A stretch of DNA of 64,000 bases from Occultella glacieicola (lineage in GTDB: Bacteria; Actinomycetota; Actinomycetes; Actinomycetales; Beutenbergiaceae), in the NCBI RefSeq assembly GCF_004353825.1, contig NZ_SMNA01000003.1, positions 372,001 to 436,000 on the forward strand, written 5' to 3'. How positions within the stretch are numbered: the stretch's first letter is position 1; every line of letters begins with the position of its first letter. The translations under genes were made by a program, and so were the position numbers. This document shows positions 1 to 64,000 of the stretch, piece by piece. A model generated the notes under the pieces. It had not been told where the DNA came from, made no database searches, and saw only the letters and a list, made by a program, of their open reading frames with translations.

Positions 1-2
1 CG

Positions 3-31
3 GAGCCCGGGGTGCCACGCCCACCGGGCTC
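3..31 (-). terminator. Hairpin at the 3' end of the thr operon
   Basis: An 8-bp perfect inverted repeat (GAGCCCGG at 3-10, CCGGGCTC at 24-31) with a 13-nt loop overlaps the thrB stop codon. The position fits a transcript-end hairpin for the nrtL-lysA-hom-thrC-thrB run. The sequence beyond it is outside the window, so a U-tract cannot be checked. Confidence 0.4.
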
Positions 32-920
32 AGCCGGCCAGGATCTGGGCCCCGTCACGATCGATCCGGGGGTGCAGCACCCGCCACCGGTCGGTCAGTT
101 CCGTCTCGATCTCCGGTCCCAGGTCGGCGAGCACGAGGACGCTCGGCCCCGCGCCGGAGATCACGGCCGGCATGCCCCGGTCGCGCAGGTTGTGCACGAG
201 CGCGACGCTCGCCATCATCGCGTCCGCCCGGTGGTCCTGGTGCAGCCGGTCCTCGGTCGCCGCCATGAGCAGGTCCGGCCGGGTCAGCAGCGCGAGCGTG
301 AGCAGCCCGGACCGGCCGGCGTTGAAGGCGGCGTCGGTGTGTGCCACGGTCCGCGGGAGCGCGGCCCGGGCGCGGCGGGTGGCCAGCCGCTCGCCCGGGA
401 TGAGCACGGTGGCCGTGATCGAGGGGTGCACCTCGATCCGGGCGGCCCGGGCCTCCGGCCCCATCCACGCGATCGTGGCCCCGCCGAGCAGGGCCGGCGC
501 GGCGTTGTCCGGATGCCCCTCGAACTCGGTGGCGAGTTCCAGGACCGCCTGGTCGGAGAGGGCGTCCGGATCGCCGATCAGCCCGCGTGCGGCGACCAGC
601 CCAGCCACCACGGCGCCGGCGCTGGAGCCCATGCCGCGTCCATGCGGGATCGCGTTCAGACACCGCAGGTGCAGGCCCGCCTGCGGTGCCCCGGCGTACT
701 CCAGACCGGCCCGCAGCGCCCTGACCACGAGGTGCTCCTCGCCGTCGGGCACCTCCCCGGACCCCTCCCCGGTGACCTCGACGGCGGTCGCGCCGGTGGT
801 GGCGCGAACGTGGACCACATCGTGGATCCGGTGGGCCAGACCGAAGGCGTCGAAGCCGGGACCGAGGTTGGCGCTGGTCGCGGGGACGCGCACCGAGACC
901 TGGTCGTACAGCAGGCGCAT
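30..920 (-). CDS. thrB: Homoserine kinase
   Basis: Cytoplasmic GHMP-family kinase that phosphorylates L-homoserine with ATP, the step before threonine synthase. The 296-residue length is normal for the family. The N-terminal PATSANLGPGFDAFG motif (residues 13-27), the GHMP ATP-binding loop PHGRGMGSSAGA (92-103) and a C-terminal GAGPSVLVL are visible. The ATG at 920 lies 4 nt downstream of the thrC stop, so this is the last gene of the hom-thrC-thrB operon, a conserved actinobacterial order. Confidence 0.97.
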   Translation of the reverse strand: MRLLYDQVSVRVPATSANLGPGFDAFGLAHRIHDVVHVRATTGATAVEVTGEGSGEVPDGEEHLVVRALRAGLEYAGAPQAGLHLRCLNAIPHGRGMGSSAGAVVAGLVAARGLIGDPDALSDQAVLELATEFEGHPDNAAPALLGGATIAWMGPEARAARIEVHPSITATVLIPGERLATRRARAALPRTVAHTDAAFNAGRSGLLTLALLTRPDLLMAATEDRLHQDHRADAMMASVALVHNLRDRGMPAVISGAGPSVLVLADLGPEIETELTDRWRVLHPRIDRDGAQILAG

Positions 921-924
921 GGCG

Positions 925-1986
925 TCAGTTCAGCCCGAGGGCACGGGCGGCGTCGTCGACGTCCGCACCGATCACCTGCGGCTCGATGACGGTGTCACCG
1001 AGTGCGGTCGCGGTGTCCTTGAGGCCGTTCCCGGTCACGGTGCAGACCACCTGGGCCCCCTCGGGCACGTCCCCGGCCTCGGCCCGCTCGAGCAGGCCGG
1101 CCACGCTGGCCGCGGAGGCGGGTTCCACGAACACGCCGACCTCACGGGCGATCAGGGCCTGCGCGTCCAGGATCTGGGCGTCGGTGACGGCGTCGATGCG
1201 CCCGCCGGAGTCGTCCCGGGCGGCCACGGCCAGGTCCCAGGAGGCCGGGTTGCCGATCCGGATCGCGGTCGCGACGGTCTCGGGGTACTCGATGGGCTCA
1301 CCCTTGACGAACGGTGCGGATCCTTCGGCCTGCACGCCCCACATCCTGGGGGTGCGGGAGGCGAGGCCGTCCGCGGCGTACTCGCGGTAGCCCATCCAGT
1401 AGGCGGAGATGTTGCCCGCGTTCCCGACCGGCAGCACGTGGATCTGCGGGGCGTCGCCGAGCGCGTCGACGACCTCGAACGCGGCCGTCTTCTGCCCCTG
1501 CAGGCGGTAGGGGTTCACGGAGTTCACGAGCGCCACGGGGTAGCTCTCGGCGAGCGCCCGCACGATCCGCAGGCAGTCGTCGAAGTTCCCGTCCACGGCG
1601 AGCAGCGTGGCCCCGTGGACGATCGCCTGCGCGAGTTTGCCTGCGGCGATCTTGCCCTGCGGGAGGACCACGGCGCAGCCGAGGCCGGCGCGCACCGCGT
1701 ACGCGGCGGCGGAGGCGGAGGTGTTCCCGGTGGAGGCACACACGACGACCTCGGTGCCGGTGCCGGCGACCTTGCTCATCGCCATCGTCATGCCGCGGTC
1801 CTTGAACGACCCGGTGGGGTTCGCCCCCTCCACCTTGAGGTGCACCTGGGCACCGGTGGCCGCGGACAGCGACGGCGAGTGCACCAGCGGGGTGCCGCCC
1901 TCGCCGAGGCTGATGACGGGGTCCCCGTCCTCGATCGGCAGGCGGTCTGCGTACTCGGCGATCACGCCGCGCCACGGCTTGGCCAT
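925..1986 (-). CDS. thrC: Threonine synthase
   Basis: PLP enzyme of fold type II converting O-phosphohomoserine to L-threonine and phosphate. The PLP lysine is K62 in [11 protein letters not shown], and the phosphate-binding loop follows at about residues 83-95 ([13 protein letters not shown]). The 353-residue length matches the short actinobacterial ThrC class. Its ATG shares one base with the hom stop codon at 1986, implying translational coupling. thrB follows after 4 nt. Confidence 0.97.
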
Positions 1987-3293
1987 CAGATTCCTTCCAC
2001 ACGCAGGACCGAGCTGATCCTGGGGACGACGTCGAGCGTATCCAACGCGGTGAGCGTCGCGGCGAGGGCGGACTCGCTGGCCTCGTGGGTGCCGATGACC
2101 AGTTCGGCTGGTCCGCCGGACTGGCCCTGCTGACGCACCGTCTCGAAGGAGACCCCGTGCTCGGCGACGGCGGTCGCCACCTCGGCGAGGACGCCCGGCC
2201 GGTCCGTGATCTCCATCCGGATCTGGTAGCGGGTGCGGATCTCGTCCGCGCCGAGCCGGGTGAGGTCGGCGTACCGCGACTCCGACGGTGACTTGCCGCC
2301 GCTGACCCGGTGCCGGGCGGCGGCGACGAGGTCGCCGAGGACGGCGCTCGAGGTGGCCGCGCCACCGGCGCCGGCGCCGTAGAACATCAGGGTGCCGGCG
2401 GCCTCCGCCTCGACGAGCACCGCGTTGAACGGACCCCGCACGTTGCCGAGGGGATGCTCGGCCGGGACCAGCGCCGGGTACACCCGCACCGCGACGCCGC
2501 CGCCCTGGCCGGCGCCGTCGCGCCGCTGCTCGGCGACGGCGAGGAGCTTGATGACGTGCCCGGTCTGTGCCGCGGAGGCGATGTCCGCCGGGGTGATCTG
2601 CGTGATCCCCTGGACGCTGACGTCCGCGAGCGCGATCCGGCTGTGGAAGGCGAGGGAGGCGAGGATGGCCGCCTTCGCGGCGGCGTCGAGGCCCTCGACG
2701 TCCGCGGTCGGGTCCGCCTCGGCGTAGCCGAGCTCCTGGGCCTGCGCGAGCGCCGCGCCGAAGTCCAGCTCGTTCGTGGTCATCTCGTCGAGGATGTAGT
2801 TCGTGGTCCCGTTGACGATGCCGAGGATCCGGTTGATCCGGTCCCCCGCGAGCGACTCCCGGACCCCGCGGACCACGGGCACGGCCCCGGCGACGGCCGC
2901 CTCGTAGAACAGGTCCACGTGCGCGGCGTCGGCCGCCTCGTACAGTTCCGGGCCGTGCTGGGCCAGGAGCGCCTTGTTCGCGGTGATGACGCTGACGCCG
3001 GCGCGCAGCGCGTCCAGGATCAGGGTGCGGGCCGGTTCGATGCCACCCATCACCTCCACGAGCAGGTCCGCCCCGGCGACCAGCCCGGCGGCGTCGTCGG
3101 TGAGCAGGTCCGTCGGCACGACCGGGTCGCGCGGGGTCGTCAGGGTGCGCACCGCGATCCCGGAGAGCTCCAGGTCGGCGCCGGTGCGCGCCGAGAACTC
3201 GGCCGTGTGCTCGAGGAGGCGGCGGACCACCTCGGTGCCGACCACGCCGCAGCCGAGCACGGCGACTCGCAGGGGTGCGGGGACGTCGTTCAT
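1986..3293 (-). CDS. hom: Homoserine dehydrogenase
   Basis: NAD(P)H-dependent reduction of aspartate semialdehyde to homoserine, the branch point toward Thr and Met. Of 435 residues, the Rossmann loop [11 protein letters not shown] is at 11-21, the substrate/dimer segment [11 protein letters not shown] is central, and a C-terminal ACT domain (about 355-435, beginning [14 protein letters not shown]) suggests allosteric control by threonine. I chose the ATG at 3293 because an AAGGAG site lies just upstream and the protein then begins directly before the Rossmann strand; the frame runs open further 5' without family similarity. Confidence 0.96.
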
Positions 3294-3347
3294 GATCTCC
3301 TTCGGCGTCGGCACGCGCGCGGGAAGGGTTCGCGCGGGGACTGCCAC

Positions 3348-3353
3348 AGGATA
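3348..3353 (-). promoter_or_regulatory. Possible -10 box for hom-thrC-thrB
   Basis: On the minus strand TATCCT fits the actinobacterial TANNNT -10 pattern, about 55 nt before the hom ATG, in the gap between lysA and hom. No convincing -35 was found. This is inference from position and pattern only. Confidence 0.3.
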
Positions 3354-3409
3354 GGGCTCCCGGGTCCGGTCCCGGGCGAGCGCGTCAGGGTGTGGACACC
3401 CGACGGGCC

Positions 3410-4753
3410 TCACCCCATGTCGAGGGCCAGGACGTCCTCGATCGTCTCCCGCCGCACGATCTCCCGGGCCTGCCCGTCCTCGACGGCGACGACGCCGGCG
3501 CGCGGCACCATGTTGTAGTTGCTCGCCATCGACCGCCCGTAGGCGCCGGTGGCGGGCACGGCGAGGAGGTCACCGGCGGCCAGGTCCGCGGGCAGCAGCA
3601 CGTCCCGGACCACGATGTCCCCGCTCTCGCAGTGTTTGCCGACCACCCGGGAACGCACCCGGGGGGCCGTGGAGGAACGGGAGGTCAGCTCGGCGTGGTA
3701 GTCCGCGTCGTAGAGGGCCGTACGGATGTTGTCGCTCATGCCGCCGTCGACCGACACGTACAGCCGGGTGCCGCCGTCGTCGAGGACCACGTCCTTGACG
3801 GTTCCGACGGTGTACAGGGTGATCATGGCGGGCCCGACGATCGCCCGGCCCGGTTCGAAGGACAGCCGCGGCAGGGGGGTCCCGAGCACCCGCGCCTCGG
3901 CGGTCAGGATCTCGGCCAGGTCCGTGGCCAGGGCCGCCACGTCGACGCCCCGCTCGGTGGGCAGGTAGGCGATGCCGAAGCCGCCACCGAGGTCCATCTC
4001 GGGCAGCAGCACGCCGGTGCGCCCGGCGAAGTCGGCCCGGAGCCGCAGCAGCGCCCGGGCCGCCTCCCCGAAACCGGCCGGGTCCAGGATCTGCGAGCCG
4101 ATGTGCGAGTGCAGGCCGAGCAGGTCGAGCCGGTCGTCGGCGTGGATCCGGTCAAGTGCCTGCGCGGCTGCCCCGCTGGCCAGGGAGAGCCCGAACTTCT
4201 GGTCCTCGTGCGCCGTCGCGATGAACTCGTGCCCGCCGGCGTGCACCCCGGTGGTGACCCGCACCATCACGGGTGCGCGGACCCCGAGCCGGGCCGCGAT
4301 CGAGCCGACCAGGTCGATCTCGGGCAGCGAGTCGACGACGATCCGTCCGACGCCGTGTTCGAGCGCCAGGGTGATCTCCCCGGCCGACTTGTTGTTCCCG
4401 TGCAGCCCGATGTCCGCGCCCGGCACGCCGGCCGCGATCGCGGTGGCCAGTTCGCCGTGCGCCGCCGTGTCGATACGCAGCCCCTCGGCGTGCACCCACC
4501 GGGCCACGGCGGTGCTCAGGAACGCCTTGCTGGCGTAGTAGACGTCCACGTCGACGCCGAGCGGGGCGAACGCCCCGGCGAGGGCGTCCCGGTAGCGGGC
4601 GGCCCGCCCGCGCAGGTCGGCCACGTCGAGCAGGAACGACGGCGTCCCGTACGTCGCCGCGAGTTCGGTCACCGACAATCCGGCGAGGTCGAGCACGCCG
4701 TCGGTCACGGACACGTTCGCGGGCCACAGCTGGGGGTCGGTCGGGTGGGTCAC
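3410..4753 (-). CDS. lysA: Diaminopimelate decarboxylase
   Basis: PLP-dependent alanine-racemase-fold decarboxylase making L-lysine from meso-diaminopimelate. Of 447 residues, the PLP lysine is K76 in YYASKAF; HIGSQ, the glycine-rich GGGFGIAY, EPGRAIVG and the active-site CESGDIV follow in family order. The start is GTG at 4753 and forms a GTGA overlap with the stop of the upstream nrtL-like gene. hom follows about 115 nt downstream, so lysine and threonine branches share one locus. Confidence 0.97.
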   Translation of the reverse strand: MTHPTDPQLWPANVSVTDGVLDLAGLSVTELAATYGTPSFLLDVADLRGRAARYRDALAGAFAPLGVDVDVYYASKAFLSTAVARWVHAEGLRIDTAAHGELATAIAAGVPGADIGLHGNNKSAGEITLALEHGVGRIVVDSLPEIDLVGSIAARLGVRAPVMVRVTTGVHAGGHEFIATAHEDQKFGLSLASGAAAQALDRIHADDRLDLLGLHSHIGSQILDPAGFGEAARALLRLRADFAGRTGVLLPEMDLGGGFGIAYLPTERGVDVAALATDLAEILTAEARVLGTPLPRLSFEPGRAIVGPAMITLYTVGTVKDVVLDDGGTRLYVSVDGGMSDNIRTALYDADYHAELTSRSSTAPRVRSRVVGKHCESGDIVVRDVLLPADLAAGDLLAVPATGAYGRSMASNYNMVPRAGVVAVEDGQAREIVRRETIEDVLALDMG

Positions 4754-5658
4754 AGGTGCTCCGGGGCGTCGAGGCCGAGGACCGCCAGCCCGCCGGCGAG
4801 AACCGGAGTGGTGGCGTCGTTCAGGCAGAGTCGGGATCGGTGCGCCGAGGTTATCGCCCCGTCGCCCCGCGGGGTCACCCGGGTGACCTCGTACCAGGCC
4901 CGGTGCGCGGCCGCGGTGCGGGCCAGGTGCGCGAACACCGGGTCTGGCCGGCCGGTCTCGCGGGCCCGGGCGACGGCGGCCCGGGATCCGGCCAGGCAGA
5001 GGATGAGTTCGCGGGTGCCAGGCTCGTCGACGAGGGCGGCCAGGGCGCGACGGCGTGCGATCCCGGCGGGCCAGGGCCGTACCCGGTGGGCGTGGGCGAC
5101 CCGGGTGAGGTTGCGCGCGCGGGCGTGTGCCAGGCGGGCCGGCCCCGCCCGCGCGGCGTCTCCGGGGAGGAACCGGGCGAGCGCCTCGGGAGGGCCCGCG
5201 GTGCCGGGTGGGCGGTCGGCACCGGCCACGGGACCGGGTGGGCCATCGGCACCGGACCCGGGCGGGGTGTCGACCGTGGACCCGGGGCCGAGCAGGTCGT
5301 CGACGACGCCGGCGAGCGCCGCCGGGGTGACCGACAGCGCGACGTGACCGTCGCGTGCCCAGGCGTCAGCGACGCCGTCGGCCGCGCGGACCTGGGCCGC
5401 GAGCGCGACGGCAAGGTCCCCGGCGACGTCGGGCCGGCCGAGCCGCCGGGCCAGGAGCACGGGCGCGGCGCTCGTGTAGTCGGCGCCGGGCGTCCGCGCG
5501 GTGGGCCGCTGCGCCCGGAACAGCCATGGCTCCGGGGCGGATGGACCCGACGCCGCGCGGTCGGGACTCGACGGACCGGCCCACGGGGCGTCGTCGGGCT
5601 GCATCGTCAGCCGGCCGAAACCGGCCGCGAGGGCCGCGCCCACCTCCTCCTGCCACAC
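4750..5658 (-). CDS. nrtL: ArgS-related anticodon-binding (DALR) protein NrtL
   Basis: A 302-residue protein resembling only the C-terminal DALR anticodon-binding part of arginyl-tRNA synthetase; no HIGH or KMSKS catalytic motifs are present, so it cannot be a full synthetase. The arginine/alanine-rich C-terminal half (about residues 180-295, with HARARNLTR, HLARTAAAHRAWYEV and a C-terminal GLAVLGLDAPEHL) carries the similarity. The middle is a proline/glycine-rich linker. A gene like this sits directly upstream of lysA in many actinobacteria, which supports the name; its function is unknown to me. The GTG at 5658 was chosen because the frame upstream belongs to the neighbouring gene's shadow. 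Confidence 0.8.
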   Translation of the reverse strand: MWQEEVGAALAAGFGRLTMQPDDAPWAGPSSPDRAASGPSAPEPWLFRAQRPTARTPGADYTSAAPVLLARRLGRPDVAGDLAVALAAQVRAADGVADAWARDGHVALSVTPAALAGVVDDLLGPGSTVDTPPGSGADGPPGPVAGADRPPGTAGPPEALARFLPGDAARAGPARLAHARARNLTRVAHAHRVRPWPAGIARRRALAALVDEPGTRELILCLAGSRAAVARARETGRPDPVFAHLARTAAAHRAWYEVTRVTPRGDGAITSAHRSRLCLNDATTPVLAGGLAVLGLDAPEHL

Positions 5659-5710
5659 GCCGCGAGCGTATCGCCCGGGTCGCCGAACCCGACCGGAGGC
5701 GGCCGGCGGG

Positions 5711-6652
5711 TCAGAGCTCCAGGCCGAGGTAGAAGTCGAACGGCACGGCGTTCTCATCGGGCCCGGTGACGTGGAACACCACGGCCGTGTCGTACCACCA
5801 GATGATGTCCAGGGTCTCACCGTCCGAGAAGTCCCAGCGGGTACCGGAGGTCTCGCCGTTGTCCTGCTCCCAGACGTGGGTCTCGTAGATGGGCTCCCCC
5901 AGCGAGTCGGACACCTGCTGCGCGTACGCGGCGGCCTCCTCCTCGGTCTCGAACGCGACGGCACTCATCGTCACGTCACCCTCGTCCCCGACGAAGTTCG
6001 CCGAGTACGCCTCGGTCGAGTCGGCGGGCGCCGGGTCCAGCCCGTCGGCGACGGTCCATCCGGCGTCGTCGATCGCCCAGGTGCCCCCGAGGTCGCCGCC
6101 ACCGACGACGATCTCGACGTCGGCGGTCAGTTCGTCGTAGAGCTCGCCGCTCGGCTCGTCCGTGGGCTCGTCGGTCGGCTCGTCGGTCGGGTCGTCGGTC
6201 GTGCCCTGCGTGGACGTCCCGGTGGCGGTCGGTTCCTCGCCGCCGCCGCCGGAGAACAGTTGGATCGCGAAGAACACGATGGCGGCGAGCACCACGACTC
6301 CCCCGATGACGGCACCGATCACGACGCCGCGGTTACCACCGCCGGGACCGGTCGGTCCACCGGGCTGCGGCATCGACGCCTGGCCGTAGCCACCCTGTCC
6401 GTACCCACCCGGCTGCGGCATCGAGGTCTGCCCGTAGCCGCCCTGGTGCGGCGTCGACGCCTGCCCGTACCCGCCCTGGTGCGGCATCGAGGTCTGCCCG
6501 TAGCCCTGGCCGAACGGCTGGGTCGACTCCGGGCCGAACGCCTGGGTGGGCTGATCGGGCGATGGTTGCCCGAAGCCGTACTCCGGACCGTCGCTCGCGC
6601 CGGGCTCGCCCTGCGGGCGTCCGTACGGGTTCGCTGATGGGTCCTGGCTCAT
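5711..6652 (-). CDS. Single-pass membrane protein with Gly/Gln/Tyr-rich N-terminus
   Basis: A 313-residue protein of unknown function. Residues 1-100 are low-complexity with repeated GGYGQ(T/A)S(M/T)P units, typical of a disordered cytoplasmic tail. One membrane segment follows (about 108-130, GVVIGAVIGGVVVLAAIVFFA), then a DEPT repeat linker and a C-terminal extracytoplasmic domain of about 150 residues with alternating acidic and aromatic residues. The ATG at 6652 has GGAGG 9 nt upstream. This layout is common among actinobacterial DUF4190/DUF4352-like surface proteins, but I do not recognise the C-terminal domain. Confidence 0.85.
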   Translation of the reverse strand: MSQDPSANPYGRPQGEPGASDGPEYGFGQPSPDQPTQAFGPESTQPFGQGYGQTSMPHQGGYGQASTPHQGGYGQTSMPQPGGYGQGGYGQASMPQPGGPTGPGGGNRGVVIGAVIGGVVVLAAIVFFAIQLFSGGGGEEPTATGTSTQGTTDDPTDEPTDEPTDEPSGELYDELTADVEIVVGGGDLGGTWAIDDAGWTVADGLDPAPADSTEAYSANFVGDEGDVTMSAVAFETEEEAAAYAQQVSDSLGEPIYETHVWEQDNGETSGTRWDFSDGETLDIIWWYDTAVVFHVTGPDENAVPFDFYLGLEL

Positions 6653-6945
6653 GGTTGGGCCTCCGCTGATTCTCCGACTCCGGCCGACGGCGGTGCTGAC
6701 CGCCGCGCCGGCTCCCCTGATCTGAGCCATCGTAAGCGCGCGTTGGACCCTGCGTGGCCGCGCCGATGGGAAGAACTGCACCACTCCGGTGGTCCCGGTG
6801 CCGCGGCACCGATGTGATCCTCGCCTCTGTCGCGCCGGGGCCCTCCCGCGTCACGCTGCCGGTCCATCGGGCGCCCCGGTCCCACGGCGGTCCCGGCGGG
6901 CGTGGCCGCCCGCCAAATCCTGGTAGGCTCACGCAGCGTTGAAAC
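6653..6945. other. Intergenic region before tRNA-Arg
   Basis: About 290 bp between the start of the membrane protein (minus) and tRNA-Arg (plus). It must hold two divergent promoters. I see no additional gene, repeat or clear hairpin. A TAGGCT (TANNNT-like) lies about 20 nt before the tRNA on the plus strand and could be its -10. Confidence 0.5.
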
Positions 6946-7018
6946 GCCCCTGTAGCTCAGTGGATAGAGCGTCTGCCTCCGGAGCAGAAGGTCGCTGGTT
7001 CGAATCCAGTCGGGGGCA
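6946..7018 (+). tRNA. tRNA-Arg (anticodon CCG)
   Basis: A complete cloverleaf of 73 nt: acceptor GCCCCTG (6946-6952) pairs with CGGGGGC (7011-7017), the discriminator is A at 7018, and the T arm is CTGG-TTCGAAT-CCAG. The anticodon loop CTCCGGA (6977-6983) gives anticodon CCG at 6979-6981, reading CGG codons. The 3' CCA is not encoded (the genome has CCG). Confidence 0.97.
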
Positions 7019-7058
7019 CCGAAGCGGAGCGAGAGCCGGGTGTCGCTAGGCTGAGTCG

Positions 7059-7973
7059 GTGACCTCCCTCTCCCCCACCGGCCAGCAGTTCGAGATCCGC
7101 GCCGGCGACGCCGTCGCCGTCGTCACCGAGGTCGGGGCGAACCTGCGCCTGTTCCGCGTCGGTGAGCGTGACGTCGTGGTCCCCTACGGCGTGGACGAAC
7201 TCCCGCCCGCCTCGAACGGGGCCGTCCTGGTGCCCTGGCCGAACCGGATCCGGGACGGCCGGTACACGTGGGAGGGTCGAGAACTCCAGCTGCCGCTGAC
7301 CGAGCCGGAACGGGGCACCGCCCTGCACGGGCTCGTCTGCTGGCAGCGCTGGACGGTCATCTCCCACACCGCGGACGCCGTCGAACTGCGCCTCGACCCG
7401 CCCGCGACGCCCGGGTACCCGTTCCCGTTGAGCACCCGGATCCGGTACGCGCTCGACGGCGACGGCCTCACGGTCACGGCGACCACCGCGAACCTCGGCC
7501 CCGTGGCGGCCCCATACGGGATCGGCTTCCACCCGTGGCTCTCACCCGGGCCGGGCAGCCTCGACGATGCCGAGGTCCAGCTGGACGCGACCGCCTGGGT
7601 GCCCACCGACGACCGGCTGCTGCCCACGGGCGTCGCCGAGATCCCGGAGGATCTGGACTTCCGGGAGCCGCGCCGACTCGGCCGGACCGCGCTCGACGAC
7701 GCGTTCGTGGGTGCCCTCTACGACGACCGCGGCCTGTCCTGGCTGCGGCTGCGAGGGACGGACGGGCGCCTGGCGTCGGTGTGGATGGACGAGTCCCTGC
7801 GCACCTGGCAGATGTGCACCGGCGACCAGGTCGCAGCCCCGCAGGCACGACGTACCGGGCTCGCGGCCGAACCGATGACGTGTGTGGCGGACGCGTTCCG
7901 CAGCGGCGAACGGCTCATCCGGCTGGAGCCGGGCACCGATCACACGGTCCGCTGGGGCATGCGCCTCGACTGA
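7059..7973 (+). CDS. Aldose 1-epimerase family protein
   Basis: A 304-residue mutarotase-like protein interconverting alpha and beta anomers of a hexose. Family landmarks are the N-terminal PWPNRIRDGRYTWEG segment, the catalytic-type histidine in ALHGLV (about residue 88), a second in GIGFHPWL (about 156) and the glutamate near LAAEPMTC. Start is GTG at 7059, 40 nt after the tRNA, with no strong Shine-Dalgarno, so it could be leaderless or co-transcribed with the tRNA. It converges on the M23 gene. The substrate is not deducible. Confidence 0.88.
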   Translation: MTSLSPTGQQFEIRAGDAVAVVTEVGANLRLFRVGERDVVVPYGVDELPPASNGAVLVPWPNRIRDGRYTWEGRELQLPLTEPERGTALHGLVCWQRWTVISHTADAVELRLDPPATPGYPFPLSTRIRYALDGDGLTVTATTANLGPVAAPYGIGFHPWLSPGPGSLDDAEVQLDATAWVPTDDRLLPTGVAEIPEDLDFREPRRLGRTALDDAFVGALYDDRGLSWLRLRGTDGRLASVWMDESLRTWQMCTGDQVAAPQARRTGLAAEPMTCVADAFRSGERLIRLEPGTDHTVRWGMRLD

Positions 7974-8038
7974 CGCGTGCCGGACCCGCTCGGGGCGGGG
8001 TCGCAGGTGCGCGGCTCAAGCCCGGCGTGCGGGCCGGA

Positions 8039-9448
8039 TCAGCCCTCGGAGCAGAGCGGGGTGTCGCTGGTGAGCGGGGCCGCGTCGTGGCTGGCCAACC
8101 ATGCCTGCGGGTCCACGGTGGTGAGGTCCTGGTCGAGGTGGATCTCCAGGTGCAGGTGCGGGCCGGTGGAGTTCCCGTAGGAACCGACCGCGCCGATCAC
8201 CTCACCCGCGGCGACCTGCTGGCCGACGTCCACGAACACGCCGTTGGGGTACATGTGCACGTACCAGGACCAGACCGGGTCGCCGTCGATCTCGTGCTGG
8301 ACGATCACCAGCATCCCGGACCGGCCGTCCTTGCCGCCGCCGGCGTAGATGACCTCACCGTCCGCGATGGAGTGGATCGGGGTCCCCGCCGCCGCGGCCA
8401 GGTCCGTCCCGGTGTGCTCGCCGTAGCCACCGTAGATGGGGTGGGAGCGGTAGCCGTACCGGGAGGTGAACGAGTAGGAGCCGGCCGTCAGCGGCATCAC
8501 CAGGTCCACCGGGACGATGGTTTCCTCGGCGGCCACGACGCCGTTGGCCTCGAACGCCGCAGCGCCACAGGTGAGTTCCTCGCGCGCGCCGGTGTCCCGG
8601 CTGGCCGCGGCGAGGGCTCGGGCCCGGGCCTGCGGGTCCGCGGCGAGCGCGGCACTGGCGTCGGCCGGGGCGTACGCGCCGCCGGCGAAGACGTCCAGCG
8701 CGCTGGTCGCAGTCAGGAGCGGTGCGACGGCCTCGTCGGAGGGCTTGTCCGGGAGTGCGGCACCGGTGAGCGGCACGACGGTGGTCGCGATGCCGAGCGC
8801 CGCCAGCACCGCGAGCCTCGGCACCCACCGGCGGGCCCGGGGCGACCGGCCGGCCGGCCCACGGCTGTCGGTCCGGTTCCTCGGCCCCCTGGGGCCGCTG
8901 GCGTCGGTATCCGTCACCACATCCGGTTCCTCGGGAGCCGGCTCGCCGGCCTCCGTGGCGCTGCTGACGGACTCCTCGCTGGCGAGGTCTGCCGTCTCGG
9001 CACGGTCGCTCACGTCGTCGGCAACCTCGACGTCGTCGACAGCGCCCTCGGCGGCGACCACCTCCATGTCGTAGTCGGCGACGACCTCGACGGCGGCGTC
9101 AGAGACTCCGGCGTCGGAGTTGTCGTCGGCAACGTCGGCGGCCTCGGAAGCCGCACCATCGGCCGCGTCGACAACCTCGGTCTCAGTGATCACCGCGGCC
9201 GGCGCCTCGACCGACTCCTCGCCGTCTCCGGCCCGGTCGGGCGTGGTCGGCGCCCCGGTCGAGTCGACGACGTCCTCGGCGAACGTGGGCCGGGCGAGCG
9301 CCACGGCGTACTCCGCGGCCCGGGCAGCGGCTTCGGCGGCACGCTCCCGTTCGCGGATCTGTCGGCGGGTGAGCGCTGCGCTCGGTGCCGTGGTCAGGTT
9401 CTCAGGGGTCGCGAGATCGTCAGCGGACTGATCACGCTGAGAACTCAC
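8039..9448 (-). CDS. Membrane-anchored M23 (LytM) peptidase with long acidic N-terminus
   Basis: 469 residues. Residues 1-55 are Arg/Ala-rich, 56-185 are strongly acidic and low-complexity, and 186-208 are basic (Arg-rich). One membrane segment at 209-230 places the C-terminus outside. The M23 domain (about 325-455) has the zinc and catalytic residues H345 and D349 in EHTGTD, H398 in YVHMY and the HLH motif (H431, H433), so peptidoglycan endopeptidase activity is plausible. GTG at 9448 is preceded by CGGAGG at normal spacing. The long acidic cytoplasmic tail is unusual and could bind a partner. I looked for a c-di-AMP riboswitch in the leader and did not find one. Confidence 0.88.
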   Translation of the reverse strand: MSSQRDQSADDLATPENLTTAPSAALTRRQIRERERAAEAAARAAEYAVALARPTFAEDVVDSTGAPTTPDRAGDGEESVEAPAAVITETEVVDAADGAASEAADVADDNSDAGVSDAAVEVVADYDMEVVAAEGAVDDVEVADDVSDRAETADLASEESVSSATEAGEPAPEEPDVVTDTDASGPRGPRNRTDSRGPAGRSPRARRWVPRLAVLAALGIATTVVPLTGAALPDKPSDEAVAPLLTATSALDVFAGGAYAPADASAALAADPQARARALAAASRDTGAREELTCGAAAFEANGVVAAEETIVPVDLVMPLTAGSYSFTSRYGYRSHPIYGGYGEHTGTDLAAAAGTPIHSIADGEVIYAGGGKDGRSGMLVIVQHEIDGDPVWSWYVHMYPNGVFVDVGQQVAAGEVIGAVGSYGNSTGPHLHLEIHLDQDLTTVDPQAWLASHDAAPLTSDTPLCSEG

Positions 9449-9663
9449 ACGACCTCCGGGGGAAGGGTTCTTGGCACAACGGGAACGAGGGAAGGGCACG
9501 ACGAGGGCACACGCTGGGCTCGCGGTCGCGGGGCCACATGGCCCGGCCCGACCGGATCACGAAACCATAACGGATGTTCCTTGAATCGGTCCAGAACCTG
9601 TGAGCGAACCCACGCGCACGCGGCGCATCGTAGGCAGGAACGTCCGCCGGAACCAAACCGGGC

Positions 9664-10791
9664 TCATCGTTGCTGGGCCCGCTGCATCGAGTCGCGGACC
9701 TCACCGACCAGTTCCTCGAGGATGTCCTCCAGGAACACCACGCCGATCCGCCCGGAGTCGGCCGCGTTGGCGACCGCGGAGTCGGCCTCGGCGACGGCGC
9801 CGGGCGCGAGCACCTCACCGCCGCCGATGCCCGCGTCCGGTGCGGCGCTGACCGCGGCCAGGTGGGCACCGGTGCGCTGCATGGCGGCGAGGACGTCCTC
9901 GATCTCGTCCCCGGTGGCGGCCATGGCCATCGGCCGCACCCGCCAGTCCGGCACCGGCGCCGCCCGCAACTCGTCGGAGTCCGCGTACAGGACGTCCTTG
10001 ATATGCAGGTAGCCGATCACGGCATCGCCGTCGGTCACCGGGAACCTGGAGTACCCGGTCTTCGCGACCGCGTGCTCGACGTCGTCCGGCGTGCACCCCA
10101 GGGGCAGCGTGACCAGGGCATCGAGGCCGACCATCACTGTGCCTGCGGTGGCCTCGGAGAACTCGATGGCACCGGTGAGCAGGCCGAGGTCGTCGTCGAG
10201 GAGTCCCTCGGCCTGGGACCGCTCGACGATCGCGGCGACCTCCTCGGCGGTGAAGGTGGAGGTGACCTCGTCCTTGGGTTCGACGCCGCCGAGACGCAGG
10301 ATCGCGTTCGCCAACCAGTTCAGGAACCTGATCACCGGGGAGAGCACCCGGGAGATCCACACCAGCGGCGGGGCGAACCAGAGGACGGCTCGCTCCGGCG
10401 CGGAGACGGCCAGGTTCTTCGGGACCATCTCCCCGACGACCACGTGCAGGTAGACCACGATCGCCAGCGCGACCACGAAGCCGACGACGTGGCCGGCCTG
10501 CTCGGGCAGCCCGACGGCGATCAGGGGGCCCTCGACCAGCCGGGCGATCGCGGGCTCGGCGACCGCACCGATCCCCGTCGAGCAGATCGTGATCCCCAGT
10601 TGGGCGCAGGCGAGCATGAGCGAGACGTTCTCGATCGCCCACAGGGCGGTGCGAGCGGCCCGGGAGCCGGACTCGGCGAGCGGTTCGATCTGCGAGCGCC
10701 GGGCGGACATGATCGCGAACTCGGCGCCCACGAAGAACGCGTTCGCGGCAAGCAGCACGAGCGCCACGACCAGCGCGGTCCCGGAGCTCAT
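9664..10791 (-). CDS. CNNM-domain membrane protein (hemolysin C/CorC-like)
   Basis: 375 residues with an N-terminal DUF21/CNNM membrane domain (about 1-190, starting with ALVVALVLLAANAFFVGAEFA) and two cytoplasmic CBS domains (about 200-360). It lacks the C-terminal CorC/HlyC domain that its upstream neighbour has. CNNM proteins bind or transport divalent cations such as Mg2+ or Co2+. The ATG overlaps the stop of the upstream paralogue by 4 bp (ATGA), so the two are coupled and may form a heteromer. Confidence 0.92.
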   Translation of the reverse strand: MSSGTALVVALVLLAANAFFVGAEFAIMSARRSQIEPLAESGSRAARTALWAIENVSLMLACAQLGITICSTGIGAVAEPAIARLVEGPLIAVGLPEQAGHVVGFVVALAIVVYLHVVVGEMVPKNLAVSAPERAVLWFAPPLVWISRVLSPVIRFLNWLANAILRLGGVEPKDEVTSTFTAEEVAAIVERSQAEGLLDDDLGLLTGAIEFSEATAGTVMVGLDALVTLPLGCTPDDVEHAVAKTGYSRFPVTDGDAVIGYLHIKDVLYADSDELRAAPVPDWRVRPMAMAATGDEIEDVLAAMQRTGAHLAAVSAAPDAGIGGGEVLAPGAVAEADSAVANAADSGRIGVVFLEDILEELVGEVRDSMQRAQQR

Positions 10792-12110
10792 CGCCCGTCC
10801 TCCGACTCCGCCGTGGCCTCGGCGGCCCGGACCTGGATCGAGTCCACCCTCCGGGAGTCCATGGTCCGCACTCGCAACGTCACGCCGGGCACCTCGACCT
10901 CGTCGCCGACGACCGGCAGCCGGCCGAGCGCCGTCATCACCAGGCCGCCGAGGGTCTCGTAGGGCGCCTCGTCCGGGACCACGAGCCCGGTCTGGTGGTA
11001 GAGCTCGTCGGGACGCAGGCTGCCCGGGACGATCCAGGTCCGCGCCGGACCGGGCCGTACCACGCGTCGGCCGCGGTCGTGCTCGTCGGCGACCTCGCCG
11101 ACCAGTTCCTCGACCACGTCCTCGAGGGTCACGACCCCGGACGTGCCGCCGTACTCGTCGACGACCACCGCCATCTGCAGCCCGTCACGCAACTCCACGA
11201 GCAGAGGTCCGAGCCGGATCGTCTCCGGCACCCGCGGCGCCTCGTCCATCAACGCACCGACGGGTACGTCCCCGCGTCGCTCGTGCGGGACCGCGACCAC
11301 CCGCCGCAACTGGACGATGCCGACCACCTCGTCCGGTGAGGCGTCGATGACCGGGAACCGGGAGTGCCCGGTCGAGCGGGCCAGGGCGAGCAGGTCGGTG
11401 GCACGGGCGTCCCGGTCCACCGCGTGCATCCGCATCCGGTCCGTCATCACATCGACGGCGGTGAGCCGACCCAGCCCGATCGACCGGGTCAGCAGGGTGG
11501 CCGTGGACATCTCGAGCGTGCCCGCCTTCGCCGAGTGCCGCACCAACGCGGCCAGCTCGGTGGCCGAGCGGCCGCCGCTGAGCTCCTCGCGCGGCTCCAC
11601 CCCGAAGGCGCGGAGCACCCGGTTCGCCGACCCGTTCAGGACCGAGATCATCGGCCGCAACGCGGTGGTGAAGCCGTGCTGGAACGGGATGACCAGTTTC
11701 GCCACCTTCATCGGGTCCGAGATCGCCCAGTTCTTCGGGACCAGCTCACCGAAGATCATCGAGAACGTGTTCACGACCACGAGACTGACGACGACGGCCA
11801 CGGCCGTGGCGATCGCCGTCGTCAGCCCGGTCCGCCCCAGCGGTACGGCGACCAGGTTCGCGACGGCCGCCTGCATCGTGTACCCGAGCAGCACGGTGGT
11901 CAAGGTGATCCCCACCTGTGCCCCGGAGAGTTCGGTCGACAGATGCCGCAGCGCCCTCACGAGCAGCGTGGCTCGCTTGTCACCTGCGGCGCTGCGCCGG
12001 TCGACCGTCGCCGGGTCGAGCGCCACCAGCGAGAACTCCGCGGCCACGAACAACGCGGTCCCGGCGGTCAGCACCACTCCGAGCAGGACCAGCAGCCAGT
12101 CGGTGATCAT
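10788..12110 (-). CDS. CNNM-domain membrane protein with CorC/HlyC domain
   Basis: 440 residues: DUF21/CNNM membrane domain (about 1-195, with LFVAAEFSLVALD), a CBS pair (about 210-340, ending in VTLEDVVEELVGE) and a C-terminal CorC_HlyC transporter-associated domain (about 345-430). It is the first gene of a two-gene unit with the shorter paralogue downstream. A divalent-metal transport or homeostasis role is known for the family; the specific metal is not visible. It is divergent from the response-regulator gene at 12244. Confidence 0.93.
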   Translation of the reverse strand: MITDWLLVLLGVVLTAGTALFVAAEFSLVALDPATVDRRSAAGDKRATLLVRALRHLSTELSGAQVGITLTTVLLGYTMQAAVANLVAVPLGRTGLTTAIATAVAVVVSLVVVNTFSMIFGELVPKNWAISDPMKVAKLVIPFQHGFTTALRPMISVLNGSANRVLRAFGVEPREELSGGRSATELAALVRHSAKAGTLEMSTATLLTRSIGLGRLTAVDVMTDRMRMHAVDRDARATDLLALARSTGHSRFPVIDASPDEVVGIVQLRRVVAVPHERRGDVPVGALMDEAPRVPETIRLGPLLVELRDGLQMAVVVDEYGGTSGVVTLEDVVEELVGEVADEHDRGRRVVRPGPARTWIVPGSLRPDELYHQTGLVVPDEAPYETLGGLVMTALGRLPVVGDEVEVPGVTLRVRTMDSRRVDSIQVRAAEATAESEDGR

Positions 12111-12243
12111 CGCGGATCATCGCCGGTCATCGCGGAGTACCGGAGGGCCTTCGACGGGTGGCGGCGGGATAGCCAGGCATAGTGGAGCCAGAGTAGCCCC
12201 CGACCTCCCGGATCCTGCGGCCCGGGTGTGCCAGAGTTTTCCC

Positions 12244-12969
12244 ATGTCGACCGCCCAGCCGCACACGTCAGTACTCATCGTCGAGGACGAACCGGAGATC
12301 GCCGCGCAGATCGCCCGGCGTCTGCAGGCGGAGGGCTGGAGCGCCCATATCGCCGACGACGGGCCGTCCGGGGTGGAGGCGGCAGCGACCCTGCGACCGG
12401 ACCTGATCGTGCTCGACGTGATGCTCCCCGGCATCGACGGCCTCGAGGTCTGCCGCCGGATCCAGGCCGAGCAGGCCACCAGCGGGCACCCAGCGGCGCC
12501 GGTGCTGATGCTGACCGCCCGCGACGACGAGACCGACATGTTGATCGGACTGGGCGTCGGCGCCGACGACTACATGACGAAGCCGTTCTCGATGCGCGAG
12601 CTGCTCGCCCGGCTGAAGGTGCTGCTGCGCCGGGTGGAGCGGTCCCGGCAGGCGCCCACGACCGGCTCCGGTGAGCCGCCGATGGTGCTCGGCGACCTCG
12701 TCATCGACCGGGCCGCGCGCCGGGTGAACCGCTCCGGGGGGGAGGCCCACCTGACCCCCACCGAGTTCGACCTGCTGGTCTGCCTGGCCCAGAGCCCGCG
12801 CACGGTGCTCTCCCGCGAGCGCCTGCTCGCCGAGGTCTGGGACTGGGCCGACGCCTCCGGCACCCGCACGGTCGACTCGCACGTGAAGGCCCTGCGGCGC
12901 AAGCTCGGTTCCGACCTGATCCGCACGGTCCACGGAGTCGGATACGCCCTCGAGCCGACGGCCGGCTGA
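12244..12969 (+). CDS. OmpR-family DNA-binding response regulator
   Basis: 241 residues. The receiver domain (about 8-125) has the acidic pocket VEDE, phospho-acceptor D58 in LIVLDVMLPG and K113 in MTKPF. The C-terminal winged helix (about 145-238, with LTPTEFDLLVCL and the TRTVDSHVKALRRKLG recognition region) binds DNA. The ATG at 12244 follows a CAGAGT box at 6 nt, consistent with a leaderless or very short leader. The cognate kinase begins 50 nt downstream. The target genes are unknown. Confidence 0.95.
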   Translation: MSTAQPHTSVLIVEDEPEIAAQIARRLQAEGWSAHIADDGPSGVEAAATLRPDLIVLDVMLPGIDGLEVCRRIQAEQATSGHPAAPVLMLTARDDETDMLIGLGVGADDYMTKPFSMRELLARLKVLLRRVERSRQAPTTGSGEPPMVLGDLVIDRAARRVNRSGGEAHLTPTEFDLLVCLAQSPRTVLSRERLLAEVWDWADASGTRTVDSHVKALRRKLGSDLIRTVHGVGYALEPTAG

Positions 12970-13019
12970 GGGCGGCCCCCTCGCCCCCGCTCCTGCGCCG
13001 CCGTGATGAAGCCGCACCG

Positions 13020-14138
13020 ATGACCACCCCACACGTCCGGCACGCCCGCTCCACGGAACTGAGCTGGTGGCGGCGACTCCTCGGACTGGCCGGCGACCTA
13101 CGCCCGCTCGACCCGATGCGCTCGATCAAGATGAAGTTGATCGTGATCATCGCGGCCACGGTCGCCATGTACACGCTGGTCACCTGGGCGGGTATCCGGT
13201 TCGGGTTCGGGGTGCTGAACACCTTCCCGTTCGCGCTCGGGGCCTCGCTGATCCTCACCCAGATCCTCGCCCGCGGCATGACCCGGCCGCTGCGGGAGAT
13301 GACCGCCGCGGCGCGCTCGATGGCACGCGGCGACTACACCACCCGAGTACATACCAACAGCCAGGACGAGGTCGGCGAGCTCGCCGCCGCGTTCAACTCG
13401 ATGGCCCAGGACCTGGACACCCTGGACGCCCAACGCCGGGAGATGGTGGCCAACGTCTCGCACGAGCTGCGGACGCCGGTCGCGGCGTTGCGGGCCCAGT
13501 TGGAGAACATGGCCGACGGCGTCGTGGAACCCGATCCGGACGCGCTCGAGGGGGCGCTCACGCAGATCGAGCGGCTCTCCCGGCTGATCACCTACCTGCT
13601 CGACCTGTCCCGGCTCGAGGCCGGGGCGGCCAGCCTGGCGCTGACCGACTTCGAGGTGCAGGAGTTCCTCGACGACGTCGCGACCCAGGCGCGGCACGCG
13701 GCCGCCGGGTCCGGCCGGGAGCTGCGCTGGGCGGTGTCCACCGTGCCACCGGACCTCCACCTGACCGCCGACGAGGAGCGGCTGCGGCAGGTCATCTCCA
13801 ACCTGCTCGGCAACGCCTCCCGGCACTCCCCCCACGGGGGCACGGTGTCCCTGCGGGGGCGTTACTCGGCCACGACCGACGAGGTCGTCATCGAGGTGCT
13901 GGACGAGGGTCAGGGCATCCCGGTCTCCGACCGCGAGAAGGTCTTCGAGCGATTCGAACGCGGCAACGCCCCTGCCCAGCGCGGCGGCCTGTCCACCGGC
14001 GGCACCGGGCTCGGCCTGGCGATCGCCCGCTGGGCGGTGAGCCTGCACGGTGGCACGATCGCGGTCGCGGACCCGCCGGGAGGGACCGGGGCCATGCTCC
14101 GGGTGACCCTGCCCGCGCGCGGCCCCGCCGAGGGGTAG
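13020..14138 (+). CDS. Sensor histidine kinase
   Basis: 372 residues. Two membrane segments (about 39-60 and 68-84) with almost no extracytoplasmic loop between them, so stimulus sensing is likely intramembrane. A HAMP domain follows (about 85-137), then HisKA with H148 in VSHELRTPVAAL and HATPase_c (N box NLLGNASRH, G boxes DEGQGI and GGTGLGLAIA). It forms a two-component pair with the preceding regulator. The GTG/ATG choice is straightforward because the frame is not open much further upstream. Confidence 0.95.
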   Translation: MTTPHVRHARSTELSWWRRLLGLAGDLRPLDPMRSIKMKLIVIIAATVAMYTLVTWAGIRFGFGVLNTFPFALGASLILTQILARGMTRPLREMTAAARSMARGDYTTRVHTNSQDEVGELAAAFNSMAQDLDTLDAQRREMVANVSHELRTPVAALRAQLENMADGVVEPDPDALEGALTQIERLSRLITYLLDLSRLEAGAASLALTDFEVQEFLDDVATQARHAAAGSGRELRWAVSTVPPDLHLTADEERLRQVISNLLGNASRHSPHGGTVSLRGRYSATTDEVVIEVLDEGQGIPVSDREKVFERFERGNAPAQRGGLSTGGTGLGLAIARWAVSLHGGTIAVADPPGGTGAMLRVTLPARGPAEG

Positions 14139-14271
14139 TCCACAGCAACCGCTGCGGCACCGGTGACGAACCGTTGACCACCCTTTGAACGACCGTCGCG
14201 GGCGCGGGTCCGACGCGTCACATTTTGGCGCGGCGGGGCCGCCCCGTGGCGTTCCAGTGGTGTTCGTCACC

Positions 14272-14277
14272 TAGGCT
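14272..14277 (+). promoter_or_regulatory. Possible -10 box upstream of kgd
   Basis: TAGGCT matches the TANNNT pattern about 52 nt before the kgd GTG; a second candidate TACTCT lies at 14302-14307. No strong -35 is recognisable for either, so the start site is uncertain. Confidence 0.3.
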
Positions 14278-14328
14278 TGTGGAGACGATTCCGCACCCGA
14301 TTACTCTTTGGAAGAGGGCGATCCCCGA

Positions 14329-17300
14329 GTGTCCCAGCAGGCACCACACGACCCTGTCTCGGTTCCCACGAACTTCGGCGGCAACGAATGGCTCATCGAC
14401 GAGCTGTATGCCCAGTACCGGGAGGACAAGTCGCAAGTCGACCCGACCTGGTGGGAGTTCTTCGAGAACTATCGCCCCGCGGACCTCGCGACCAACGGCA
14501 CCGGGGGTAGCAACGGCGCCCCCACGGCCAAGCCGGCCGGCGCGGCAGCTCCCGCCCCGGCGCCCGAGCCGAAGGCCAAGGCGAGCAGCCCGCCCGCCGC
14601 AGCGACGCCGTCGGCCCCGGTCGTCGGCAGTGCCGCACAGGCGGCTACGCCGGCCACGCCGGCCGACGAGGTCCGCGCGGACCTGCCCCCGGCCGCGCCG
14701 GAGGTCACCGCGGAGGCGCCGACCGCCCCCTACACGAAGTCCCTCACCGGCGGCGGACCCCGCAGTGCCGGCGGTGACGACGAGGTCGAGAAGCTCCGTG
14801 GCGCGTCCGCCCGGACCGTCACCAACATGGTCTCCAGCCTGGACGTGCCGACCGCGACCAGCGTCCGCTCGATCCCGGCGAAGCTGCTCGTCGACAACCG
14901 GATCGTGCTGAACAACCACCTCCAGCGCAGCCGGGGCGGCAAGGTCTCGTTCACGCACCTCATCGGGTTCGCCGTGGTCGAGGCGCTCGGTGACATGCCG
15001 GAGATGAACGCCGGATACCGCGACCTCGACGGCAAGCCCGGCATCGTGCGTCCCGCGCACGTCAACTTCGGCCTGGCCATCGACCTCGCCAAGCCGGACG
15101 GCACCCGGCAACTGCTGGTGCCCTCCATCAAGGAAGCCGAGACGATGGACTTCGCCCACTTCTGGGCGGCCTACGAGGACATGGTCAAGAAGGCCCGCGG
15201 CGGCAAACTCACCGTCGAGGACTTCGCGGGCACCACGATCTCGCTGACGAATCCCGGCACGATCGGCACCGTGCACTCGGTGCCCCGGCTGATGGCCGGG
15301 CAGGGCACGATCATCGGCGTCGGCGCGATGAACTACCCCGCCGAGTTCCAGGGCGCCTCCACCGAGACCCTCTCGAAGCTCGGGGTATCGAAGGTCCTGA
15401 CGCTCACCTCCACCTACGACCACCGGATCATCCAGGGTGCCCAGTCCGGTGACTTCCTGCGGATCGTGCACTCCAAGCTGATCGGCGAGGACGGTTTCTA
15501 CGACCGTGTCTTCGCGGCGCTGCGGGTGCCGTACGAGCCGGTCCGGTGGACCACGGACACCAGCGACGAGGACGAGTTCGGCAAGCCGGCGCGGATCGCC
15601 GAACTGATCCACGCCTACCGCTCCCGCGGGCACTTCATGGCGGACACCGACCCGCTGGCCTACCGGCAGCGCCGACACGCCGACCTGGACGTGCAGAACC
15701 ACGGTCTGACCCTCTGGGACCTGGACCGCACGTTCCCCACCGGAGGGTTCGGCGGCAAGCCGAAACTGCCCCTGCGCGACATCCTCGGCCTGCTGCGCAA
15801 CTCCTACTGCCGCACCATCGGTTCGGAGTACATGCACCTGCACGACGCCGCCCAGCGCAAGTGGCTGCAGCAGCGCCTGGAGTCCGGCTGGGCGAAGCCC
15901 GAGCCGATCGCGCAGCAGCAGATCCTGCGCAAGCTGAACGCCGCCGAGGCGTTCGAGACGTTCCTGCAGACCAAGTACGTCGGGCAGAAGCGGTTCAGCC
16001 TTGAGGGTGGCGAGTCGCTGATCCCGATGTTGGACAAGATCCTTGAGCGTGCCGCCGAGGAGGGTCTGGACGAGGTCGGCATCGGGATGCCGCACCGCGG
16101 CCGGCTGAACGTGCTCGCCAACATCGCCGGCAAGTCCTACGCGCAGATCTTCGCCGAGTTCGAGGGGAACCAGGACCCGCGCACCGTGCAGGGCAGCGGC
16201 GACGTGAAGTACCACCTCGGCACCGAGGGCACCTACACCTCGGTGAGCGGGGAGAGCACGAAGGTCTACCTCGCCGCGAACCCGTCCCACCTCGAGGCCG
16301 TGAACGGTGTGCTCGAGGGCGTCGTGCGGGCCAAGCAGGACCGGATCGACCTCGGCGGGGCCGGGTTCTCGGTGCTGCCGATCCTGATCCACGGGGACGC
16401 CGCGTTCGCCGGGCAGGGCGTGGTCATCGAGACCCTGAACATGTCCCAGCTGCGCGGGTACCGCACCGGCGGCACTGTGCACATCCTCATCAACAACCAG
16501 GTGGGCTTCACCACCGGTGCCTCCTCGTCCCGGTCCACGCTGTACGCGACCGACGTGGCGAAGGGCCTGCAGATCCCGGTGTTCCACGTGAACGGTGACG
16601 ACCCGGAGGCCGTCGCGCACGTGGCCGAGCTGGCGTTCGACTACCGCCAGGAGTTCCACAAGGACGTCATCATCGACATGGTGTGCTACCGCCGCCGCGG
16701 TCACAACGAGGGCGACGACCCGTCGATGACCCAGCCGGTGATGTACTCCCTGATCGAGAAGAAGCGCAGCGTCCGCAAGCTGTACACCGAGGCGCTCGTC
16801 GGTCGTGGTGACATGACCGAGGACGAGGCCGAGGAAGCACTCTCGCACTACAAGGGCGAACTCGAACGGGTCTTCACCGAGGCCCGCTCCACCGGCAGCT
16901 CCTCCACCGACGCCGGTCAGGTGGCCGGCCTGGAGCGGCCGGAATCCCAACTGGAGGACGCCGGCGTCATGGTCGGTTGGGAGACCGCCGTCCCCGCGCA
17001 GATGCTGCAGCGGATCGGTGACGCGCAGGTGCGCCCGCCCGAGGGGTTCACCGTGCACCCCAAGCTCCTCCAGATGCTGCAGAAGCGGCACCAGATGTCC
17101 ACCGACGGGGACATCGACTGGGCCTTCGGGGAACTGATCGCATTCGGCTCCCTGCTACTGGAGGGCACGCCGGTGCGGCTGTCCGGGCAGGACTCGCGCC
17201 GCGGCACGTTCGTGCAGCGGCACGCGGTACTGCACGACCGGGTCAACGGCGCCGAGTGGACCCCGCTGATGTACCTCGCCGCCGACCAGGGCAAGTTCTG

Positions 17301-18156
17301 GGTGTACGACTCCGCGCTGAGCGAGTACGCGGCCCTCGGGTTCGAGTACGGCTACTCGGTGGAGCGCCCGGACGCGCTGGTCCTGTGGGAGGCGCAGTTC
17401 GGCGACTTCGTCAACGGCGCCCAGACGATCATCGACGAGTTCATCTCCTCCGCCCAGCAGAAGTGGGACCAGTCCTCCTCCGTGGTGCTGCTGCTGCCGC
17501 ACGGCTACGAGGGTCAGGGACCGGACCACTCCTCGGCCCGCAAGGAGCGGTTCCTGCAGCTCGCGGCGGAGGACAACATGATCGTCGCGGAACCGTCCAC
17601 TCCGGCGAACCACTTCCACCTGCTGCGGCGTCAGGCGTACCAGCGCCCCCGCCGCCCGCTGATCGTGTTCACCCCGAAGCAGTTGCTGCGGCTGCGGGCG
17701 GCCACGTCCACGGTGGAGGACTTCACCTCCGGCACCTTCCAGACCGTCATCGGCGACTCCGCCGTGGACGCCTCGAAGGTCGACCGGGTGCTCATGTGCA
17801 GCGGCCGGGTCTACTACGACCTGCTCGCTGAGCGCACCAAGCGGGAGGACGACCGGACCGCGATCGTGCGCCTTGAGCAGCTCTACCCGCTCGACCACGA
17901 CGCCATCGCGGCCGAGCTCGGCCGCTACCCGGACGCCGAGTTCGTGTGGGTGCAGGACGAGCCGAAGAACCAGGGTGCGTGGAGCTACCTGGTCCTGAAC
18001 CTGGCGTACTCGCTGCCGAACGTGGCCGACCCGGAGCGGCTGAAGGGCCGGGTCCGGGTGGTGTCCCGCCCGAACATGGCCGCCCCGTCCGCCGGTACCG
18101 GCAAGAAGCACCAGGCGGAGCAGGCCACCCTGCTGAGCGAGGCTTTCCAACGGTGA
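14329..18156 (+). CDS. kgd: Multifunctional 2-oxoglutarate decarboxylase/dehydrogenase E1-E2 (Kgd)
   Basis: 1275-residue actinobacterial fusion for the 2-oxoglutarate step of the TCA cycle. It has an N-terminal OdhA segment ([17 protein letters not shown]; about 18-50), an Ala/Pro-rich linker, an E2-like succinyltransferase domain (about 140-370, active-site [14 protein letters not shown]), and the ThDP-dependent E1 (about 420-1270, with [23 protein letters not shown] and [10 protein letters not shown]). There is no lipoyl domain, as usual in this family. GTG at 14329 was preferred over an upstream TTG because GGAAGAGGG lies before it and the encoded VSQQAPHDP resembles relatives. The stop overlaps the next GTG by 4 bp. 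Confidence 0.96.
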
Positions 18157-18758
18157 GCGCCGCGTCCACCGACGCGGTTGGCACGCGCATCTGTGTGGTC
18201 GGCGACGAACTCGTCGCCGGGCTCGGCGATGCCCGCGGGATGGGCTGGGTCGGCCGGGTGGCGGCCCGGACCGCCTCGGAGTCCCCGTTGGCCTTCTTCC
18301 CGTTGGCGGTGCCCGGGGAGACCAGCACGTCCCTGTCCGGGCGCTGGGAGACCGAGTGCAACCGGCGCTTCGGCGGCGGCGAGAATCGTCTCGTGGTGGC
18401 TCCCGGGTCCGCCGACGTGCAGCACGGGGTGTCCCTGGCCCGGAGCCGGCTGAACCTCGCGAACGTCCTCGACGACGCCACCAACCGGCAGATCCCCACG
18501 TTCGTGGTCGGCCCGCCGCCGCGTGCCGACGTCTCCGAGTCCGCACTCGGTGACCTCTCCGGCGCGTTCGCGGACGTCTGCCAGCGCCGCCGGGTGACGT
18601 ACGTGGAGACCTTCGAACCGTTGCGCACCCATGAGCAGTGGCTGGCGGACATCTCCGCCGGCGACGGCACCCACCCCCAGCAGGCCGGCTACGGCCTGCT
18701 GGCCTGGCTGGTGCTCCACAACGGCTGGCACGAGTGGTTGGGCCTGCCCCAGGAGTGA
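18153..18758 (+). CDS. SGNH/GDSL hydrolase-like protein with replaced catalytic serine
   Basis: 201 residues in the SGNH-hydrolase fold. Block I reads GDELVAG with Glu19 where the nucleophilic Ser belongs, block III reads PGSADV with Ala where the oxyanion-hole Asn belongs, while block V keeps the DGTHP Asp-x-x-His and GYGLLAW. The usual esterase chemistry is therefore unlikely, and the protein may be a binding or structural member. GTG at 18153 overlaps the kgd stop (GTGA), suggesting translational coupling. An AGGAG overlapping its own stop serves the beta-galactosidase gene. Confidence 0.8.
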
Positions 18759-18766
18759 GGACCCCT

Positions 18767-20599
18767 GTGACCGACTCGTTCACGATCTCCGGGCAGCAGT
18801 TCCTGCGCGACGGTGTGCCGCACCAGATCATCTCCGGCGCGGTGCACTACTTCCGGATCCCGCATCCGCTGTGGGAGGACCGCCTCCGGCGGCTGCTCGC
18901 CATGGGCGCGAACGCCGTCGAGACCTACGTGGCGTGGAACTTCCACGTCCCGCATGCGGGCACCGCTCCCGACTTCACGGCGGGCGCGGACCTCGGCGGG
19001 TTCATCGACCTCGCCGGTGCGCTCGGTCTCGACGTCATCGTGCGGCCCGGCCCGTACATCTGCGCCGAGTGGGACCTGGGCGGGTTCCCGTCGTGGCTCC
19101 TCGCCGACGACGCGGCCGCCGGTGCTCTGCGGACCTCGGACCCGGCCTACCTGGCCCACGTGGGCGCGTGGTTCGATGTGCTGATCCCGATCATCGCCGA
19201 GCGCCAGCTGACCCGGGGTGGCCCGGTGATCGCCGTGCAGGCGGAGAACGAGTACGGCAGTTACGGCAATGACGCCGACTACCTGCGCGCGATGGTGGAC
19301 GGGTTGCGTGCGCGCGGCATCGACGTGCCGCTGTTCACCTCGGACGGCCCGGAACCCCTCATGCTCGCCGGCGGCACCGTGCCGGGCCTGCTCGCGACGG
19401 CGAACTTCGGTTCGCGGCAGGCCGAGGCCTTCGCGGAGCTCGCCCGGGTGCGGCCGGACCAGCCCGGGATGTGCATGGAGTTCTGGAACGGCTGGTTCGA
19501 CCACTGGGGCACGCCGCACCACCGCCGTGACGCCGCGAGCGCCGCCGAGGAACTGGCCGGGATGCTCGCGGACGGCCGGTCCGTGAACTTCTACATGGCG
19601 CACGGCGGCACGAACTTCGGGGTCTGGGCCGGCGCGAACTGCCACGACCTCGAGGACGATGCGGCGGAACCGCAGTATCAGCCGACCATCACCTCCTACG
19701 ACTACGACGCCCCGATCGCCGAGGACGGCACGCTCACGGCGAAGTTCGACGCGTTCCGGGACGTGATCGCCGCGCACACCGGTCGCACCCCACCCGCCCC
19801 GCCACCGCCGGCGGCACGGCTGGCCCCGCGGGCGGTCGAGGTGACGGCCACCCTCGACCTCGCCGCCGTGCTCGACGGCGTCGCACCGATTCGTGGGGCG
19901 ATCCCCCGCTCGTTCGAACGGCTCGGCATCCACCACGGGGTGGTCCGGTACCTGACCACCGTGGATGCGACGACGACGCCGATCCCGCCCGCGGACCTGC
20001 ACCTGGACGGCCTGGCCGACCTCGCCAGCGTGGTCGTCAACGGTGCGCTGATCGGCCGCCTCGGCCGCACCCGGGCGGACGCCGCCTACGGCCCCGCGCG
20101 CGACGGCCTGCGGATCACGCTCGACCGGCCGGTGAACACGATCGAGATCACCGTCGCCTCACTCGGCCGGGTGAACTTCGGCCGGCACCTGCGCGACGAG
20201 AAGGGGCTGCGGGCGGTGCGGTACTCCCACCAGCACCTGTTCTCCTGGACGCATGCGGGCCTGGACCTGACGACCCTCCCGGAACTGGACTGGACCGCGG
20301 CGGCGACCGCCGCCGTCGGGCCGGTCGGCGGTCTGCACCGGGCCGTCGTGGAGCTCACCGAGCAGGACCGGGCCCGCGACGCCTACATTGCGCTGCCCGG
20401 CTGGCACCACGGCCACGTGTTCCTGAACGGCTTCAACCTGGGCCGGTACTGGAACCCGGCCGGGCCGCAGCGCACCCTGTACGCCCCGGCACCGCTGTGG
20501 CGGGCCGGGGCGAACGAGCTCGTGATCGCCGAGCTGACGCTGCCGGCGGATGCTCCGGGCGGGCCCATCGAGATCCGGGACACCCCGCAGCTGGGCTGA
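18767..20599 (+). CDS. Beta-galactosidase (glycoside hydrolase family 35)
   Basis: 610 residues, cytoplasmic (no signal peptide). The TIM barrel begins with ISGAVHYFRIP and carries the substrate-binding GPYICAEWDLGG (about 95-106), the acid/base E162 in AENEYGSYG and the nucleophile E238 in CMEFWNGWFDHWG. C-terminal beta-sandwich domains include FLNGFNLGRYWNP. It hydrolyses terminal beta-galactosyl residues. GTG at 18767 has AGGAG 8 nt upstream, overlapping the stop of the preceding gene, so it probably belongs to the same transcript as kgd. Confidence 0.95.
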   Translation: MTDSFTISGQQFLRDGVPHQIISGAVHYFRIPHPLWEDRLRRLLAMGANAVETYVAWNFHVPHAGTAPDFTAGADLGGFIDLAGALGLDVIVRPGPYICAEWDLGGFPSWLLADDAAAGALRTSDPAYLAHVGAWFDVLIPIIAERQLTRGGPVIAVQAENEYGSYGNDADYLRAMVDGLRARGIDVPLFTSDGPEPLMLAGGTVPGLLATANFGSRQAEAFAELARVRPDQPGMCMEFWNGWFDHWGTPHHRRDAASAAEELAGMLADGRSVNFYMAHGGTNFGVWAGANCHDLEDDAAEPQYQPTITSYDYDAPIAEDGTLTAKFDAFRDVIAAHTGRTPPAPPPPAARLAPRAVEVTATLDLAAVLDGVAPIRGAIPRSFERLGIHHGVVRYLTTVDATTTPIPPADLHLDGLADLASVVVNGALIGRLGRTRADAAYGPARDGLRITLDRPVNTIEITVASLGRVNFGRHLRDEKGLRAVRYSHQHLFSWTHAGLDLTTLPELDWTAAATAAVGPVGGLHRAVVELTEQDRARDAYIALPGWHHGHVFLNGFNLGRYWNPAGPQRTLYAPAPLWRAGANELVIAELTLPADAPGGPIEIRDTPQLG

Positions 20600-20659
20600 G
20601 ACCGCCCGTGCGCCCACATGCGCGCGCCACTCGGACCCGCCGGATCGAGTGCCGGGCCG

Positions 20660-22144
20660 CTAGGACCTCGAGCTCCCATGGCTCGAGCCGACCACGTCCC
20701 CGGCCTTCCAGTCGGCCCAGCCGGGCTGATCGGCCATGAACGCCTCGACCTCCTCCTTGGACGCTGCGAGCATCGGGTCGTTCCTGAGGTAGTGCCGCGT
20801 CTCCCGGACGATCAGCCCGCTCAGGACGAGCAGCCCGATGAGGTTCGGCAGTGCCATCAGCCCGTTCATCACGTCGGAGAAGTTCCAGACGACCCCGAGC
20901 TCCACCGTGCAGCCGACGAACACCACGAGCGAGAAGATCACCCGGAACGGCATCACCCCACGACGCCCGAACAGTCGCTCCACGTTGCGCTCGCCGTAGT
21001 AGGACCAGCCCAGGATCGTGGAGAACGCGAACAACGCGAGTCCGACGGTGACGATCCAGTGGCCCCACTGCCCCGGCAGACCGTGGGTGAAGGCCTCGCC
21101 AGTCATGATCGCCGCCGAGATCTGCTCACCGGCGGCGTCCTGCTCGCTCCAGACCCCGGTGGTGATGATCACCAGGCCGGTGCAACTGACCACGATGATC
21201 GTGTCGATGAACGTCTGCGTCATCGACACCAGGCCCTGGCGCACCGGGTGGGTGGTCTTCGCCGCTGCCGCCGCGATCGCCGCCGAACCCATCCCGGACT
21301 CGTTCGAGAAGATGCCGCGGGCGACGCCGTACTGGACCGCGATGATGATGGCGGAGCCGGCGAACCCGCCCACCGCGGAGGTCCCGGTGAACGCGTCGGT
21401 GAAGATCGCCGCGAACGCGGCGGGCAGCGCCTGCACGTTCGCGGCCAGGATGAAGAGCGCGCCCAGCACGTAGAACACGATCATGATCGGCACCAGGGCG
21501 GCGGTCACGCGTCCGATGGACTTGATCCCCCCGACAAGCACGACGAACGTCAGCAAGGTGAGTGCGATCCCGGTCACCACGATCGGCACCCCGAAACTGT
21601 TCTCCAGGTTCGAGGCGACCGAGTTTCCCTGGGTCATGTTCCCGATCCCGAAGCAGGCGATCGTGGCGAACACTGCGAATGTCAGCGCCAGGACCTTGCC
21701 CACCGTGCCCCTGATCGCTCGTTCCAGGTAGTACTGCGGCCCGCCGGACTTCTCACCCGCGGAGTCGGTGGTCCGGAACCGGACCGCGAGGAACGCCTCG
21801 GAGTACTTCGAGGCCATGCCGAGCAGCCCGGTGACCCACATCCAGAACAGCGCGCCCGGTCCGCCGATCCCGATCGCGGTGGCGACCCCGACGATGTTGC
21901 CGGTGCCGACCGTGGCGGCCAACGCCGTCGTGAGGGCCTGGAACTGGGAGATGTCCCCTTCTTCGGCGCCGACGTCCTTGCGACGTAGGATCCCGAGCCG
22001 CAGGGCCGCCCCCAAGGTGCGGAACTGGATGCCGCCGAGCCTGATCGTCAGGTACAGCCCGGTGCCGAGCAGCAGCGGGATGAGCAGGTACGGCCCCCAC
22101 ACCACCGAACCGATCTGCCCGAGTATCTCCTCGAGTCGTGCCAT
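20660..22144 (-). CDS. Alanine/glycine:cation (Na+) symporter, AGCS family
   Basis: 494 residues with about 10-11 membrane segments. AGCS signatures are visible: GGIQFRTLGAALRL, ALTTALAATVGTGNIVGVATAI and GGPGALFWMWVTGLLGMASKYSE. It imports small neutral amino acids with sodium. There are two in-frame ATGs, at 22150 and 22144. The GGGGGA site directly abuts the first but is 6 nt from the second, so I chose 22144. It converges on the GH35 gene. Confidence 0.93.
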   Translation of the reverse strand: MARLEEILGQIGSVVWGPYLLIPLLLGTGLYLTIRLGGIQFRTLGAALRLGILRRKDVGAEEGDISQFQALTTALAATVGTGNIVGVATAIGIGGPGALFWMWVTGLLGMASKYSEAFLAVRFRTTDSAGEKSGGPQYYLERAIRGTVGKVLALTFAVFATIACFGIGNMTQGNSVASNLENSFGVPIVVTGIALTLLTFVVLVGGIKSIGRVTAALVPIMIVFYVLGALFILAANVQALPAAFAAIFTDAFTGTSAVGGFAGSAIIIAVQYGVARGIFSNESGMGSAAIAAAAAKTTHPVRQGLVSMTQTFIDTIIVVSCTGLVIITTGVWSEQDAAGEQISAAIMTGEAFTHGLPGQWGHWIVTVGLALFAFSTILGWSYYGERNVERLFGRRGVMPFRVIFSLVVFVGCTVELGVVWNFSDVMNGLMALPNLIGLLVLSGLIVRETRHYLRNDPMLAASKEEVEAFMADQPGWADWKAGDVVGSSHGSSRS

Positions 22145-22237
22145 CGCCATTCCCCCGTCGTTCGTCTGTGCCCGGGATGTGCCAACCCGCGCAGGTCATT
22201 GCCCGGAGAGCGTGCCATCCCGGTGTTTCGCCTAGGT

Positions 22238-22270
22238 GACCCGCGGGTCGGGTGGCGTGGCCCGCGGGCC
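22238..22270 (-). terminator. Two GC-rich palindromes downstream of metPS
   Basis: GACCCGCGGGTC (22238-22249) and GGCCCGCGGGCC (22259-22270) are each perfectly palindromic and share the core CCCGCGGG, so alternative stems can also form between them. They lie just after the stop of the small transporter subunit. No U-tract follows; termination is only a guess. Confidence 0.3.
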
Positions 22271-22276
22271 CGATGC

Positions 22277-22423
22277 TCAGGTGGAGGGCGGGTACTCCTG
22301 CTGCCCGTCCTCGACCACATCGAACTCCTCGGGGTGCTTGCGCAGGTGCAGCAGCGCCACCACCAGGCCGCCCCAGACCAGGAGCAGTGCCACCACCAGC
22401 ATCACGATCGCCTGAGCGCTCAT
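22277..22423 (-). CDS. metS: Methionine/alanine importer small subunit (MetS-like)
   Basis: A 48-residue single-pass peptide starting MSAQAIVMLVVALLLVWGGL, with one hydrophobic helix (about 4-26) followed by HLRKHPEEF and an acidic tail. This is the characteristic small subunit paired with actinobacterial NSS transporters such as C. glutamicum MetPS. Its ATG overlaps the stop of the large subunit by 4 bp (ATGA), which strongly supports it as a real gene despite its size. Confidence 0.9.
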   Translation of the reverse strand: MSAQAIVMLVVALLLVWGGLVVALLHLRKHPEEFDVVEDGQQEYPPST

Positions 22424-23943
22424 CGCGACTCACCTCCCTCGACGAGCAACGAGTCGCCGTCGACCACCCCGCGTCGCCACGGGATGAAACTGATCAGCAC
22501 GGCAACCACGACCAGACCGATCGCGACCCCCCAGCCGTACACGCCGACGTATCCGGACGGCATCGCGCCGTAGCCCTCCTGGATCCTCGTGATCACCTCG
22601 CTGACGAACATGTAGCCGAGCACGAGCGGGGTGATGACCCCGAGGAGGACGAACCAGGTGCGACCAATCTTGAACGAGGACACCGAGTTGACGTGCTCGG
22701 CCAGTTCGGGGAACTTGCGCAACCCCCATCCGATCACGATCACACTCGCGAGTGCGGCACCGACGATCCCGAAGTTGTTCGCGAAGTTGTCCACCACGTC
22801 CAGCAGGTTCAGCCCGGTGGTGGTGGGGAACAGCGCGACCGAGACCACGGCCATCAGGCCACCGGCGATCAGCACGGACTTCGTCCGGCTCCAGCCGAGC
22901 TTGTCCTCCACGCCCGCGAGGACCACCTGCACGATCGACACCAGCGAGGTGATGCCGGCGAGAACCAGCGAGAGGAAGAACAACACCCCGAACAGGCTGC
23001 CACCGGGCATCGTGGAGATGATCGCCGGAAACGCGATGAACGCGAGCCCGATCCCGGACTCGGCCACGTCGGCGACCCCGACTCCGCTGGCCTGTGCCAT
23101 GAACCCGAGCGCGGCGAAGACCCCGATGCCGGCGAGGATCTCGAAGCCGGAGTTGGAGAACGCCACCACCAGGCCGGATCCGGTCAGGTTTGACCGGCGC
23201 TTGAGGTAGGAGGCGTAGGTGATCATGATCCCGAAGCCCACCGACAGCGAGAAGAAGATCTGCCCGTACGCAGCGATCCACACGCCTGGGTTCGCCAACG
23301 CATCCCAGTTCGGCGTGAACAGGGCGTCCAGACCGAGTGTCGCGCCAGGCTGGCGCAGCCCCTGGATCACCATGACCACGAAGATGACGACCAGCACCGG
23401 GATGAAGATGGCCGACAGCCGGGCGATGCCGCCCTGGACGCCGAGCCGGTGCACCACCAGGGTGAACAGCCAGATGATGATCAACGGGATCCCGACCGCC
23501 GGTACCCAGGAACCGCCGAGGGTGAACTCCCCGCTCTGCTGCAGGAAGTCGCCGCCGAAGAACCCGCCCGGGTCATCCCCCCAGGCCTGGTTGATCGAGA
23601 AGCCGGTATAGCGGACCGCCCAGGCGATCACGACCGCGTAGTAGACCGCGATCACGAAGCAGATCCCCACCTGCCACCAGCCGATGGACTCAGCCGCCCC
23701 GCCGAGCCGGCGGTAGGCCAGCGGGGACGACGCCCGGAACTTGTGACCGATCGCGTAGTCCAGGAACAGCAGTGGGATGCCCGCCGTGAGCAGCGCCACC
23801 AGGTACGGGATGATGAAGGCGCCGCCGCCGTTCTCGTAGGCGACGTATGGGAACCGCCAGATGTTTCCCAGCCCGACCGCGGACCCGACGGCCGCGAAGA
23901 TGAACGCGCGGCGCCCCTTGAACTGTTCTCGTTCCTCTGCCAC
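22420..23943 (-). CDS. metP: NSS-family sodium-dependent Met/Ala importer, large subunit
   Basis: 507 residues with about 11-12 membrane segments, neurotransmitter:sodium symporter family. The TM1 sodium-site motif AAVGSAVGLGNIWRFPYVAYENGGGAF (split here as GSAVGLGNIWRFPY plus YENGGGAF) is at about 15-42. The paired MetS-like peptide downstream supports methionine/alanine import. Start is GTG at 23943 with AAGGGAG 8 nt upstream. No S-box or other Met riboswitch was seen in the short leader. Confidence 0.94.
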   Translation of the reverse strand: MAEEREQFKGRRAFIFAAVGSAVGLGNIWRFPYVAYENGGGAFIIPYLVALLTAGIPLLFLDYAIGHKFRASSPLAYRRLGGAAESIGWWQVGICFVIAVYYAVVIAWAVRYTGFSINQAWGDDPGGFFGGDFLQQSGEFTLGGSWVPAVGIPLIIIWLFTLVVHRLGVQGGIARLSAIFIPVLVVIFVVMVIQGLRQPGATLGLDALFTPNWDALANPGVWIAAYGQIFFSLSVGFGIMITYASYLKRRSNLTGSGLVVAFSNSGFEILAGIGVFAALGFMAQASGVGVADVAESGIGLAFIAFPAIISTMPGGSLFGVLFFLSLVLAGITSLVSIVQVVLAGVEDKLGWSRTKSVLIAGGLMAVVSVALFPTTTGLNLLDVVDNFANNFGIVGAALASVIVIGWGLRKFPELAEHVNSVSSFKIGRTWFVLLGVITPLVLGYMFVSEVITRIQEGYGAMPSGYVGVYGWGVAIGLVVVAVLISFIPWRRGVVDGDSLLVEGGESR

Positions 23944-23994
23944 GTCATGCTCCCTTGCACTCGATGGGACTACTGCCGGATCGTCGACCCGCCG

Positions 23995-24846
23995 TCAGCC
24001 CGCCGGATCGATCCGTCCCGCGTCGGCGTCCGGTGCGTCAGCCTGCTCGTGAACGACCGCGACGCTGCCCGTGACGGTACTCACCTTGACGAAGCTTGTC
24101 CCGGCGCCGCGCGGCTCGGACACCGATGTCGACGACGGTCCGCTTCCGCCGCGACGGTTCACCCCGTCAACGGTGACCGCCCCGCTCACGCTGTGCACGC
24201 TCAGGTCCAGGCCCACCTCGAGTGGCAGGGTCACGCTGATGTCCGCGGCGACTCCGGTCACCGAGACCACGGACGACGGCGTCGTCGGGGACACGGCCAC
24301 GTCGCCGGAGACCGTGGTCACGGACAGGCGGGGCACGGCCCCGCCGACGTACGTGGTGCCGGTCGCGGTGACGACGTTCGCCGGGCCGGTGTGCTCCCGC
24401 ACCACGATCGGTCCGGACGCGGTCCGCACCGTCACCGAGCCGGTGGTGCGTTCGGTGCGGACGGCCCCGGTGGCGGTCGTGACCGTGAGGTCCTCGACCA
24501 CGTCCGACACGGAGACGGCAGCGCCGACCGTGGCGGCTGTGACGGCGACCCCGGGGCCCGCCGCGACCCGGATCCGGGCCCGGTCGTCGGCGTTGAAGCT
24601 CGTGAGCCGCTTCAGCCATCCCTCCCAGCCGATCGAGGGGTAGCCGATGGTGAGCCGACCGCCGTCGGTGGCCACCTCGAGGGGTGCGCCGTCGACCTCG
24701 TCGATGTCGATGTGCAGCCCGGGCTCGTCGCGCCGGGTGACCTCCACCGAGCCCTTGATCAGCTGGACGCGCAGTTCGGGCACCGCGTCGACCGCGCCGA
24801 TCTCGACCTGGTCCGGTCCGGTGATGATCCGGCTTGTTGCTGCCAT
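23995..24846 (-). CDS. DUF4097-like beta-repeat protein
   Basis: 283 residues, almost entirely short beta repeats rich in Val, Thr, Ser and Gly (for example SVSDVVEDLTVTTATGAV and SVTVRTASGPIVVRE), the pattern of the DUF4097 adhesin-like single-stranded beta helix. No signal peptide or membrane segment, so it is probably cytoplasmic. ATG at 24846 has GAGGAG 9 nt upstream. Function unknown; in other actinobacteria such genes often accompany small regulators, which are absent here. Confidence 0.82.
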   Translation of the reverse strand: MAATSRIITGPDQVEIGAVDAVPELRVQLIKGSVEVTRRDEPGLHIDIDEVDGAPLEVATDGGRLTIGYPSIGWEGWLKRLTSFNADDRARIRVAAGPGVAVTAATVGAAVSVSDVVEDLTVTTATGAVRTERTTGSVTVRTASGPIVVREHTGPANVVTATGTTYVGGAVPRLSVTTVSGDVAVSPTTPSSVVSVTGVAADISVTLPLEVGLDLSVHSVSGAVTVDGVNRRGGSGPSSTSVSEPRGAGTSFVKVSTVTGSVAVVHEQADAPDADAGRIDPAG

Positions 24847-24925
24847 GTGCTGAACTCCTCGTGGTCGGTTCGTGCGTTCTCTGGCTGCCGTGGTGTGTGG
24901 TGGTCGTGCCGACGGGTCGGTCGTC

Positions 24926-25909
24926 TCAGCGGGTGAGGACGACCTTGCCGTACGCCGCGCCCGAGGCGAGCCGCTCGAACGCGGTGCGGACCGCCGTCGT
25001 GCCCTCGTCGTCGTCGGTGAACCGGTGGGTCGAGTCGATGACCGGGCGAAGCCCGCCCGCGACCATCGCATCGCGCACGGCCGCGAGCTCGGCGAGCGTG
25101 CCCATCGTCGTGCCGATCACCCGCAGGCTGCGGAAGAACACCCGGTTCAGATCCGCCGACGGCGCCGGGCCGCTGGTGGCGCCGGCAACGGCGATCACGC
25201 CGCCCGGCCGCAGCGAGCGCAGGGAGTGGGCCCAGGTGGCCTCCCCGACCGTCTCGAGGACGGCATCGACCGGGGCGATCCGGGTGCCGGAGGCGACGGC
25301 GTCATGGGCGCCGAGCGCACGGGCTCGCTCGAGCTTGGCCTCGTCGCGGGAGGTGACGGTGACGTGCGCGCCACCGAGGCGAGCGAGCAGGATCGCCGCG
25401 GTCGCGACACCGCCCCCGGCGCCCTGGACGAGCACCCGCTGGCCCGGGGCGACCCCAGCGGCGCCGTAGAGCATCCGGTAGGCGGTGAGGTACGCCGTCG
25501 GCAGGCACGCGGCCTCCGCGAAGCTCCAGCCGGCGGGTTTGTCGATGACGTTGCGGGCCGGGACGTGCACTTGCTCCGCGAGCGTGCCCGGGTGCAGTTC
25601 GGACAGCAGCGTCCGCTTCGGGTCGAGGGTCTCCTCCCCGGTCCAGCCGGGCGAGGCGATCACCGAGTGGACGATGACCTCCCGTCCGTCCACGGTGGCG
25701 CCAGCGGCGTCCGTGCCCAGGATCATCGGGAGCCGGTCCGCGGGCAGGCCCACCCCGCGCAGGCTCCATAGGTCGTGGTGGTTCAGGGACGCGGCACGGA
25801 CCTGGACCCGGACCCAGCCGTCGGGCGTCTCGGGCTCGGGGAGGTCCCCGACCTCGAGCCCGCTCAGCGGGTCGTCGGGGTCCTGGCGGGCGGCGTAGGC
25901 GCAGCGCAT
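24926..25909 (-). CDS. MDR-family quinone oxidoreductase-like alcohol dehydrogenase
   Basis: 327 residues with a GroES-like N-terminus (SLNHHDLWSLRG, GTDAAGATV) and a Rossmann domain (GAGGGVATAAILLARLGG, about 155-172). The catalytic-zinc cysteine of classical alcohol dehydrogenases is missing (LNHHD), which fits the zinc-independent quinone-oxidoreductase/enoyl-reductase branch using NADPH. It stands alone between the DUF4097-like gene and ThuA. Substrate unknown. Confidence 0.88.
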   Translation of the reverse strand: MRCAYAARQDPDDPLSGLEVGDLPEPETPDGWVRVQVRAASLNHHDLWSLRGVGLPADRLPMILGTDAAGATVDGREVIVHSVIASPGWTGEETLDPKRTLLSELHPGTLAEQVHVPARNVIDKPAGWSFAEAACLPTAYLTAYRMLYGAAGVAPGQRVLVQGAGGGVATAAILLARLGGAHVTVTSRDEAKLERARALGAHDAVASGTRIAPVDAVLETVGEATWAHSLRSLRPGGVIAVAGATSGPAPSADLNRVFFRSLRVIGTTMGTLAELAAVRDAMVAGGLRPVIDSTHRFTDDDEGTTAVRTAFERLASGAAYGKVVLTR

Positions 25910-25955
25910 CGGTTCACCCTAGGACACACGTGCCGCACGCCACCATCGGGACGTC

Positions 25956-26693
25956 TCAGGCCTCGAACCAGCCGCGCGGCCGGTTGGCCACCTCGGGCGG
26001 GTCGACCGCGGGGCCCGGGGCCGCCCAGCCGACCGCATTCGCCAGCACCCGGCGCACGTGCGGGTGGTGGTAGACCGGGTACTCCTGGTCCCCGGGGCTG
26101 AAGTAGAAGACCCGGCCGTTGCCGCGGCGGAACGTGCACCCGCTGCGGAACACCTCGCCGCCGGTGAAGGAGCTGATGAAGACGAGTTCCTCGGGGGCCG
26201 GGATGTCGAAGTACTCCGAGTACATCTCCTGCTCGGGGATGTCGATCGGGTTCGGCACCCCGGCCGTGATCGGGTGCCCCGGGGCGACGGTCCAGACCAG
26301 CTCCCGGTCGGCGTCGTTGCGCCAGCCGAGCGAGCAGGTCGAGCCCATCAGACTGATGAAGATCTTCGAGAAGTGGGCCGAGTGCAGCACCAGCAGCCCC
26401 ATGCCGGCGAGCACCCGCTCGCGCACCCGCGCCACGACGTCGTCGCTGACCGCCTCGTGCGCCGCGTGCCCCCACCAGGTGAGCACGTCCGTCTGCGCGA
26501 GCACGTCCGCGGTGAGTCCGTGCTCGGGCTGGTCGAGCGTGGCGGTGCGGACCCGGACGCCGTCGCCGAGGTGCTCACGGATCCCCTCGGCGATCGTGGT
26601 GTGCATGCCGTCGGGGTAGATCGCTCGCACGGAGTCGTCGCGGTGCTCGTGGACGTTCTCGCCCCACACGGTGACACGTATCGGCTGGGTCAT
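25956..26693 (-). CDS. ThuA-like trehalose-utilisation family protein
   Basis: 245 residues of the class-I-glutamine-amidotransferase-like ThuA fold: [11 protein letters not shown] at the N-terminus, [14 protein letters not shown] (about 87-100), [13 protein letters not shown] and [16 protein letters not shown] near the C-terminus. Family members take part in 3-keto-sugar or trehalose metabolism and usually sit beside Gfo/Idh/MocA dehydrogenases, as here (98 nt downstream of one). Exact reaction unknown. Confidence 0.92.
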
Positions 26694-26762
26694 CGGATCT
26701 CCAGGTTCTCAGGTGGTCGGTCGGGTCGGACAGAGCCGGCTCGGGCCACTCGCGGGCGGCCC

Positions 26763-26799
26763 GTCGAGGTCGGTCGGTCGGTTCGTCGAGGTCAGTCGG
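26763..26799. repeat. Imperfect 15-bp direct repeat
   Basis: GTCGAGGTCGGTCGG (26763-26777) and GTCGAGGTCAGTCGG (26785-26799) differ at one position, 22 bp apart, within a GGTCGG-rich gap between the Gfo/Idh/MocA and ThuA genes. The second copy covers the stop codon of the former. Confidence 0.5.
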
Positions 26800-27886
26800 A
26801 CTCGACGGCCACCTCGCGCCCCTCCAGGGCGGAGCGGTAGCAGGCGTCGATGATGCGGGCACGGGTGAGGGCGTCCCGACCGACGTGGGCGGACCAGTCG
26901 CCGCCGCGGACCGCGTCGACGAACTCCCGCACGACGGCGAGGTGTCCCTCCCCCTTGGTGACGGCGGGTCGCACCTCGGCGGGTACGCCCGCCACGTCGG
27001 TGTAGATCCGCAGCGTGTCGGTGTGGGTGTAGTTCTCGACGTCGACGAGGGCGCCGCCCTCGCTGCCGAACAGCTCCACGCCGAAGTTGTCCCCGGGCCG
27101 GCGGTAGCTGGCCCAGCTGGTCTCCAGCAGCAGGGTGCCGCCCCCGTCCAGCCGCAGGAACGCCGTCGCCAGGTCCTCCACGCCGTACGCGTCGGCGACC
27201 TGCGTCTTGCCGACGTCCACCCGGCCACCGAGTCCGCGCGGGCCGAGCTCGGCGAATGTGGACGCGGAGACGCTGAGCACCCGCGGCTCGCCGAGCAGGA
27301 ACAGGGCCATGTCCAGCATGTGCACGCCGAGGTCGATCAGCGGTCCGCCACCGGCCATGTCGGCGTCGGTGAACCAGCTGCCCATCCCGGGGATCCCGTT
27401 GCGGCGGCGCCAGTGGGCCTTCGCGTAGTAGATCCGACCGAGCGCGCCCGCGTCGATCTGGTGCTTGAGCACGTCCACGTCGCCGCGGCGCCGGTGGTTG
27501 AATGCGATGTGCAGGACGCGGCCGGCGGCCACCGCGGCCTCCACCATCCGCTTGCCTTCCTCGGCGGTGCGGGCGAGGGGCTTCTCGCAGAGCACGTGGG
27601 CACCCGAGGCGAGGGCGGCCACGGTGACCGGCTCGTGCAGGTAGGTCGGGGTGCCCACGCTCACGATGTCGAGGTCGTCCCGGGCGACGAGGTCCTCCCA
27701 CCGCTCGTACCGGTGCTCGACCCCGTGACTGTCCGCGAGTTCGTGCAGGCGCTCGGTCTCGAGCCCGGCGAGCGCGACCACCTCCACGCCGGGGATCTGC
27801 TGGTACGCGGCCAGGTGCGTCGAGCCGGCGAAGCCGAGTCCGACCACCCCCACCCGCAGTGGTGACGGTTCCTGAGACAGTGACAT
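26792..27886 (-). CDS. Gfo/Idh/MocA family NAD(P)-dependent sugar oxidoreductase
   Basis: 364 residues. Rossmann loop GVVGLGFAGSTHLAAYQ at about 13-29, the EKPLART catalytic-lysine motif at about 96-102, and the C-terminal alpha/beta domain with GGGPLIDLGVHMLDMALFL. These enzymes oxidise a sugar or inositol hydroxyl, often to a 3-keto product, which fits the ThuA neighbour. ATG at 27886 has GAAGG upstream. The 219 bp to bL37 is a divergent promoter region. Confidence 0.93.
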   Translation of the reverse strand: MSLSQEPSPLRVGVVGLGFAGSTHLAAYQQIPGVEVVALAGLETERLHELADSHGVEHRYERWEDLVARDDLDIVSVGTPTYLHEPVTVAALASGAHVLCEKPLARTAEEGKRMVEAAVAAGRVLHIAFNHRRRGDVDVLKHQIDAGALGRIYYAKAHWRRRNGIPGMGSWFTDADMAGGGPLIDLGVHMLDMALFLLGEPRVLSVSASTFAELGPRGLGGRVDVGKTQVADAYGVEDLATAFLRLDGGGTLLLETSWASYRRPGDNFGVELFGSEGGALVDVENYTHTDTLRIYTDVAGVPAEVRPAVTKGEGHLAVVREFVDAVRGGDWSAHVGRDALTRARIIDACYRSALEGREVAVESD

Positions 27887-28105
27887 GTCGCCTTCGTGAG
27901 ATCGGGATCTGGAGCACGGGCCGGGCGCCACCATAGCCGCCCCGGCCGGATGGGGCGACCACCCGCCCTCGGCACGTCGAGCAGCGGGCGAGCTGACGCC
28001 GTCGGGCCCGAGGTACGTCAGCCGCACCGGTGCGCATGTGGGACCATGGACGGCGGACATTGGCATTCGCCGCAGTCGGTCACAGTCGGTATCGAGGAGA
28101 CAGTC

Positions 28106-28180
28106 ATGAGCAAGCGCGGTCGCAAGCGCAAGGCCCGTCGGGGCAGCGCCGCCAACCACGGCAAGCGTCCCAACGCCTGA
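28106..28180 (+). CDS. 50S ribosomal protein bL37
   Basis: A 24-residue, highly basic peptide beginning MSKRGRKRKARRG and ending ANHGKRPNA. It matches the actinobacterial ribosomal protein bL37 described in mycobacterial ribosome structures in both length and C-terminal motif. GAGGAGA precedes the ATG by 5 nt. A strong hairpin terminator at 28196 follows, so it is a monocistronic transcript. Easily missed by size cut-offs. Confidence 0.93.
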   Translation: MSKRGRKRKARRGSAANHGKRPNA

Positions 28181-28195
28181 GCGTCGGGTAGCCCG

Positions 28196-28230
28196 AGCGC
28201 CGAGCGACACCTGAGGGTGTCCTCGGCGCT
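28196..28230 (+). terminator. Intrinsic terminator of bL37
   Basis: Stem AGCGCCGAG/CTCGGCGCT continued, after a single bulged C, by GACACC/GGTGTC, with a 4-nt TGAG loop and a short TTTCT tail. It lies 15 nt after the bL37 stop. The 15-bp stem is one of the strongest in the window. Confidence 0.85.
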
Positions 28231-28338
28231 TTCTGCGTCATGGCCCGTCGCGGCCAGTCAGTCGCGTCGGCCTCGAGACCGACCCTGGCAACCGGCGGGT
28301 TCGAGGCGTCGCCGACGACCTCGGCCCCCCGCGGCGGG

Positions 28339-28617
28339 TCAGTCCGTGGTGGTGATCGTGGTGGTACGCAGCAGGGAGAGCTGCGTCATCACCCGCATCC
28401 GGAGCGCGTCCGGCGCCACCTCGGCGCACGAGCGCTTGAGCACCACGCGCAGCTCGGTCTCGGCGCTGACCGCCTGCAGGCAGGTCACGCACTCCTCGAT
28501 GTGGGCCCGCAGCCGGACCAGATCCAGGTCCGGCAACTCGGAATCCACGTACTCGTACAGGTGCTCCAGTGCCTCTTCGCACCGGCACTCACCCGTGTTC
28601 GGGCGGTCCTCGCTCAT
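28339..28617 (-). CDS. rsrA: Zinc-binding anti-sigma factor RsrA
   Basis: 92 residues, cytoplasmic ZAS-family redox-sensitive anti-sigma factor that binds SigR when reduced and releases it after disulfide stress. The H39-x3-C43-x2-C46 motif (HIEECVTC) is present with additional Cys at 11 and 13 and one near residue 69. ATG overlaps the sigR stop by 4 bp; GGAGAAGG precedes it. Gene order sigR-rsrA and the family name link it to the mycothiol/thioredoxin response. Confidence 0.95.
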
Positions 28618-29219
28618 ACCTTCTCCACCTTCATTCCCAGCGACCGCGCGTGGTCGGCGAGCAACTTGCGCAGTTGGGCGCGGCCGCGGTGCAGCCGTGA
28701 CATGACGGTCCCGATCGGCGTGTCCATGATCTCGGCGATCTCCTTGTACGCGAAGCCCTCCACGTCGGCCAGGTACACGGCCAGACGGAAGTCCTCCGGC
28801 AACTCGGCGAGCGCGTCCTTGATCTCGGAGTCGCCGAGGGAGTCCAGCGCCTCGGCCTCGGCCGAGCGCAGCCCGGTCGAGGTGTGCGAGGCCGCCCGGG
28901 CGATCTGCCAGTCCTCGACGGAGTCGGCGTCCGACTGCAGGGGTTCGCGCTGCTTCTTGCGGTAGGTGTTGATGAACGTGTTCGTCAGGATCCGGTACAG
29001 CCAGGCCTTCAGATTCGTGCCCGGCCGGTACTGGTGGAACGCGGCGTACGCCTTCGCGAACGTCTCCTGGACCAGATCCTCGGCGTCCGCCGGGTTGCGG
29101 GTCATCCGCAGGGCCGCGCCGTAGAGCTGGTCGAGGTAGGGCATCGCCTCGTCCTCGAACCGTCGGTCCCGGGCGGCGTCGTCCTCGTGCTCGGGCGCCC
29201 GGTCGGTGTTCTCTGTCAT
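28614..29219 (-). CDS. sigR: ECF sigma factor SigR
   Basis: 201 residues. Sigma-70 region 2 (about 23-90, [23 protein letters not shown]) and region 4 (about 135-190, [26 protein letters not shown] and [15 protein letters not shown]). Controls the disulfide-stress regulon with RsrA. ATG at 29219 gives the standard short form. An in-frame GTG at 29360, preceded by GAGGAG, would add 47 residues and lies about 10 nt downstream of a SigR-type promoter, matching the two-isoform (sigma-R and sigma-R prime) design known from Streptomyces. Confidence 0.95.
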
Positions 29220-29369
29220 CGGGGTCGAGCCTAGTCGCCCCACGGGCCGTCGCAGCCCGGCCCGACGGGCCACCGCGGGACCACTCGGGGACGGCCGCGT
29301 CGACACGGCCGTCCGAGGACACGGGGCAGTGGCTCGGTGCTCGGTCAACTCGGCATTCACACGCTCCTC

Positions 29370-29395
29370 AACCACGCCGGGCCGTCCGTCATTCC
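29370..29395 (-). promoter_or_regulatory. SigR-dependent autoregulatory promoter
   Basis: On the minus strand GGAAT (29395-29391) and GTT (29372-29370) are separated by exactly 18 nt, a perfect match to the known SigR consensus GGAAT-N18-GTT. It points into sigR-rsrA, 150 bp before the short-form ATG, so positive autoregulation is expected. Confidence 0.85.
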
Positions 29396-29445
29396 AGTAG
29401 GTCCCTCCACTAGCACTCGCGGGGCATCTGCGGTAGTCATGGACC

Positions 29446-30000
29446 ATGAATCCTCTGCGCCTGCTCGCCCGTCCGCTCCTTGCCTCCGTGTTCATCGTGG
29501 ACGGCCTGGACTCCATCCGGAACGCGGACAAGCACGCCGAGAAGCTTGCGCCCTATGACAAGCCGATCCAGGCCCTCGGGGAGAAGGTCCCGCAGCTCCC
29601 CACCGACGCCAGGACGCTGTCCAGGATCACCGGTGCGGTGACCGTCGGGGCCGGGGTGCTGCTGGCCACGGGGAAGGCGCCCCGGCTGGCGTCGGCCGTG
29701 CTCGCGGCGGTCACGGTACCGGTCACGGTGGTGCGCTACCCGTTCTGGAGTGCCAAGGGTGAGCAGCGCCGGGCCGACACGAGCAACTTCCTGCGCAACC
29801 TCGCCCTGGTCGGTGGGCTGCTGATCGCGGCCGAGGACCGGGTCGGCAAGCCGTCGCTGGGCTGGCAGTGGCGCAACTGGCGCGAGCACCGCAGCGACCT
29901 CGCGGACGTGAAGGCGGACCTCACCAGGGCGAATGTGAAGGCCATGAAGTCCGGCGTGAAGGCGACGACGGCGGACCTGCGCGCCAAGATCGCGTCCTGA
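29446..30000 (+). CDS. DoxX family membrane protein
   Basis: 184 residues with about four hydrophobic segments: [18 protein letters not shown] (about 5-22), [16 protein letters not shown] (60-76), [20 protein letters not shown] (81-100) and a weaker [17 protein letters not shown] (114-130), then a charged tail. DoxX proteins are often tied to redox or thiol-stress systems, and this one is divergent from sigR. ATG at 29446. aroA begins 23 nt after its stop. Confidence 0.88.
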
Positions 30001-30022
30001 CTCCCCCGGTAGGCTGGGCCGC

Positions 30023-31345
30023 GTGCCGTCCCTCACCGCCACCTGGCCCGCCCCGCTCGCCTCGCGACCGCTCGATGCCACGGTGGTGGTGCCGGGCTCG
30101 AAGTCACTGACCAACCGGGCCCTCCCGCTCGCGGCGCTCGCGAGCGAGCCGACGCGGATCACCGGAGCTCTGGTGTCCCGGGACGCCGACCTGATGATCG
30201 GTGCCCTGCGCGCGCTCGGCGTCGGCATCGAGGCGTCCGACGGCGGAACGACCCTGGTCGTGGTGCCTGGCCCGCTGCGCGGGCCGGCCGAGGTCGACTG
30301 CGGCCTGGCCGGAACCGTGATGCGGTTCATCCCGCCGCTCGCCGCACTCGCCGACGGGCCGGTGCGCCTCGACGGCGATGCCGGGGCCCGGCTCCGTCCG
30401 ATGGGCCCGGTGCTGCGCGGGCTGGCCGGCCTCGGGGTCTCGGTCACCGGCGAGGATCCCGCGACCGGCGCCCCGGCCGACGAGCCCTTGTACCTGCCGC
30501 TGACGGTGCACGGGACCGGCCGGGTCCTCGGCGGGGAGGTCGAGATCGACGCGTCGTCCTCCTCCCAGTTCGTCTCCGCGCTGCTGCTGGCCGCGCCCCG
30601 GTTCGAGGCGGGTCTCACGCTGCACCACGTGGGCGAGGTGCTCCCCAGTCAGCCGCACATCGACATGACGATCGCGGCCCTGCGCGAACGTGGGGTCACG
30701 GTCGACGACGCGGCGCCCGGCAAGTGGCGCGTGGAACCGGGGCCGATCTCCGGCGGTGACGTCACGATCGAGCCGGACCTGTCCAACGCGGGCCCGTTCC
30801 TGGCCGCCGCGCTGGCCGTGGGCGGCAGCGTACGGGTGCCGAACTGGCCCGCCTCGACCACCCAGCCCGGTGCTCTCCTGCCCGGCCTGCTTGAGCGGCT
30901 CGGGGCGACGACCACGCTCGTCGACGGGGTGCTCACGGTGACCGGCACCGGCTCGGTGCGACCGGTCGACGTGGACCTGAGCGCCGCAGGCGAGCTCGCT
31001 CCGACGATCGCTGCCCTGACCGCCCTGGCCGACGGCGAGTCCCGGCTTCGCGGGATCGCGCACCTGCGCGGGCACGAGACCGACCGGCTGGCCGCCCTGG
31101 TCACCGAGATCCGGCGGCTCGGCGGGTCCGCCGAGGAGACCGCGGACGGACTGATCATCCACGGTGGTGGTCTGCACGGCGCCGAGGTGGAGACCTACCA
31201 CGACCACCGGATGGCGACGTTCGCCGCCGTGGTGGGGGCCGCCGTCGACGGCGTGCGGATCGTGGACGTGGCCACCACGGCGAAGACGCTGCCGGACTTC
31301 ACCACCATGTGGCTGGACATGCTCGGGCCGACGGGCGGGGCGTAG
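30023..31345 (+). CDS. aroA: 3-phosphoshikimate 1-carboxyvinyltransferase (EPSP synthase)
   Basis: 440 residues catalysing the sixth shikimate-pathway step: shikimate-3-phosphate plus PEP to EPSP. Landmarks are PGSKSLTNRALPLAA (about 24-38), CGLAGTVMRFIPPLAAL (about 94-110), SSSSQFVSALLLAAP and the C-terminal YHDHRMATFAAVVG. Start GTG at 30023. rsgA begins 7 nt after its stop, the conserved aroA-rsgA order of Micrococcales and relatives. Confidence 0.97.
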   Translation: MPSLTATWPAPLASRPLDATVVVPGSKSLTNRALPLAALASEPTRITGALVSRDADLMIGALRALGVGIEASDGGTTLVVVPGPLRGPAEVDCGLAGTVMRFIPPLAALADGPVRLDGDAGARLRPMGPVLRGLAGLGVSVTGEDPATGAPADEPLYLPLTVHGTGRVLGGEVEIDASSSSQFVSALLLAAPRFEAGLTLHHVGEVLPSQPHIDMTIAALRERGVTVDDAAPGKWRVEPGPISGGDVTIEPDLSNAGPFLAAALAVGGSVRVPNWPASTTQPGALLPGLLERLGATTTLVDGVLTVTGTGSVRPVDVDLSAAGELAPTIAALTALADGESRLRGIAHLRGHETDRLAALVTEIRRLGGSAEETADGLIIHGGGLHGAEVETYHDHRMATFAAVVGAAVDGVRIVDVATTAKTLPDFTTMWLDMLGPTGGA

Positions 31346-31352
31346 TCCGGAC

Positions 31353-32366
31353 ATGGCCGCGCGCAGGGACTGGAGCGAGTCCGACGTCCGGGTGCGCCCG
31401 AACCCGAAGGGGAACCGGCCGCGCACGAAGCAGCGGCCGGAGCACTCGGACGCCGAGCAGGCGCTCGTCCTGGCCGTGGACCGTGGCCGCTACCAGCTGC
31501 TCACCGACGACGCCCTGCGCGTGGTCGCGATGAAGGCACGCGAGCTCGGTCGGGCGTCGATCGTGGTGGGCGACCGGGTGGACGTGGTCGGCGACACCTC
31601 CGGCGCGAAGGACACCCTGGCCCGGGTGGTGCGCGTGCACGAACGGCGCACGCTGCTGCGCCGCTCCGCGGACGACTCCGACGTCATCGAGCGGGTCATC
31701 GTCGCGAACGCCGACCAACTCGTCATCGTCACCGCCCTGGCGGACCCGGAGCCGCGGCCCCGGATGGTGGACCGCTGCCTGGTGGCCGCGTTCGACGCCG
31801 GCATGGACGCCCTGCTCTGCCTGACGAAGGCCGACCTCGCCGACCCCGGGCCGTTCACGGAGCTGTACCGGACCCTGGACGTCCCCGCGGTCGCGACCTA
31901 CCGTCAGGACGGGCGGATCCACGGCCTCGAGGAGCTTCGCGAGCAGCTGACCGGGCGGATCTCGGTGCTGGTCGGCCACTCCGGCGTCGGGAAGTCGACC
32001 CTGGTGAACGCGCTGGTCCCGGACGCCGACCGGGCCACCGGGGTGGTCAACACGACCACCGGCCGGGGTCGGCACACCTCCTCCTCGGCGGTCGCCCTGG
32101 AACTGCCCGGCGGCGGGTGGATCATCGACACCCCCGGCGTGCGCTCGTTCGGCCTGGGGCACGTGGACCCGGCCACGTTCGTGGACGCCTTCGCCGACCT
32201 CGCCGCCGTGGCGCAGGACTGCCCGCGCGGCTGCACGCACGCCGCCGACGCCCCGGACTGCGCGCTGGATGAGTGGGTGGCCTCCGGTGCCGCAGGCCCG
32301 GCCGGCGAAGCCCGCCTCGAGTCGTTCCGCCGGCTCCTCGCGAGCCGCTCCGGCGACCCCGACTGA
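31353..32366 (+). CDS. rsgA: Ribosome small subunit-dependent GTPase RsgA
   Basis: 337 residues. Circularly permuted GTPase acting in late 30S assembly: an N-terminal OB-fold (about 40-115), G4 TKAD at 158-161 preceding the P-loop GHSGVGKST at 208-216, G3 DTPG, and a C-terminal zinc-binding segment CPRGCTHAADAPDC. The order G4-G1-G3 confirms the permutation. ATG at 31353 follows aroA after 7 nt. The gene ends 21 bp before the palindromic array at 32388. Confidence 0.97.
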   Translation: MAARRDWSESDVRVRPNPKGNRPRTKQRPEHSDAEQALVLAVDRGRYQLLTDDALRVVAMKARELGRASIVVGDRVDVVGDTSGAKDTLARVVRVHERRTLLRRSADDSDVIERVIVANADQLVIVTALADPEPRPRMVDRCLVAAFDAGMDALLCLTKADLADPGPFTELYRTLDVPAVATYRQDGRIHGLEELREQLTGRISVLVGHSGVGKSTLVNALVPDADRATGVVNTTTGRGRHTSSSAVALELPGGGWIIDTPGVRSFGLGHVDPATFVDAFADLAAVAQDCPRGCTHAADAPDCALDEWVASGAAGPAGEARLESFRRLLASRSGDPD

Positions 32367-32387
32367 CCGCGCCCCGCCCCAGCCCGC

Positions 32388-32458
32388 TGAGATCGCACCT
32401 GACGCTGTGAGTTCGCACCGGCACCGGGTGCGAACTCACAGCGTCAGGTGCGAGGTCA
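32388..32458. repeat. Four-site palindromic array, upstream copy
   Basis: Four 12-mers related to TGAGNTCGCACC: TGAGATCGCACC (32388) and TGAGTTCGCACC (32408) forward, then GGTGCGAACTCA (32427) and GGTGCGAGGTCA (32447) inverted, at spacings 20, 19 and 20 bp. The central 61 nt (32393-32453) form a perfect 27-bp stem with a 7-nt loop. It lies between rsgA and the nuclease-like gene. The roughly two-helical-turn spacing suggests protein sites on one DNA face. Confidence 0.85.
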
Positions 32459-32524
32459 GCGGCGTGGACGGCGGCTGTCCACAGGGTCAAGGCACGTCGG
32501 CGCCGGGTCGGCCAGAGTGCGGGG

Positions 32525-33556
32525 ATGTCCGATGACGTCCCGGTCCCGCCCAACCTCCCCCGCACCTTCCTCACCGGTGAGCTGACCGCGAGCGTACGCG
32601 CCCGGCTGCTCGCCGAGGGCCGGCTCACGCAGGTCCGGACCGGTGCGTTCGCGATCGTGGACCCGAACGCACCACGATGGCGACGCAACCGCGCCAACGG
32701 CCTCGGTCGCTGCGTGGCTGCCGCGCGGGTCCTCTCCCGCGACCACGTGTTCGGTCACACGTCCGCCGCACTCCTGCACGGCTGCGCGTACTGGCGGATC
32801 GACGAGAAGGTCCACCTGTTCCAGGATGGCAACCCCAGTCCGCGACACACGAAGGACCTGTTCCGGCACGTCGGCGTGATCCCCGAGCCCGAACGGACGG
32901 TGGTCAACGGCCTGCCCGTCACCACCCTCGAACGGACCATCCTCGACTGTGCCCGGATCCTGCACCCGCGGGACGCGCTCATCGTCGTCGACAGTGCGCT
33001 CCGGATCCTCGTCCGGCCTGACCGGGAGGATCGACCGGGCACCGACCGCCGCACCGCGCAGGTCCGGGACGGGCTGCTCGAGCGCCTCGAGCAGCCCGAC
33101 ATGCGCCGAGGACGGCGGCAGGCCCGCGCGTTGATCGCACTCGCCGATCCCTATGCCGAGTCCGCCGGGGAGTCCGCGGTCCGCTGGCTCGCGCTCGCCC
33201 GCGGCCTGCCGGTCCCGGTCTGCCAGTGCCCGGTCCCGGCCGAGGACAAGACGTACTACACCGACATGGCGTGGTACCTCAACGTGACCCGATCGGACGG
33301 GTCGGAACGGCTCGTCACGATCCACACCGAGTTCGACGGACTCCTCAAGTACCTCGGCGCGGGCCCCGACGCCGCCCGCGTGGTCAGCGAGGAGAAGGTG
33401 CGCGAGGACCGGATCCGCGCGACCGGAGCCGAGGTCGTCCGGGTGATCTGGGACGATCTGTCCCGGCCGGGTCGCGTGTTCGACCGGATCACGCAGTTCC
33501 TGCCCGTCGGTTCCGTGCATGCGCTGCGCGCCCGCGCCGAACTGTTCCGCCCGTGA
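32525..33556 (+). CDS. AbiEi-like winged-helix protein with PD-(D/E)XK nuclease-like C-terminus
   Basis: 343 residues. The N-terminal 50 residues (LTGELTASVRARLLAEGRLTQVRTGAFAIV) resemble the winged helix of AbiEi antitoxins, and VTTLERTILDCAR (132-144) is typical of that family. The C-terminal part (about 210-325) has an ordered E216 (AGESAVRW), D247 (YTDMAW), E269/D271/K275 (TEFDGLLKY) and EEKVREDRIRATGAEVVRV, the pattern of a Vsr/DUF559-like PD-(D/E)XK fold. No AbiEii toxin gene is adjacent, so it is a solo gene. It is flanked on both sides by the same four-site palindromic array, and its stop codon TGA (33554) is inside the downstream array. ATG at 32525 has no clear Shine-Dalgarno. Confidence 0.8.
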   Translation: MSDDVPVPPNLPRTFLTGELTASVRARLLAEGRLTQVRTGAFAIVDPNAPRWRRNRANGLGRCVAAARVLSRDHVFGHTSAALLHGCAYWRIDEKVHLFQDGNPSPRHTKDLFRHVGVIPEPERTVVNGLPVTTLERTILDCARILHPRDALIVVDSALRILVRPDREDRPGTDRRTAQVRDGLLERLEQPDMRRGRRQARALIALADPYAESAGESAVRWLALARGLPVPVCQCPVPAEDKTYYTDMAWYLNVTRSDGSERLVTIHTEFDGLLKYLGAGPDAARVVSEEKVREDRIRATGAEVVRVIWDDLSRPGRVFDRITQFLPVGSVHALRARAELFRP

Positions 33557-33624
33557 CCCCGCACTCCACACACTGAGATCGCACCACCCGACGGTGCGAT
33601 CTCAATGCCGCACGTGCGATCTCA
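33554..33624. repeat. Four-site palindromic array, downstream copy
   Basis: Sites at 33554 (TGACCCCGCACT, degenerate, containing the gene's stop codon), 33574 (TGAGATCGCACC), 33593 (GGTGCGATCTCA, inverted) and 33613 (CGTGCGATCTCA, inverted). Spacings are 20, 19 and 20 bp, exactly as in the upstream copy at 32388, although the 7-8 nt spacers differ in sequence. The two middle sites form a 12-bp perfect hairpin. Confidence 0.8.
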
Positions 33625-33654
33625 GCGACATCTGGGGGTGGACGGGGCGGGGGG

Positions 33655-33696
33655 GGTGGGGTCAGGCGCGGTGGGGGTGGGTTCAGGCGCGGTGGG
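33655..33696. repeat. 21-bp tandem duplication at the sdhB 3' end
   Basis: Two adjacent 21-bp units (33655-33675 and 33676-33696) are identical at 20 of 21 positions. The second contains the sdhB stop and last codons; the first is the extra copy after the stop. Confidence 0.75.
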
Positions 33697-34425
33697 TGAG
33701 GGCGCCGAGGACGTCGCGGTTCAGGCGGGAGATCAGGTCGATCTGGATGCCCTTCGGGCAGGCGGCCGTGCACTCGCCGATCTGGGTGCAGCCGCCGAAA
33801 CCCTCGAGGTCGGCCTGGGCGACCATATCCAGCGCCCGCGAGTGCCGCTCCGGCTGACCCTGCGGGAGCAGCCCGAGGTGGGTCACCTTGGCGGCCACGA
33901 ACAGGGACGCCGATCCGTTCGGGCAGGCCGCCACGCAGGCGCCGCAGCCGATGCAGGTGGCGGCGTCGAACGCGGCGTCCGCGTCGGCCTTCGGCACCGG
34001 CACGGCGTGCGCGTCCGGCGCGGTGCCGGTCGGTGCCGTGATGAAGCCACCGGCCTGGATGATCCGGTCGAAGGCGCCGCGGTCGACGATCAGGTCCTTG
34101 ATCACCGTGAACGGCTCGGCCCGCCACGGCTCGACGTCGATCACGTCGCCGTCGGAGAACGAGCGCATGTGCAGCTGACAGGTGGTGACGCGTTCCTTCG
34201 GGCCGTGGGCCAGGCCGTTGATGACCAGGCCGCACATCCCGCAGATGCCTTCGCGGCAGTCGCTGTCGAAGGCGATCGGGTCCTCGCCCGCGATCGTGAG
34301 GTTCTCGTTGAGGACGTCCAGCATCTCCAGGAACGACATGTCCGGGGACACGTCGGTGACCTGGTAGGTCTGCATCCCCCCGGCGTCGTCGCTGTTGCGC
34401 TGACGCCACACCCGCAACGTGATGT

Positions 34426-34429
<4 letters not shown>
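33683..34429 (-). CDS. sdhB: Succinate dehydrogenase iron-sulfur subunit
   Basis: 248 residues. N-terminal [2Fe-2S] ferredoxin domain with [10 protein letters not shown] (about 58-67) and a later Cys in TTCQLH; C-terminal domain with [14 protein letters not shown] and CTAACPKG for the [4Fe-4S] and [3Fe-4S] clusters. It passes electrons from FAD in SdhA to the quinone site in SdhC. GTG at 34429 overlaps the sdhA stop (GTGA). The last gene of sdhCAB; its 3' end is tandemly duplicated at 33655. Confidence 0.96.
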
Positions 34430-36382
<1,953 letters not shown>

Positions 36383-36390
<8 letters not shown>

Positions 36391-37108
36391 CCAATCCGAG
36401 GAGAACTGCGTAGGGCGGGATCAGGAAGCCCACCACGATCACGGCCGCGACCACGACCGCGACGATGTTGAGGTTCTTGCGGCGCTTCGGGCTGGTGTTC
36501 GCACCGAGGGTGGCCATCGCGGCCCAGATCCCGTGCCGCAGGTGGAACGCGAGGGCGATCAGCGCGATCGTGTAGCTGAGCACCACCCACCAGATGCTGA
36601 AGCCGTTCACGACCCGTTCGTAGGGGCTGTCCGAGGCCCCGCCCGGGGCGATCGTGTTCGTGGTCAGGTGGAGCAGGTGGTAGATCACGAACAGCGCGAT
36701 GGTGACCCCGCCCCAGCGGAGCGTGAACGAGGCGTAGCTGCGCTGCGCGCCCCGCGGTGCCTTCGAGCTGGCGTAGCGGGCCCCACCCTTGCCCCCGGTC
36801 GCCCTCCGGGCCCGGCGCCACAGGATGATCGCCGATACGGCGTGCACCACGATGGCCGCGAGCAGGACGACCCGGATGATCCAGAGCGCTCCCCCGTACG
36901 GCAGGATCGGTTCGCCGAGCTCACGCAGGTGGTGGGAGTAGCTGTCGAAAGCGTCCTGGCCCTCGAAGACCTTCAGGTTCCCGTACATGTGCGCGAGCAG
37001 GAACAGGATCAGGACGAGGCCGCTGATCGCCATCGCGACCTTCAGCAGTGGTGTGGACCTCCACACCGATCCGGCCCTGGGGGATGAACTCACCGTACGC
37101 GTTGCCAC
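36383..37108 (-). CDS. sdhC: Succinate dehydrogenase cytochrome b subunit
   Basis: 241 residues with five membrane helices, the single-subunit diheme cytochrome b558 type, so no SdhD is expected. Likely heme ligands are histidines in [29 protein letters not shown] and [13 protein letters not shown]. The GTG at 37108 is chosen because TAAGTT lies exactly 7 nt upstream, placing the transcription start at the GTG (leaderless); an ATG at 37147 would add 13 residues. First gene of sdhCAB. Confidence 0.93.
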
Positions 37109-37115
37109 GGCGTCT

Positions 37116-37121
37116 AACTTA
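37116..37121 (-). promoter_or_regulatory. -10 box for leaderless sdhC
   Basis: On the minus strand TAAGTT fits TANNNT and ends 7 nt before the sdhC GTG at 37108, the spacing expected for leaderless transcripts in actinobacteria. No clear -35 box. Confidence 0.55.
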
Positions 37122-37181
37122 GCCCTTCCCGAGGGTGCGCGTGACACGGGCCGGCCGGGAGGTGACGGACTGTCGCGATTC

Positions 37182-38021
37182 TCACGCGGAGGGCGGCCCG
37201 AGGTCCACCACCCGCTCGATGAGGCTCACGTGCCACCGGCCGAGGTTGCTCGTGAACAGGTCGGCGCCGCGGAACGCCACATTCGTCGGGTGACACAGCA
37301 GGTGCGCGGTCCGGTCGGCCGCCACGGTCGTCACCGATCCGGCGGCCGGGTCCACCCGGAGCACCTGCGACGGTTCGTAGCACCCCACGTACACGGCGCC
37401 GTCCGGTCCCACCGCGACGCCGTCGGGCAGCACCCCGGGCAGGTGCGCCACCCGTTCGGCCCGTCCAGGGCCGCCGTCGGCGTCGATCGCGATCCGGGTG
37501 ATCGCGGACGCGAACGTCTCCGCCACGTACAGGTCCCGGCCCGACGGCGTCAGCGCGAGTCCGTTCGCGAAGTCCAGGTCGTGGGGGTACCACAGGCCGC
37601 CGGTGCCGTCCGGTGCGAACCGGTACACGCCGGGGGCCGGCTCGCCCTGCGCACCGGAGTCGGAGACGTAGACCGTGCCGTCGGCGGCCACGGCGATCGC
37701 GTTCGGGGTCACGAACGGCCGGTCCCCGCCGGTGCTGAACACCTCGACCACCCGCGTGGCCACGTGCAGTCGGTGCACGGCACGCGCCTTCAGGTCGCAC
37801 GCGTAGAGGACGTCGCCGCCCGGGGTGAGGCTCACCCCGAGGATGAAGCCGCCGGTGGTCGCGACCACCTCGAGCGTGGCTCCGTCGGGGTCGATCCGGT
37901 AGAGCTGGCCCGCCTCACCGCCGCACCAGATGCTGCCGTCGGGATGCACCGCGATCCCTTCGGGGTGATCCAGCTGCGGGTCGGTCAGGGTCCCGTCGTG
38001 GAACACACGTACCGTCGCCAT
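37182..38021 (-). CDS. SMP-30/gluconolactonase/LRE family protein
   Basis: 279 residues, six-bladed beta-propeller lactonase. Predicted metal ligands are E21 in DHPEGIAVHPDG, Asn in VTPNAIAV (about 106), Asn in DFANGLALTPSG and Asp in LPDGVAVGPDG. It would open a sugar lactone to an aldonate after oxidation by the SDR at 43563. ATG at 38021 has AAGGAGGT 8 nt upstream, the best Shine-Dalgarno of the operon. It is the last of ten genes. Confidence 0.92.
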   Translation of the reverse strand: MATVRVFHDGTLTDPQLDHPEGIAVHPDGSIWCGGEAGQLYRIDPDGATLEVVATTGGFILGVSLTPGGDVLYACDLKARAVHRLHVATRVVEVFSTGGDRPFVTPNAIAVAADGTVYVSDSGAQGEPAPGVYRFAPDGTGGLWYPHDLDFANGLALTPSGRDLYVAETFASAITRIAIDADGGPGRAERVAHLPGVLPDGVAVGPDGAVYVGCYEPSQVLRVDPAAGSVTTVAADRTAHLLCHPTNVAFRGADLFTSNLGRWHVSLIERVVDLGPPSA

Positions 38022-38053
38022 CGCGTCCTACCTCCTTGTGGGTCGGCGTCGGG

Positions 38054-39136
38054 TCATCCCGCCTCGACCAGGCTCGCCGCGATCGTCGCGGTCCGGCGCT
38101 CGCCGCCGGTCAGGTGCAGCAGGTCGGCGCCGGCGGCCCCGGCCACGCCGTGGCCCGGGATCGTGCTGGCGGGTTCGATCGCGCAGACGTACGCCTGCCG
38201 CCACCACGGGTGCCCGGGGCTGGCGTGCATCTCCTGCCAGAACCACGCGTGCGGCCACACGGCCGCGTCCCAGGACAGCCGCACGCCAAGTCCGAGGCGA
38301 GGATTCGAGATCTCGTACCAGGCGCCGTCGGGCCCGAGATCGGTGAGGTAGCCGAACGTGGCGACCCGCTCACCCGGGCCGGGGACCACGGACAGGTCCC
38401 GCGTCGAGGAGTCCGCGGCGACCACCCGTGGCCAGGCGCCGCGGGCGCCGGAGCCGAGGTGCGTTCCCGGTGTGAGCTCGTCGGCGACGAACGTGCCGGC
38501 GCCGGTGCTGATCCGCGCCCCGGCGCCCAGGAGCGGCGCCCCGAACGCCGGGTGGTGTGACCACATCACCCCGATCGCGTCCGGCCCGGTGTTCTCCAGC
38601 GTCTCGGTGATCGCGACGGCGGCCCCGGTGAGCCGGATGGTCCGGTCCAGGCGCAGCGGGGCCGCGGTCAGCCGGGTCTGCGCCCGCAACCACGCGGTGT
38701 CGCCGTCGGTCCCGGTGCCGGTGACCTGCCACGGGATGCGGGAGGCCTCGCCGTGGAAACCCCAGGTGCCTCCACCGGGCGCGGGGGACGCGGCGCCCCC
38801 GTTCGGGCAGAGCACCTGCCAGCCGCCGGGGTAGCGCTCCAGCCATTGGGGCTCGTCGACGGCGTTCCAGGCCCCGGTCGCGCGCGGCGGGATACCCCAG
38901 GGCGCCCGGAACAGCACGTCCACGCCGGTCCGGGCATCGACGAACGAGACGAGATCGCAGCCCTTCTCGGGCAGCACCGTGAGCTCGGCCGCGGCGGTCC
39001 GCAGGACGACGCCGTGCCAGCCCTGGTCGAGGACGACCCGCGCCACCCCGGTCTCGCTCGCGGCGCCCCCGGCGACGACATCACCTCCACTGTCGGCACT
39101 GTCCGCACCATCGGCACCCGTCGGACGCTCGCCCAT
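38054..39136 (-). CDS. Aldose 1-epimerase-like (galactose-mutarotase fold) protein
   Basis: 360 residues. A disordered Ala/Gly/Ser-rich N-terminus (about 1-30) precedes a mutarotase-type beta-sandwich: VLPEKGCDLVSFVDARTG, GWQVLCPNGG, TWGFHGEASRIPW with a candidate catalytic His, and MWSHHPAFGAPLL. It resembles the DUF4432/aldose-epimerase superfamily. AAGGAG lies 10 nt before the ATG and the upstream gene ends 5 nt away. A role in anomer exchange of the imported sugar is inferred. Confidence 0.82.
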   Translation of the reverse strand: MGERPTGADGADSADSGGDVVAGGAASETGVARVVLDQGWHGVVLRTAAAELTVLPEKGCDLVSFVDARTGVDVLFRAPWGIPPRATGAWNAVDEPQWLERYPGGWQVLCPNGGAASPAPGGGTWGFHGEASRIPWQVTGTGTDGDTAWLRAQTRLTAAPLRLDRTIRLTGAAVAITETLENTGPDAIGVMWSHHPAFGAPLLGAGARISTGAGTFVADELTPGTHLGSGARGAWPRVVAADSSTRDLSVVPGPGERVATFGYLTDLGPDGAWYEISNPRLGLGVRLSWDAAVWPHAWFWQEMHASPGHPWWRQAYVCAIEPASTIPGHGVAGAAGADLLHLTGGERRTATIAASLVEAG

Positions 39137-39141
39137 CGCGC

Positions 39142-41220
39142 TCAGCTCCTTCGCAGCCGGTCGCCGACGACGTCGTAGCTCACGCCACCGACCCGCAGGC
39201 CGCGCAGCGCCGCCTGCGGATCGAGCTGCTCCACGCAGCCGTCCACCGACACCGTGCCGTCCCAGGCCACGTGGACCCCGAAGATCCCGGAGATCACCAG
39301 TTCCACCCAGGAGCCGGCCGAGGAGCAGGACCAGTCGATCAGGTACGGGAACTGCGGCGGCGTCTTGCGCGCACCCCCGTTGACCGGCTCGGCGGCCTCC
39401 TCGACGAAGTGCGCCTGCCCGGGCGGCCCCTGGTTCGCCGACCGGGCCAGGCCCGGCAGCCACTCCAGGACCACCTCGGGGTGGCCCAGCGCGATCGCGG
39501 ACCGAGCCGCGTCCGGCGGCCAGGCCGGGTAGGCGCCGTTCCACTGATGGTCGGCGCGCAGCGAGTAGCCGGCGTCCGCGTCGAACGGCGAGAGCGCCCG
39601 CATCCAGGACGGGGTGCGCAGCTCGTCGGTGAAGAACCGCACCATCTCGTCACGGACCCGCTCCGGCAGGTCCGCGGCGATGGTGGTGCCGACCGTCGCG
39701 AAGTCGTAGCAGTGCCGGGTCGGGACGAGCGAGCCGTCGGGCTGGCGGGCATGGAAGTACCCGGAGCCGGGCAGGTACAGGTCCTTGACCTTCCCCACGA
39801 GGTCCTCGGCCTCGGCGCGCAGCACCGCCGCCTCCTGCGCGTCCCCCTCGAGCTCAGCGAGGTCGGCCGCCGTCCGCAGGCACCACACGTTCGCGGCGTT
39901 CAGGCTGGCGACCTCGTGCACGTAGGAACTGACGCACTCGAGCAGGTTGTCGATCTCGCCGTAGTCGGCGAGGCCGCTCGCGGAGCGGATCCGGTGCCAG
40001 GCCCGGGCCCACATCCGGACGTCGTCGGCGAGTCGCTGCGTGACGCCGTCGGCCGCGGTCAGGGCCTCGTCGAGGAAGGCACGGTCCCCGGTGAACGCGA
40101 CGTAGTCGCGCACGAGCCGGGTCATGGCGTAGTGGTTGACGGAGTACCAGTAGCCGACCGGGCCGCCGGTGAGCCACTCGGTGCCGAAGTGCTTGTCGAT
40201 GTCCAGGCCCACCCAGTGCGCGATCTGGCGGCGCATCACGCCCGGGTCGAGCAGCGCGTGCACCTGGGAGGACAGCGAGTAGTCCCAGATGAACGTGGTC
40301 GTCTGCCAGTACCGCGGCATCAGGGTGTCGTAGGTGCGTCCGAGCACGGAGGCCGGGTTGTCCCGCTTGAACCACAGCACTCCGACGGCGCCCCACCAGT
40401 ACAGCCGCCGCAGTGCGTCGTCGCTCGTCTCGAGCAGCGGCAGGGAGCCGCCGAACTCGTCGTCGTCCGGGTCGAACATGGCCGCGATCTGCCGGTCCCA
40501 CTCGGCCTCGCTGGCCCGCGCCGCGTCGGGCAGTCCGGCCGCCAGGCGGTCCGCGACCTGCGCTGCCTCCCCCGGGTCCGCCGCCACGGCGTGCACGTAG
40601 CCGAAGGCGACGGTGGCGCCCGCGGGCACCTGCGCCACCACCTCGACGAGGTGCGCCGGACCGTCCACGGTCCGGACGCCGTCGGGCAGGACGAGTTCCT
40701 GCACCGCGGTGGCGCTGCCGTCGGTCGCGACGACCCGGGTGCCGGTCCGGGTGAGGGTGTTCGCGGCCTGCGGCGGCTCGGCGGAGCGCCACGGCCCGGC
40801 CTGCTTCGTCACCGTGGACGCGAGCCACACGCCGAGCCGCAGTTCCCGGGCGGCGCCGGTGGTCTCGGTCACCTCGATCTCGACGACGACGCCCGGTTCA
40901 CCGGGCGGGCACACGGTGACGGTGCTGATCTCCCAGTCGTCGATGGTGGTGGTGCGCTCCACCCGGTCCGGGCGCCAGCGCACGTTCACGGGCCGGCCGT
41001 AGGACCGGGCCAGGCGGCCCCCGAGGTAGAGCTGGCCGGAGATCGAGTCACCCTGCGAGACGGGCGGGACGTTCAGGCTCCGGACGGCGACGACGTCGTG
41101 GTCGACCTGGGCGGTGGCCCAGTGGTTGGTCAGCCCGGGCGGGTTGACCATGTCGTCGAAGGCGTCGACGACGACGTCGCCGGCGAGGTCCGCGCAGTTC
41201 GGGACGAGATGGTGGGTCAC
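39142..41220 (-). CDS. Six-hairpin (alpha/alpha)6-barrel glycosidase-like protein
   Basis: 692 residues without a signal peptide. An N-terminal beta-sandwich (about 1-260) is followed by a helical catalytic-type barrel (about 270-640) with TTFIWDYSLSSQVHALL, GPVGYWYSVNHYAMTRLVRDYVAFTGD, DYGEIDNLLECVSSYVHEV and YPAWPPDAARSAIAL, as in trehalase/GH63-like enzymes. Candidate acids are Asp in WDYS and Glu in YGEIDN. Family not resolved. GTG at 41220 overlaps the CE7 stop (GTGA). Confidence 0.8.
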   Translation of the reverse strand: MTHHLVPNCADLAGDVVVDAFDDMVNPPGLTNHWATAQVDHDVVAVRSLNVPPVSQGDSISGQLYLGGRLARSYGRPVNVRWRPDRVERTTTIDDWEISTVTVCPPGEPGVVVEIEVTETTGAARELRLGVWLASTVTKQAGPWRSAEPPQAANTLTRTGTRVVATDGSATAVQELVLPDGVRTVDGPAHLVEVVAQVPAGATVAFGYVHAVAADPGEAAQVADRLAAGLPDAARASEAEWDRQIAAMFDPDDDEFGGSLPLLETSDDALRRLYWWGAVGVLWFKRDNPASVLGRTYDTLMPRYWQTTTFIWDYSLSSQVHALLDPGVMRRQIAHWVGLDIDKHFGTEWLTGGPVGYWYSVNHYAMTRLVRDYVAFTGDRAFLDEALTAADGVTQRLADDVRMWARAWHRIRSASGLADYGEIDNLLECVSSYVHEVASLNAANVWCLRTAADLAELEGDAQEAAVLRAEAEDLVGKVKDLYLPGSGYFHARQPDGSLVPTRHCYDFATVGTTIAADLPERVRDEMVRFFTDELRTPSWMRALSPFDADAGYSLRADHQWNGAYPAWPPDAARSAIALGHPEVVLEWLPGLARSANQGPPGQAHFVEEAAEPVNGGARKTPPQFPYLIDWSCSSAGSWVELVISGIFGVHVAWDGTVSVDGCVEQLDPQAALRGLRVGGVSYDVVGDRLRRS

Positions 41221-42257
41221 GGCTGTCCTTGGGTCGGGAGTTTCGCGGGCAGGGTTTCCGGGCCGGCGGCCGCCCGGCGGAGGCGGTCGGCGAGCCAGCC
41301 GGCCAGGTGCGCGTCGTCGTGGGCGCCGCCGGCCTCGTGGCCGCCGTACGGCCAGGTGCGGACCTCGGGTGCGACCGCCTCGATGGCATTGATCGCACCG
41401 AAGATGCCCGACGGCGGGCAGATCGCGTCCGCCAGGCCGACCGAGATCCACGTGGGGCAGGTCAGCCGCGGGGTGAGGAAGGAGACGTCGACATGATCAA
41501 GCACCGCCAGCACCTCCTCAACGCGGGTTCGGTGCACGGCCAGGTAGCGGGCGAGGTCGCCGTACGGCTCGGCGTCGGTGACCTCGACGGCCCGGGCGAT
41601 CCCGCACAGGAACGGCGCGCGGGCTCCGACGGCTGCCACCGCCGGGTTCAGGGCCGCGGCGGCTAGGGCCAGCCCGCCGCCCTGACTGTGCCCGACCGTG
41701 GCGATCCGGCTCGGGTCCGCGCCGGGCAGGTGGGCGACCGCGTCGACGGCGAGCGCGGCGTCGGTGAGCAGCCGGCGGTAGTAGAGGTGGTCGGGGTGGT
41801 CGACGCCCTTGGTGAGCAGGCCGACGGATCCCGCGGCGGAGCCATGCGGGTCCGGGGTGTCCCCGGTGTTCCAGATGCCGCCCTGGCCGCGGCTGTCCAC
41901 CACCAGCTGGGCGAACCCGTGGCTGGCCCAGATCAGGCGCTCGTGGGGCAGGCCGCGTCCGCCGCCGTAGCCGAGGAACTCGACCACCACGGGACGGCCA
42001 CCGTCCGTGCCAGGGTCCGCGACGCCGTCGGGCACCAGCCACCAGGCCCGGACGGGCTCGCCGGCGAAACCGGGGAAGCTCACGTCGTCGCAGGTGACCG
42101 TGCGCAGCCCGGCATCGACCCGCTCGGTGCGCACCGGACCGGCCGCGGCCCGGGACTCCTCGAGCGTCCGGTCCCAGTACTCGGCCAGACCCGGTGGTGC
42201 CGGCCGCGGGTTCCGGTAGGTCCGCAGCTGCTCCAGGGGCAGGTCGAACTGCACCAT
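41217..42257 (-). CDS. CE7 acetyl xylan esterase-like alpha/beta hydrolase
   Basis: 346 residues. All CE7 marker motifs are present: RGQG at 123-126, nucleophile S191 in GHSQGGG, the Asp in GLADAICPP and HE in YGGHEAGG. CE7 enzymes deacetylate xylo-oligosaccharides and cephalosporins in the cytoplasm, in line with no signal peptide here. ATG at 42257 has GGGGAGG 6 nt upstream. Its place among importer and glycosidase genes implies an acetylated oligosaccharide substrate. Confidence 0.93.
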   Translation of the reverse strand: MVQFDLPLEQLRTYRNPRPAPPGLAEYWDRTLEESRAAAGPVRTERVDAGLRTVTCDDVSFPGFAGEPVRAWWLVPDGVADPGTDGGRPVVVEFLGYGGGRGLPHERLIWASHGFAQLVVDSRGQGGIWNTGDTPDPHGSAAGSVGLLTKGVDHPDHLYYRRLLTDAALAVDAVAHLPGADPSRIATVGHSQGGGLALAAAALNPAVAAVGARAPFLCGIARAVEVTDAEPYGDLARYLAVHRTRVEEVLAVLDHVDVSFLTPRLTCPTWISVGLADAICPPSGIFGAINAIEAVAPEVRTWPYGGHEAGGAHDDAHLAGWLADRLRRAAAGPETLPAKLPTQGQP

Positions 42258-42291
42258 CAGCGCCTCCCCTCGCCGCCGACCGTGGCGGTGG

Positions 42292-43566
42292 TCAGGAGGG
42301 CCATCGGGCGTACTCCGCGGCCAGGGCGTCCGGGACGCCCTCGACGGTGTGGTCGGCGTAGGAGGTGTTCGGCAGCAGCGGGTACCAGTCCGGCCGGCCG
42401 GGATCCCGGTCGTAGGGGTAGCCACCGAGCTCGCGGTAGAGCTCGGCGTACTCGGCGACCTTGTCCCGGTCCAGGGTGACCCCGAGGCCGGGCGCCGTGG
42501 GCACCGCCATCTTCCCGTCGACGTAGGGCCGCAGGCCTCCGGTGACGATGTCGTCGGTGAGGTGGTGGTAGTGCGCGTCCGCGGCGAACACCAGGTTCGG
42601 TACCACCGCGCCCAGGTGCAGCATGGTCGCGAGCTGGATCCCGAGCTCACCGGAGGAGTGCACAGCCACCCCGAGGGAGAACGCCTCGCAGATCCCGGCG
42701 GCCCGGATGCACGGCCGGATCCCGCCCCAGAACGTGGTGTCCAGCAGGATCACGTCCACGGCGGGGTCGAGCACGTTCGCGGCGAGCTGCTCGAAGTTCA
42801 CCACGACCGTGTTCGTGGCGAGCGGGACGTGGGTGTTCTCCCGGACCCGGCGCATCCCGGTGAGGGAGTAGACGGGGTCCTCGAGGTAGTCGTTGGGCAG
42901 GTCCTCGATCGCCTTCGCGAACCGGATCGAGGCCTCCACGCTGAGCGCGCCGTTCGGGTCGTAGCGGAACCGGTCCTCGGGCAGCGCCTGCGCCAGAGCA
43001 CGGTAGCCGGCCAGCTCGTAGTCGGTGTCGAACACCCCGGCCTTGAGCTTGTGCACCCGGAAGCCGTGCTTGGCCTTGAGCGCCTTCGCCTCGTCGACGA
43101 GCTGGTCGATCGTCCGGACCTCGCCGCTCCCGTCGCGCCCCGGGTACCGGTAGAACAGGTAGGACGCGAACTCGACCTCGTCGCGGACCTTCCCGCCGAG
43201 CAGGTCGTGGACCGGGAGGCCGACGTGCTGGCCGAGGAGGTCCAGGCACGCGAACTCGACGGCGGCCAGGAGCTGGGTGCGGTTGTTGTACAGGCTCGCG
43301 GTCGGGTTCGCGATCATGAACCGGAGCGTCTCGACGGCGGCCGGGTCGTGCCCGAGCAGATACGGCTTCAGCGCGAGGATCGCCTGCTCCGCGCCCTGCC
43401 CGCCGCCGCCCATCTCACCGAGGCCGATCAGGCCGTTGCTCGTCTCGATCTCCACGATCGTCCGTACGAACCGGCCCCAGTGGGCCCCGTTCGAGTGCCG
43501 CAGCGGCGCCTCGAGCGGCACCGTGACGGTGGTCGCGCGGATGTCGGCGATCCTCAGGTCGCTCAC
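42292..43566 (-). CDS. Enolase-superfamily sugar-acid dehydratase, glucarate-dehydratase-like
   Basis: 424 residues. Active-site set of the glucarate dehydratase subgroup: KxK pair K173/K175 in HKLKAGVF, metal ligands D203 (YDPNGAL), E229 (LEDPV) and N252 (ATNTVV), then D276 and the catalytic H303 in AVHSSGELG. The Asn third ligand distinguishes it from mandelate racemase. It would dehydrate an aldarate or aldonate to a 2-keto-3-deoxy acid. GTG at 43566 overlaps the SDR stop. The true substrate is unproven. Confidence 0.9.
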
Positions 43567-44384
43567 TGGTCCTCCTCGGGAAGCACGACGGCGTTGCCCG
43601 CCGTGAGGCCGCCGTCCACCTTGATGTCGGCACCGGTCACGAACGAGGACCGCTCGCTCAGCAGGTAGGCCACGACGTCCGCGACCTCCCCGGGCCGGGC
43701 GACCCGGCCCAGCGGGTGCGAGCGGCCCCACTCGGCGACGATCGCGTCCACCTCGTCGGGGCCGTGCGCGTGCAGTCCGGCGGCCCAGCGCAGCATCGGG
43801 GTGTCCACCGACCCCGGGCAGACCGCGTTGACCCGGATGTTCTGCGCCGCGTGGTCCACGGCCATCGCCCGGGTCAGTGACAGCAGGGCGCCCTTGGTCG
43901 CCGCGTAGGCCGCCACGCCCTGCTGGGCGATGTAGGCCTGCACCGAGGAGACCAGCACGATGCCACCACCGCCGTGGTCCCGGATCTGCGGCACGGCCAG
44001 GTGCGCGGCGAGGAACGCGCCGCGCACATTGACCGCCATGACCCGGTCGTAGGTCTCCATCGGGGTGGCGTCCACGGTGCCGTAGGTCTGGATGCCGGCG
44101 GCACAGACGAGCGCGCTCACGCCACCGTCCGCGGCGATGGTCCCGAACGCCGTCGTCATGGCGGCCTCGTCGGTGACGTCCACCTCGACCCCGACGATCT
44201 CTCCCGGGGCGCGCGGCTGCTCGAGCCGCGCGAGGGCGTCGGCATCGGTGTCGAGGGCGTACACCCGCGCACCGTCACCGGCCAGCCGGGCCACGACCGC
44301 GCCCCCGATCCCGGCCGCTCCCCCGGTGACCGCGACCACGAGGGCCGACCCTGCGCCGTCGGGCACCGCGATCGGTTCGCTCAT
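43563..44384 (-). CDS. SDR family NAD(P)-dependent oxidoreductase
   Basis: 273 residues of the classical short-chain dehydrogenase type: cofactor loop [11 protein letters not shown] (about 20-30), NAG-type CAAGIQTYG, catalytic Ser in [13 protein letters not shown] and YxxxK in YAATKGALL, and C-terminal [10 protein letters not shown] and GADIKVDGG. As the dehydrogenase in an operon with a lactonase and sugar-acid dehydratase it probably oxidises a sugar C1-hydroxyl to a lactone. Located between permease and dehydratase genes. Confidence 0.93.
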
Positions 44385-44400
44385 GTCAACCTCCGCCTTC

Positions 44401-45210
44401 TCAGAACTGGCCCAGGGACAGACCCCGGGAGAACGCGCGCTGGGTGGCCAGGAACAGGATCACGGTCGGCAACGAGACGAGCAGCCCGCCGGCCAGCACC
44501 GTGGACATGGCCGATCCGCCGTAGGTGCTCTGCAACGCCGACAGCGCGGTGATGACCGGGCGGATCTCCGAGGACTGGGTCAGGGTCAGGCCCAGGAGCA
44601 GGTCGTTCCAGATGAACGTGGCCTGCAGGATGAAGATCGCGACCAGGGCGCTGGTGGACATCGGCAGGTAGATCCGCCAGAAGATCCGCCAGGTGGACGC
44701 CCCGTCCATGACCGCCGCCTCGAACACCTGGTGCGCGATCCCGGTGAAGAAGTTGCGCATCACGAATGCCGAGAACGGGGTCGCGATCACCGTGTACACC
44801 AGGATCATGCCGACCCGCGTGTTGAACAGGCCGGTCTCGGCGTACCCGACGAACAGCGGCATCAGGATCATCTGCAGCGGGAAGATCGTGCTCGCGAAGA
44901 TGACCACGAACCAGAAGAACCCGTTCCGCAGCCGCAGGGCCACGATGGCGAACCCGGCGGCGGCACCGATGAGCACGGCGATGATCGGCGAGACGACGGC
45001 GTAGATGGCCGTCGAGACGATGCCCTGGGACAGCCGGCCGCGGTCCCAGGCGTCGGCCATGTTCGTCAGCAGGGCGCCGATGTTGCCGGGCTCCCAGAGC
45101 CCGTAGTCGCCGAACTCCGCCGGCAGTTTCGAGGCGTTCGCGAGCAGCAGGTAGACCGGCACCAGCCAGAGCAGGCCGAGGATGGCGAGAACGATCTTGC
45201 GTGCGATCAT
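44401..45210 (-). CDS. ABC sugar transporter permease (MalG type)
   Basis: 269 residues with six membrane helices and the inner-membrane coupling motif EAAVMDGASTWRIFWRIYLP (about 165-184), typical CUT1 carbohydrate uptake permease. Forms a heterodimer with the permease encoded 10 nt upstream. No ATPase gene is in the operon, so a shared MsmK-type ATPase encoded elsewhere is expected. Confidence 0.94.
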   Translation of the reverse strand: MIARKIVLAILGLLWLVPVYLLLANASKLPAEFGDYGLWEPGNIGALLTNMADAWDRGRLSQGIVSTAIYAVVSPIIAVLIGAAAGFAIVALRLRNGFFWFVVIFASTIFPLQMILMPLFVGYAETGLFNTRVGMILVYTVIATPFSAFVMRNFFTGIAHQVFEAAVMDGASTWRIFWRIYLPMSTSALVAIFILQATFIWNDLLLGLTLTQSSEIRPVITALSALQSTYGGSAMSTVLAGGLLVSLPTVILFLATQRAFSRGLSLGQF

Positions 45211-45220
45211 GGCCGCCCCC

Positions 45221-46141
45221 TCAGATCGACCTGGAGTGGGCGAGCTGCCGACGCAGGTAGAGGATGGAGGCGAGCACCGTGACCACGGTCAGGAACAGGG
45301 CCACCGCCGCGCCAAGACCGTAGGCGTTGTTGACGAACGTCTCCTTGTACATGGTCAGGGCGAGTGTCTCCGAGACGCGGCCGGGGCCGCCCTTGGTCAT
45401 GCCCCAGATGATGTCGAACGTCTTCAGGCTGCCGACGATCGAGAGCCCCACGACCACCGTGGTGAGCGGGGCGAGCATCGGCCAGGTCATGGTCCGGAAC
45501 AGCGTGAAGCCGCTGGCACCGTCCACCCGGGCGGCCTCCAGGGGTTCCTTCGGGATGGACTGCAGGCCGATACCGAACAGCAGTGCGTTCACGCCGGCGC
45601 CCTGCCAGGTGGACGCCCCGATCATGACGAACGTGTTCAGCGGCGCATCGAGCAGCCAGCGCAACTCCGAGCCCGGCAGGTTGAAGAACTCGAGCGCCTG
45701 ACTGAGCGCACCGTTGGTCTGCAGCACGAAGGACCAGATCACCCCGACCGCGACCCCCGAGAGTGCGTACGGGATCAGGAACGGGAGCCGGAACAGGGTC
45801 GCATTCGGCAGCCCGTGGCTGAGCACGGCGATCAACAGGCCCAGACCGACCGGCAGTGCGATCGTGCCGACCACCCAGTAGAGGGTGTTCAGGACCGAGT
45901 TCAGGAACGCCGGGTCCGCGAACATGTCCCGGTAGTTCTCGATGCCGATGAACTCCGGGTCACCGAGGCCGTTGTACTCGGTGAAGCTGATGTAGGTGGT
46001 CCACAGGAACGGCAGGTAGAGCACCACGGCCACGAGCAGGACGCCGGGTGCCACGAAGCCGATGCTGGAGAGCCAGAACTGGTTCTTGGGTCGGCGCTGC
46101 TGCGGGACCAGGTCGGCTTGCCGCGCGGTGGGCAGGGACAT
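45221..46141 (-). CDS. ABC sugar transporter permease (MalF type)
   Basis: 306 residues with six membrane helices and the EAA loop LEAARVDGASGFTLFRTMTWP (split: LEAARVDGASG then FTLFRTMTWP). N-terminal cytoplasmic tail of about 25 residues. First of the two CUT1 permeases; separated from the binding-protein gene by an 85-nt gap carrying a strong hairpin. ATG at 46141 with AGAAGGAGGG upstream. Confidence 0.94.
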   Translation of the reverse strand: MSLPTARQADLVPQQRRPKNQFWLSSIGFVAPGVLLVAVVLYLPFLWTTYISFTEYNGLGDPEFIGIENYRDMFADPAFLNSVLNTLYWVVGTIALPVGLGLLIAVLSHGLPNATLFRLPFLIPYALSGVAVGVIWSFVLQTNGALSQALEFFNLPGSELRWLLDAPLNTFVMIGASTWQGAGVNALLFGIGLQSIPKEPLEAARVDGASGFTLFRTMTWPMLAPLTTVVVGLSIVGSLKTFDIIWGMTKGGPGRVSETLALTMYKETFVNNAYGLGAAVALFLTVVTVLASILYLRRQLAHSRSI

Positions 46142-46178
46142 GCGAGCGCACCCTCCTTCTCTCGGGCGTCGATGGATC

Positions 46179-46223
46179 GCTGGTGGGGTCCGCGGCCGGG
46201 CTGGGGCGGCGGACCCCACCAGC
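46179..46223 (-). terminator. Intercistronic hairpin between binding-protein and permease genes
   Basis: Perfect 15-bp stem GCTGGTGGGGTCCGC (46179-46193) and its complement (46209-46223) with a 15-nt loop, 3 nt after the binding-protein stop. There is no U-tract, so it is more likely an mRNA-stabilising or partial-termination element that keeps binding-protein expression above that of the permeases. Confidence 0.75.
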
Positions 46224-46226
46224 AGG

Positions 46227-47504
46227 TCAGTTCTCGGCCCAGTACGCGTCCGCCTCGGCCTGGATGGCCTCGAGGACCGCCATCGGGTCGCCGTTGTTCG
46301 TCACGAAGGCGCCGAACTGCTCGGAGGCCACGGTGTAGATCGGGGTCGGGGTCGCCTCCAGGTAGCGGCGCAGCTGGAGGAAGCCGTCACCGTTGACCTG
46401 CTCGGTGACCGTCGCCAGGGCGGTGTCGGTCACCGTGGCACCGGGGTTGAAGGAGACGTCACCGCGGGACTCGCTCCACGCGGACTGGGCGTCGACGCCC
46501 ATCCACCAGGCGCTGTAGTCCAGGGCCGCCGCCTCGTTGGCGCTGCCGGCACCCACGCACAGCGGGCCGGTCTCGACGACCACCGAGGTGTCGTCCAGGT
46601 CAGCGCTGACGTTCGGCAGGGTGAAGATCCCGTAGTCGGTGTCCGAGACCATGCCGAGGTCGGTCAGCTGCCCGGTGAAGAAGGTGCCGAAGTACGCCAT
46701 CGCGACCTCACCGGTCTGGAGCAGCGTCTGCGGGTCGGTCGTGACCCCCGGGTCGATGAAGAAGCCGTCGGACTGCATGTCGTGCCAGATGTTCATGGCC
46801 TCGACCACCACCGGGTCGGTGTAGCTGACGCTGCCGTCCGAGAGCCCGTTGTAGGCGTCGGGGTCGAGGCCGGCGAGGATCGCCTGGAACCAGACGAACT
46901 CGAAGATGATGTTCATCTGGTGCAGCGGCACCTGGCCGTTGTCGACGAGGGTCTGGCCGGCGGCCATGAACTCCTCCCAGGTGGTCGGCACCTCGATGCC
47001 GTTCTCCGCGAAGACCGCCTTGTTGTAGTACATGACCCAGTACACGACGTTCAGGGGCACGCAGTACTGCTCGCCCTCGAACGTGTAGTTCTCCGCCAGT
47101 TCCTCGGTGACGTCACCGTTCGCGATCGCGGCGTCCCAGATCTCGGTGGTCGGCGCGACGAGGCCCTCCTCGACGAGCTGGGCGAGTGAGTCACCGGTGT
47201 GCCAGGTGAACAGGTCCGGCTTGTCATCGGTCCGGAACGACTGCTTGATGAACGCGTCGTAGGCCGTGGGGTCGGAGTAGCCGGTGAAGTCCAGGGTCGC
47301 GGTGGTGCCCTCGGACGCGGCGTTCATGTCGTCGAAGGAGGGTTCCCACGCGGCCTTGTCGGTGTAGAAGCTCAGCACGGCTTCGGTGGGATCGCCGCCC
47401 TCGCCCCCATCGCCGTTGTCACCGTCTCCGCCTCCGGAGCACGCGGCCAGGGTCAACGCGGCCGCGGTGAGCACGGCGGCCGCCAGGGTCGTCTTCTTCC
47501 TCAT
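46227..47504 (-). CDS. ABC sugar transporter substrate-binding lipoprotein
   Basis: 425 residues. Lipoprotein signal peptide with lipobox LAAC (Cys22), then a Gly/Asp-rich tether and a family-1 solute-binding fold (PLNVVYWVMYYNKAVFAENGIEVPTTWEEF). It captures the sugar outside and delivers it to the permeases encoded downstream. The aromatic residues W94-type and YW/F clusters of the pocket fit an oligosaccharide. ATG at 47504 with AGGTGT upstream. Confidence 0.94.
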   Translation of the reverse strand: MRKKTTLAAAVLTAAALTLAACSGGGDGDNGDGGEGGDPTEAVLSFYTDKAAWEPSFDDMNAASEGTTATLDFTGYSDPTAYDAFIKQSFRTDDKPDLFTWHTGDSLAQLVEEGLVAPTTEIWDAAIANGDVTEELAENYTFEGEQYCVPLNVVYWVMYYNKAVFAENGIEVPTTWEEFMAAGQTLVDNGQVPLHQMNIIFEFVWFQAILAGLDPDAYNGLSDGSVSYTDPVVVEAMNIWHDMQSDGFFIDPGVTTDPQTLLQTGEVAMAYFGTFFTGQLTDLGMVSDTDYGIFTLPNVSADLDDTSVVVETGPLCVGAGSANEAAALDYSAWWMGVDAQSAWSESRGDVSFNPGATVTDTALATVTEQVNGDGFLQLRRYLEATPTPIYTVASEQFGAFVTNNGDPMAVLEAIQAEADAYWAEN

Positions 47505-47557
47505 GGATACACCTCTTTGTGGGGTTTGATGGTGCTCGGGTTGTGGTGGTTCGTGCG

Positions 47558-48259
47558 TCAGCCGATCCGGGCCCGGATCACCTCGACGACGTGGTCGAGG
47601 TGCGTGAAGGCGACGTCCCGGGCCCGCTCGGGATCGCCGTCCCGGACCGCGGCGCCGATCCGGGCGTGTTCCGCGTAGTCCTCGACGGCGTCGCCGTGCA
47701 GCCGGAGGATCTCCTTCTGCTCCTCGCCGTGGACCAGCACGATCGAGTCGAGGACCTCGGCGAGGACGCTGTTGCCGCCCGCGGCGGCGACGGCGCGGTG
47801 GAAGTCGAGGTTCGAGAGCCAGAGCGTCTCGTCGCGTTCGGCGACCAGCCGGCGCGACCGCTCCAGCGCCTGCTCCATCCAGCTCATGGCGAGCGGCTCC
47901 TGCACCTGCGCGGCGAGCATCGCCAGCTGCGGCTCGATCTGTCGGCGCGCCTCCAGGAGCTCGACGAGCTGATCGGAGTCCGGCCGCGGCGAGAGCGGGT
48001 TGGCCAGCACCCGCCGGCCGGCGTTGGCACCGACATAGACCCCGGACCCGTGCCGGAACTCGAGAACACCGAGCCCTTCGAGCCGGCGCATGGCCTCCCG
48101 CATGGTCGGCACGGCGACCTCGAACCGGGCGGCGAGGACCTTCATGGAGTCCAGCGGGTCCCCCGGCTGCAGACCACGGTCGTTCACCAGCCGCACGACG
48201 GCGCGCGCCAGATCACTGGAGAGGTTCGCCCTCTTCGCGACGTCCGGCTGCGGTGCCAT
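47558..48259 (-). CDS. GntR/FadR-family transcriptional regulator
   Basis: 233 residues. N-terminal winged helix (about 12-75, with DSMKVLAARFEVAVPTMREAMRRLEGLGVLEFRHGSGVYV) and a C-terminal all-helical FCD ligand domain (about 90-225) with likely metal ligands in NLDFHRAVAAAG and EHARI. First gene of the carbohydrate operon and presumably its repressor. Two ATGs exist, at 48268 and 48259; the second is preferred because TTAGAT ends 7 nt before it, the leaderless arrangement. Confidence 0.92.
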   Translation of the reverse strand: MAPQPDVAKRANLSSDLARAVVRLVNDRGLQPGDPLDSMKVLAARFEVAVPTMREAMRRLEGLGVLEFRHGSGVYVGANAGRRVLANPLSPRPDSDQLVELLEARRQIEPQLAMLAAQVQEPLAMSWMEQALERSRRLVAERDETLWLSNLDFHRAVAAAGGNSVLAEVLDSIVLVHGEEQKEILRLHGDAVEDYAEHARIGAAVRDGDPERARDVAFTHLDHVVEVIRARIG

Positions 48260-48266
48260 GCAAGTC

Positions 48267-48280
48267 ATCTAATCACTAGA
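48267..48280 (-). promoter_or_regulatory. -10 box and palindromic operator candidate for the GntR operon
   Basis: TCTAATCACTAGA (48268-48280) has TCTA/TAGA arms and overlaps TTAGAT (minus strand, 48272-48267), which lies 7 nt before the ATG at 48259. A repressor bound here would block the operon promoter. Confidence 0.4.
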
Positions 48281-48337
48281 GAACCTGCTCCGACCAGCGG
48301 ATGACGCCGTCCGATATGAAACTGTGACCCGGCGAGG

Positions 48338-49567
48338 TCAGCCGCAGCGGCCGAGCCCGCGGCCGCAGTCGGGGCGCAGGCCGAGGTCGATCTCCACGAA
48401 CCGCGGCCGGTAGATCGTGACGTCCTCGTACAGGTCGCTGGAGTCGAAGCTGTTCACGTTGTAGGTCACCACGATCCGGTCGCCACGGGTGCGCAGCTCC
48501 GGATGCTCGTGCGCGTTGTAGGCGAAGATGTTCGGGTCGCCGTAGGAGCCGGCCGCACCGACCTCGGGCATCTGGTAGACGGTGCCGAGCGGCGTGAACG
48601 GGCCGGTCGGGGAGCACGAGACGTAGGCCTCGATCTTCGATGAGAAGATCTCGTGGGTGTCCTGGGTGATCAGCAGGTAGCCGTCGCGCAGCGGGGTGAC
48701 GCTGTACTCGTTCGCCACCCCGTCCATGACTCGGGCCGTGTCCGTCTCGGTCGCCGACCAGCCGGTACCGTCCCAGTACTCCCACGGCGCGCCGTCCAGG
48801 TCCCGGCCGACCACCCGGGCGACGTGCAGGTACTTGGACGCGCCCAGGTCCTCGACGCCGTAGATGTAGGTGTGGCGGCCGTCCCGCTGGAGCCAGCTGG
48901 CCCACTGCACCCCGGCCGCCGAGGGCAGGTCGACGAAGTCGAGCCGCTCGAACGTGTCCGAGTCGAACGTGGCCAGGTGGTTGGACTCCCAGCCGAAGTC
49001 GAAGGCGCCCCCGCCGCCGTACCAGAACCTCAGGGCGACCAGCTGAAGGTTCCCGTCACCGTCCGTGGCGCCGTCCCCGACCCAGTACCAGCCGCCGCCC
49101 TCCGGTGGCGGCGGGATCAATGACTCCGGCGCCTCCGGGGTACCGCCGGAGGCCGTGCTCAGAGCACCCCGGTCCTCGATCACGAACGAGTTGTTCAGGA
49201 AGGGCGTGCTCTCGGGCCGGGATCCGTCGGGGTTGACCGGACCGAGGAAGGTGTCGGAGAAGATCCAGGCCGTCCGCCGGCCGTCCAGCGGCACCGAGTA
49301 TGTCGAGTCGCCGCCCGTCCAGCCCTCGCCCGAATCCCCGTAGGTGGTGAAGGCGTCCGTGAGCCCTTCGTGCACCTGCGCGGACGGGTCGATGGCGACG
49401 CGGTCGAGGGAGCAGCCGGCGTCGCCGCCTCCCCCCGGTCCGCCGTCGGCCTGAGCGGGCAGCGCACCGAGCAGCAGGGCGCTCAGGCCCAGCCCGACGG
49501 CCGCCGTGGCGGCGGGTCCGCGACGACCGGTCCGGGCGCGCACGGCTGACGAGGTGGGGGGACGCAT
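48338..49567 (-). CDS. Secreted DUF5005/DUF4185-like beta-propeller protein
   Basis: 409 residues with an Arg-rich N-region and hydrophobic core (about 15-40, ATAAVGLGLSALLLGALPAQA), so it is exported. The mature part has SGEGWTGGDSTYSVPL, RRTAWIFSDTFLGPVNPDG and repeated aromatic/Gly beta segments, as in DUF5005-type five-bladed propellers related to GH43/GH117-like folds. Enzymatic activity is unproven. AAGGAG lies 8 nt before the ATG. A candidate operator precedes it and the IclR gene is just upstream. Confidence 0.8.
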   Translation of the reverse strand: MRPPTSSAVRARTGRRGPAATAAVGLGLSALLLGALPAQADGGPGGGGDAGCSLDRVAIDPSAQVHEGLTDAFTTYGDSGEGWTGGDSTYSVPLDGRRTAWIFSDTFLGPVNPDGSRPESTPFLNNSFVIEDRGALSTASGGTPEAPESLIPPPPEGGGWYWVGDGATDGDGNLQLVALRFWYGGGGAFDFGWESNHLATFDSDTFERLDFVDLPSAAGVQWASWLQRDGRHTYIYGVEDLGASKYLHVARVVGRDLDGAPWEYWDGTGWSATETDTARVMDGVANEYSVTPLRDGYLLITQDTHEIFSSKIEAYVSCSPTGPFTPLGTVYQMPEVGAAGSYGDPNIFAYNAHEHPELRTRGDRIVVTYNVNSFDSSDLYEDVTIYRPRFVEIDLGLRPDCGRGLGRCG

Positions 49568-49600
49568 GATCGTGGCTCCTTCGCCTTGACCGACCGGTCC

Positions 49601-49621
49601 GCGTTCCGCATACGCGAACGC
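49601..49621 (-). promoter_or_regulatory. Candidate IclR-type operator
   Basis: Inverted repeat GCGTTC-N9-GAACGC, located 34 nt before the secreted propeller gene and downstream of the IclR gene. The position fits an operator controlling the former. Confidence 0.4.
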
Positions 49622-49676
49622 AGCTTCCAGGTTTCGGGACGAGCATTCCAGGATGGCCGGTCGCCGGTCAAGGGTG

Positions 49677-50438
49677 CTACAGCGTCGGGGGCAGCGTGAG
49701 CGAGCTGGGCAACTCGGCCTCGACCACCTGGCGCAGCCGCCGGCCGAGCTCGGGGGCCTGGTCCTCGAGTCGTTCGAGCGGCATCGTCACGCTCACGGCA
49801 GCCACCGGTCGGCGCGCACGCAGGAGCGCCACCGCCACACACCCGATCCCCGGCTCGGACTCGCCCCGCTCCACGGCGTAGCCGTCGAGCCGCGCGTTGA
49901 CCACCGCCTCCCACGAGCGTTGCACCTCCTCCGGCGTGAACCGGGCCGGTGGCGCGAGCCGGCCGAGGAGCCGGCGGTCGACCTCCCCGGCGGCGAGCAG
50001 GGACCGGCCGAGCGCGGTCGTGATCGCCGCGATCCTGCGCCCCACGGCGCTCCAGACACGGATCGCGTGCGCCGGCTCGGCCTTGTCGACGTACACGATG
50101 TCGGTCCCGTCGAGCACCCCGAGCTGGCACAGCTCGTCGAAGGCGTCCCGGATGCTCTCGAGCATCGGGTGCAGTAGGGCGGGCAGGTTGTCCCCCTCGA
50201 TGAACGTGGCGCCGAGATCCACCGCGGCGGTGCCGAGCCGATACCACCCGCTGACCGGGTCCTGTGCCACGAAGTGCCGGTGCCGCAGCGCGGCGAGGGT
50301 CCGGTGCAGCGTCGACTTCGACACCGACACCGCGTCGGCCAGGTCGGCCAGGCTCCGGCCGCGCGGACCCGCGGCGGAGAGCTCGGTCAGCACGAGCAGG
50401 GCCTTGTCGACACTGCCGATCGGGGACTGCTCGGTCAT
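49677..50438 (-). CDS. IclR-family transcriptional regulator
   Basis: 253 residues. N-terminal winged helix (about 8-70; SLADLADAVSVSKSTLHRTLAALRHRHFV) and a C-terminal IclR ligand-binding GAF-like domain (about 80-245; TDIVYVDKAEPAHAIRVWSAVGRR and GIGCVAVALLRA). It usually senses a sugar-acid or aromatic catabolite. AGGGGAACG precedes the ATG. Probable regulator of the adjacent secreted protein gene. Confidence 0.94.
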   Translation of the reverse strand: MTEQSPIGSVDKALLVLTELSAAGPRGRSLADLADAVSVSKSTLHRTLAALRHRHFVAQDPVSGWYRLGTAAVDLGATFIEGDNLPALLHPMLESIRDAFDELCQLGVLDGTDIVYVDKAEPAHAIRVWSAVGRRIAAITTALGRSLLAAGEVDRRLLGRLAPPARFTPEEVQRSWEAVVNARLDGYAVERGESEPGIGCVAVALLRARRPVAAVSVTMPLERLEDQAPELGRRLRQVVEAELPSSLTLPPTL

Positions 50439-50460
50439 CGTTCCCCTGGGCCCGGTGACG

Positions 50461-50850
50461 TCACTGCGCGGCCGGTGCGCCGTCGTCGTCCTCGGCCGAG
50501 CCGGCGAGCAGGACGTCGACCAGGTCCCGGACGGTGCTCTCGAACTCTCCGAAGCCCGGGACCGCCGCGGCGTCCTCGGCCCACAGGAGGACCTCCCGGG
50601 AGTCCACGCTCACCACGATCGGGACTTCGTCGTCCCCGATGTTCCTGGTCGAACCGGTGAGTTCGCGGAGACCGGCCCGATCGACGGCGTCGCCGAGACG
50701 TCGACCCTGCTCGCTCGTCAACGTTCCGGATCCGCTTCGCCGGTCGAGGTCTCCCCGCCCGGACGAGGTCGCCTCGGCCGTTCCGTCCGCGTCCACGGCG
50801 AGCCTCAGATAGCCGGACATCTCGTGTCCACGCTGATAGCGCAGGATCAT
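50461..50850 (-). CDS. Hypothetical protein next to metzincin gene
   Basis: 129 residues, not recognised. Begins MILRYQRGHEMSGYLRLAVD and contains the segment GTLTSEQGRRLGDAVDRAGLREL then VPIVVSVDSREVLLWAEDA and an acidic tail. No signal peptide or membrane segment. GAGGGA is 6 nt before the ATG. It starts 13 nt after the metzincin stop, so the two are probably co-transcribed; an immunity or inhibitor role for the protease is possible but unproven. Confidence 0.75.
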   Translation of the reverse strand: MILRYQRGHEMSGYLRLAVDADGTAEATSSGRGDLDRRSGSGTLTSEQGRRLGDAVDRAGLRELTGSTRNIGDDEVPIVVSVDSREVLLWAEDAAAVPGFGEFESTVRDLVDVLLAGSAEDDDGAPAAQ

Positions 50851-50863
50851 CTCGGTTCCCTCA

Positions 50864-51598
50864 TCACATCGGTCTCAGCGAACAGGTATACCCCGCGAAC
50901 GCCTTCGCGACCTCCGTGACGATGTGCTGGAAGTGGCGCGCCTTGAACTTCGCCTGCGGGATTCCCTGGGAATAGTAGTTCGCCATGATGCTGTGGTCAT
51001 TCGTGAGGACCCGTCCCGGCACCGCCGGGTTGGCGTACTCGTCGCTGGCACCGAGCACGGCGTGGCCGAACTCGTGGGCGTAGGTGATGTCCACCTCCGC
51101 CGTGCCGTCGGCCCGGAACTCGTGGACGTGGCCACCGGCCGTGGCCATGGCGCTTCCGGCGCCCGGCGTCCCGCCGTGTGCGTCGATCGTGTAGCCGGTC
51201 GCGTAGTTGTAGAGGATGAACGTGATGGGGAGTTCGATGGGAGCGGATCCGGCGGCCGGTGAGTTGGGTGTGCACACCACCTTGAACTTGTTGTCGAGGT
51301 AGGAGTAGGCGGCCGTCTTGACGCGTCTGATGAACGCCTCGTAGGCGGCGTCCGATGCCCAGGTCCCCTGCCTCACCCAGTTGATGCCGAGCGAGATCTC
51401 GATCGTGTGCGCCGTCTTGTTGAGCAGCAGATCCTGGGTGTACTGGTTGCCGGTGTCCGTCGTCTCACTGATCGGGGTGCGGGTCGTCTGCCGGCTGACC
51501 ATCGGGGCCGCTCCGGGCGCGCGCACGCCCGCGAGGGCGCGCTGGACCGCGCGGTTGCCGGCAGTGCGCTGGAGCATGCGGAGGTCCGCCGACGTCAT
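50864..51598 (-). CDS. Metzincin-like metalloprotease with eCIS-cargo-like N-terminus
   Basis: 244 residues from the ATG at 51598; the frame stays open to a GTG at 51727 that would add 43 charged residues. The N-terminus carries [17 protein letters not shown] (8-24), matching the LQRxxGN-AV motif found before many eCIS cargo proteins. A zinc-protease core follows: HEFGH (175-179), DEY (186-188) and a Met-turn-like SIM (203-205). No other injection-system gene is in the window. The substrate is unknown. Confidence 0.8.
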
Positions 51599-51856
51599 CG
51601 GGGCGGTTCCCGTACGGACCCGGTCCGCCTCGCGCTCGGCCGGCCCGATCCGGCGCTCGTGGCCCCGGTGGGGCTCTCGAGCGACCTGGCTCTCAGGTTC
51701 TCGTCCCAGCGACCCTGGACGGCTCACCCCACCATGGTGGCGCTCAGGCCTCCGACGGTCTGGTCCGATCGGGCAGCCTGACGTGCAGTCTTGCCCTGCC
51801 CGACGCCCGATGCCCGACGCCCGGGGCGCCTGTCCCGGTGCTCGACGGCCAACCGA

Positions 51857-51862
51857 TATGTT
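51857..51862 (+). promoter_or_regulatory. -10 box for leaderless hisN
   Basis: TATGTT (TANNNT) ends 7 nt before the ATG at 51870, which supports that start over the in-frame ATG at 51858 that overlaps the box. Confidence 0.55.
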
Positions 51863-51869
51863 GCCTGAT

Positions 51870-52688
51870 ATGAGCAGCGACAGTGCAGCCCAAGCCGCCC
51901 GGCGGCCCCGGTACGACGACGACCTCCGCCTCGCGCATGTGATCGCGGACCAGGTCGACGCCCAGACGACGGCCCGGTTCAAGGCGCAGGATCTGCACGT
52001 GGAGGCGAAGCCGGACACCACCCCGGTCACCGACGCCGACCGCAGTGCGGAGGAGATCGTCCGGGCCCAGCTCTCCCGGACCCGCCCGCGTGACTCGGTC
52101 CTCGGCGAGGAGTTCGGGATCACCGGTCACGGTGCCCGCCAGTGGGTGATCGACCCGATCGACGGCACCAAGAACTTCGTCCGTGGGGTCCCGGTGTGGG
52201 CCACCCTGATCGCCCTGGTGGACGAGGGCCGGCCGGTGCTCGGGGTGGTCAGCGCCCCGGCCCTGAACCGGCGATGGTGGGCGGCGAACGGTTCGGGCGC
52301 CTGGACCGGGCGCTCCCTGTCGGCGGCGAGCAGGATCTCGGTGTCAGCGGTGAGCGACCTGGAGGACGCCTCGCTGTCCTACTCCAGCCTGGGGGGCTGG
52401 GAGGACGCCGACCTGCTCGACGAGTTCCTCTCCCTGGAGTCCACGGTCTGGCGCAGCCGCGCCTACGGCGACTTCTGGTCCTACATGCTGGTCGCCGAGG
52501 GCGCGGTGGACATCGCCTGCGAACCCGACCTCGAGGTCTACGACATGGCCGCGCTGGTCCCGATCGTGACCGAGGCCGGCGGCCGGTTCACCTCGCTCGA
52601 CGGCGTGGACGGCCCGTTCGGTGGCAATGCCGTCGCCACCAACGGACACCTGCACGACACCACGCTGGCCCACCTGCACCGCCACTGA
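51870..52688 (+). CDS. hisN: Histidinol-phosphatase (inositol monophosphatase family)
   Basis: 272 residues. Inositol-monophosphatase fold dephosphorylating histidinol phosphate. Metal-binding motifs GEEFG (about 83-87), [15 protein letters not shown] (about 93-107) and the C-terminal [19 protein letters not shown] at 51870 was chosen because a TATGTT -10 lies 7 nt upstream. Other his genes are not in the window. It converges on vapC. Confidence 0.93.
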
Positions 52689-52717
52689 CGGCCGACGGCC
52701 CACACCGTTGGCCCGTC
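52687..52717. terminator. Bidirectional hairpin between hisN and vapC
   Basis: GACGGCCGACGG pairs imperfectly (one bulge, one G-T) with CCGTTGGCCCGTC across a 6-nt loop, overlapping the stops of both convergent genes. No U-tract in either direction. Confidence 0.4.
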
Positions 52718-53141
52718 AACCGGGAGCGGTCCAGGGGTTCACGAGCGGGAGACCGACACCGTCGAAGTCCCGGGTGTTGCGCGTGGCCAGGGTCGCCCCC
52801 GCCTCCAGGGCGATCCCCGCGATGATGGCGTCGGCCATCCCGATCGGCCGCCCGAGCCCGCGCCGCACCGAAAGCACTGTCGCGTACCGGAACGAAGCCG
52901 CCACGTCGAACGGCAGCACCCGGCCGACGAAGTCCAGATCCACCAGGTCGGCAACCGAGGCCGCCAACTCCGAGCGTCGCCGGCCGGTGGGCATCCGTTC
53001 CACACCGTCGAGGAGTTCGGCGACCGTGACCACGGTCAGGTACGCCTCGCCCGGCTCCAGATCGTCCAGCCACCGGAGCACCTCGGGGTCCGGGGCCGGA
53101 CGGGTCATCTCCGAGATGACGTTGGTGTCGAGGACGATCAC
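52716..53141 (-). CDS. vapC: VapC-type PIN-domain ribonuclease toxin
   Basis: 141 residues. PIN acidic residues are in order D5 (VLDTNVI), E42 (AELLDG), D104 (MADAIIAG) and D125 (NTRDFDG). VapC toxins cleave tRNA or rRNA when freed from VapB. LDTNVISEMTRPAPDPEVL resembles the FitB/VapC branch. It overlaps the antitoxin stop by 4 bp. Free of inactivating changes. Confidence 0.94.
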   Translation of the reverse strand: MIVLDTNVISEMTRPAPDPEVLRWLDDLEPGEAYLTVVTVAELLDGVERMPTGRRRSELAASVADLVDLDFVGRVLPFDVAASFRYATVLSVRRGLGRPIGMADAIIAGIALEAGATLATRNTRDFDGVGLPLVNPWTAPG

Positions 53142-53380
53142 GCGTCGAGGTCGACCTCTCGCGGGAGGTCGACCGCGCGCTCCGTCGGCAACTCACCTGT
53201 TCCGGCGAACCTCGCACGAATTCGTGAACCAAGCCCGCCGGCACCTGCCTCATCGGTACCGACAGCGTCGGCCAGGATGCGTCGCGCCTCGCTCTCCATC
53301 GAGCGGCCGCTCGCACTCGCACGCCTCTTCAGTGCGTCGACCACCTCATCATCCAGATTTCGGATCGTCACCGTCGCCAT
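53138..53380 (-). CDS. vapB: VapB/FitA-type antitoxin
   Basis: 80 residues. N-terminal ribbon-helix-helix DNA-binding segment (MATVTIRNLDDEVVDALKRR, SMESEARRILADAV) and a C-terminal tail that would block the toxin. First gene of the module; a palindromic site lies 29 nt upstream, as expected for autoregulation by the VapBC complex. Confidence 0.92.
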   Translation of the reverse strand: MATVTIRNLDDEVVDALKRRASASGRSMESEARRILADAVGTDEAGAGGLGSRIRARFAGTGELPTERAVDLPREVDLDA

Positions 53381-53402
53381 CTGCGATCACCTCCGAGTGC
53401 CT

Positions 53403-53416
53403 GCATAATGCTAGCA
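53403..53416 (-). promoter_or_regulatory. Candidate VapBC autoregulatory operator
   Basis: Adjacent palindromes GCAT-A-ATGC (53403-53411) and TGCTAGCA (53409-53416) overlap a CATTAT -10-like box on the minus strand, just before vapB. Confidence 0.45.
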
Positions 53417-53466
53417 GTCCGGTGACGTCGTTGAACGGTTCGTGCGGTCTGGGCTGTCTGGGCCGT

Positions 53467-56400
53467 TCACGCGCCCGTGACCGTCACCACGACCTCGTCG
53501 CTGACCCCGTTCACCGTGAGCACCACGGTCGCAGTGCCGGGTGCGACGGCGGTGACCTCACCGGTCGCCGGGTTCAGGTGGAGCACCTGCGCGGCCGGCT
53601 CGATCGCGCCCTCGGTTCCGTCGGAGATCGTCACGCTCTCGCCGGACCAGTCCGCGCTCATCGGCCACGCGACCGGGACCTCCCGCCCGTCATCCTGGGT
53701 CACGGTGCCGGTCACCTGGGCCACCTGCCCCACGGTCAGCTCGGTGGGCAGGTCGAGGGCGAGCGCGTCGACCCGGGGGCGCACCTCGGCGCGCAGCCAG
53801 GCGAGCCGGTCCGCCACCGGGGTCGGGTCCGCCCCGACCACACCGGCGTCGGGGTCGATGCCGAGCAGGGTCCAACCGGTGAAGCCACCGTCGGCCGGCG
53901 TCGAGGCCGGGGACTTGCCGGAGTTGCCGTTGATGACGTTGGACACGCCGTCGAAGCTGCGCGCGTGGAACGCGCCCACGTGGGCGTTGACCACCGCGAC
54001 CGACCGCCCGCTGGTGGCCCGGAAGTCCGCCAGCAGCGCGTCCACGGCGGCGGCCTCGTGCCGGTCGGAGATCTGTGAGGCGTCCCCGGGCAGCGGATCC
54101 TCGGTGGGGTGGTGGAAGAACACCACCACACCGGTGACGGCCGGGTCGGCGGCGGCCTCGTCCAGGGCCTCCTCGAGCATGCGGATCTGGTCGAGCCCAC
54201 CGGCGCGCAGCGACCCGGCGGAGGTGTCCAGGGTGATGATCCGGGTGGCGCCGAGATCCGTGACCTGCTGGGCCGGGCCGAACGCCGCCTCGAACTCGGC
54301 GATCGAGCCACCCATGATCTCGTGGTTGCCGGGCACGTAGAGCCACGGCACGGCGTCGCCGACCTCCTCGGTCAGCACCCGTTGGGCCAGGGCGAAGTCG
54401 ATCGGAGCGCCCTCGTCGACCAGGTCACCGTTGATGATGAGCAGGTCCGGGTCCGCGGCCACGATCTCGGCGAGCGTGCGCCGGGCGGCGGCCACGATGT
54501 CCGAGTCGGGGTTCCGGCCGACGAACTGAGCGTCGGACATCACCGCGATCTGCTGCGCATAGCCCGTCACGTCACCGTCGGTGACGATCACCGGGTCGTG
54601 CACCGGGGTGGCCTCGGGCTGGTCCACGTCGGGGGCGACGACGGCGTTGATGTCGGTGAAACTGATGTCGCCGTGGTAGCTCGCGGCGGACCGGGTCTCC
54701 ATGATGCGCACCCGTTCGAGGGTGAGCGGGTACGGGGCGCCGGTCGGCACGGTGAAGGTGACGTCCCGCCAGCCGTCCCAGGTGATCAGCGGGCCGTCGA
54801 GCTGACGGACCACGCCGTCGCCGTCGCGCACCTGGAGCCGAGGCCACGCGCCGGTGCCGTCGCCGTCGATGCTCATCGTGATCGCCTGCGGCTGCCCGTC
54901 GATCACGATCGGGGCGGGGGCCACCGCATAGGAGCCGCGGGTCGCCGTCGAGGTCGTGAAGTCGTGCTGCAGCCGCAGCGCGGGCTGGCCGTCCGGCCCG
55001 GTGGCCGTGGTCAGCGTGCCGGAGGCCCGGGCCTGCTCGAACCGCCAGGAGGCGCCGTCGGTCAGGTCGGTGATCGGCGCCGTCGTCAGCCCCACGGTGA
55101 CGGGCACCTGCACGATCTCGCCGGCGACCTCGAAGGTCACGAGCGCGGAGCCGGATCCGGTCGTGGCCCTCACGGTGTAGACGGCCGGGCCGGTGGGCTC
55201 CACGGTGAAGCCCTCGGTGACGCTCGCGGTGACGTCCGCGGTCTCGATCGGTGCGGAGAAGCCGTCGCCGTCATGGGCGTCGAGGGACACGGTCGCGGTC
55301 GCTCCCGCGCCGTCCAGGGCGATCTGCGAGCGCGACGTGGTGATGTGGTCGAGCGGCCCCAGCACGGTGAGCTCGGCGGTGCCGGTCAGCCGGGCGGCCC
55401 GGTAGCTGACCGTGACCGGGCCCGGGGTCACGCCGGTGAGCACGGCACCGGTGCGCTGCCGCTCGGTGACCACGGCGTTCGCGTCCCGCCCGCTCGGTGC
55501 CCCTCCGGGTGAACTGACGGTGATCAGGCCCCGGGTCGGCACCCCGGCGAGCTGGTCGGAGAGGCCGACGCCCTCGACCGTTCGGGTCAGGCCGGGGACG
55601 ATGTTGTGGGCGTCGGGATCGTCCAGGAGCGGGCGCACGGACACGTCGGTGAGTTGCTCGGCGTCGGCCGAGGAGAAGAACGCGAGGGAGTTCGCGACCA
55701 CTCGCGCCGAGCCGTCCGAGGGAGTGTTCACGAGTTCGACCTCGGTGCCGCCGGCGGGCCGGGCGACCATCGTGGTGGAGCCGCCGCCGTCGATGTTCAC
55801 CGCGTTGTACGCGCCGAGGTCGATCATGAGCTCGGCCATCTCGATCCGGGTGAGCCCGCGGGCGGTGGCGCTGCGGCCGTCCACGGTGGCGACGAGGAGT
55901 TCGCTTCCGTCCTCGGTGAGGCCGAGCACGGTGCGGGCCGCGACGGCCTCGTCCGGGAAGTCGGCGAGTTCGCCGTCCAGCACGAGCGGCACGTTGCCGC
56001 CGATGCCGAGGTCCACGTCGGAGCTCGGGCTGATGCTGATCTCGACGGCCTGACCGACCTCGAGGGTCCGAAGCATGGCCGCCCCGGTGCCGCGCCCGAG
56101 CAGTACCTGGGCACCGGCCGGCACGCCCGCAGTGCCGGTCCCGTCCGCGACCGCGGTCACCACATCGTCCCGCACGACGGCGGTCGCGACGTCGGTCTCG
56201 CCGGGCACGCCGGCCGGCCGGTCCAGCGAGGCGTCGCCCCAGCGCTCGTTGTAGGCACCGATGCCGTTCGCGGGCAGGGTTGCCCGGTTCAGGCCGGCGA
56301 GCTCGTGCGTGGCGCCGCCCGCCGCCAGCGTCCCGGCGGCGGACAGGTACTCGATCGCCGCGACGCCGTCGGCCATCGTGAACGCCGGGTACGGCTGGGA

Positions 56401-56847
56401 GTAGCCGTTGATGACCTCACCGCCGCTGATGGTGGTGAAGATCGGGGCGTTCGTGTAGTTCATGTCGAAGTGGTTGCCGTTCACGGCGGCGACCGCGCCG
56501 GTGCCGGCCACCTGGTCCAGCACCGTCGCGGGCGCGGTGGTGGTGCCGGAGTCGAGCACCTGCATGCTCAGCGTCGGCTCGGTGAGGTCCGCCACGAGGA
56601 TGTTGCCGGTGGTCCAGCCCTGGTCCTCCAGGCGCTGGAAGCTGGTCAGGTCCAGTCCGGGTGCGATCGGCCGGGTCGAGACCTCATGCAGCACGGACCC
56701 GTCGGCGTCGAGATCGAGACCGCCCGAGTCACCCGGGCGGACCAGGGCTGTCGGGGCGGGTTCGGCCGTGGCGGGCGCGACCAGCCCGGTGAGCAGGAGT
56801 CCGGCGCCGGCGAGCGCGGCGATGAGTCGTCGAGTGGACAGGGGCAC
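53467..56847 (-). CDS. Secreted phosphodiester glycosidase-metallophosphoesterase fusion
   Basis: 1126 residues. Signal peptide (1-28). A NAGPA-like phosphodiester glycosidase domain at about 80-390 (VAAVNGNHFDMN, TVDGRSATARGLTRIEMAEL and NIDGGGSTTMV are typical), then beta-sandwich domains (about 400-770) and a calcineurin-like metallophosphoesterase at about 790-1030 (MSDAQF, IINGDLVDEG, VPGNHEI, FFHHPTED, NAHVGAFH) followed by a Big2-like C-terminal domain. The pair of activities could remove phosphodiester-linked sugars, for example on teichoic or sugar-phosphate polymers. The first phosphoesterase motif is D-x-Q rather than D-x-H. Confidence 0.88.
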   Translation of the reverse strand: MPLSTRRLIAALAGAGLLLTGLVAPATAEPAPTALVRPGDSGGLDLDADGSVLHEVSTRPIAPGLDLTSFQRLEDQGWTTGNILVADLTEPTLSMQVLDSGTTTAPATVLDQVAGTGAVAAVNGNHFDMNYTNAPIFTTISGGEVINGYSQPYPAFTMADGVAAIEYLSAAGTLAAGGATHELAGLNRATLPANGIGAYNERWGDASLDRPAGVPGETDVATAVVRDDVVTAVADGTGTAGVPAGAQVLLGRGTGAAMLRTLEVGQAVEISISPSSDVDLGIGGNVPLVLDGELADFPDEAVAARTVLGLTEDGSELLVATVDGRSATARGLTRIEMAELMIDLGAYNAVNIDGGGSTTMVARPAGGTEVELVNTPSDGSARVVANSLAFFSSADAEQLTDVSVRPLLDDPDAHNIVPGLTRTVEGVGLSDQLAGVPTRGLITVSSPGGAPSGRDANAVVTERQRTGAVLTGVTPGPVTVSYRAARLTGTAELTVLGPLDHITTSRSQIALDGAGATATVSLDAHDGDGFSAPIETADVTASVTEGFTVEPTGPAVYTVRATTGSGSALVTFEVAGEIVQVPVTVGLTTAPITDLTDGASWRFEQARASGTLTTATGPDGQPALRLQHDFTTSTATRGSYAVAPAPIVIDGQPQAITMSIDGDGTGAWPRLQVRDGDGVVRQLDGPLITWDGWRDVTFTVPTGAPYPLTLERVRIMETRSAASYHGDISFTDINAVVAPDVDQPEATPVHDPVIVTDGDVTGYAQQIAVMSDAQFVGRNPDSDIVAAARRTLAEIVAADPDLLIINGDLVDEGAPIDFALAQRVLTEEVGDAVPWLYVPGNHEIMGGSIAEFEAAFGPAQQVTDLGATRIITLDTSAGSLRAGGLDQIRMLEEALDEAAADPAVTGVVVFFHHPTEDPLPGDASQISDRHEAAAVDALLADFRATSGRSVAVVNAHVGAFHARSFDGVSNVINGNSGKSPASTPADGGFTGWTLLGIDPDAGVVGADPTPVADRLAWLRAEVRPRVDALALDLPTELTVGQVAQVTGTVTQDDGREVPVAWPMSADWSGESVTISDGTEGAIEPAAQVLHLNPATGEVTAVAPGTATVVLTVNGVSDEVVVTVTGA

Positions 56848-57037
56848 GGTTCTCCTTCGATGGCGCGATCCGTGGCGGGGGCCGGGGTCCGGCCCACGTG
56901 AACACTGGGCTGCACGTTACTGCCCCCCGGCGGCCCGGCGGTGAACGGCGGGTGTGCAGCGCGCGGCACCGCGGTGACGCCTCGCCCGCTCATCGGCGTC
57001 CGCCCGGCCGGGACCTCCCGCTGCCCACCGACCCGGC

Positions 57038-57502
57038 TCACCCCCGCAACTGCTCGCGCAACTGCTCGCGCTCGGTCACGTCGTACCAGAGCAGGTCGGC
57101 GTCGCCGGTGGCCGCGAGCGCCGCCTCGTCACCCGCCACGGCCCGCCCGACCAGGTCCCGGATCTGCTTGTCGTCGGGCCCGTCCACGTGGAAGCTCACC
57201 ACCGCCCGCCACGGCACGTCGTCAACGTCCACGCCGGACGGCGGTGCCTCCTGCTCGGGTGCCCGCACCTGGGCGTCAGGTACGTCGGCGGCGATCACCA
57301 CCCGCAGCGGCACGGCCCCGGCGGCGCCGATCCGGTCGATGCTCTCGTCGGCGGCGATCAGCATCGCCGCGAACTCCCCGGTCTCGGCGTCGTCGTCGCC
57401 GATGGCGGCCAGCAGCGCCGGGGTGAGCGCATGCGCCCGGCGTGCGCCCACGCCGTCGGGCTCGTCGAGGTCGACCGCCGTGGCGGGAAGATAGATCCGC
57501 AT
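57038..57502 (-). CDS. DUF6912-like conserved hypothetical protein
   Basis: 154 residues beginning MRIYLPATAVDLDEPDGVGARRAHALTPAL (split as MRIYLPATAVDL and RRAHALTPALLAAI), an actinobacterial conserved family that I know as DUF6912. No membrane segment or catalytic motif. It follows the CpaE/MinD-like and SAF genes on the same strand, 84 nt downstream, a combination also seen in relatives. Function unknown. Confidence 0.85.
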   Translation of the reverse strand: MRIYLPATAVDLDEPDGVGARRAHALTPALLAAIGDDDAETGEFAAMLIAADESIDRIGAAGAVPLRVVIAADVPDAQVRAPEQEAPPSGVDVDDVPWRAVVSFHVDGPDDKQIRDLVGRAVAGDEAALAATGDADLLWYDVTEREQLREQLRG

Positions 57503-57586
57503 GGCGTCAGTGTGTCAAAGCCGCGGCCCGGGCGCCGGGACCCTGGGGACGAGCAGCGCCGTGCCGTGCCCGCACTGCGTGCCGGA

Positions 57587-58936
57587 TCACTGCCCGCGCA
57601 GCGTCCGGGCGACCCCGACCCGGTCCGCACGCAGCCCCCGGCCGCGCTCCCAGCGGCTCCCGGGCGCACCGCCCCGCACGCCGGCCCGAGCCTGCAGCGC
57701 CCGCGATACGTCGCGGACACTCTCCCTCGTCGCGGACCGTGGGGCCGCCTCGGCCCAGGAGGTGCCGGCGAGCAGGGCCCGGTCGCACATCGGCCGGTCG
57801 TCGGGCACGAGCACCGGATCGCTCACTCCGGCGAACCTGGCCAGCGCCTCCCGCACCGACGCCGCCGCACGAGGACCTGCGGCCGATGCCCGGACCCGGT
57901 TCACGAGCACGGTACGTGCCAGGGCGGCCGGGGCGACGTCGTCCACGTCGAGCAGGGCCTGCACGAGCCGCTCCACCCCGATCGGCTCGGCGGCGCCCAC
58001 CACGACGAGTTCGTCGGCGGCCGCGAAGGCGGATGCGGCAACGGCGTTGCGGCCGGGACCGAGGTCGAACCCGGATTCGTCCTCGGGCACGAGCACCGGC
58101 GCGTCCACGACCACCCACCGGCTGAGGTGGCGGGCCTGCTCCCAGAGCACGTCCAGGCTGGGACCGCTCACCTCCCGCCACCGGCCGGGCCTGGCCAGGC
58201 CGGGCAGCACCCGCAGGTCCTGGGCCACCCGGGGGCTCAGCCGGGCCAGGGTCGCGGCGTCGAGGGTGCCGTGATCGGCGGCCCGCACCGCCGCGGCGAG
58301 GCCGGCGAACTCGTCCAGCACGCCGAGTACCTGGGCCACGGAGGCACCCCAGATGTCCGCGTCCACGAGCATCGTCGACTCCCCTGCCGCGGCGAGCTCG
58401 GCGGCGAGGTTCACCGCGATCGTGGTGCGGCCCGGCGATCCGGCCGGGCCCCACACGACGACCAGCCGCCCGGGCCGGTCGGCGTCGGCGCCGACGCCCT
58501 CGATGGGGACGTCCGGCTGCCGCTCGGGTGCGCCGTCCGGGTCGGACCATCCGGTGCCGATCATGGCGTCGAACCGTTCGGCGGTGCGCTCGGTATCGTC
58601 ATCGGCGCCCGCGGCGAGCGCGGTGACCGCCTCGAGGAGATCACCGCCGCGGGCGACGGCGACCGCGCCGAGCCCGGTGTGCCGGTCCACCGCGCCGGAG
58701 TCGCAGAGCACGAGCGTGCGGGTGCCCGCGCTACGCAGCCGGCTCACAAGTGGGCGGTCGATCTCGAAGTCGGCGTCCACGACCGCGACCGAGCCGAGGC
58801 CCGCCAGGGCCGCGGCCAGGAGTTCCGCGGTGTCCGCGCACCGCCTGACCACGGACAGCCCCGGTGTGGCCGCGATCGAGGCGACCAAGGTCTCCTCGAC
58901 CTCCCCCCGCAGACAGAGCAGGACGCCGCTGGTCAC
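57587..58936 (-). CDS. CpaE/MinD-like P-loop ATPase with arginine in Walker A
   Basis: 449 residues. Receiver-like N-terminal part (about 1-110), a linker, then a MinD/ParA-type ATPase (about 155-400) with P-loop VWGPAGSPGRTT (161-172) and VDADIWGASV switch. The invariant Lys of GKT is Arg170, and the MinD signature Lys is also absent. Related to pilus-assembly CpaE. GTG at 58936 overlaps the SAF gene stop by 4 bp, so the two are coupled. Confidence 0.85.
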   Translation of the reverse strand: MTSGVLLCLRGEVEETLVASIAATPGLSVVRRCADTAELLAAALAGLGSVAVVDADFEIDRPLVSRLRSAGTRTLVLCDSGAVDRHTGLGAVAVARGGDLLEAVTALAAGADDDTERTAERFDAMIGTGWSDPDGAPERQPDVPIEGVGADADRPGRLVVVWGPAGSPGRTTIAVNLAAELAAAGESTMLVDADIWGASVAQVLGVLDEFAGLAAAVRAADHGTLDAATLARLSPRVAQDLRVLPGLARPGRWREVSGPSLDVLWEQARHLSRWVVVDAPVLVPEDESGFDLGPGRNAVAASAFAAADELVVVGAAEPIGVERLVQALLDVDDVAPAALARTVLVNRVRASAAGPRAAASVREALARFAGVSDPVLVPDDRPMCDRALLAGTSWAEAAPRSATRESVRDVSRALQARAGVRGGAPGSRWERGRGLRADRVGVARTLRGQ

Positions 58937-59586
58937 GAGTCGGCCTGGCCCGGTAGCGGGACCACGGTGATCACCGCGTCCGCGCTGATGGCGTCCAGCA
59001 CCTCGGGTAGATCGTCCACCTCGATGAGGACCTGGACCTGGACCTGGTCGGCGCCCGCGAACAGCGAGGCGTCCTCGTGGACGTCCCAGACCTCCACGGC
59101 CCCGACGAGCAGTTGCGTCGGCCCCACGGGGGCGACCCCCTCGCCGTCGGGATCCGGCAGCGCCACCCACAGGTCCACGCGCGAGCCCTTCTCCAGGTAG
59201 GCCTCCAGCGCCGCACTCATCGGCAGCGAGATCGGCCGGACCTCGACCTGCGACTCGGTGCCGACCGCAGTACCCGGCACGAGCTCACCCGGCCCGACGG
59301 CGCGGGTCGCCACCGCGTCCTCGGGTACACCCTGGTCCGGGGTGAGGTAGAGGTCGACGTCCGGGACGTGCACCTGCACGATCTCGAGGTCCGCGGCCTC
59401 GATCGGGTCGCCGGGGCTGAGCGGCTCGTGCGTGCGGTAGACCTCGACCGTGTCGGAGGCGTTCGTCACCGCCCACGATCCGAGCGCGACCGAGGCCGCC
59501 ACCAGCAGGATCCCGATCCCCAGCCGTGGGTCCCGCCAGCTCGGTCGGCGCAGCCGCGCGGCCGCTGGTGCACTCGGTTCGGGCAT
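58933..59586 (-). CDS. SAF-domain membrane protein (CpaB/RcpC-like)
   Basis: 217 residues. One N-terminal membrane segment (about 24-42, LGIGILLVAASVALGSWAV) and an extracytoplasmic SAF domain (about 50-115; EPLSPGDPIEAADLEIVQV, GVPEDAVATRAVGPGELV). Resembles Flp-pilus assembly CpaB, but no secretin, TadA or pilin genes are in the window. ATG at 59586. Divergent from the small helix-turn-helix gene. Confidence 0.87.
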   Translation of the reverse strand: MPEPSAPAAARLRRPSWRDPRLGIGILLVAASVALGSWAVTNASDTVEVYRTHEPLSPGDPIEAADLEIVQVHVPDVDLYLTPDQGVPEDAVATRAVGPGELVPGTAVGTESQVEVRPISLPMSAALEAYLEKGSRVDLWVALPDPDGEGVAPVGPTQLLVGAVEVWDVHEDASLFAGADQVQVQVLIEVDDLPEVLDAISADAVITVVPLPGQADS

Positions 59587-59718
59587 CGTCGCTCCCCCAG
59601 ACCCCCTCGCGCCTCGAGGAGTGCCCCTATGGTGCCAAGAGTTGGTCGCGAGCGGGAGAGTTATACACAGATTGCTCATGTTCCGCCGCGGCGACCGGTT
59701 CGCTGTCAAACTAGGCCA

Positions 59719-59970
59719 ATGGAACCGCGATTCCTCTCCCTCGCCGACGTGACGGAGGTCCTGAAGATCACGATGTCGCAGGCGCGCGCCCTCGTGCGCA
59801 GCGGCGAGCTGAAGGCGATCCAGATCGGCGGCAAGGGCACCTGGCGGATCGAGAACAGCGAGCTCGAGGCCTACATCGCGAGGATGTACCGGCGCGCCCA
59901 GGAGCGGATCACCCACGGCGAGGGCGTGCTGGACGATCTCGACGACGCTGCGGCGCGGACCGACGACTGA
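59719..59970 (+). CDS. Small BldC/excisionase-like helix-turn-helix protein
   Basis: 83 residues with a MerR-like winged helix: FLSLADVTEVLKITMSQARALVRSGELKAIQ and GGKGTWRIENSELEAYIA. Followed by a charged C-terminal tail. Similar small regulators (BldC, AlpA, Xis-type) act on few sites; divergent orientation from the SAF/MinD genes suggests it controls them. Start ATG at 59719 with a CAAACT box 6 nt before it. Confidence 0.88.
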   Translation: MEPRFLSLADVTEVLKITMSQARALVRSGELKAIQIGGKGTWRIENSELEAYIARMYRRAQERITHGEGVLDDLDDAAARTDD

Positions 59971-60015
59971 CTCGCCGGGCTACGACGGCCGGACTCCTTC
60001 CCGCCCCGCCCCCGC

Positions 60016-60052
60016 CGAGAGTGCTGTCCTGGCAACCACTTCCGCACTCTCG
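60016..60052. repeat. Intergenic hairpin element
   Basis: CGAGAGTGC (60016-60024) and GCACTCTCG (60044-60052) form a 9-bp stem around a 19-nt loop; with one bulged C the stem extends by CCGC/GCGG. It sits alone between the helix-turn-helix and pucR-like genes. Possible terminator or mobile palindromic element. Confidence 0.6.
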
Positions 60053-60124
60053 CGGGATGGGTGGCCGGCGTAGCGGCGACCGCCGCGCTGTGAACGGGCG
60101 GGCGCACCGGCGTAGGTTCGGACG

Positions 60125-61696
60125 ATGAGACTGCGCGACCTCCTCGACGCCGAGGACCTGGACCTGCGGCTGCTGGTCGGGGACGAGAGCGCACTCGCAG
60201 CGCCGGTCAACGCGGTCTACACCACGGACCTCATCGATCCCGGCCGCTACCTCAGCGGTGGCGAACTGGTGATCTCCGGCCTGATGTGGCGCCAGGACCC
60301 GGCCGACTCGGAGACCTTCGTCGCCACCATCCGGGCGGCCGGGGCGGTCGCGCTCGCGGCCGGCACGGCCCACTTCGGTCCGGTGCCGGCCGACGTGGCC
60401 GAGGCGTGCGCACGCCACGGGCTGGTGCTGTTCGAGGTGCCGCCGCCGGTGTCCTTCGCGAGCCTGACCGAGTACGTGGTGGGCCGGGTGGGCACCGAGC
60501 GGGGCGACCGGCTGGCCGCGCGCCTGGACCGTCAGCGCCGGCTACTGCTCGCGCTCGCGCACGGGCAGACGGTGTCCGACCTGCTGGCGCAGGTGCGCGC
60601 CGAGACCGGTCTCGCGTGCCGGGTGCTGACCCCGACCGGTCGCCAACTCGCCGGGCCGGACGAGACATTGCCCGACGAGGCCCTCGAGCGGATCACGCTC
60701 GCCTACCTGCGCGACCCGCGCCTACCGGCAGTGGTGCCCGCCGTGAGCCGACCCGCGCGGCCGGGCGACGCCGTCGGCCCGTGGTCGATCTTCGCGAGCG
60801 CGGGCGCCCTCGCCGACCGGCTCACCACCAGCCTGGTGCTGGTGGAGGGCGCCTGGCCGACCTGGCCCGAGGACCACCTGGACACGATCACCCAGCTGTG
60901 TGCCGCCGTCGGGCTCGACGAGGCCCGTCGGGCCCCGGTGCGGCAGGTCGCGCGCACGCTCGCGGACGGTGTCTTCTCGCTCGTGGCCCAGGGCCACGGC
61001 ACCGGCGCCGAGGCCCACGCGCTTCTGGAGCAGTGCGGCGTGGACCCCACCGAACCGTTCGTGGCGCTGGTGGCGGGCCCCGCCGCCGGGGCACCTCCCG
61101 GCGCCACCGGGGCGATCCTCGACGACGTCGTCGCGCACCTCGGGCGGGGCGCCGTCGGTTCGGTGGGGCCCGACGGCGTCGCACCGGCCCTCGTGCCGGC
61201 GGCGGACGTGGACGCGGTCGAGCGCGTCCGCGCCGCGGCCGCCCGGCTGTCACCGGGCCTGGGCGCGCGCCGCTTCTGCGTCGGGGTCAGCGCGCGCACC
61301 ACGGACGCGGCGGTCGCCGGGGCCCTGGACGAGGCCCGCCATGCCCTCGCTCTCGCCCGGCTGCGCCCGAACCCGGTGGAGGTGGTCACCGCCGCCGAGG
61401 TGACCAGCCACATCGGCCTGCTGGCCGCGGTCCCGGACGAGGTTCGCCGGGCGTTCTCGGCCCGGGTGCTCGGCGCGCTGGCCGCGCACCGGGACGCCCA
61501 CCGGGACCCGTCGCTGGAGGAGACGCTCGTGGCGTTCCTCGAGCACGACGGGTCCTGGACCCGGACCGCCGGTGCCCTGCACCTGCACGTGAACACGGTG
61601 CGGTACCGGATCGCGCGGGTGGAGGAACTCACCGGCCGTGATCTGTCCAGGTTCGCCGACCGGGTGGATGTGTTCCTCGCGCTGCGGCTGCGCTGA
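60125..61696 (+). CDS. PucR-family transcriptional regulator
   Basis: 523 residues. N-terminal PucR domain (about 1-125; MRLRDLLDAEDLDLRLL and YLSGGELVISGLMW) that senses a purine or related ligand, a middle GGDEF-like segment and a C-terminal HTH_30 domain (about 465-520; FLEHDGSWTRTAGALHLHVN). In Bacillus PucR activates purine catabolism, which fits the nucleoside deaminase and xanthine-type permease genes downstream (opposite strand). ATG at 60125. Confidence 0.92.
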   Translation: MRLRDLLDAEDLDLRLLVGDESALAAPVNAVYTTDLIDPGRYLSGGELVISGLMWRQDPADSETFVATIRAAGAVALAAGTAHFGPVPADVAEACARHGLVLFEVPPPVSFASLTEYVVGRVGTERGDRLAARLDRQRRLLLALAHGQTVSDLLAQVRAETGLACRVLTPTGRQLAGPDETLPDEALERITLAYLRDPRLPAVVPAVSRPARPGDAVGPWSIFASAGALADRLTTSLVLVEGAWPTWPEDHLDTITQLCAAVGLDEARRAPVRQVARTLADGVFSLVAQGHGTGAEAHALLEQCGVDPTEPFVALVAGPAAGAPPGATGAILDDVVAHLGRGAVGSVGPDGVAPALVPAADVDAVERVRAAAARLSPGLGARRFCVGVSARTTDAAVAGALDEARHALALARLRPNPVEVVTAAEVTSHIGLLAAVPDEVRRAFSARVLGALAAHRDAHRDPSLEETLVAFLEHDGSWTRTAGALHLHVNTVRYRIARVEELTGRDLSRFADRVDVFLALRLR

Positions 61697-61718
61697 CCTC
61701 TCGGGGTCCCGGTCCGGC

Positions 61719-62231
61719 TCAGTACGCCTCGCGGTCCGGTCGGGCGAGCCAGTCGTCGAACGGGGCCACCGCGCCGGGCACCTCGAGCGGGAGGACCGGG
61801 GTCGCCCACTCCGAGCGCGGCCGGGCGAACAGCTCGTAGAACGCGAGGTCGTCGAACCCGCCGCGGGCGGCGTCGTGCCGGTCCGCGGCGTAGACCACCC
61901 GGTCCACGCGGGCCCACAGGGCCGCCGCCAGGCACAACGGACACGGCTCGCAGGAGGTGTACAGCACCGTCCCGGTGAGGCGGAAGTCGCCCAGGGCATG
62001 CGCGGCCGCGCGGATCGCACAGACCTCAGCGTGCGCCGTCGGGTCGTTGTCCCGGGTGACCCGGTTGACGCCCTTCCCGAGTACCTCCTCGCCCCGGACG
62101 ATCAGCGCCCCGAACGGGCCTCCGCCGTCGGCCACGTTCTTGCGGGCGAGGGCGACGGCTTCGGCCAGCCAGTGCTCCTGCCGGGGATCATCGGTCACGC
62201 TCGGTGCCTCCGCGAGGTAGAAGTTGCCCAT
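61719..62231 (-). CDS. Nucleoside deaminase (guanine deaminase-like)
   Basis: 170 residues of the cytidine/guanine deaminase fold: zinc and catalytic residues H67 and E69 (THAEVCAIR) with C97 and C100 (SCEPCPLC), plus the FDDLAFYELF C-terminal segment of bacterial guanine deaminases. It would convert guanine to xanthine, the substrate class of the neighbouring permease. GGGAG lies 7 nt before the ATG. It begins 3 nt after the permease stop, so the two share a transcript. Confidence 0.9.
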   Translation of the reverse strand: MGNFYLAEAPSVTDDPRQEHWLAEAVALARKNVADGGGPFGALIVRGEEVLGKGVNRVTRDNDPTAHAEVCAIRAAAHALGDFRLTGTVLYTSCEPCPLCLAAALWARVDRVVYAADRHDAARGGFDDLAFYELFARPRSEWATPVLPLEVPGAVAPFDDWLARPDREAY

Positions 62232-62234
62232 GGT

Positions 62235-64000
62235 TCAGCTCCCTGCCCGGTCCAGGCTACGCGTCCGCGCAGCGCTGATCGGGTTCGCATCGGCGACGAG
62301 CGATTCGAACCGGTGGTTGGCGATCTTGGCGATCTCGATGATCGCCGCGGCGTGTTCCTGGGCGTCGGAGTTCGAGAGGCGTTCCCAGCCGGATGCGAGG
62401 ACTCGTTCCCGGGCGCCGAGATCACGCACGCACGCGATCAGCGGGACCCCGAAGCGGTCCCGGTAGGCGGTCGTGAGCCGGGTGAACTCGTCCTGGGAGT
62501 CCTCGTCGAGCCGGGTCAGGCCCACCTCGGACTGCTCCGCGGCCGAGCTCTGGCCGGCGTCCTCGCCGAGTCCACCGAGGTCCGGGTAGGCCTGCATGAG
62601 CTCGCGCTGCTCCTCGGGCCGGCCGGCGAACAGGGCCTCCTGCAGCGCCATCCGTAGGGACTGGGTGTCGCGGAACGGGCGCCGGTCGTACGCGCGCTGC
62701 GCCACCCAGTCCGCGCCCTGGACGAGCGGGGCGAACGTGGCGACGAAATCGGCGCGGCCCATGTCGTTGACCTGTCCGAGGCGGATCGAGTCGACCCCGG
62801 GCCGGCCGGCGACGGCCGGACCACGGCCCCGGCCGAGGTGGTGGAACACCAGGTTCAACCCGATCGCGGTGATGCTGCCGAGGGTGATGCCGCTGCCGAA
62901 GATGATCTCCGCCCAGGGCGGCACCGCCTGCGCGAGCGTGGGCTGGGCCGTGACCAGCATGGCCAGCCCGATGCTGGTCCCGACGATGACGATGTTGCGG
63001 TGGTCGTTGAAGTCCACCCTGGTGAGGGTCTGGATGCCCACCACCGCGACGGTCGCGAACATGGCCAGCGCGGCCCCGCCGAGCACCGGGTGCGGGATTC
63101 CGGCCACCACGGCACCCGCCTTCGGCAGCAGCCCGAGCCCGATCATGATCAGCCCGGCGGCCGCGACCACGTACCGGCTCTTCACCCGGGTCAACCGGAC
63201 CAGGCCGACGTTCTCGGCGAAGCACGTGTAGGGAAAGGAGTTCAGCACCCCACCGAGGGTCGTGGCCAGGCCGTCCGCGCGCAGGGCCCGGGCGATGTCA
63301 CCCTTCGCGATCCGCTTGTCCACGATCTCCCCGGTGGCGAACACGTCGCCGGTGGTCTCCACGGCCGTGATCAGCATGACGACGATCATCGAGATGATCG
63401 CGGCGGCACTGAACTGCGGCCACCCGAAGTAGAACGGGGTGGTCACCCCGACCCAGGCGGACTCGGCGACCCCGCCGAAGTGGGCGTCCCCGAACGCCCA
63501 GGCCACCAGGGTGCCGGCCACGAGTCCCACGAGCACGGCCACGGTCGCCATGAAGCCCTTGAAGATCCGCTGGATCGCCACGATCAGGGCGAGGGTGCCG
63601 AGCGCGTAGGCGAGGTTGCGCGGATCGGTGGGGTCACCGCCGGCGCCGCCGACCGCGTCCTGGGCCGCGACCGGCAGCAGCGCGATGCCGATGATCAGGA
63701 TCACGGTGCCGGTCACGACCGGCGGGAAGAACCGGATCAGGCGTGCGAAGAACGGAGCGATGAGGAACGTGAACAGCCCGGCCACGATGACGGCACCGTA
63801 GATCACCAGGAGGCCGTCGGTGCCGCCCCCCGCGGCGAGGCCGATCGCGATCATCGGGCTCACCGCCGTGAACGTCACCCCCTGGAGCAGCGGTAGCCGG
63901 ACGCCGATCTTCCAGAACCCGATCGACTGGATGATCGAGGCGATCCCGCAGGTGAACAGGTCCGCGTTGATGAGGTGGATCAGTTCACGCTCGTTCAGGC
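62235..64000 (-). CDS. NCS2 xanthine/uracil permease fused to UraD-like domain (5' end beyond window)
   Basis: The reading frame stays open to the window edge, so the N-terminus lies outside. The membrane part shows NCS2 features (FTCGIASIIQ near the edge, ETTGDVFATGEIVDKR, NSFPYTCFAENVGLV). The last 170 residues resemble OHCU decarboxylase: GADWVAQRAYDRRPF, SAAEQSEVGL and YRDRFGVPLIACVRD. The catalytic His of the usual HPDL motif is Tyr (AYPDL; TAC at 62588-62586). A domain fused to a transporter may act as scaffold or sensor rather than enzyme. Confidence 0.9.
   Translation of the reverse strand, partial: LNERELIHLINADLFTCGIASIIQSIGFWKIGVRLPLLQGVTFTAVSPMIAIGLAAGGGTDGLLVIYGAVIVAGLFTFLIAPFFARLIRFFPPVVTGTVILIIGIALLPVAAQDAVGGAGGDPTDPRNLAYALGTLALIVAIQRIFKGFMATVAVLVGLVAGTLVAWAFGDAHFGGVAESAWVGVTTPFYFGWPQFSAAAIISMIVVMLITAVETTGDVFATGEIVDKRIAKGDIARALRADGLATTLGGVLNSFPYTCFAENVGLVRLTRVKSRYVVAAAGLIMIGLGLLPKAGAVVAGIPHPVLGGAALAMFATVAVVGIQTLTRVDFNDHRNIVIVGTSIGLAMLVTAQPTLAQAVPPWAEIIFGSGITLGSITAIGLNLVFHHLGRGRGPAVAGRPGVDSIRLGQVNDMGRADFVATFAPLVQGADWVAQRAYDRRPFRDTQSLRMALQEALFAGRPEEQRELMQAYPDLGGLGEDAGQSSAAEQSEVGLTRLDEDSQDEFTRLTTAYRDRFGVPLIACVRDLGARERVLASGWERLSNSDAQEHAAAIIEIAKIANHRFESLVADANPISAARTRSLDRAGS

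What the first reader, a model, noticed from the sequence alone, without database searches (positions are those of the whole stretch)
32388..33624. Solo AbiEi/nuclease-like gene bracketed by two four-site palindromic arrays of identical geometry
Each flank holds four 12-bp sites related to TGAGATCGCACC, arranged forward-forward-inverted-inverted with spacings 20, 19 and 20 bp (starts 32388, 32408, 32427, 32447 and 33554, 33574, 33593, 33613). The spacers between sites differ, so geometry, not raw sequence, is conserved. The gene's own stop codon is inside the downstream array. The encoded protein pairs an AbiEi-type winged helix with a PD-(D/E)XK-like pattern and lacks a toxin partner. This looks like a self-contained unit in which the protein binds or cuts its own flanking palindromes, comparable in logic to REP-associated transposases. 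Mobility or defence function is inference.
Basis: partly seen in the sequence, partly recalled or inferred. Interest (0 to 1): 0.88.

Follow-up and report, generated by a model that had tools for sequence, protein, structure and literature searches.

The report
Nuclease gene bracketed by own palindromes
A bacterial gene for a DNA-binding, nuclease-like protein sits between two long DNA palindromes whose code differs from relative to relative along with the protein, and dozens of similar palindromes lie elsewhere in the genome, a set-up resembling known 'REP' repeats but built around an unrelated enzyme.

Summary
Confirmed and extended. The gene (32525-33556) is bracketed by two ~71-bp arrays of four 12-bp sites, forward-forward-inverted-inverted, spaced 20/19/20. 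Of 9 homologues in 4 same-genus genomes, 8 have recognisable arrays on both flanks (5 clearly above chance on both). Of 80 homologous loci across Actinomycetota, 53 have an array on at least one flank, against 2 of 384 control windows. The sites of a gene's two flanks agree (9.2 of 10) while those of different genes do not (6.2), and site similarity tracks protein similarity.

The protein is an AbiEi-type winged helix plus a Vsr/DUF559-like nuclease domain; D247, E269 and D271 are invariant in 56 of 56 aligned relatives. Arrays are also DNA palindromes. Further arrays are dispersed, 52 of 55 examined beside a gene's 3' end and none inside a gene. They are fewest in the genome lacking the cognate gene.

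This works like REP/RAYT 'REPtrons' but with an unrelated enzyme, so it is not a RAYT. Binding is strongly implied. Cutting and mobility are not shown: near-consensus copies do not share spacers, and no clean empty site was found.

The parts
32388..32458 (.). Upstream four-site palindromic array (sites at 32388+, 32408+, 32427-, 32447-), 20/19/20
   Evidence: palindrome with 41-nt arms 90% complementary
32525..33556 (+). Gene for a 343-aa AbiEi-type winged-helix plus Vsr/DUF559-like nuclease-domain protein; active-site pattern E216, D247, E269-x-D271, K275
   Evidence: PADLOC AbiEi 1e-11; AlphaFold2 pLDDT 93, Foldseek 6y8q AbiEi 1.1e-4; AbiEi_4, REase_MTES_1575 and DUF559 hits in relatives, none in this protein itself; invariant residues
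33554..33624 (.). Downstream four-site palindromic array (sites at 33554+, 33574+, 33593-, 33613-), 20/19/20; begins with the gene's TGA stop codon
31401..32366 (+). Neighbour rsgA (context, not part of the unit; start codon not determined); ends 21 bp before the upstream array
   Evidence: NCBIfam TIGR00157
33683..34519 (-). Neighbour sdhB (context, convergent); ends 58 bp after the downstream array
   Evidence: NCBIfam NF005746

Best explanation
A self-bracketing palindrome-binding nuclease unit. Shown by sequence: the gene and its two arrays form one co-varying cassette; protein lineages have their own 12-bp sites; the array is four sites F-F-R-R at ~20-bp steps and is also a DNA palindrome; in several genomes further arrays with the same site occupy 3'-end intergenic slots. 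Inferred from AbiEi biochemistry: each protomer's winged helix reads one 12-bp site of a ~20-bp box, so four protomers fill one array, and the upstream array probably also serves as operator. Inferred, less certain: the Vsr-like domain nicks or cuts the bound array, most likely when it is extruded as a hairpin or single-stranded at a replication fork. Repair from the opposite arm, or from another array, would then keep each array palindromic and rewrite arrays in existing slots to the resident protein's site. In effect the protein maintains and spreads its own recognition palindromes, as RAYTs are thought to do with REPs, but with a different enzyme and mainly by in-place conversion rather than wholesale copying.
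For: Same-genus homologues: recognisable arrays on both flanks in 8 of 9 (above the shuffle maximum on both flanks in 5, on at least one in 8). Arrays on one or both flanks in 53 of 80 loci against 2 of 384 control windows. Up/down sites match 9.2 of 10 within a locus against 6.2 between loci, in 37 of 80 loci. Site similarity tracks protein identity (rho 0.31, 0 of 500 permutations, 36 proteins). Array-gene-array diverged as a block between flanks 94-96% identical. Catalytic residues invariant in 56 of 56. Dispersed arrays in four same-genus genomes and two Cellulomonas. Counts lowest where the cognate gene is missing (type 1: 74, 41, 62 strand-matches with gene, 25 without; type 2: 37, 38, 29 with, 8 without). 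Nested covariation and spacer complementarity within arrays without a G-U bias point to DNA level. Two slots keep their place while array type differs. AbiEi is known to bind inverted repeats with ~23-bp boxes (PMC3985639, passages).
Against: No binding or cleavage data. Cutting dozens of chromosomal sites would be lethal unless conditional. Dispersed arrays mostly do not share spacers (15 near-consensus arrays: mean spacer identity 43%), so copying is not seen directly. In Isoptericola cucumis the exact inner palindrome occurs only at the two gene flanks, so dispersal is not universal. G002 lacks the type-1 gene yet keeps type-1 arrays. Type-2 gene-flank arrays are weak by score (45, 45, 44; one flank of L017 not found). 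Of 11 syntenic array pairs only one shows clear compensatory spacer change. F1-R1 covariation is not significant in the 20-19-20 class, and F1-F2 is also slightly above chance over all arrays. Nested preference between sites is slight in gene-flank arrays. The nuclease fold rests on family hits in a minority of relatives and weak structural matches.
Confidence: 0.55

Rival explanations
1. True transposition: array-gene-array is a mobile element and dispersed arrays are its non-autonomous copies (REPIN/MITE-like), moved by the nuclease.
For: Bracketed gene, dispersed family, local tandem duplicates (two arrays at L164, L178 and L234), and one pair of arrays on different contigs sharing 15 of 16 spacer bases. 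16 of 28 G000 array loci had no syntenic partner among the 21 G003 array loci fetched (G003 has about 31, so this is not proof of absence).
Against: Spacers differ among the best-preserved arrays. No clean empty site in the two slots compared; target-site duplications were not searched for systematically. Within the genus the type-1 gene keeps its rsgA-sdhB place in three genomes and types 3/4 share one place; type 2 is syntenic on one side. One copy per type per genome. 12 of 28 G000 array loci have an array at the syntenic place in G003. No phage record and 3 weak plasmid records hold a relative at E<=1e-5.
Confidence: 0.2
2. Regulatory/architectural network: the protein is a DNA-binding regulator; arrays are its operators and serve as insulators or bidirectional terminators at convergent gene ends; the nuclease fold does not act on the arrays.
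For: Context of 55 arrays: 30 convergent, 22 tandem, 2 divergent, 1 contig edge, 0 inside genes. Rigid geometry, 53 of 55 at 20-18-20 or 20-19-20, though the model that found them had that geometry. AbiEi proteins are autoregulators that bind inverted repeats (passages). Enrichment near the origin in G003.
Against: Nuclease residues invariant in 56 of 56. No G-U over A-C excess on the transcribed strand in 21 tandem arrays (35 to 40), so no sign of selection on an RNA terminator hairpin. An architectural role does not explain gene bracketing on both sides.
Confidence: 0.25
3. Solitary defence nuclease or orphan type IV antitoxin that merely autoregulates through flanking boxes; dispersed arrays are unrelated repeats or remnants.
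For: PADLOC scores the N-terminal part as AbiEi (1e-11); Vsr-type REases are found in conflict proteins (passages); fast divergence of the cassette resembles conflict genes.
Against: No NTase toxin gene adjacent. Dispersed arrays use the site of the resident gene and are fewest without it. The downstream array is unnecessary for autoregulation.
Confidence: 0.15

Closest known systems
RAYT (TnpA-REP) / REP 'REPtrons'
   Same: Gene that keeps its place between palindromes; gene-specific palindromes dispersed near 3' ends and in convergent intergenic regions; families differ between paralogues; palindromes found without the gene (PMC2817692, PMC3733652, PMC8266576; passages only).
   Different: The enzyme is AbiEi winged helix plus Vsr/DUF559-like PD-(D/E)XK instead of HuH tyrosine; the palindrome is a ~71-bp four-site array instead of a 20-40-bp GTAG/CGTC-tagged stem; relatives seen here are all Actinomycetota.
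AbiEi antitoxins (COG5340; S. agalactiae AbiEi 6y8q, M. tuberculosis Rv2827c 1zel)
   Same: N-terminal fold and its DNA-box logic (inverted ~23-bp boxes in the abiE promoter; and passages).
   Different: No NTase toxin partner, an added nuclease domain, arrays on both sides and dispersed, two boxes per half.
Vsr-type homing endonucleases / REase_MTES_1575 / DUF559
   Same: C-terminal fold and D...ExD pattern (passages for MTES_1575 as a Vsr REase).
   Different: Fused to an AbiEi-type DNA-binding half; the presumed sites are the element's own flanks; intron/intein context was not searched for beyond the neighbours named.
MITEs / REPINs / bacterial interspersed palindromes
   Same: Short dispersed palindromic DNA with a gene-bearing relative.
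   Different: Near-consensus copies share sites and geometry but not spacers. Comparison with MITEs and REPINs is from general knowledge and search listings.

Membership tests
RAYT / REPtron | HuH Y1 transposase (HUH motif, transposase family) | tested here: not met
   No Pfam hit at E<=10 for the window protein; none of the 5 Pfam families matched across A4 is a transposase; HUH pattern absent in the window protein, present in 3 of 56 relatives by a loose regex
RAYT / REPtron | Gene flanked by its own dispersed palindromes | tested here: met
   not in Isoptericola cucumis for exact copies
RAYT / REPtron | GTAG/CGTC-tagged 20-40-bp REP | tested here: not met
   arrays are ~71 bp with four 12-bp sites whose sequence differs by locus
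AbiE type IV toxin-antitoxin | AbiEi winged-helix half | tested here: met
   PADLOC 1e-11; Foldseek 6y8q 1.1e-4
AbiE type IV toxin-antitoxin | Adjacent AbiEii nucleotidyltransferase toxin | tested here: not met
   neighbours are rsgA and sdhB; neighbours of the other homologues were not tested
Vsr/DUF559-like PD-(D/E)XK nuclease | alpha-beta-beta-beta-alpha-beta core with D and ExD/ExK | tested here: met
   secondary structure order and residues; DUF559 8 of 56 and MTES_1575 9 of 56 relatives; PDB nuclease hits weak, E 0.09-0.8, with a putative nucleotidyltransferase (JHP933) at 0.08
Vsr/DUF559-like PD-(D/E)XK nuclease | DNA cleavage activity | not testable with these tools
   needs purified protein
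Insertion sequence / MITE | Target-site duplications and empty sites | tested here: inconclusive
   two slots compared across 4 species; the slot holds another array type or other repeats, no clean empty site; target-site duplications not scanned

The most novel reading that the evidence does not exclude
REP-transposase logic evolved a second time from restriction-type parts. A winged-helix Vsr-like nuclease reads, cuts and rewrites its own four-site palindromes; its specificity and its palindromes change together, and chromosomal palindrome slots are converted in place to the resident enzyme's code.
Probability: 0.35. Interest if true: 0.93.

Novelty: categorically new. Interest (0 to 1): 0.82.

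Why it matters
REP palindromes and their RAYTs are a known bacterial case of a 'domesticated' enzyme tied to many copies of its own palindromes, and how REPs spread is still called unclear in the papers consulted (PMC8266576, passages). An independent case with an unrelated nuclease, in another phylum, with readable protein-to-site differences across many genera, would show which features are essential (bracketing, palindromy, 3'-end slots) and which are accidents of HuH chemistry. It also offers a natural set of winged-helix proteins paired with their 12-bp sites, and a label for genes now called orphan AbiEi antitoxins or hypothetical proteins.

Tried and rejected
Rejected: (1) RNA terminator/attenuator as the reason for the palindrome: no G-U over A-C excess on transcribed strands (21 of 22 tandem dispersed arrays 35:40; gene-flank arrays 40:39 upstream, 41:51 downstream), and Rfam shows only miRNA hairpin matches far below their gathering scores. 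(2) AbiE toxin-antitoxin pair: no partner gene. (3) RAYT or other IS: no HuH, no transposase family. (4) Phage or plasmid cargo: no phage record, 3 weak plasmid hits. (5) 'Two arrays only at the gene': refuted here by dispersed copies, though it holds for exact copies in Isoptericola cucumis.

Led nowhere: the rsgA-sdhB slot in G002 is not an empty site, since it holds acnA and gap plus a type-2-like array. The L159 slot is not empty in any of three relatives. Sequence search of PDB with the family profile gave nothing at E<=1. A pattern for tandem exact type-2 sites found nothing in G000. Syntenic pairs L170/L193, L178/L201, L012/L196 and L008/L200 share few site positions (27-33 of 48). Literature: ten searches showed no paper on this association in the listings seen. 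They cover open-licence PMC papers only, one search listed 20 of 1,003, and searches returned none.

Limits: R1 was built from 12 G000 arrays and R2 from 6 (2 G000, 2 G002, 2 G003), so counts lean toward those genomes. Model tallies count both strands, use E<=1 (R1) and E<=0.01 (R2), and only 150 candidates per genome were scored. The 55 arrays came from R1, which already has the geometry. The gene caller used for context is home-made. The 9.2-versus-6.2 comparison uses 37 of 80 loci, those with both arrays at 50 or more; 43 were left out. The protein-site correlation uses 36 of 56 aligned proteins: those with an array at 54 or more plus six whose site I entered by hand. The 56 aligned proteins are a choice of fuller-length, non-duplicate ones from the loci. 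For the Cellulomonas arrays I did not check whether another homologue lies beside them.

Full report
What was checked. The gene between them (32525-33556, 343 aa) ends on a TGA that is the first three bases of the downstream array. A motif-free scan that only asks whether four 12-mers in this arrangement resemble each other gives 64 and 58 of 72, against at most 48 in 45 block shuffles. The 12-mer TGAGNTCGCACC occurs 22 times in the 5.34-Mb genome against 5 for its reversed control; with one mismatch there is no excess (163 against 178), so single degenerate sites are not informative and the arrays are.

Arrays are dispersed. Of 12 stretches fetched around exact 12-mers elsewhere in the genome, 10 hold a four-site array with 20-(18 or 19)-20 geometry. 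A covariance model built from 12 arrays gives 74, 41, 25 and 62 strand-matches (E<=1) in G000-G003, i.e. roughly 37, 20, 12 and 31 places. In 55 distinct arrays examined the geometry is 20-18-20 (27), 20-19-20 (26) or off by one (2); the model favours that geometry. They lie between convergent genes (30), tandem genes (22), divergent genes (2) or at a contig edge (1), never inside a called gene, with a median gap of 35 bp to a gene's 3' end. For comparison, adjacent gene pairs with gaps of 90 bp or more in the same loci were 26 convergent, 48 tandem and 15 divergent, array-bearing gaps included.

Homologues in the genus. Four-site arrays are recognisable on both sides of 8 of 9. Scores exceed the shuffle maximum of 48 on both flanks in 5 (L013, L015, L016, L019, L020) and on at least one flank in 8. 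The weak cases are L014 upstream (45), L018 on both sides (45 and 44), L021 on one side (48), and L017, where only one flank was found; the L014 and L018 ones were accepted on position, geometry and site. The site differs by protein type: type 1 TGAGATCGCACC (20-19-20), type 2 about TCGASYYAGTCS (20-20-20), type 3 TGAGCCAGAGGG (19-18-19), type 4 about TGAGGCAGTGCG (19-18-19).

The pattern across Actinomycetota. Eighty homologous loci from named genomes (Occultella, Georgenia, Promicromonospora, Isoptericola, Cellulomonas, Arthrobacter, Actinomyces, Nocardioides, Propionibacteriaceae and others, the best 80 of 130) were scanned with equal-sized control windows in the same loci. At score 52 or more, 39 of 80 upstream and 47 of 80 downstream flanks have an array (33 loci both, 53 at least one), against 2 of 384 control windows. 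Twenty-seven loci have none at that score. A plain palindrome scan (31-bp arms, at least 22 paired) finds 51 of 80 upstream, 58 of 80 downstream and 68 of 80 on at least one side, against 9 of 231 controls. Several of the 27 are long palindromes in which outer and inner sites differ (for example L085, L071, L078).

Gene and arrays vary together. In the 37 of 80 loci with both arrays at 50 or more, the consensus sites of the two flanks match at 9.2 of 10 positions on average, against 6.2 for flanks of different loci. Site similarity follows protein identity (Spearman 0.31, 0 of 500 permutations as high, 36 proteins; 0.19 among pairs under 45% identity). At one locus, type 3 in G001 and type 4 in G003 lie in the same place with flanks 94-96% identical in DNA. 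The block from about 85 bp before the left array to about 55 bp after the right one is diverged, the proteins are 58% identical, and the array sites differ at about three of 12 positions; the type-4 arrays are the weaker ones (53 and 48). Array numbers also follow gene content. Type-2 arrays give 37, 38 and 29 strand-matches in genomes with the type-2 gene and 8 in G001, which lacks it (at 45 bits or more, 12, 14, 8 and 1 places by my count of that list). Type-1 arrays are fewest in G002, which lacks the type-1 gene, but far from absent.

Palindromy at the DNA level. Within an array, departures from consensus are shared by the nested partners (F1-R1 60 of 172, F2-R2 54 of 185) about twice as often as by other pairs (13-17%). 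Permutation within geometry classes supports this for F2-R2 in both classes and for F1-R1 in the 20-18-20 class, but not for F1-R1 in the 20-19-20 class (p 0.16); F1-F2 is also slightly raised over all arrays (p 0.006). In gene-flank arrays of the wider family the nested preference of sites is slight (10.4 and 10.0 of 12 against 9.7-10.0). Spacers are complementary more than chance: weakly in the Occultella group (4.33 of 8 against 3.67), strongly in 72 gene-flank arrays of the wider family (57-75% per position; the middle three 2.11 of 3 against 0.89; direct site extension explains only 35-38% at most positions). Among 11 syntenic array pairs, one (L160/L188) has different spacers that are 6 of 8 and 8 of 8 complementary in the two species; the others show no such clear case. 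If this were an RNA hairpin, G-U pairs should outnumber A-C mismatches on the transcribed strand. They do not (35 to 40 in 21 tandem arrays). The palindrome is therefore more likely a DNA property (cruciform, single-strand hairpin, or arm-to-arm copying).

The protein. AlphaFold2 gives a confident model (pLDDT 93.3, pTM 0.91, 56 sequences). The only PDB match at E<=0.001 is the AbiEi antitoxin 6y8q. Rv2827c follows at 0.015, the putative nucleotidyltransferase JHP933 at 0.08, MspJI at 0.09 and the Vsr-type homing nuclease I-Bth0305I at 0.76. Among viral models the best is an uncharacterised pithovirus protein (6e-4), followed by DUF2726, DUF559, homing and VSR endonucleases at about 0.003-0.03. 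Across 56 relatives Pfam sees AbiEi_4 (14), REase_MTES_1575 (9), DUF559 (8), AbiEi_1 (5) and Ntox3 (1); the window protein itself has no Pfam or NCBIfam hit. D247, E269, D271, G272 and R293 are invariant; E216 and K275 hold in 55 of 56. The helix-strand order after residue 214, with D in the second strand and E-x-D in the third, fits a PD-(D/E)XK core of the Vsr/DUF559 kind (this reading of the motif is from general knowledge). PMC3710099 lists MTES_1575 as a Vsr-fold REase (passages). AbiEi binds inverted ~23-bp boxes, with the winged helix proposed to take an ~11-bp core (PMC3985639, passages), which fits a 12-bp site in a ~20-bp box.

Mobility. Of 28 G000 loci with arrays, 12 have an array at the syntenic place in G003, of which 21 array loci were fetched (alignments, whose output was cut). 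Over 11 syntenic pairs 412 of 528 site positions and 107 of 176 spacer positions agree, but random array pairs already share 73% and 46%, so this does not show extra constraint on sites. Fifteen arrays with near-consensus sites share only 43% of spacer bases, so they are not recent copies of one another. In two slots the place persists while the array type differs. The slot of L159 (a near-perfect type-1 array in G000) holds a type-2-like array in G002 (also found by R2, 42.8 bits), and in G001 and G003 a type-1 half followed by other repeats. The rsgA-sdhB slot has type-1 arrays plus the gene in three species, but acnA, gap and a type-2-like array in G002. Dispersed arrays also occur in Cellulomonas sp. 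PhB150 (4 pattern hits, 5 arrays) and C. rhizosphaerae (1). In Isoptericola cucumis the exact inner palindrome is found only at the gene's two flanks.

Interpretation. The anatomy is that of a REPtron: a gene that keeps its place between palindromes, with gene-specific palindromes scattered at 3' ends (RAYT papers PMC2817692, PMC3733652, PMC8266576; passages). The enzyme is unrelated and the palindrome is built differently, so it works like a REPtron but is not a RAYT. I think the protein binds the arrays (strongly implied) and acts on them with its nuclease (likely, since the residues never vary in the 56), and that this keeps the arrays palindromic and converts arrays in existing slots (speculative). 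Ten literature searches (open-licence PMC papers, listings only) turned up no description of this system.

Noticed in passing
G003:C1 (complete chromosome; L213 starts at dnaA): Arrays are commoner in the origin-proximal half: 17 of 22 listed type-1 and 12 of 15 type-2 places (27 of 35 distinct, p 0.002). The type-1 list was cut by the output, so 22 of about 31 were used.
   Followed up: partly
20-18-20 arrays such as L164:1913-1982, L196:1938-2007, L199:2000-2069: Hybrid-looking arrays: outer sites YGACCTAGTACC (close to the type-2 site) and inner sites YGAGATCG (type-1-like); some places are hit by both models.
   Followed up: no
L210 (G001), L212 (G003): A different tandem repeat unit (CTGTTCCACTGACGCGAGGTGCGGG...TTCAGGTCAGGGG) sits right after the FF half of a type-1 array, in one copy in G001 and about three in G003; possibly another array family.
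   Followed up: no
L163:1850-1919 and L173:1981-2050 (different contigs): Two dispersed arrays share 15 of 16 spacer bases, the best candidate for a real copy event.
   Followed up: no
L211, from 335 (G002:C25:136134-136215): Type-2-like array with a centre about 10 bp longer (20-30-20), about one extra helical turn, keeping the two halves in phase (read by eye; R2 match of 82 bases).
   Followed up: no
L178:1908-2120, L164:1913-2225, L234:1314 and 1480: Neighbouring arrays 143-243 bp apart, in L178 and L164 nearly alike, suggesting local tandem duplication.
   Followed up: no
control windows: One control window scored 65-68, as high as true flank arrays: possibly a dispersed array near a homologue; locus not identified.
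   Followed up: no
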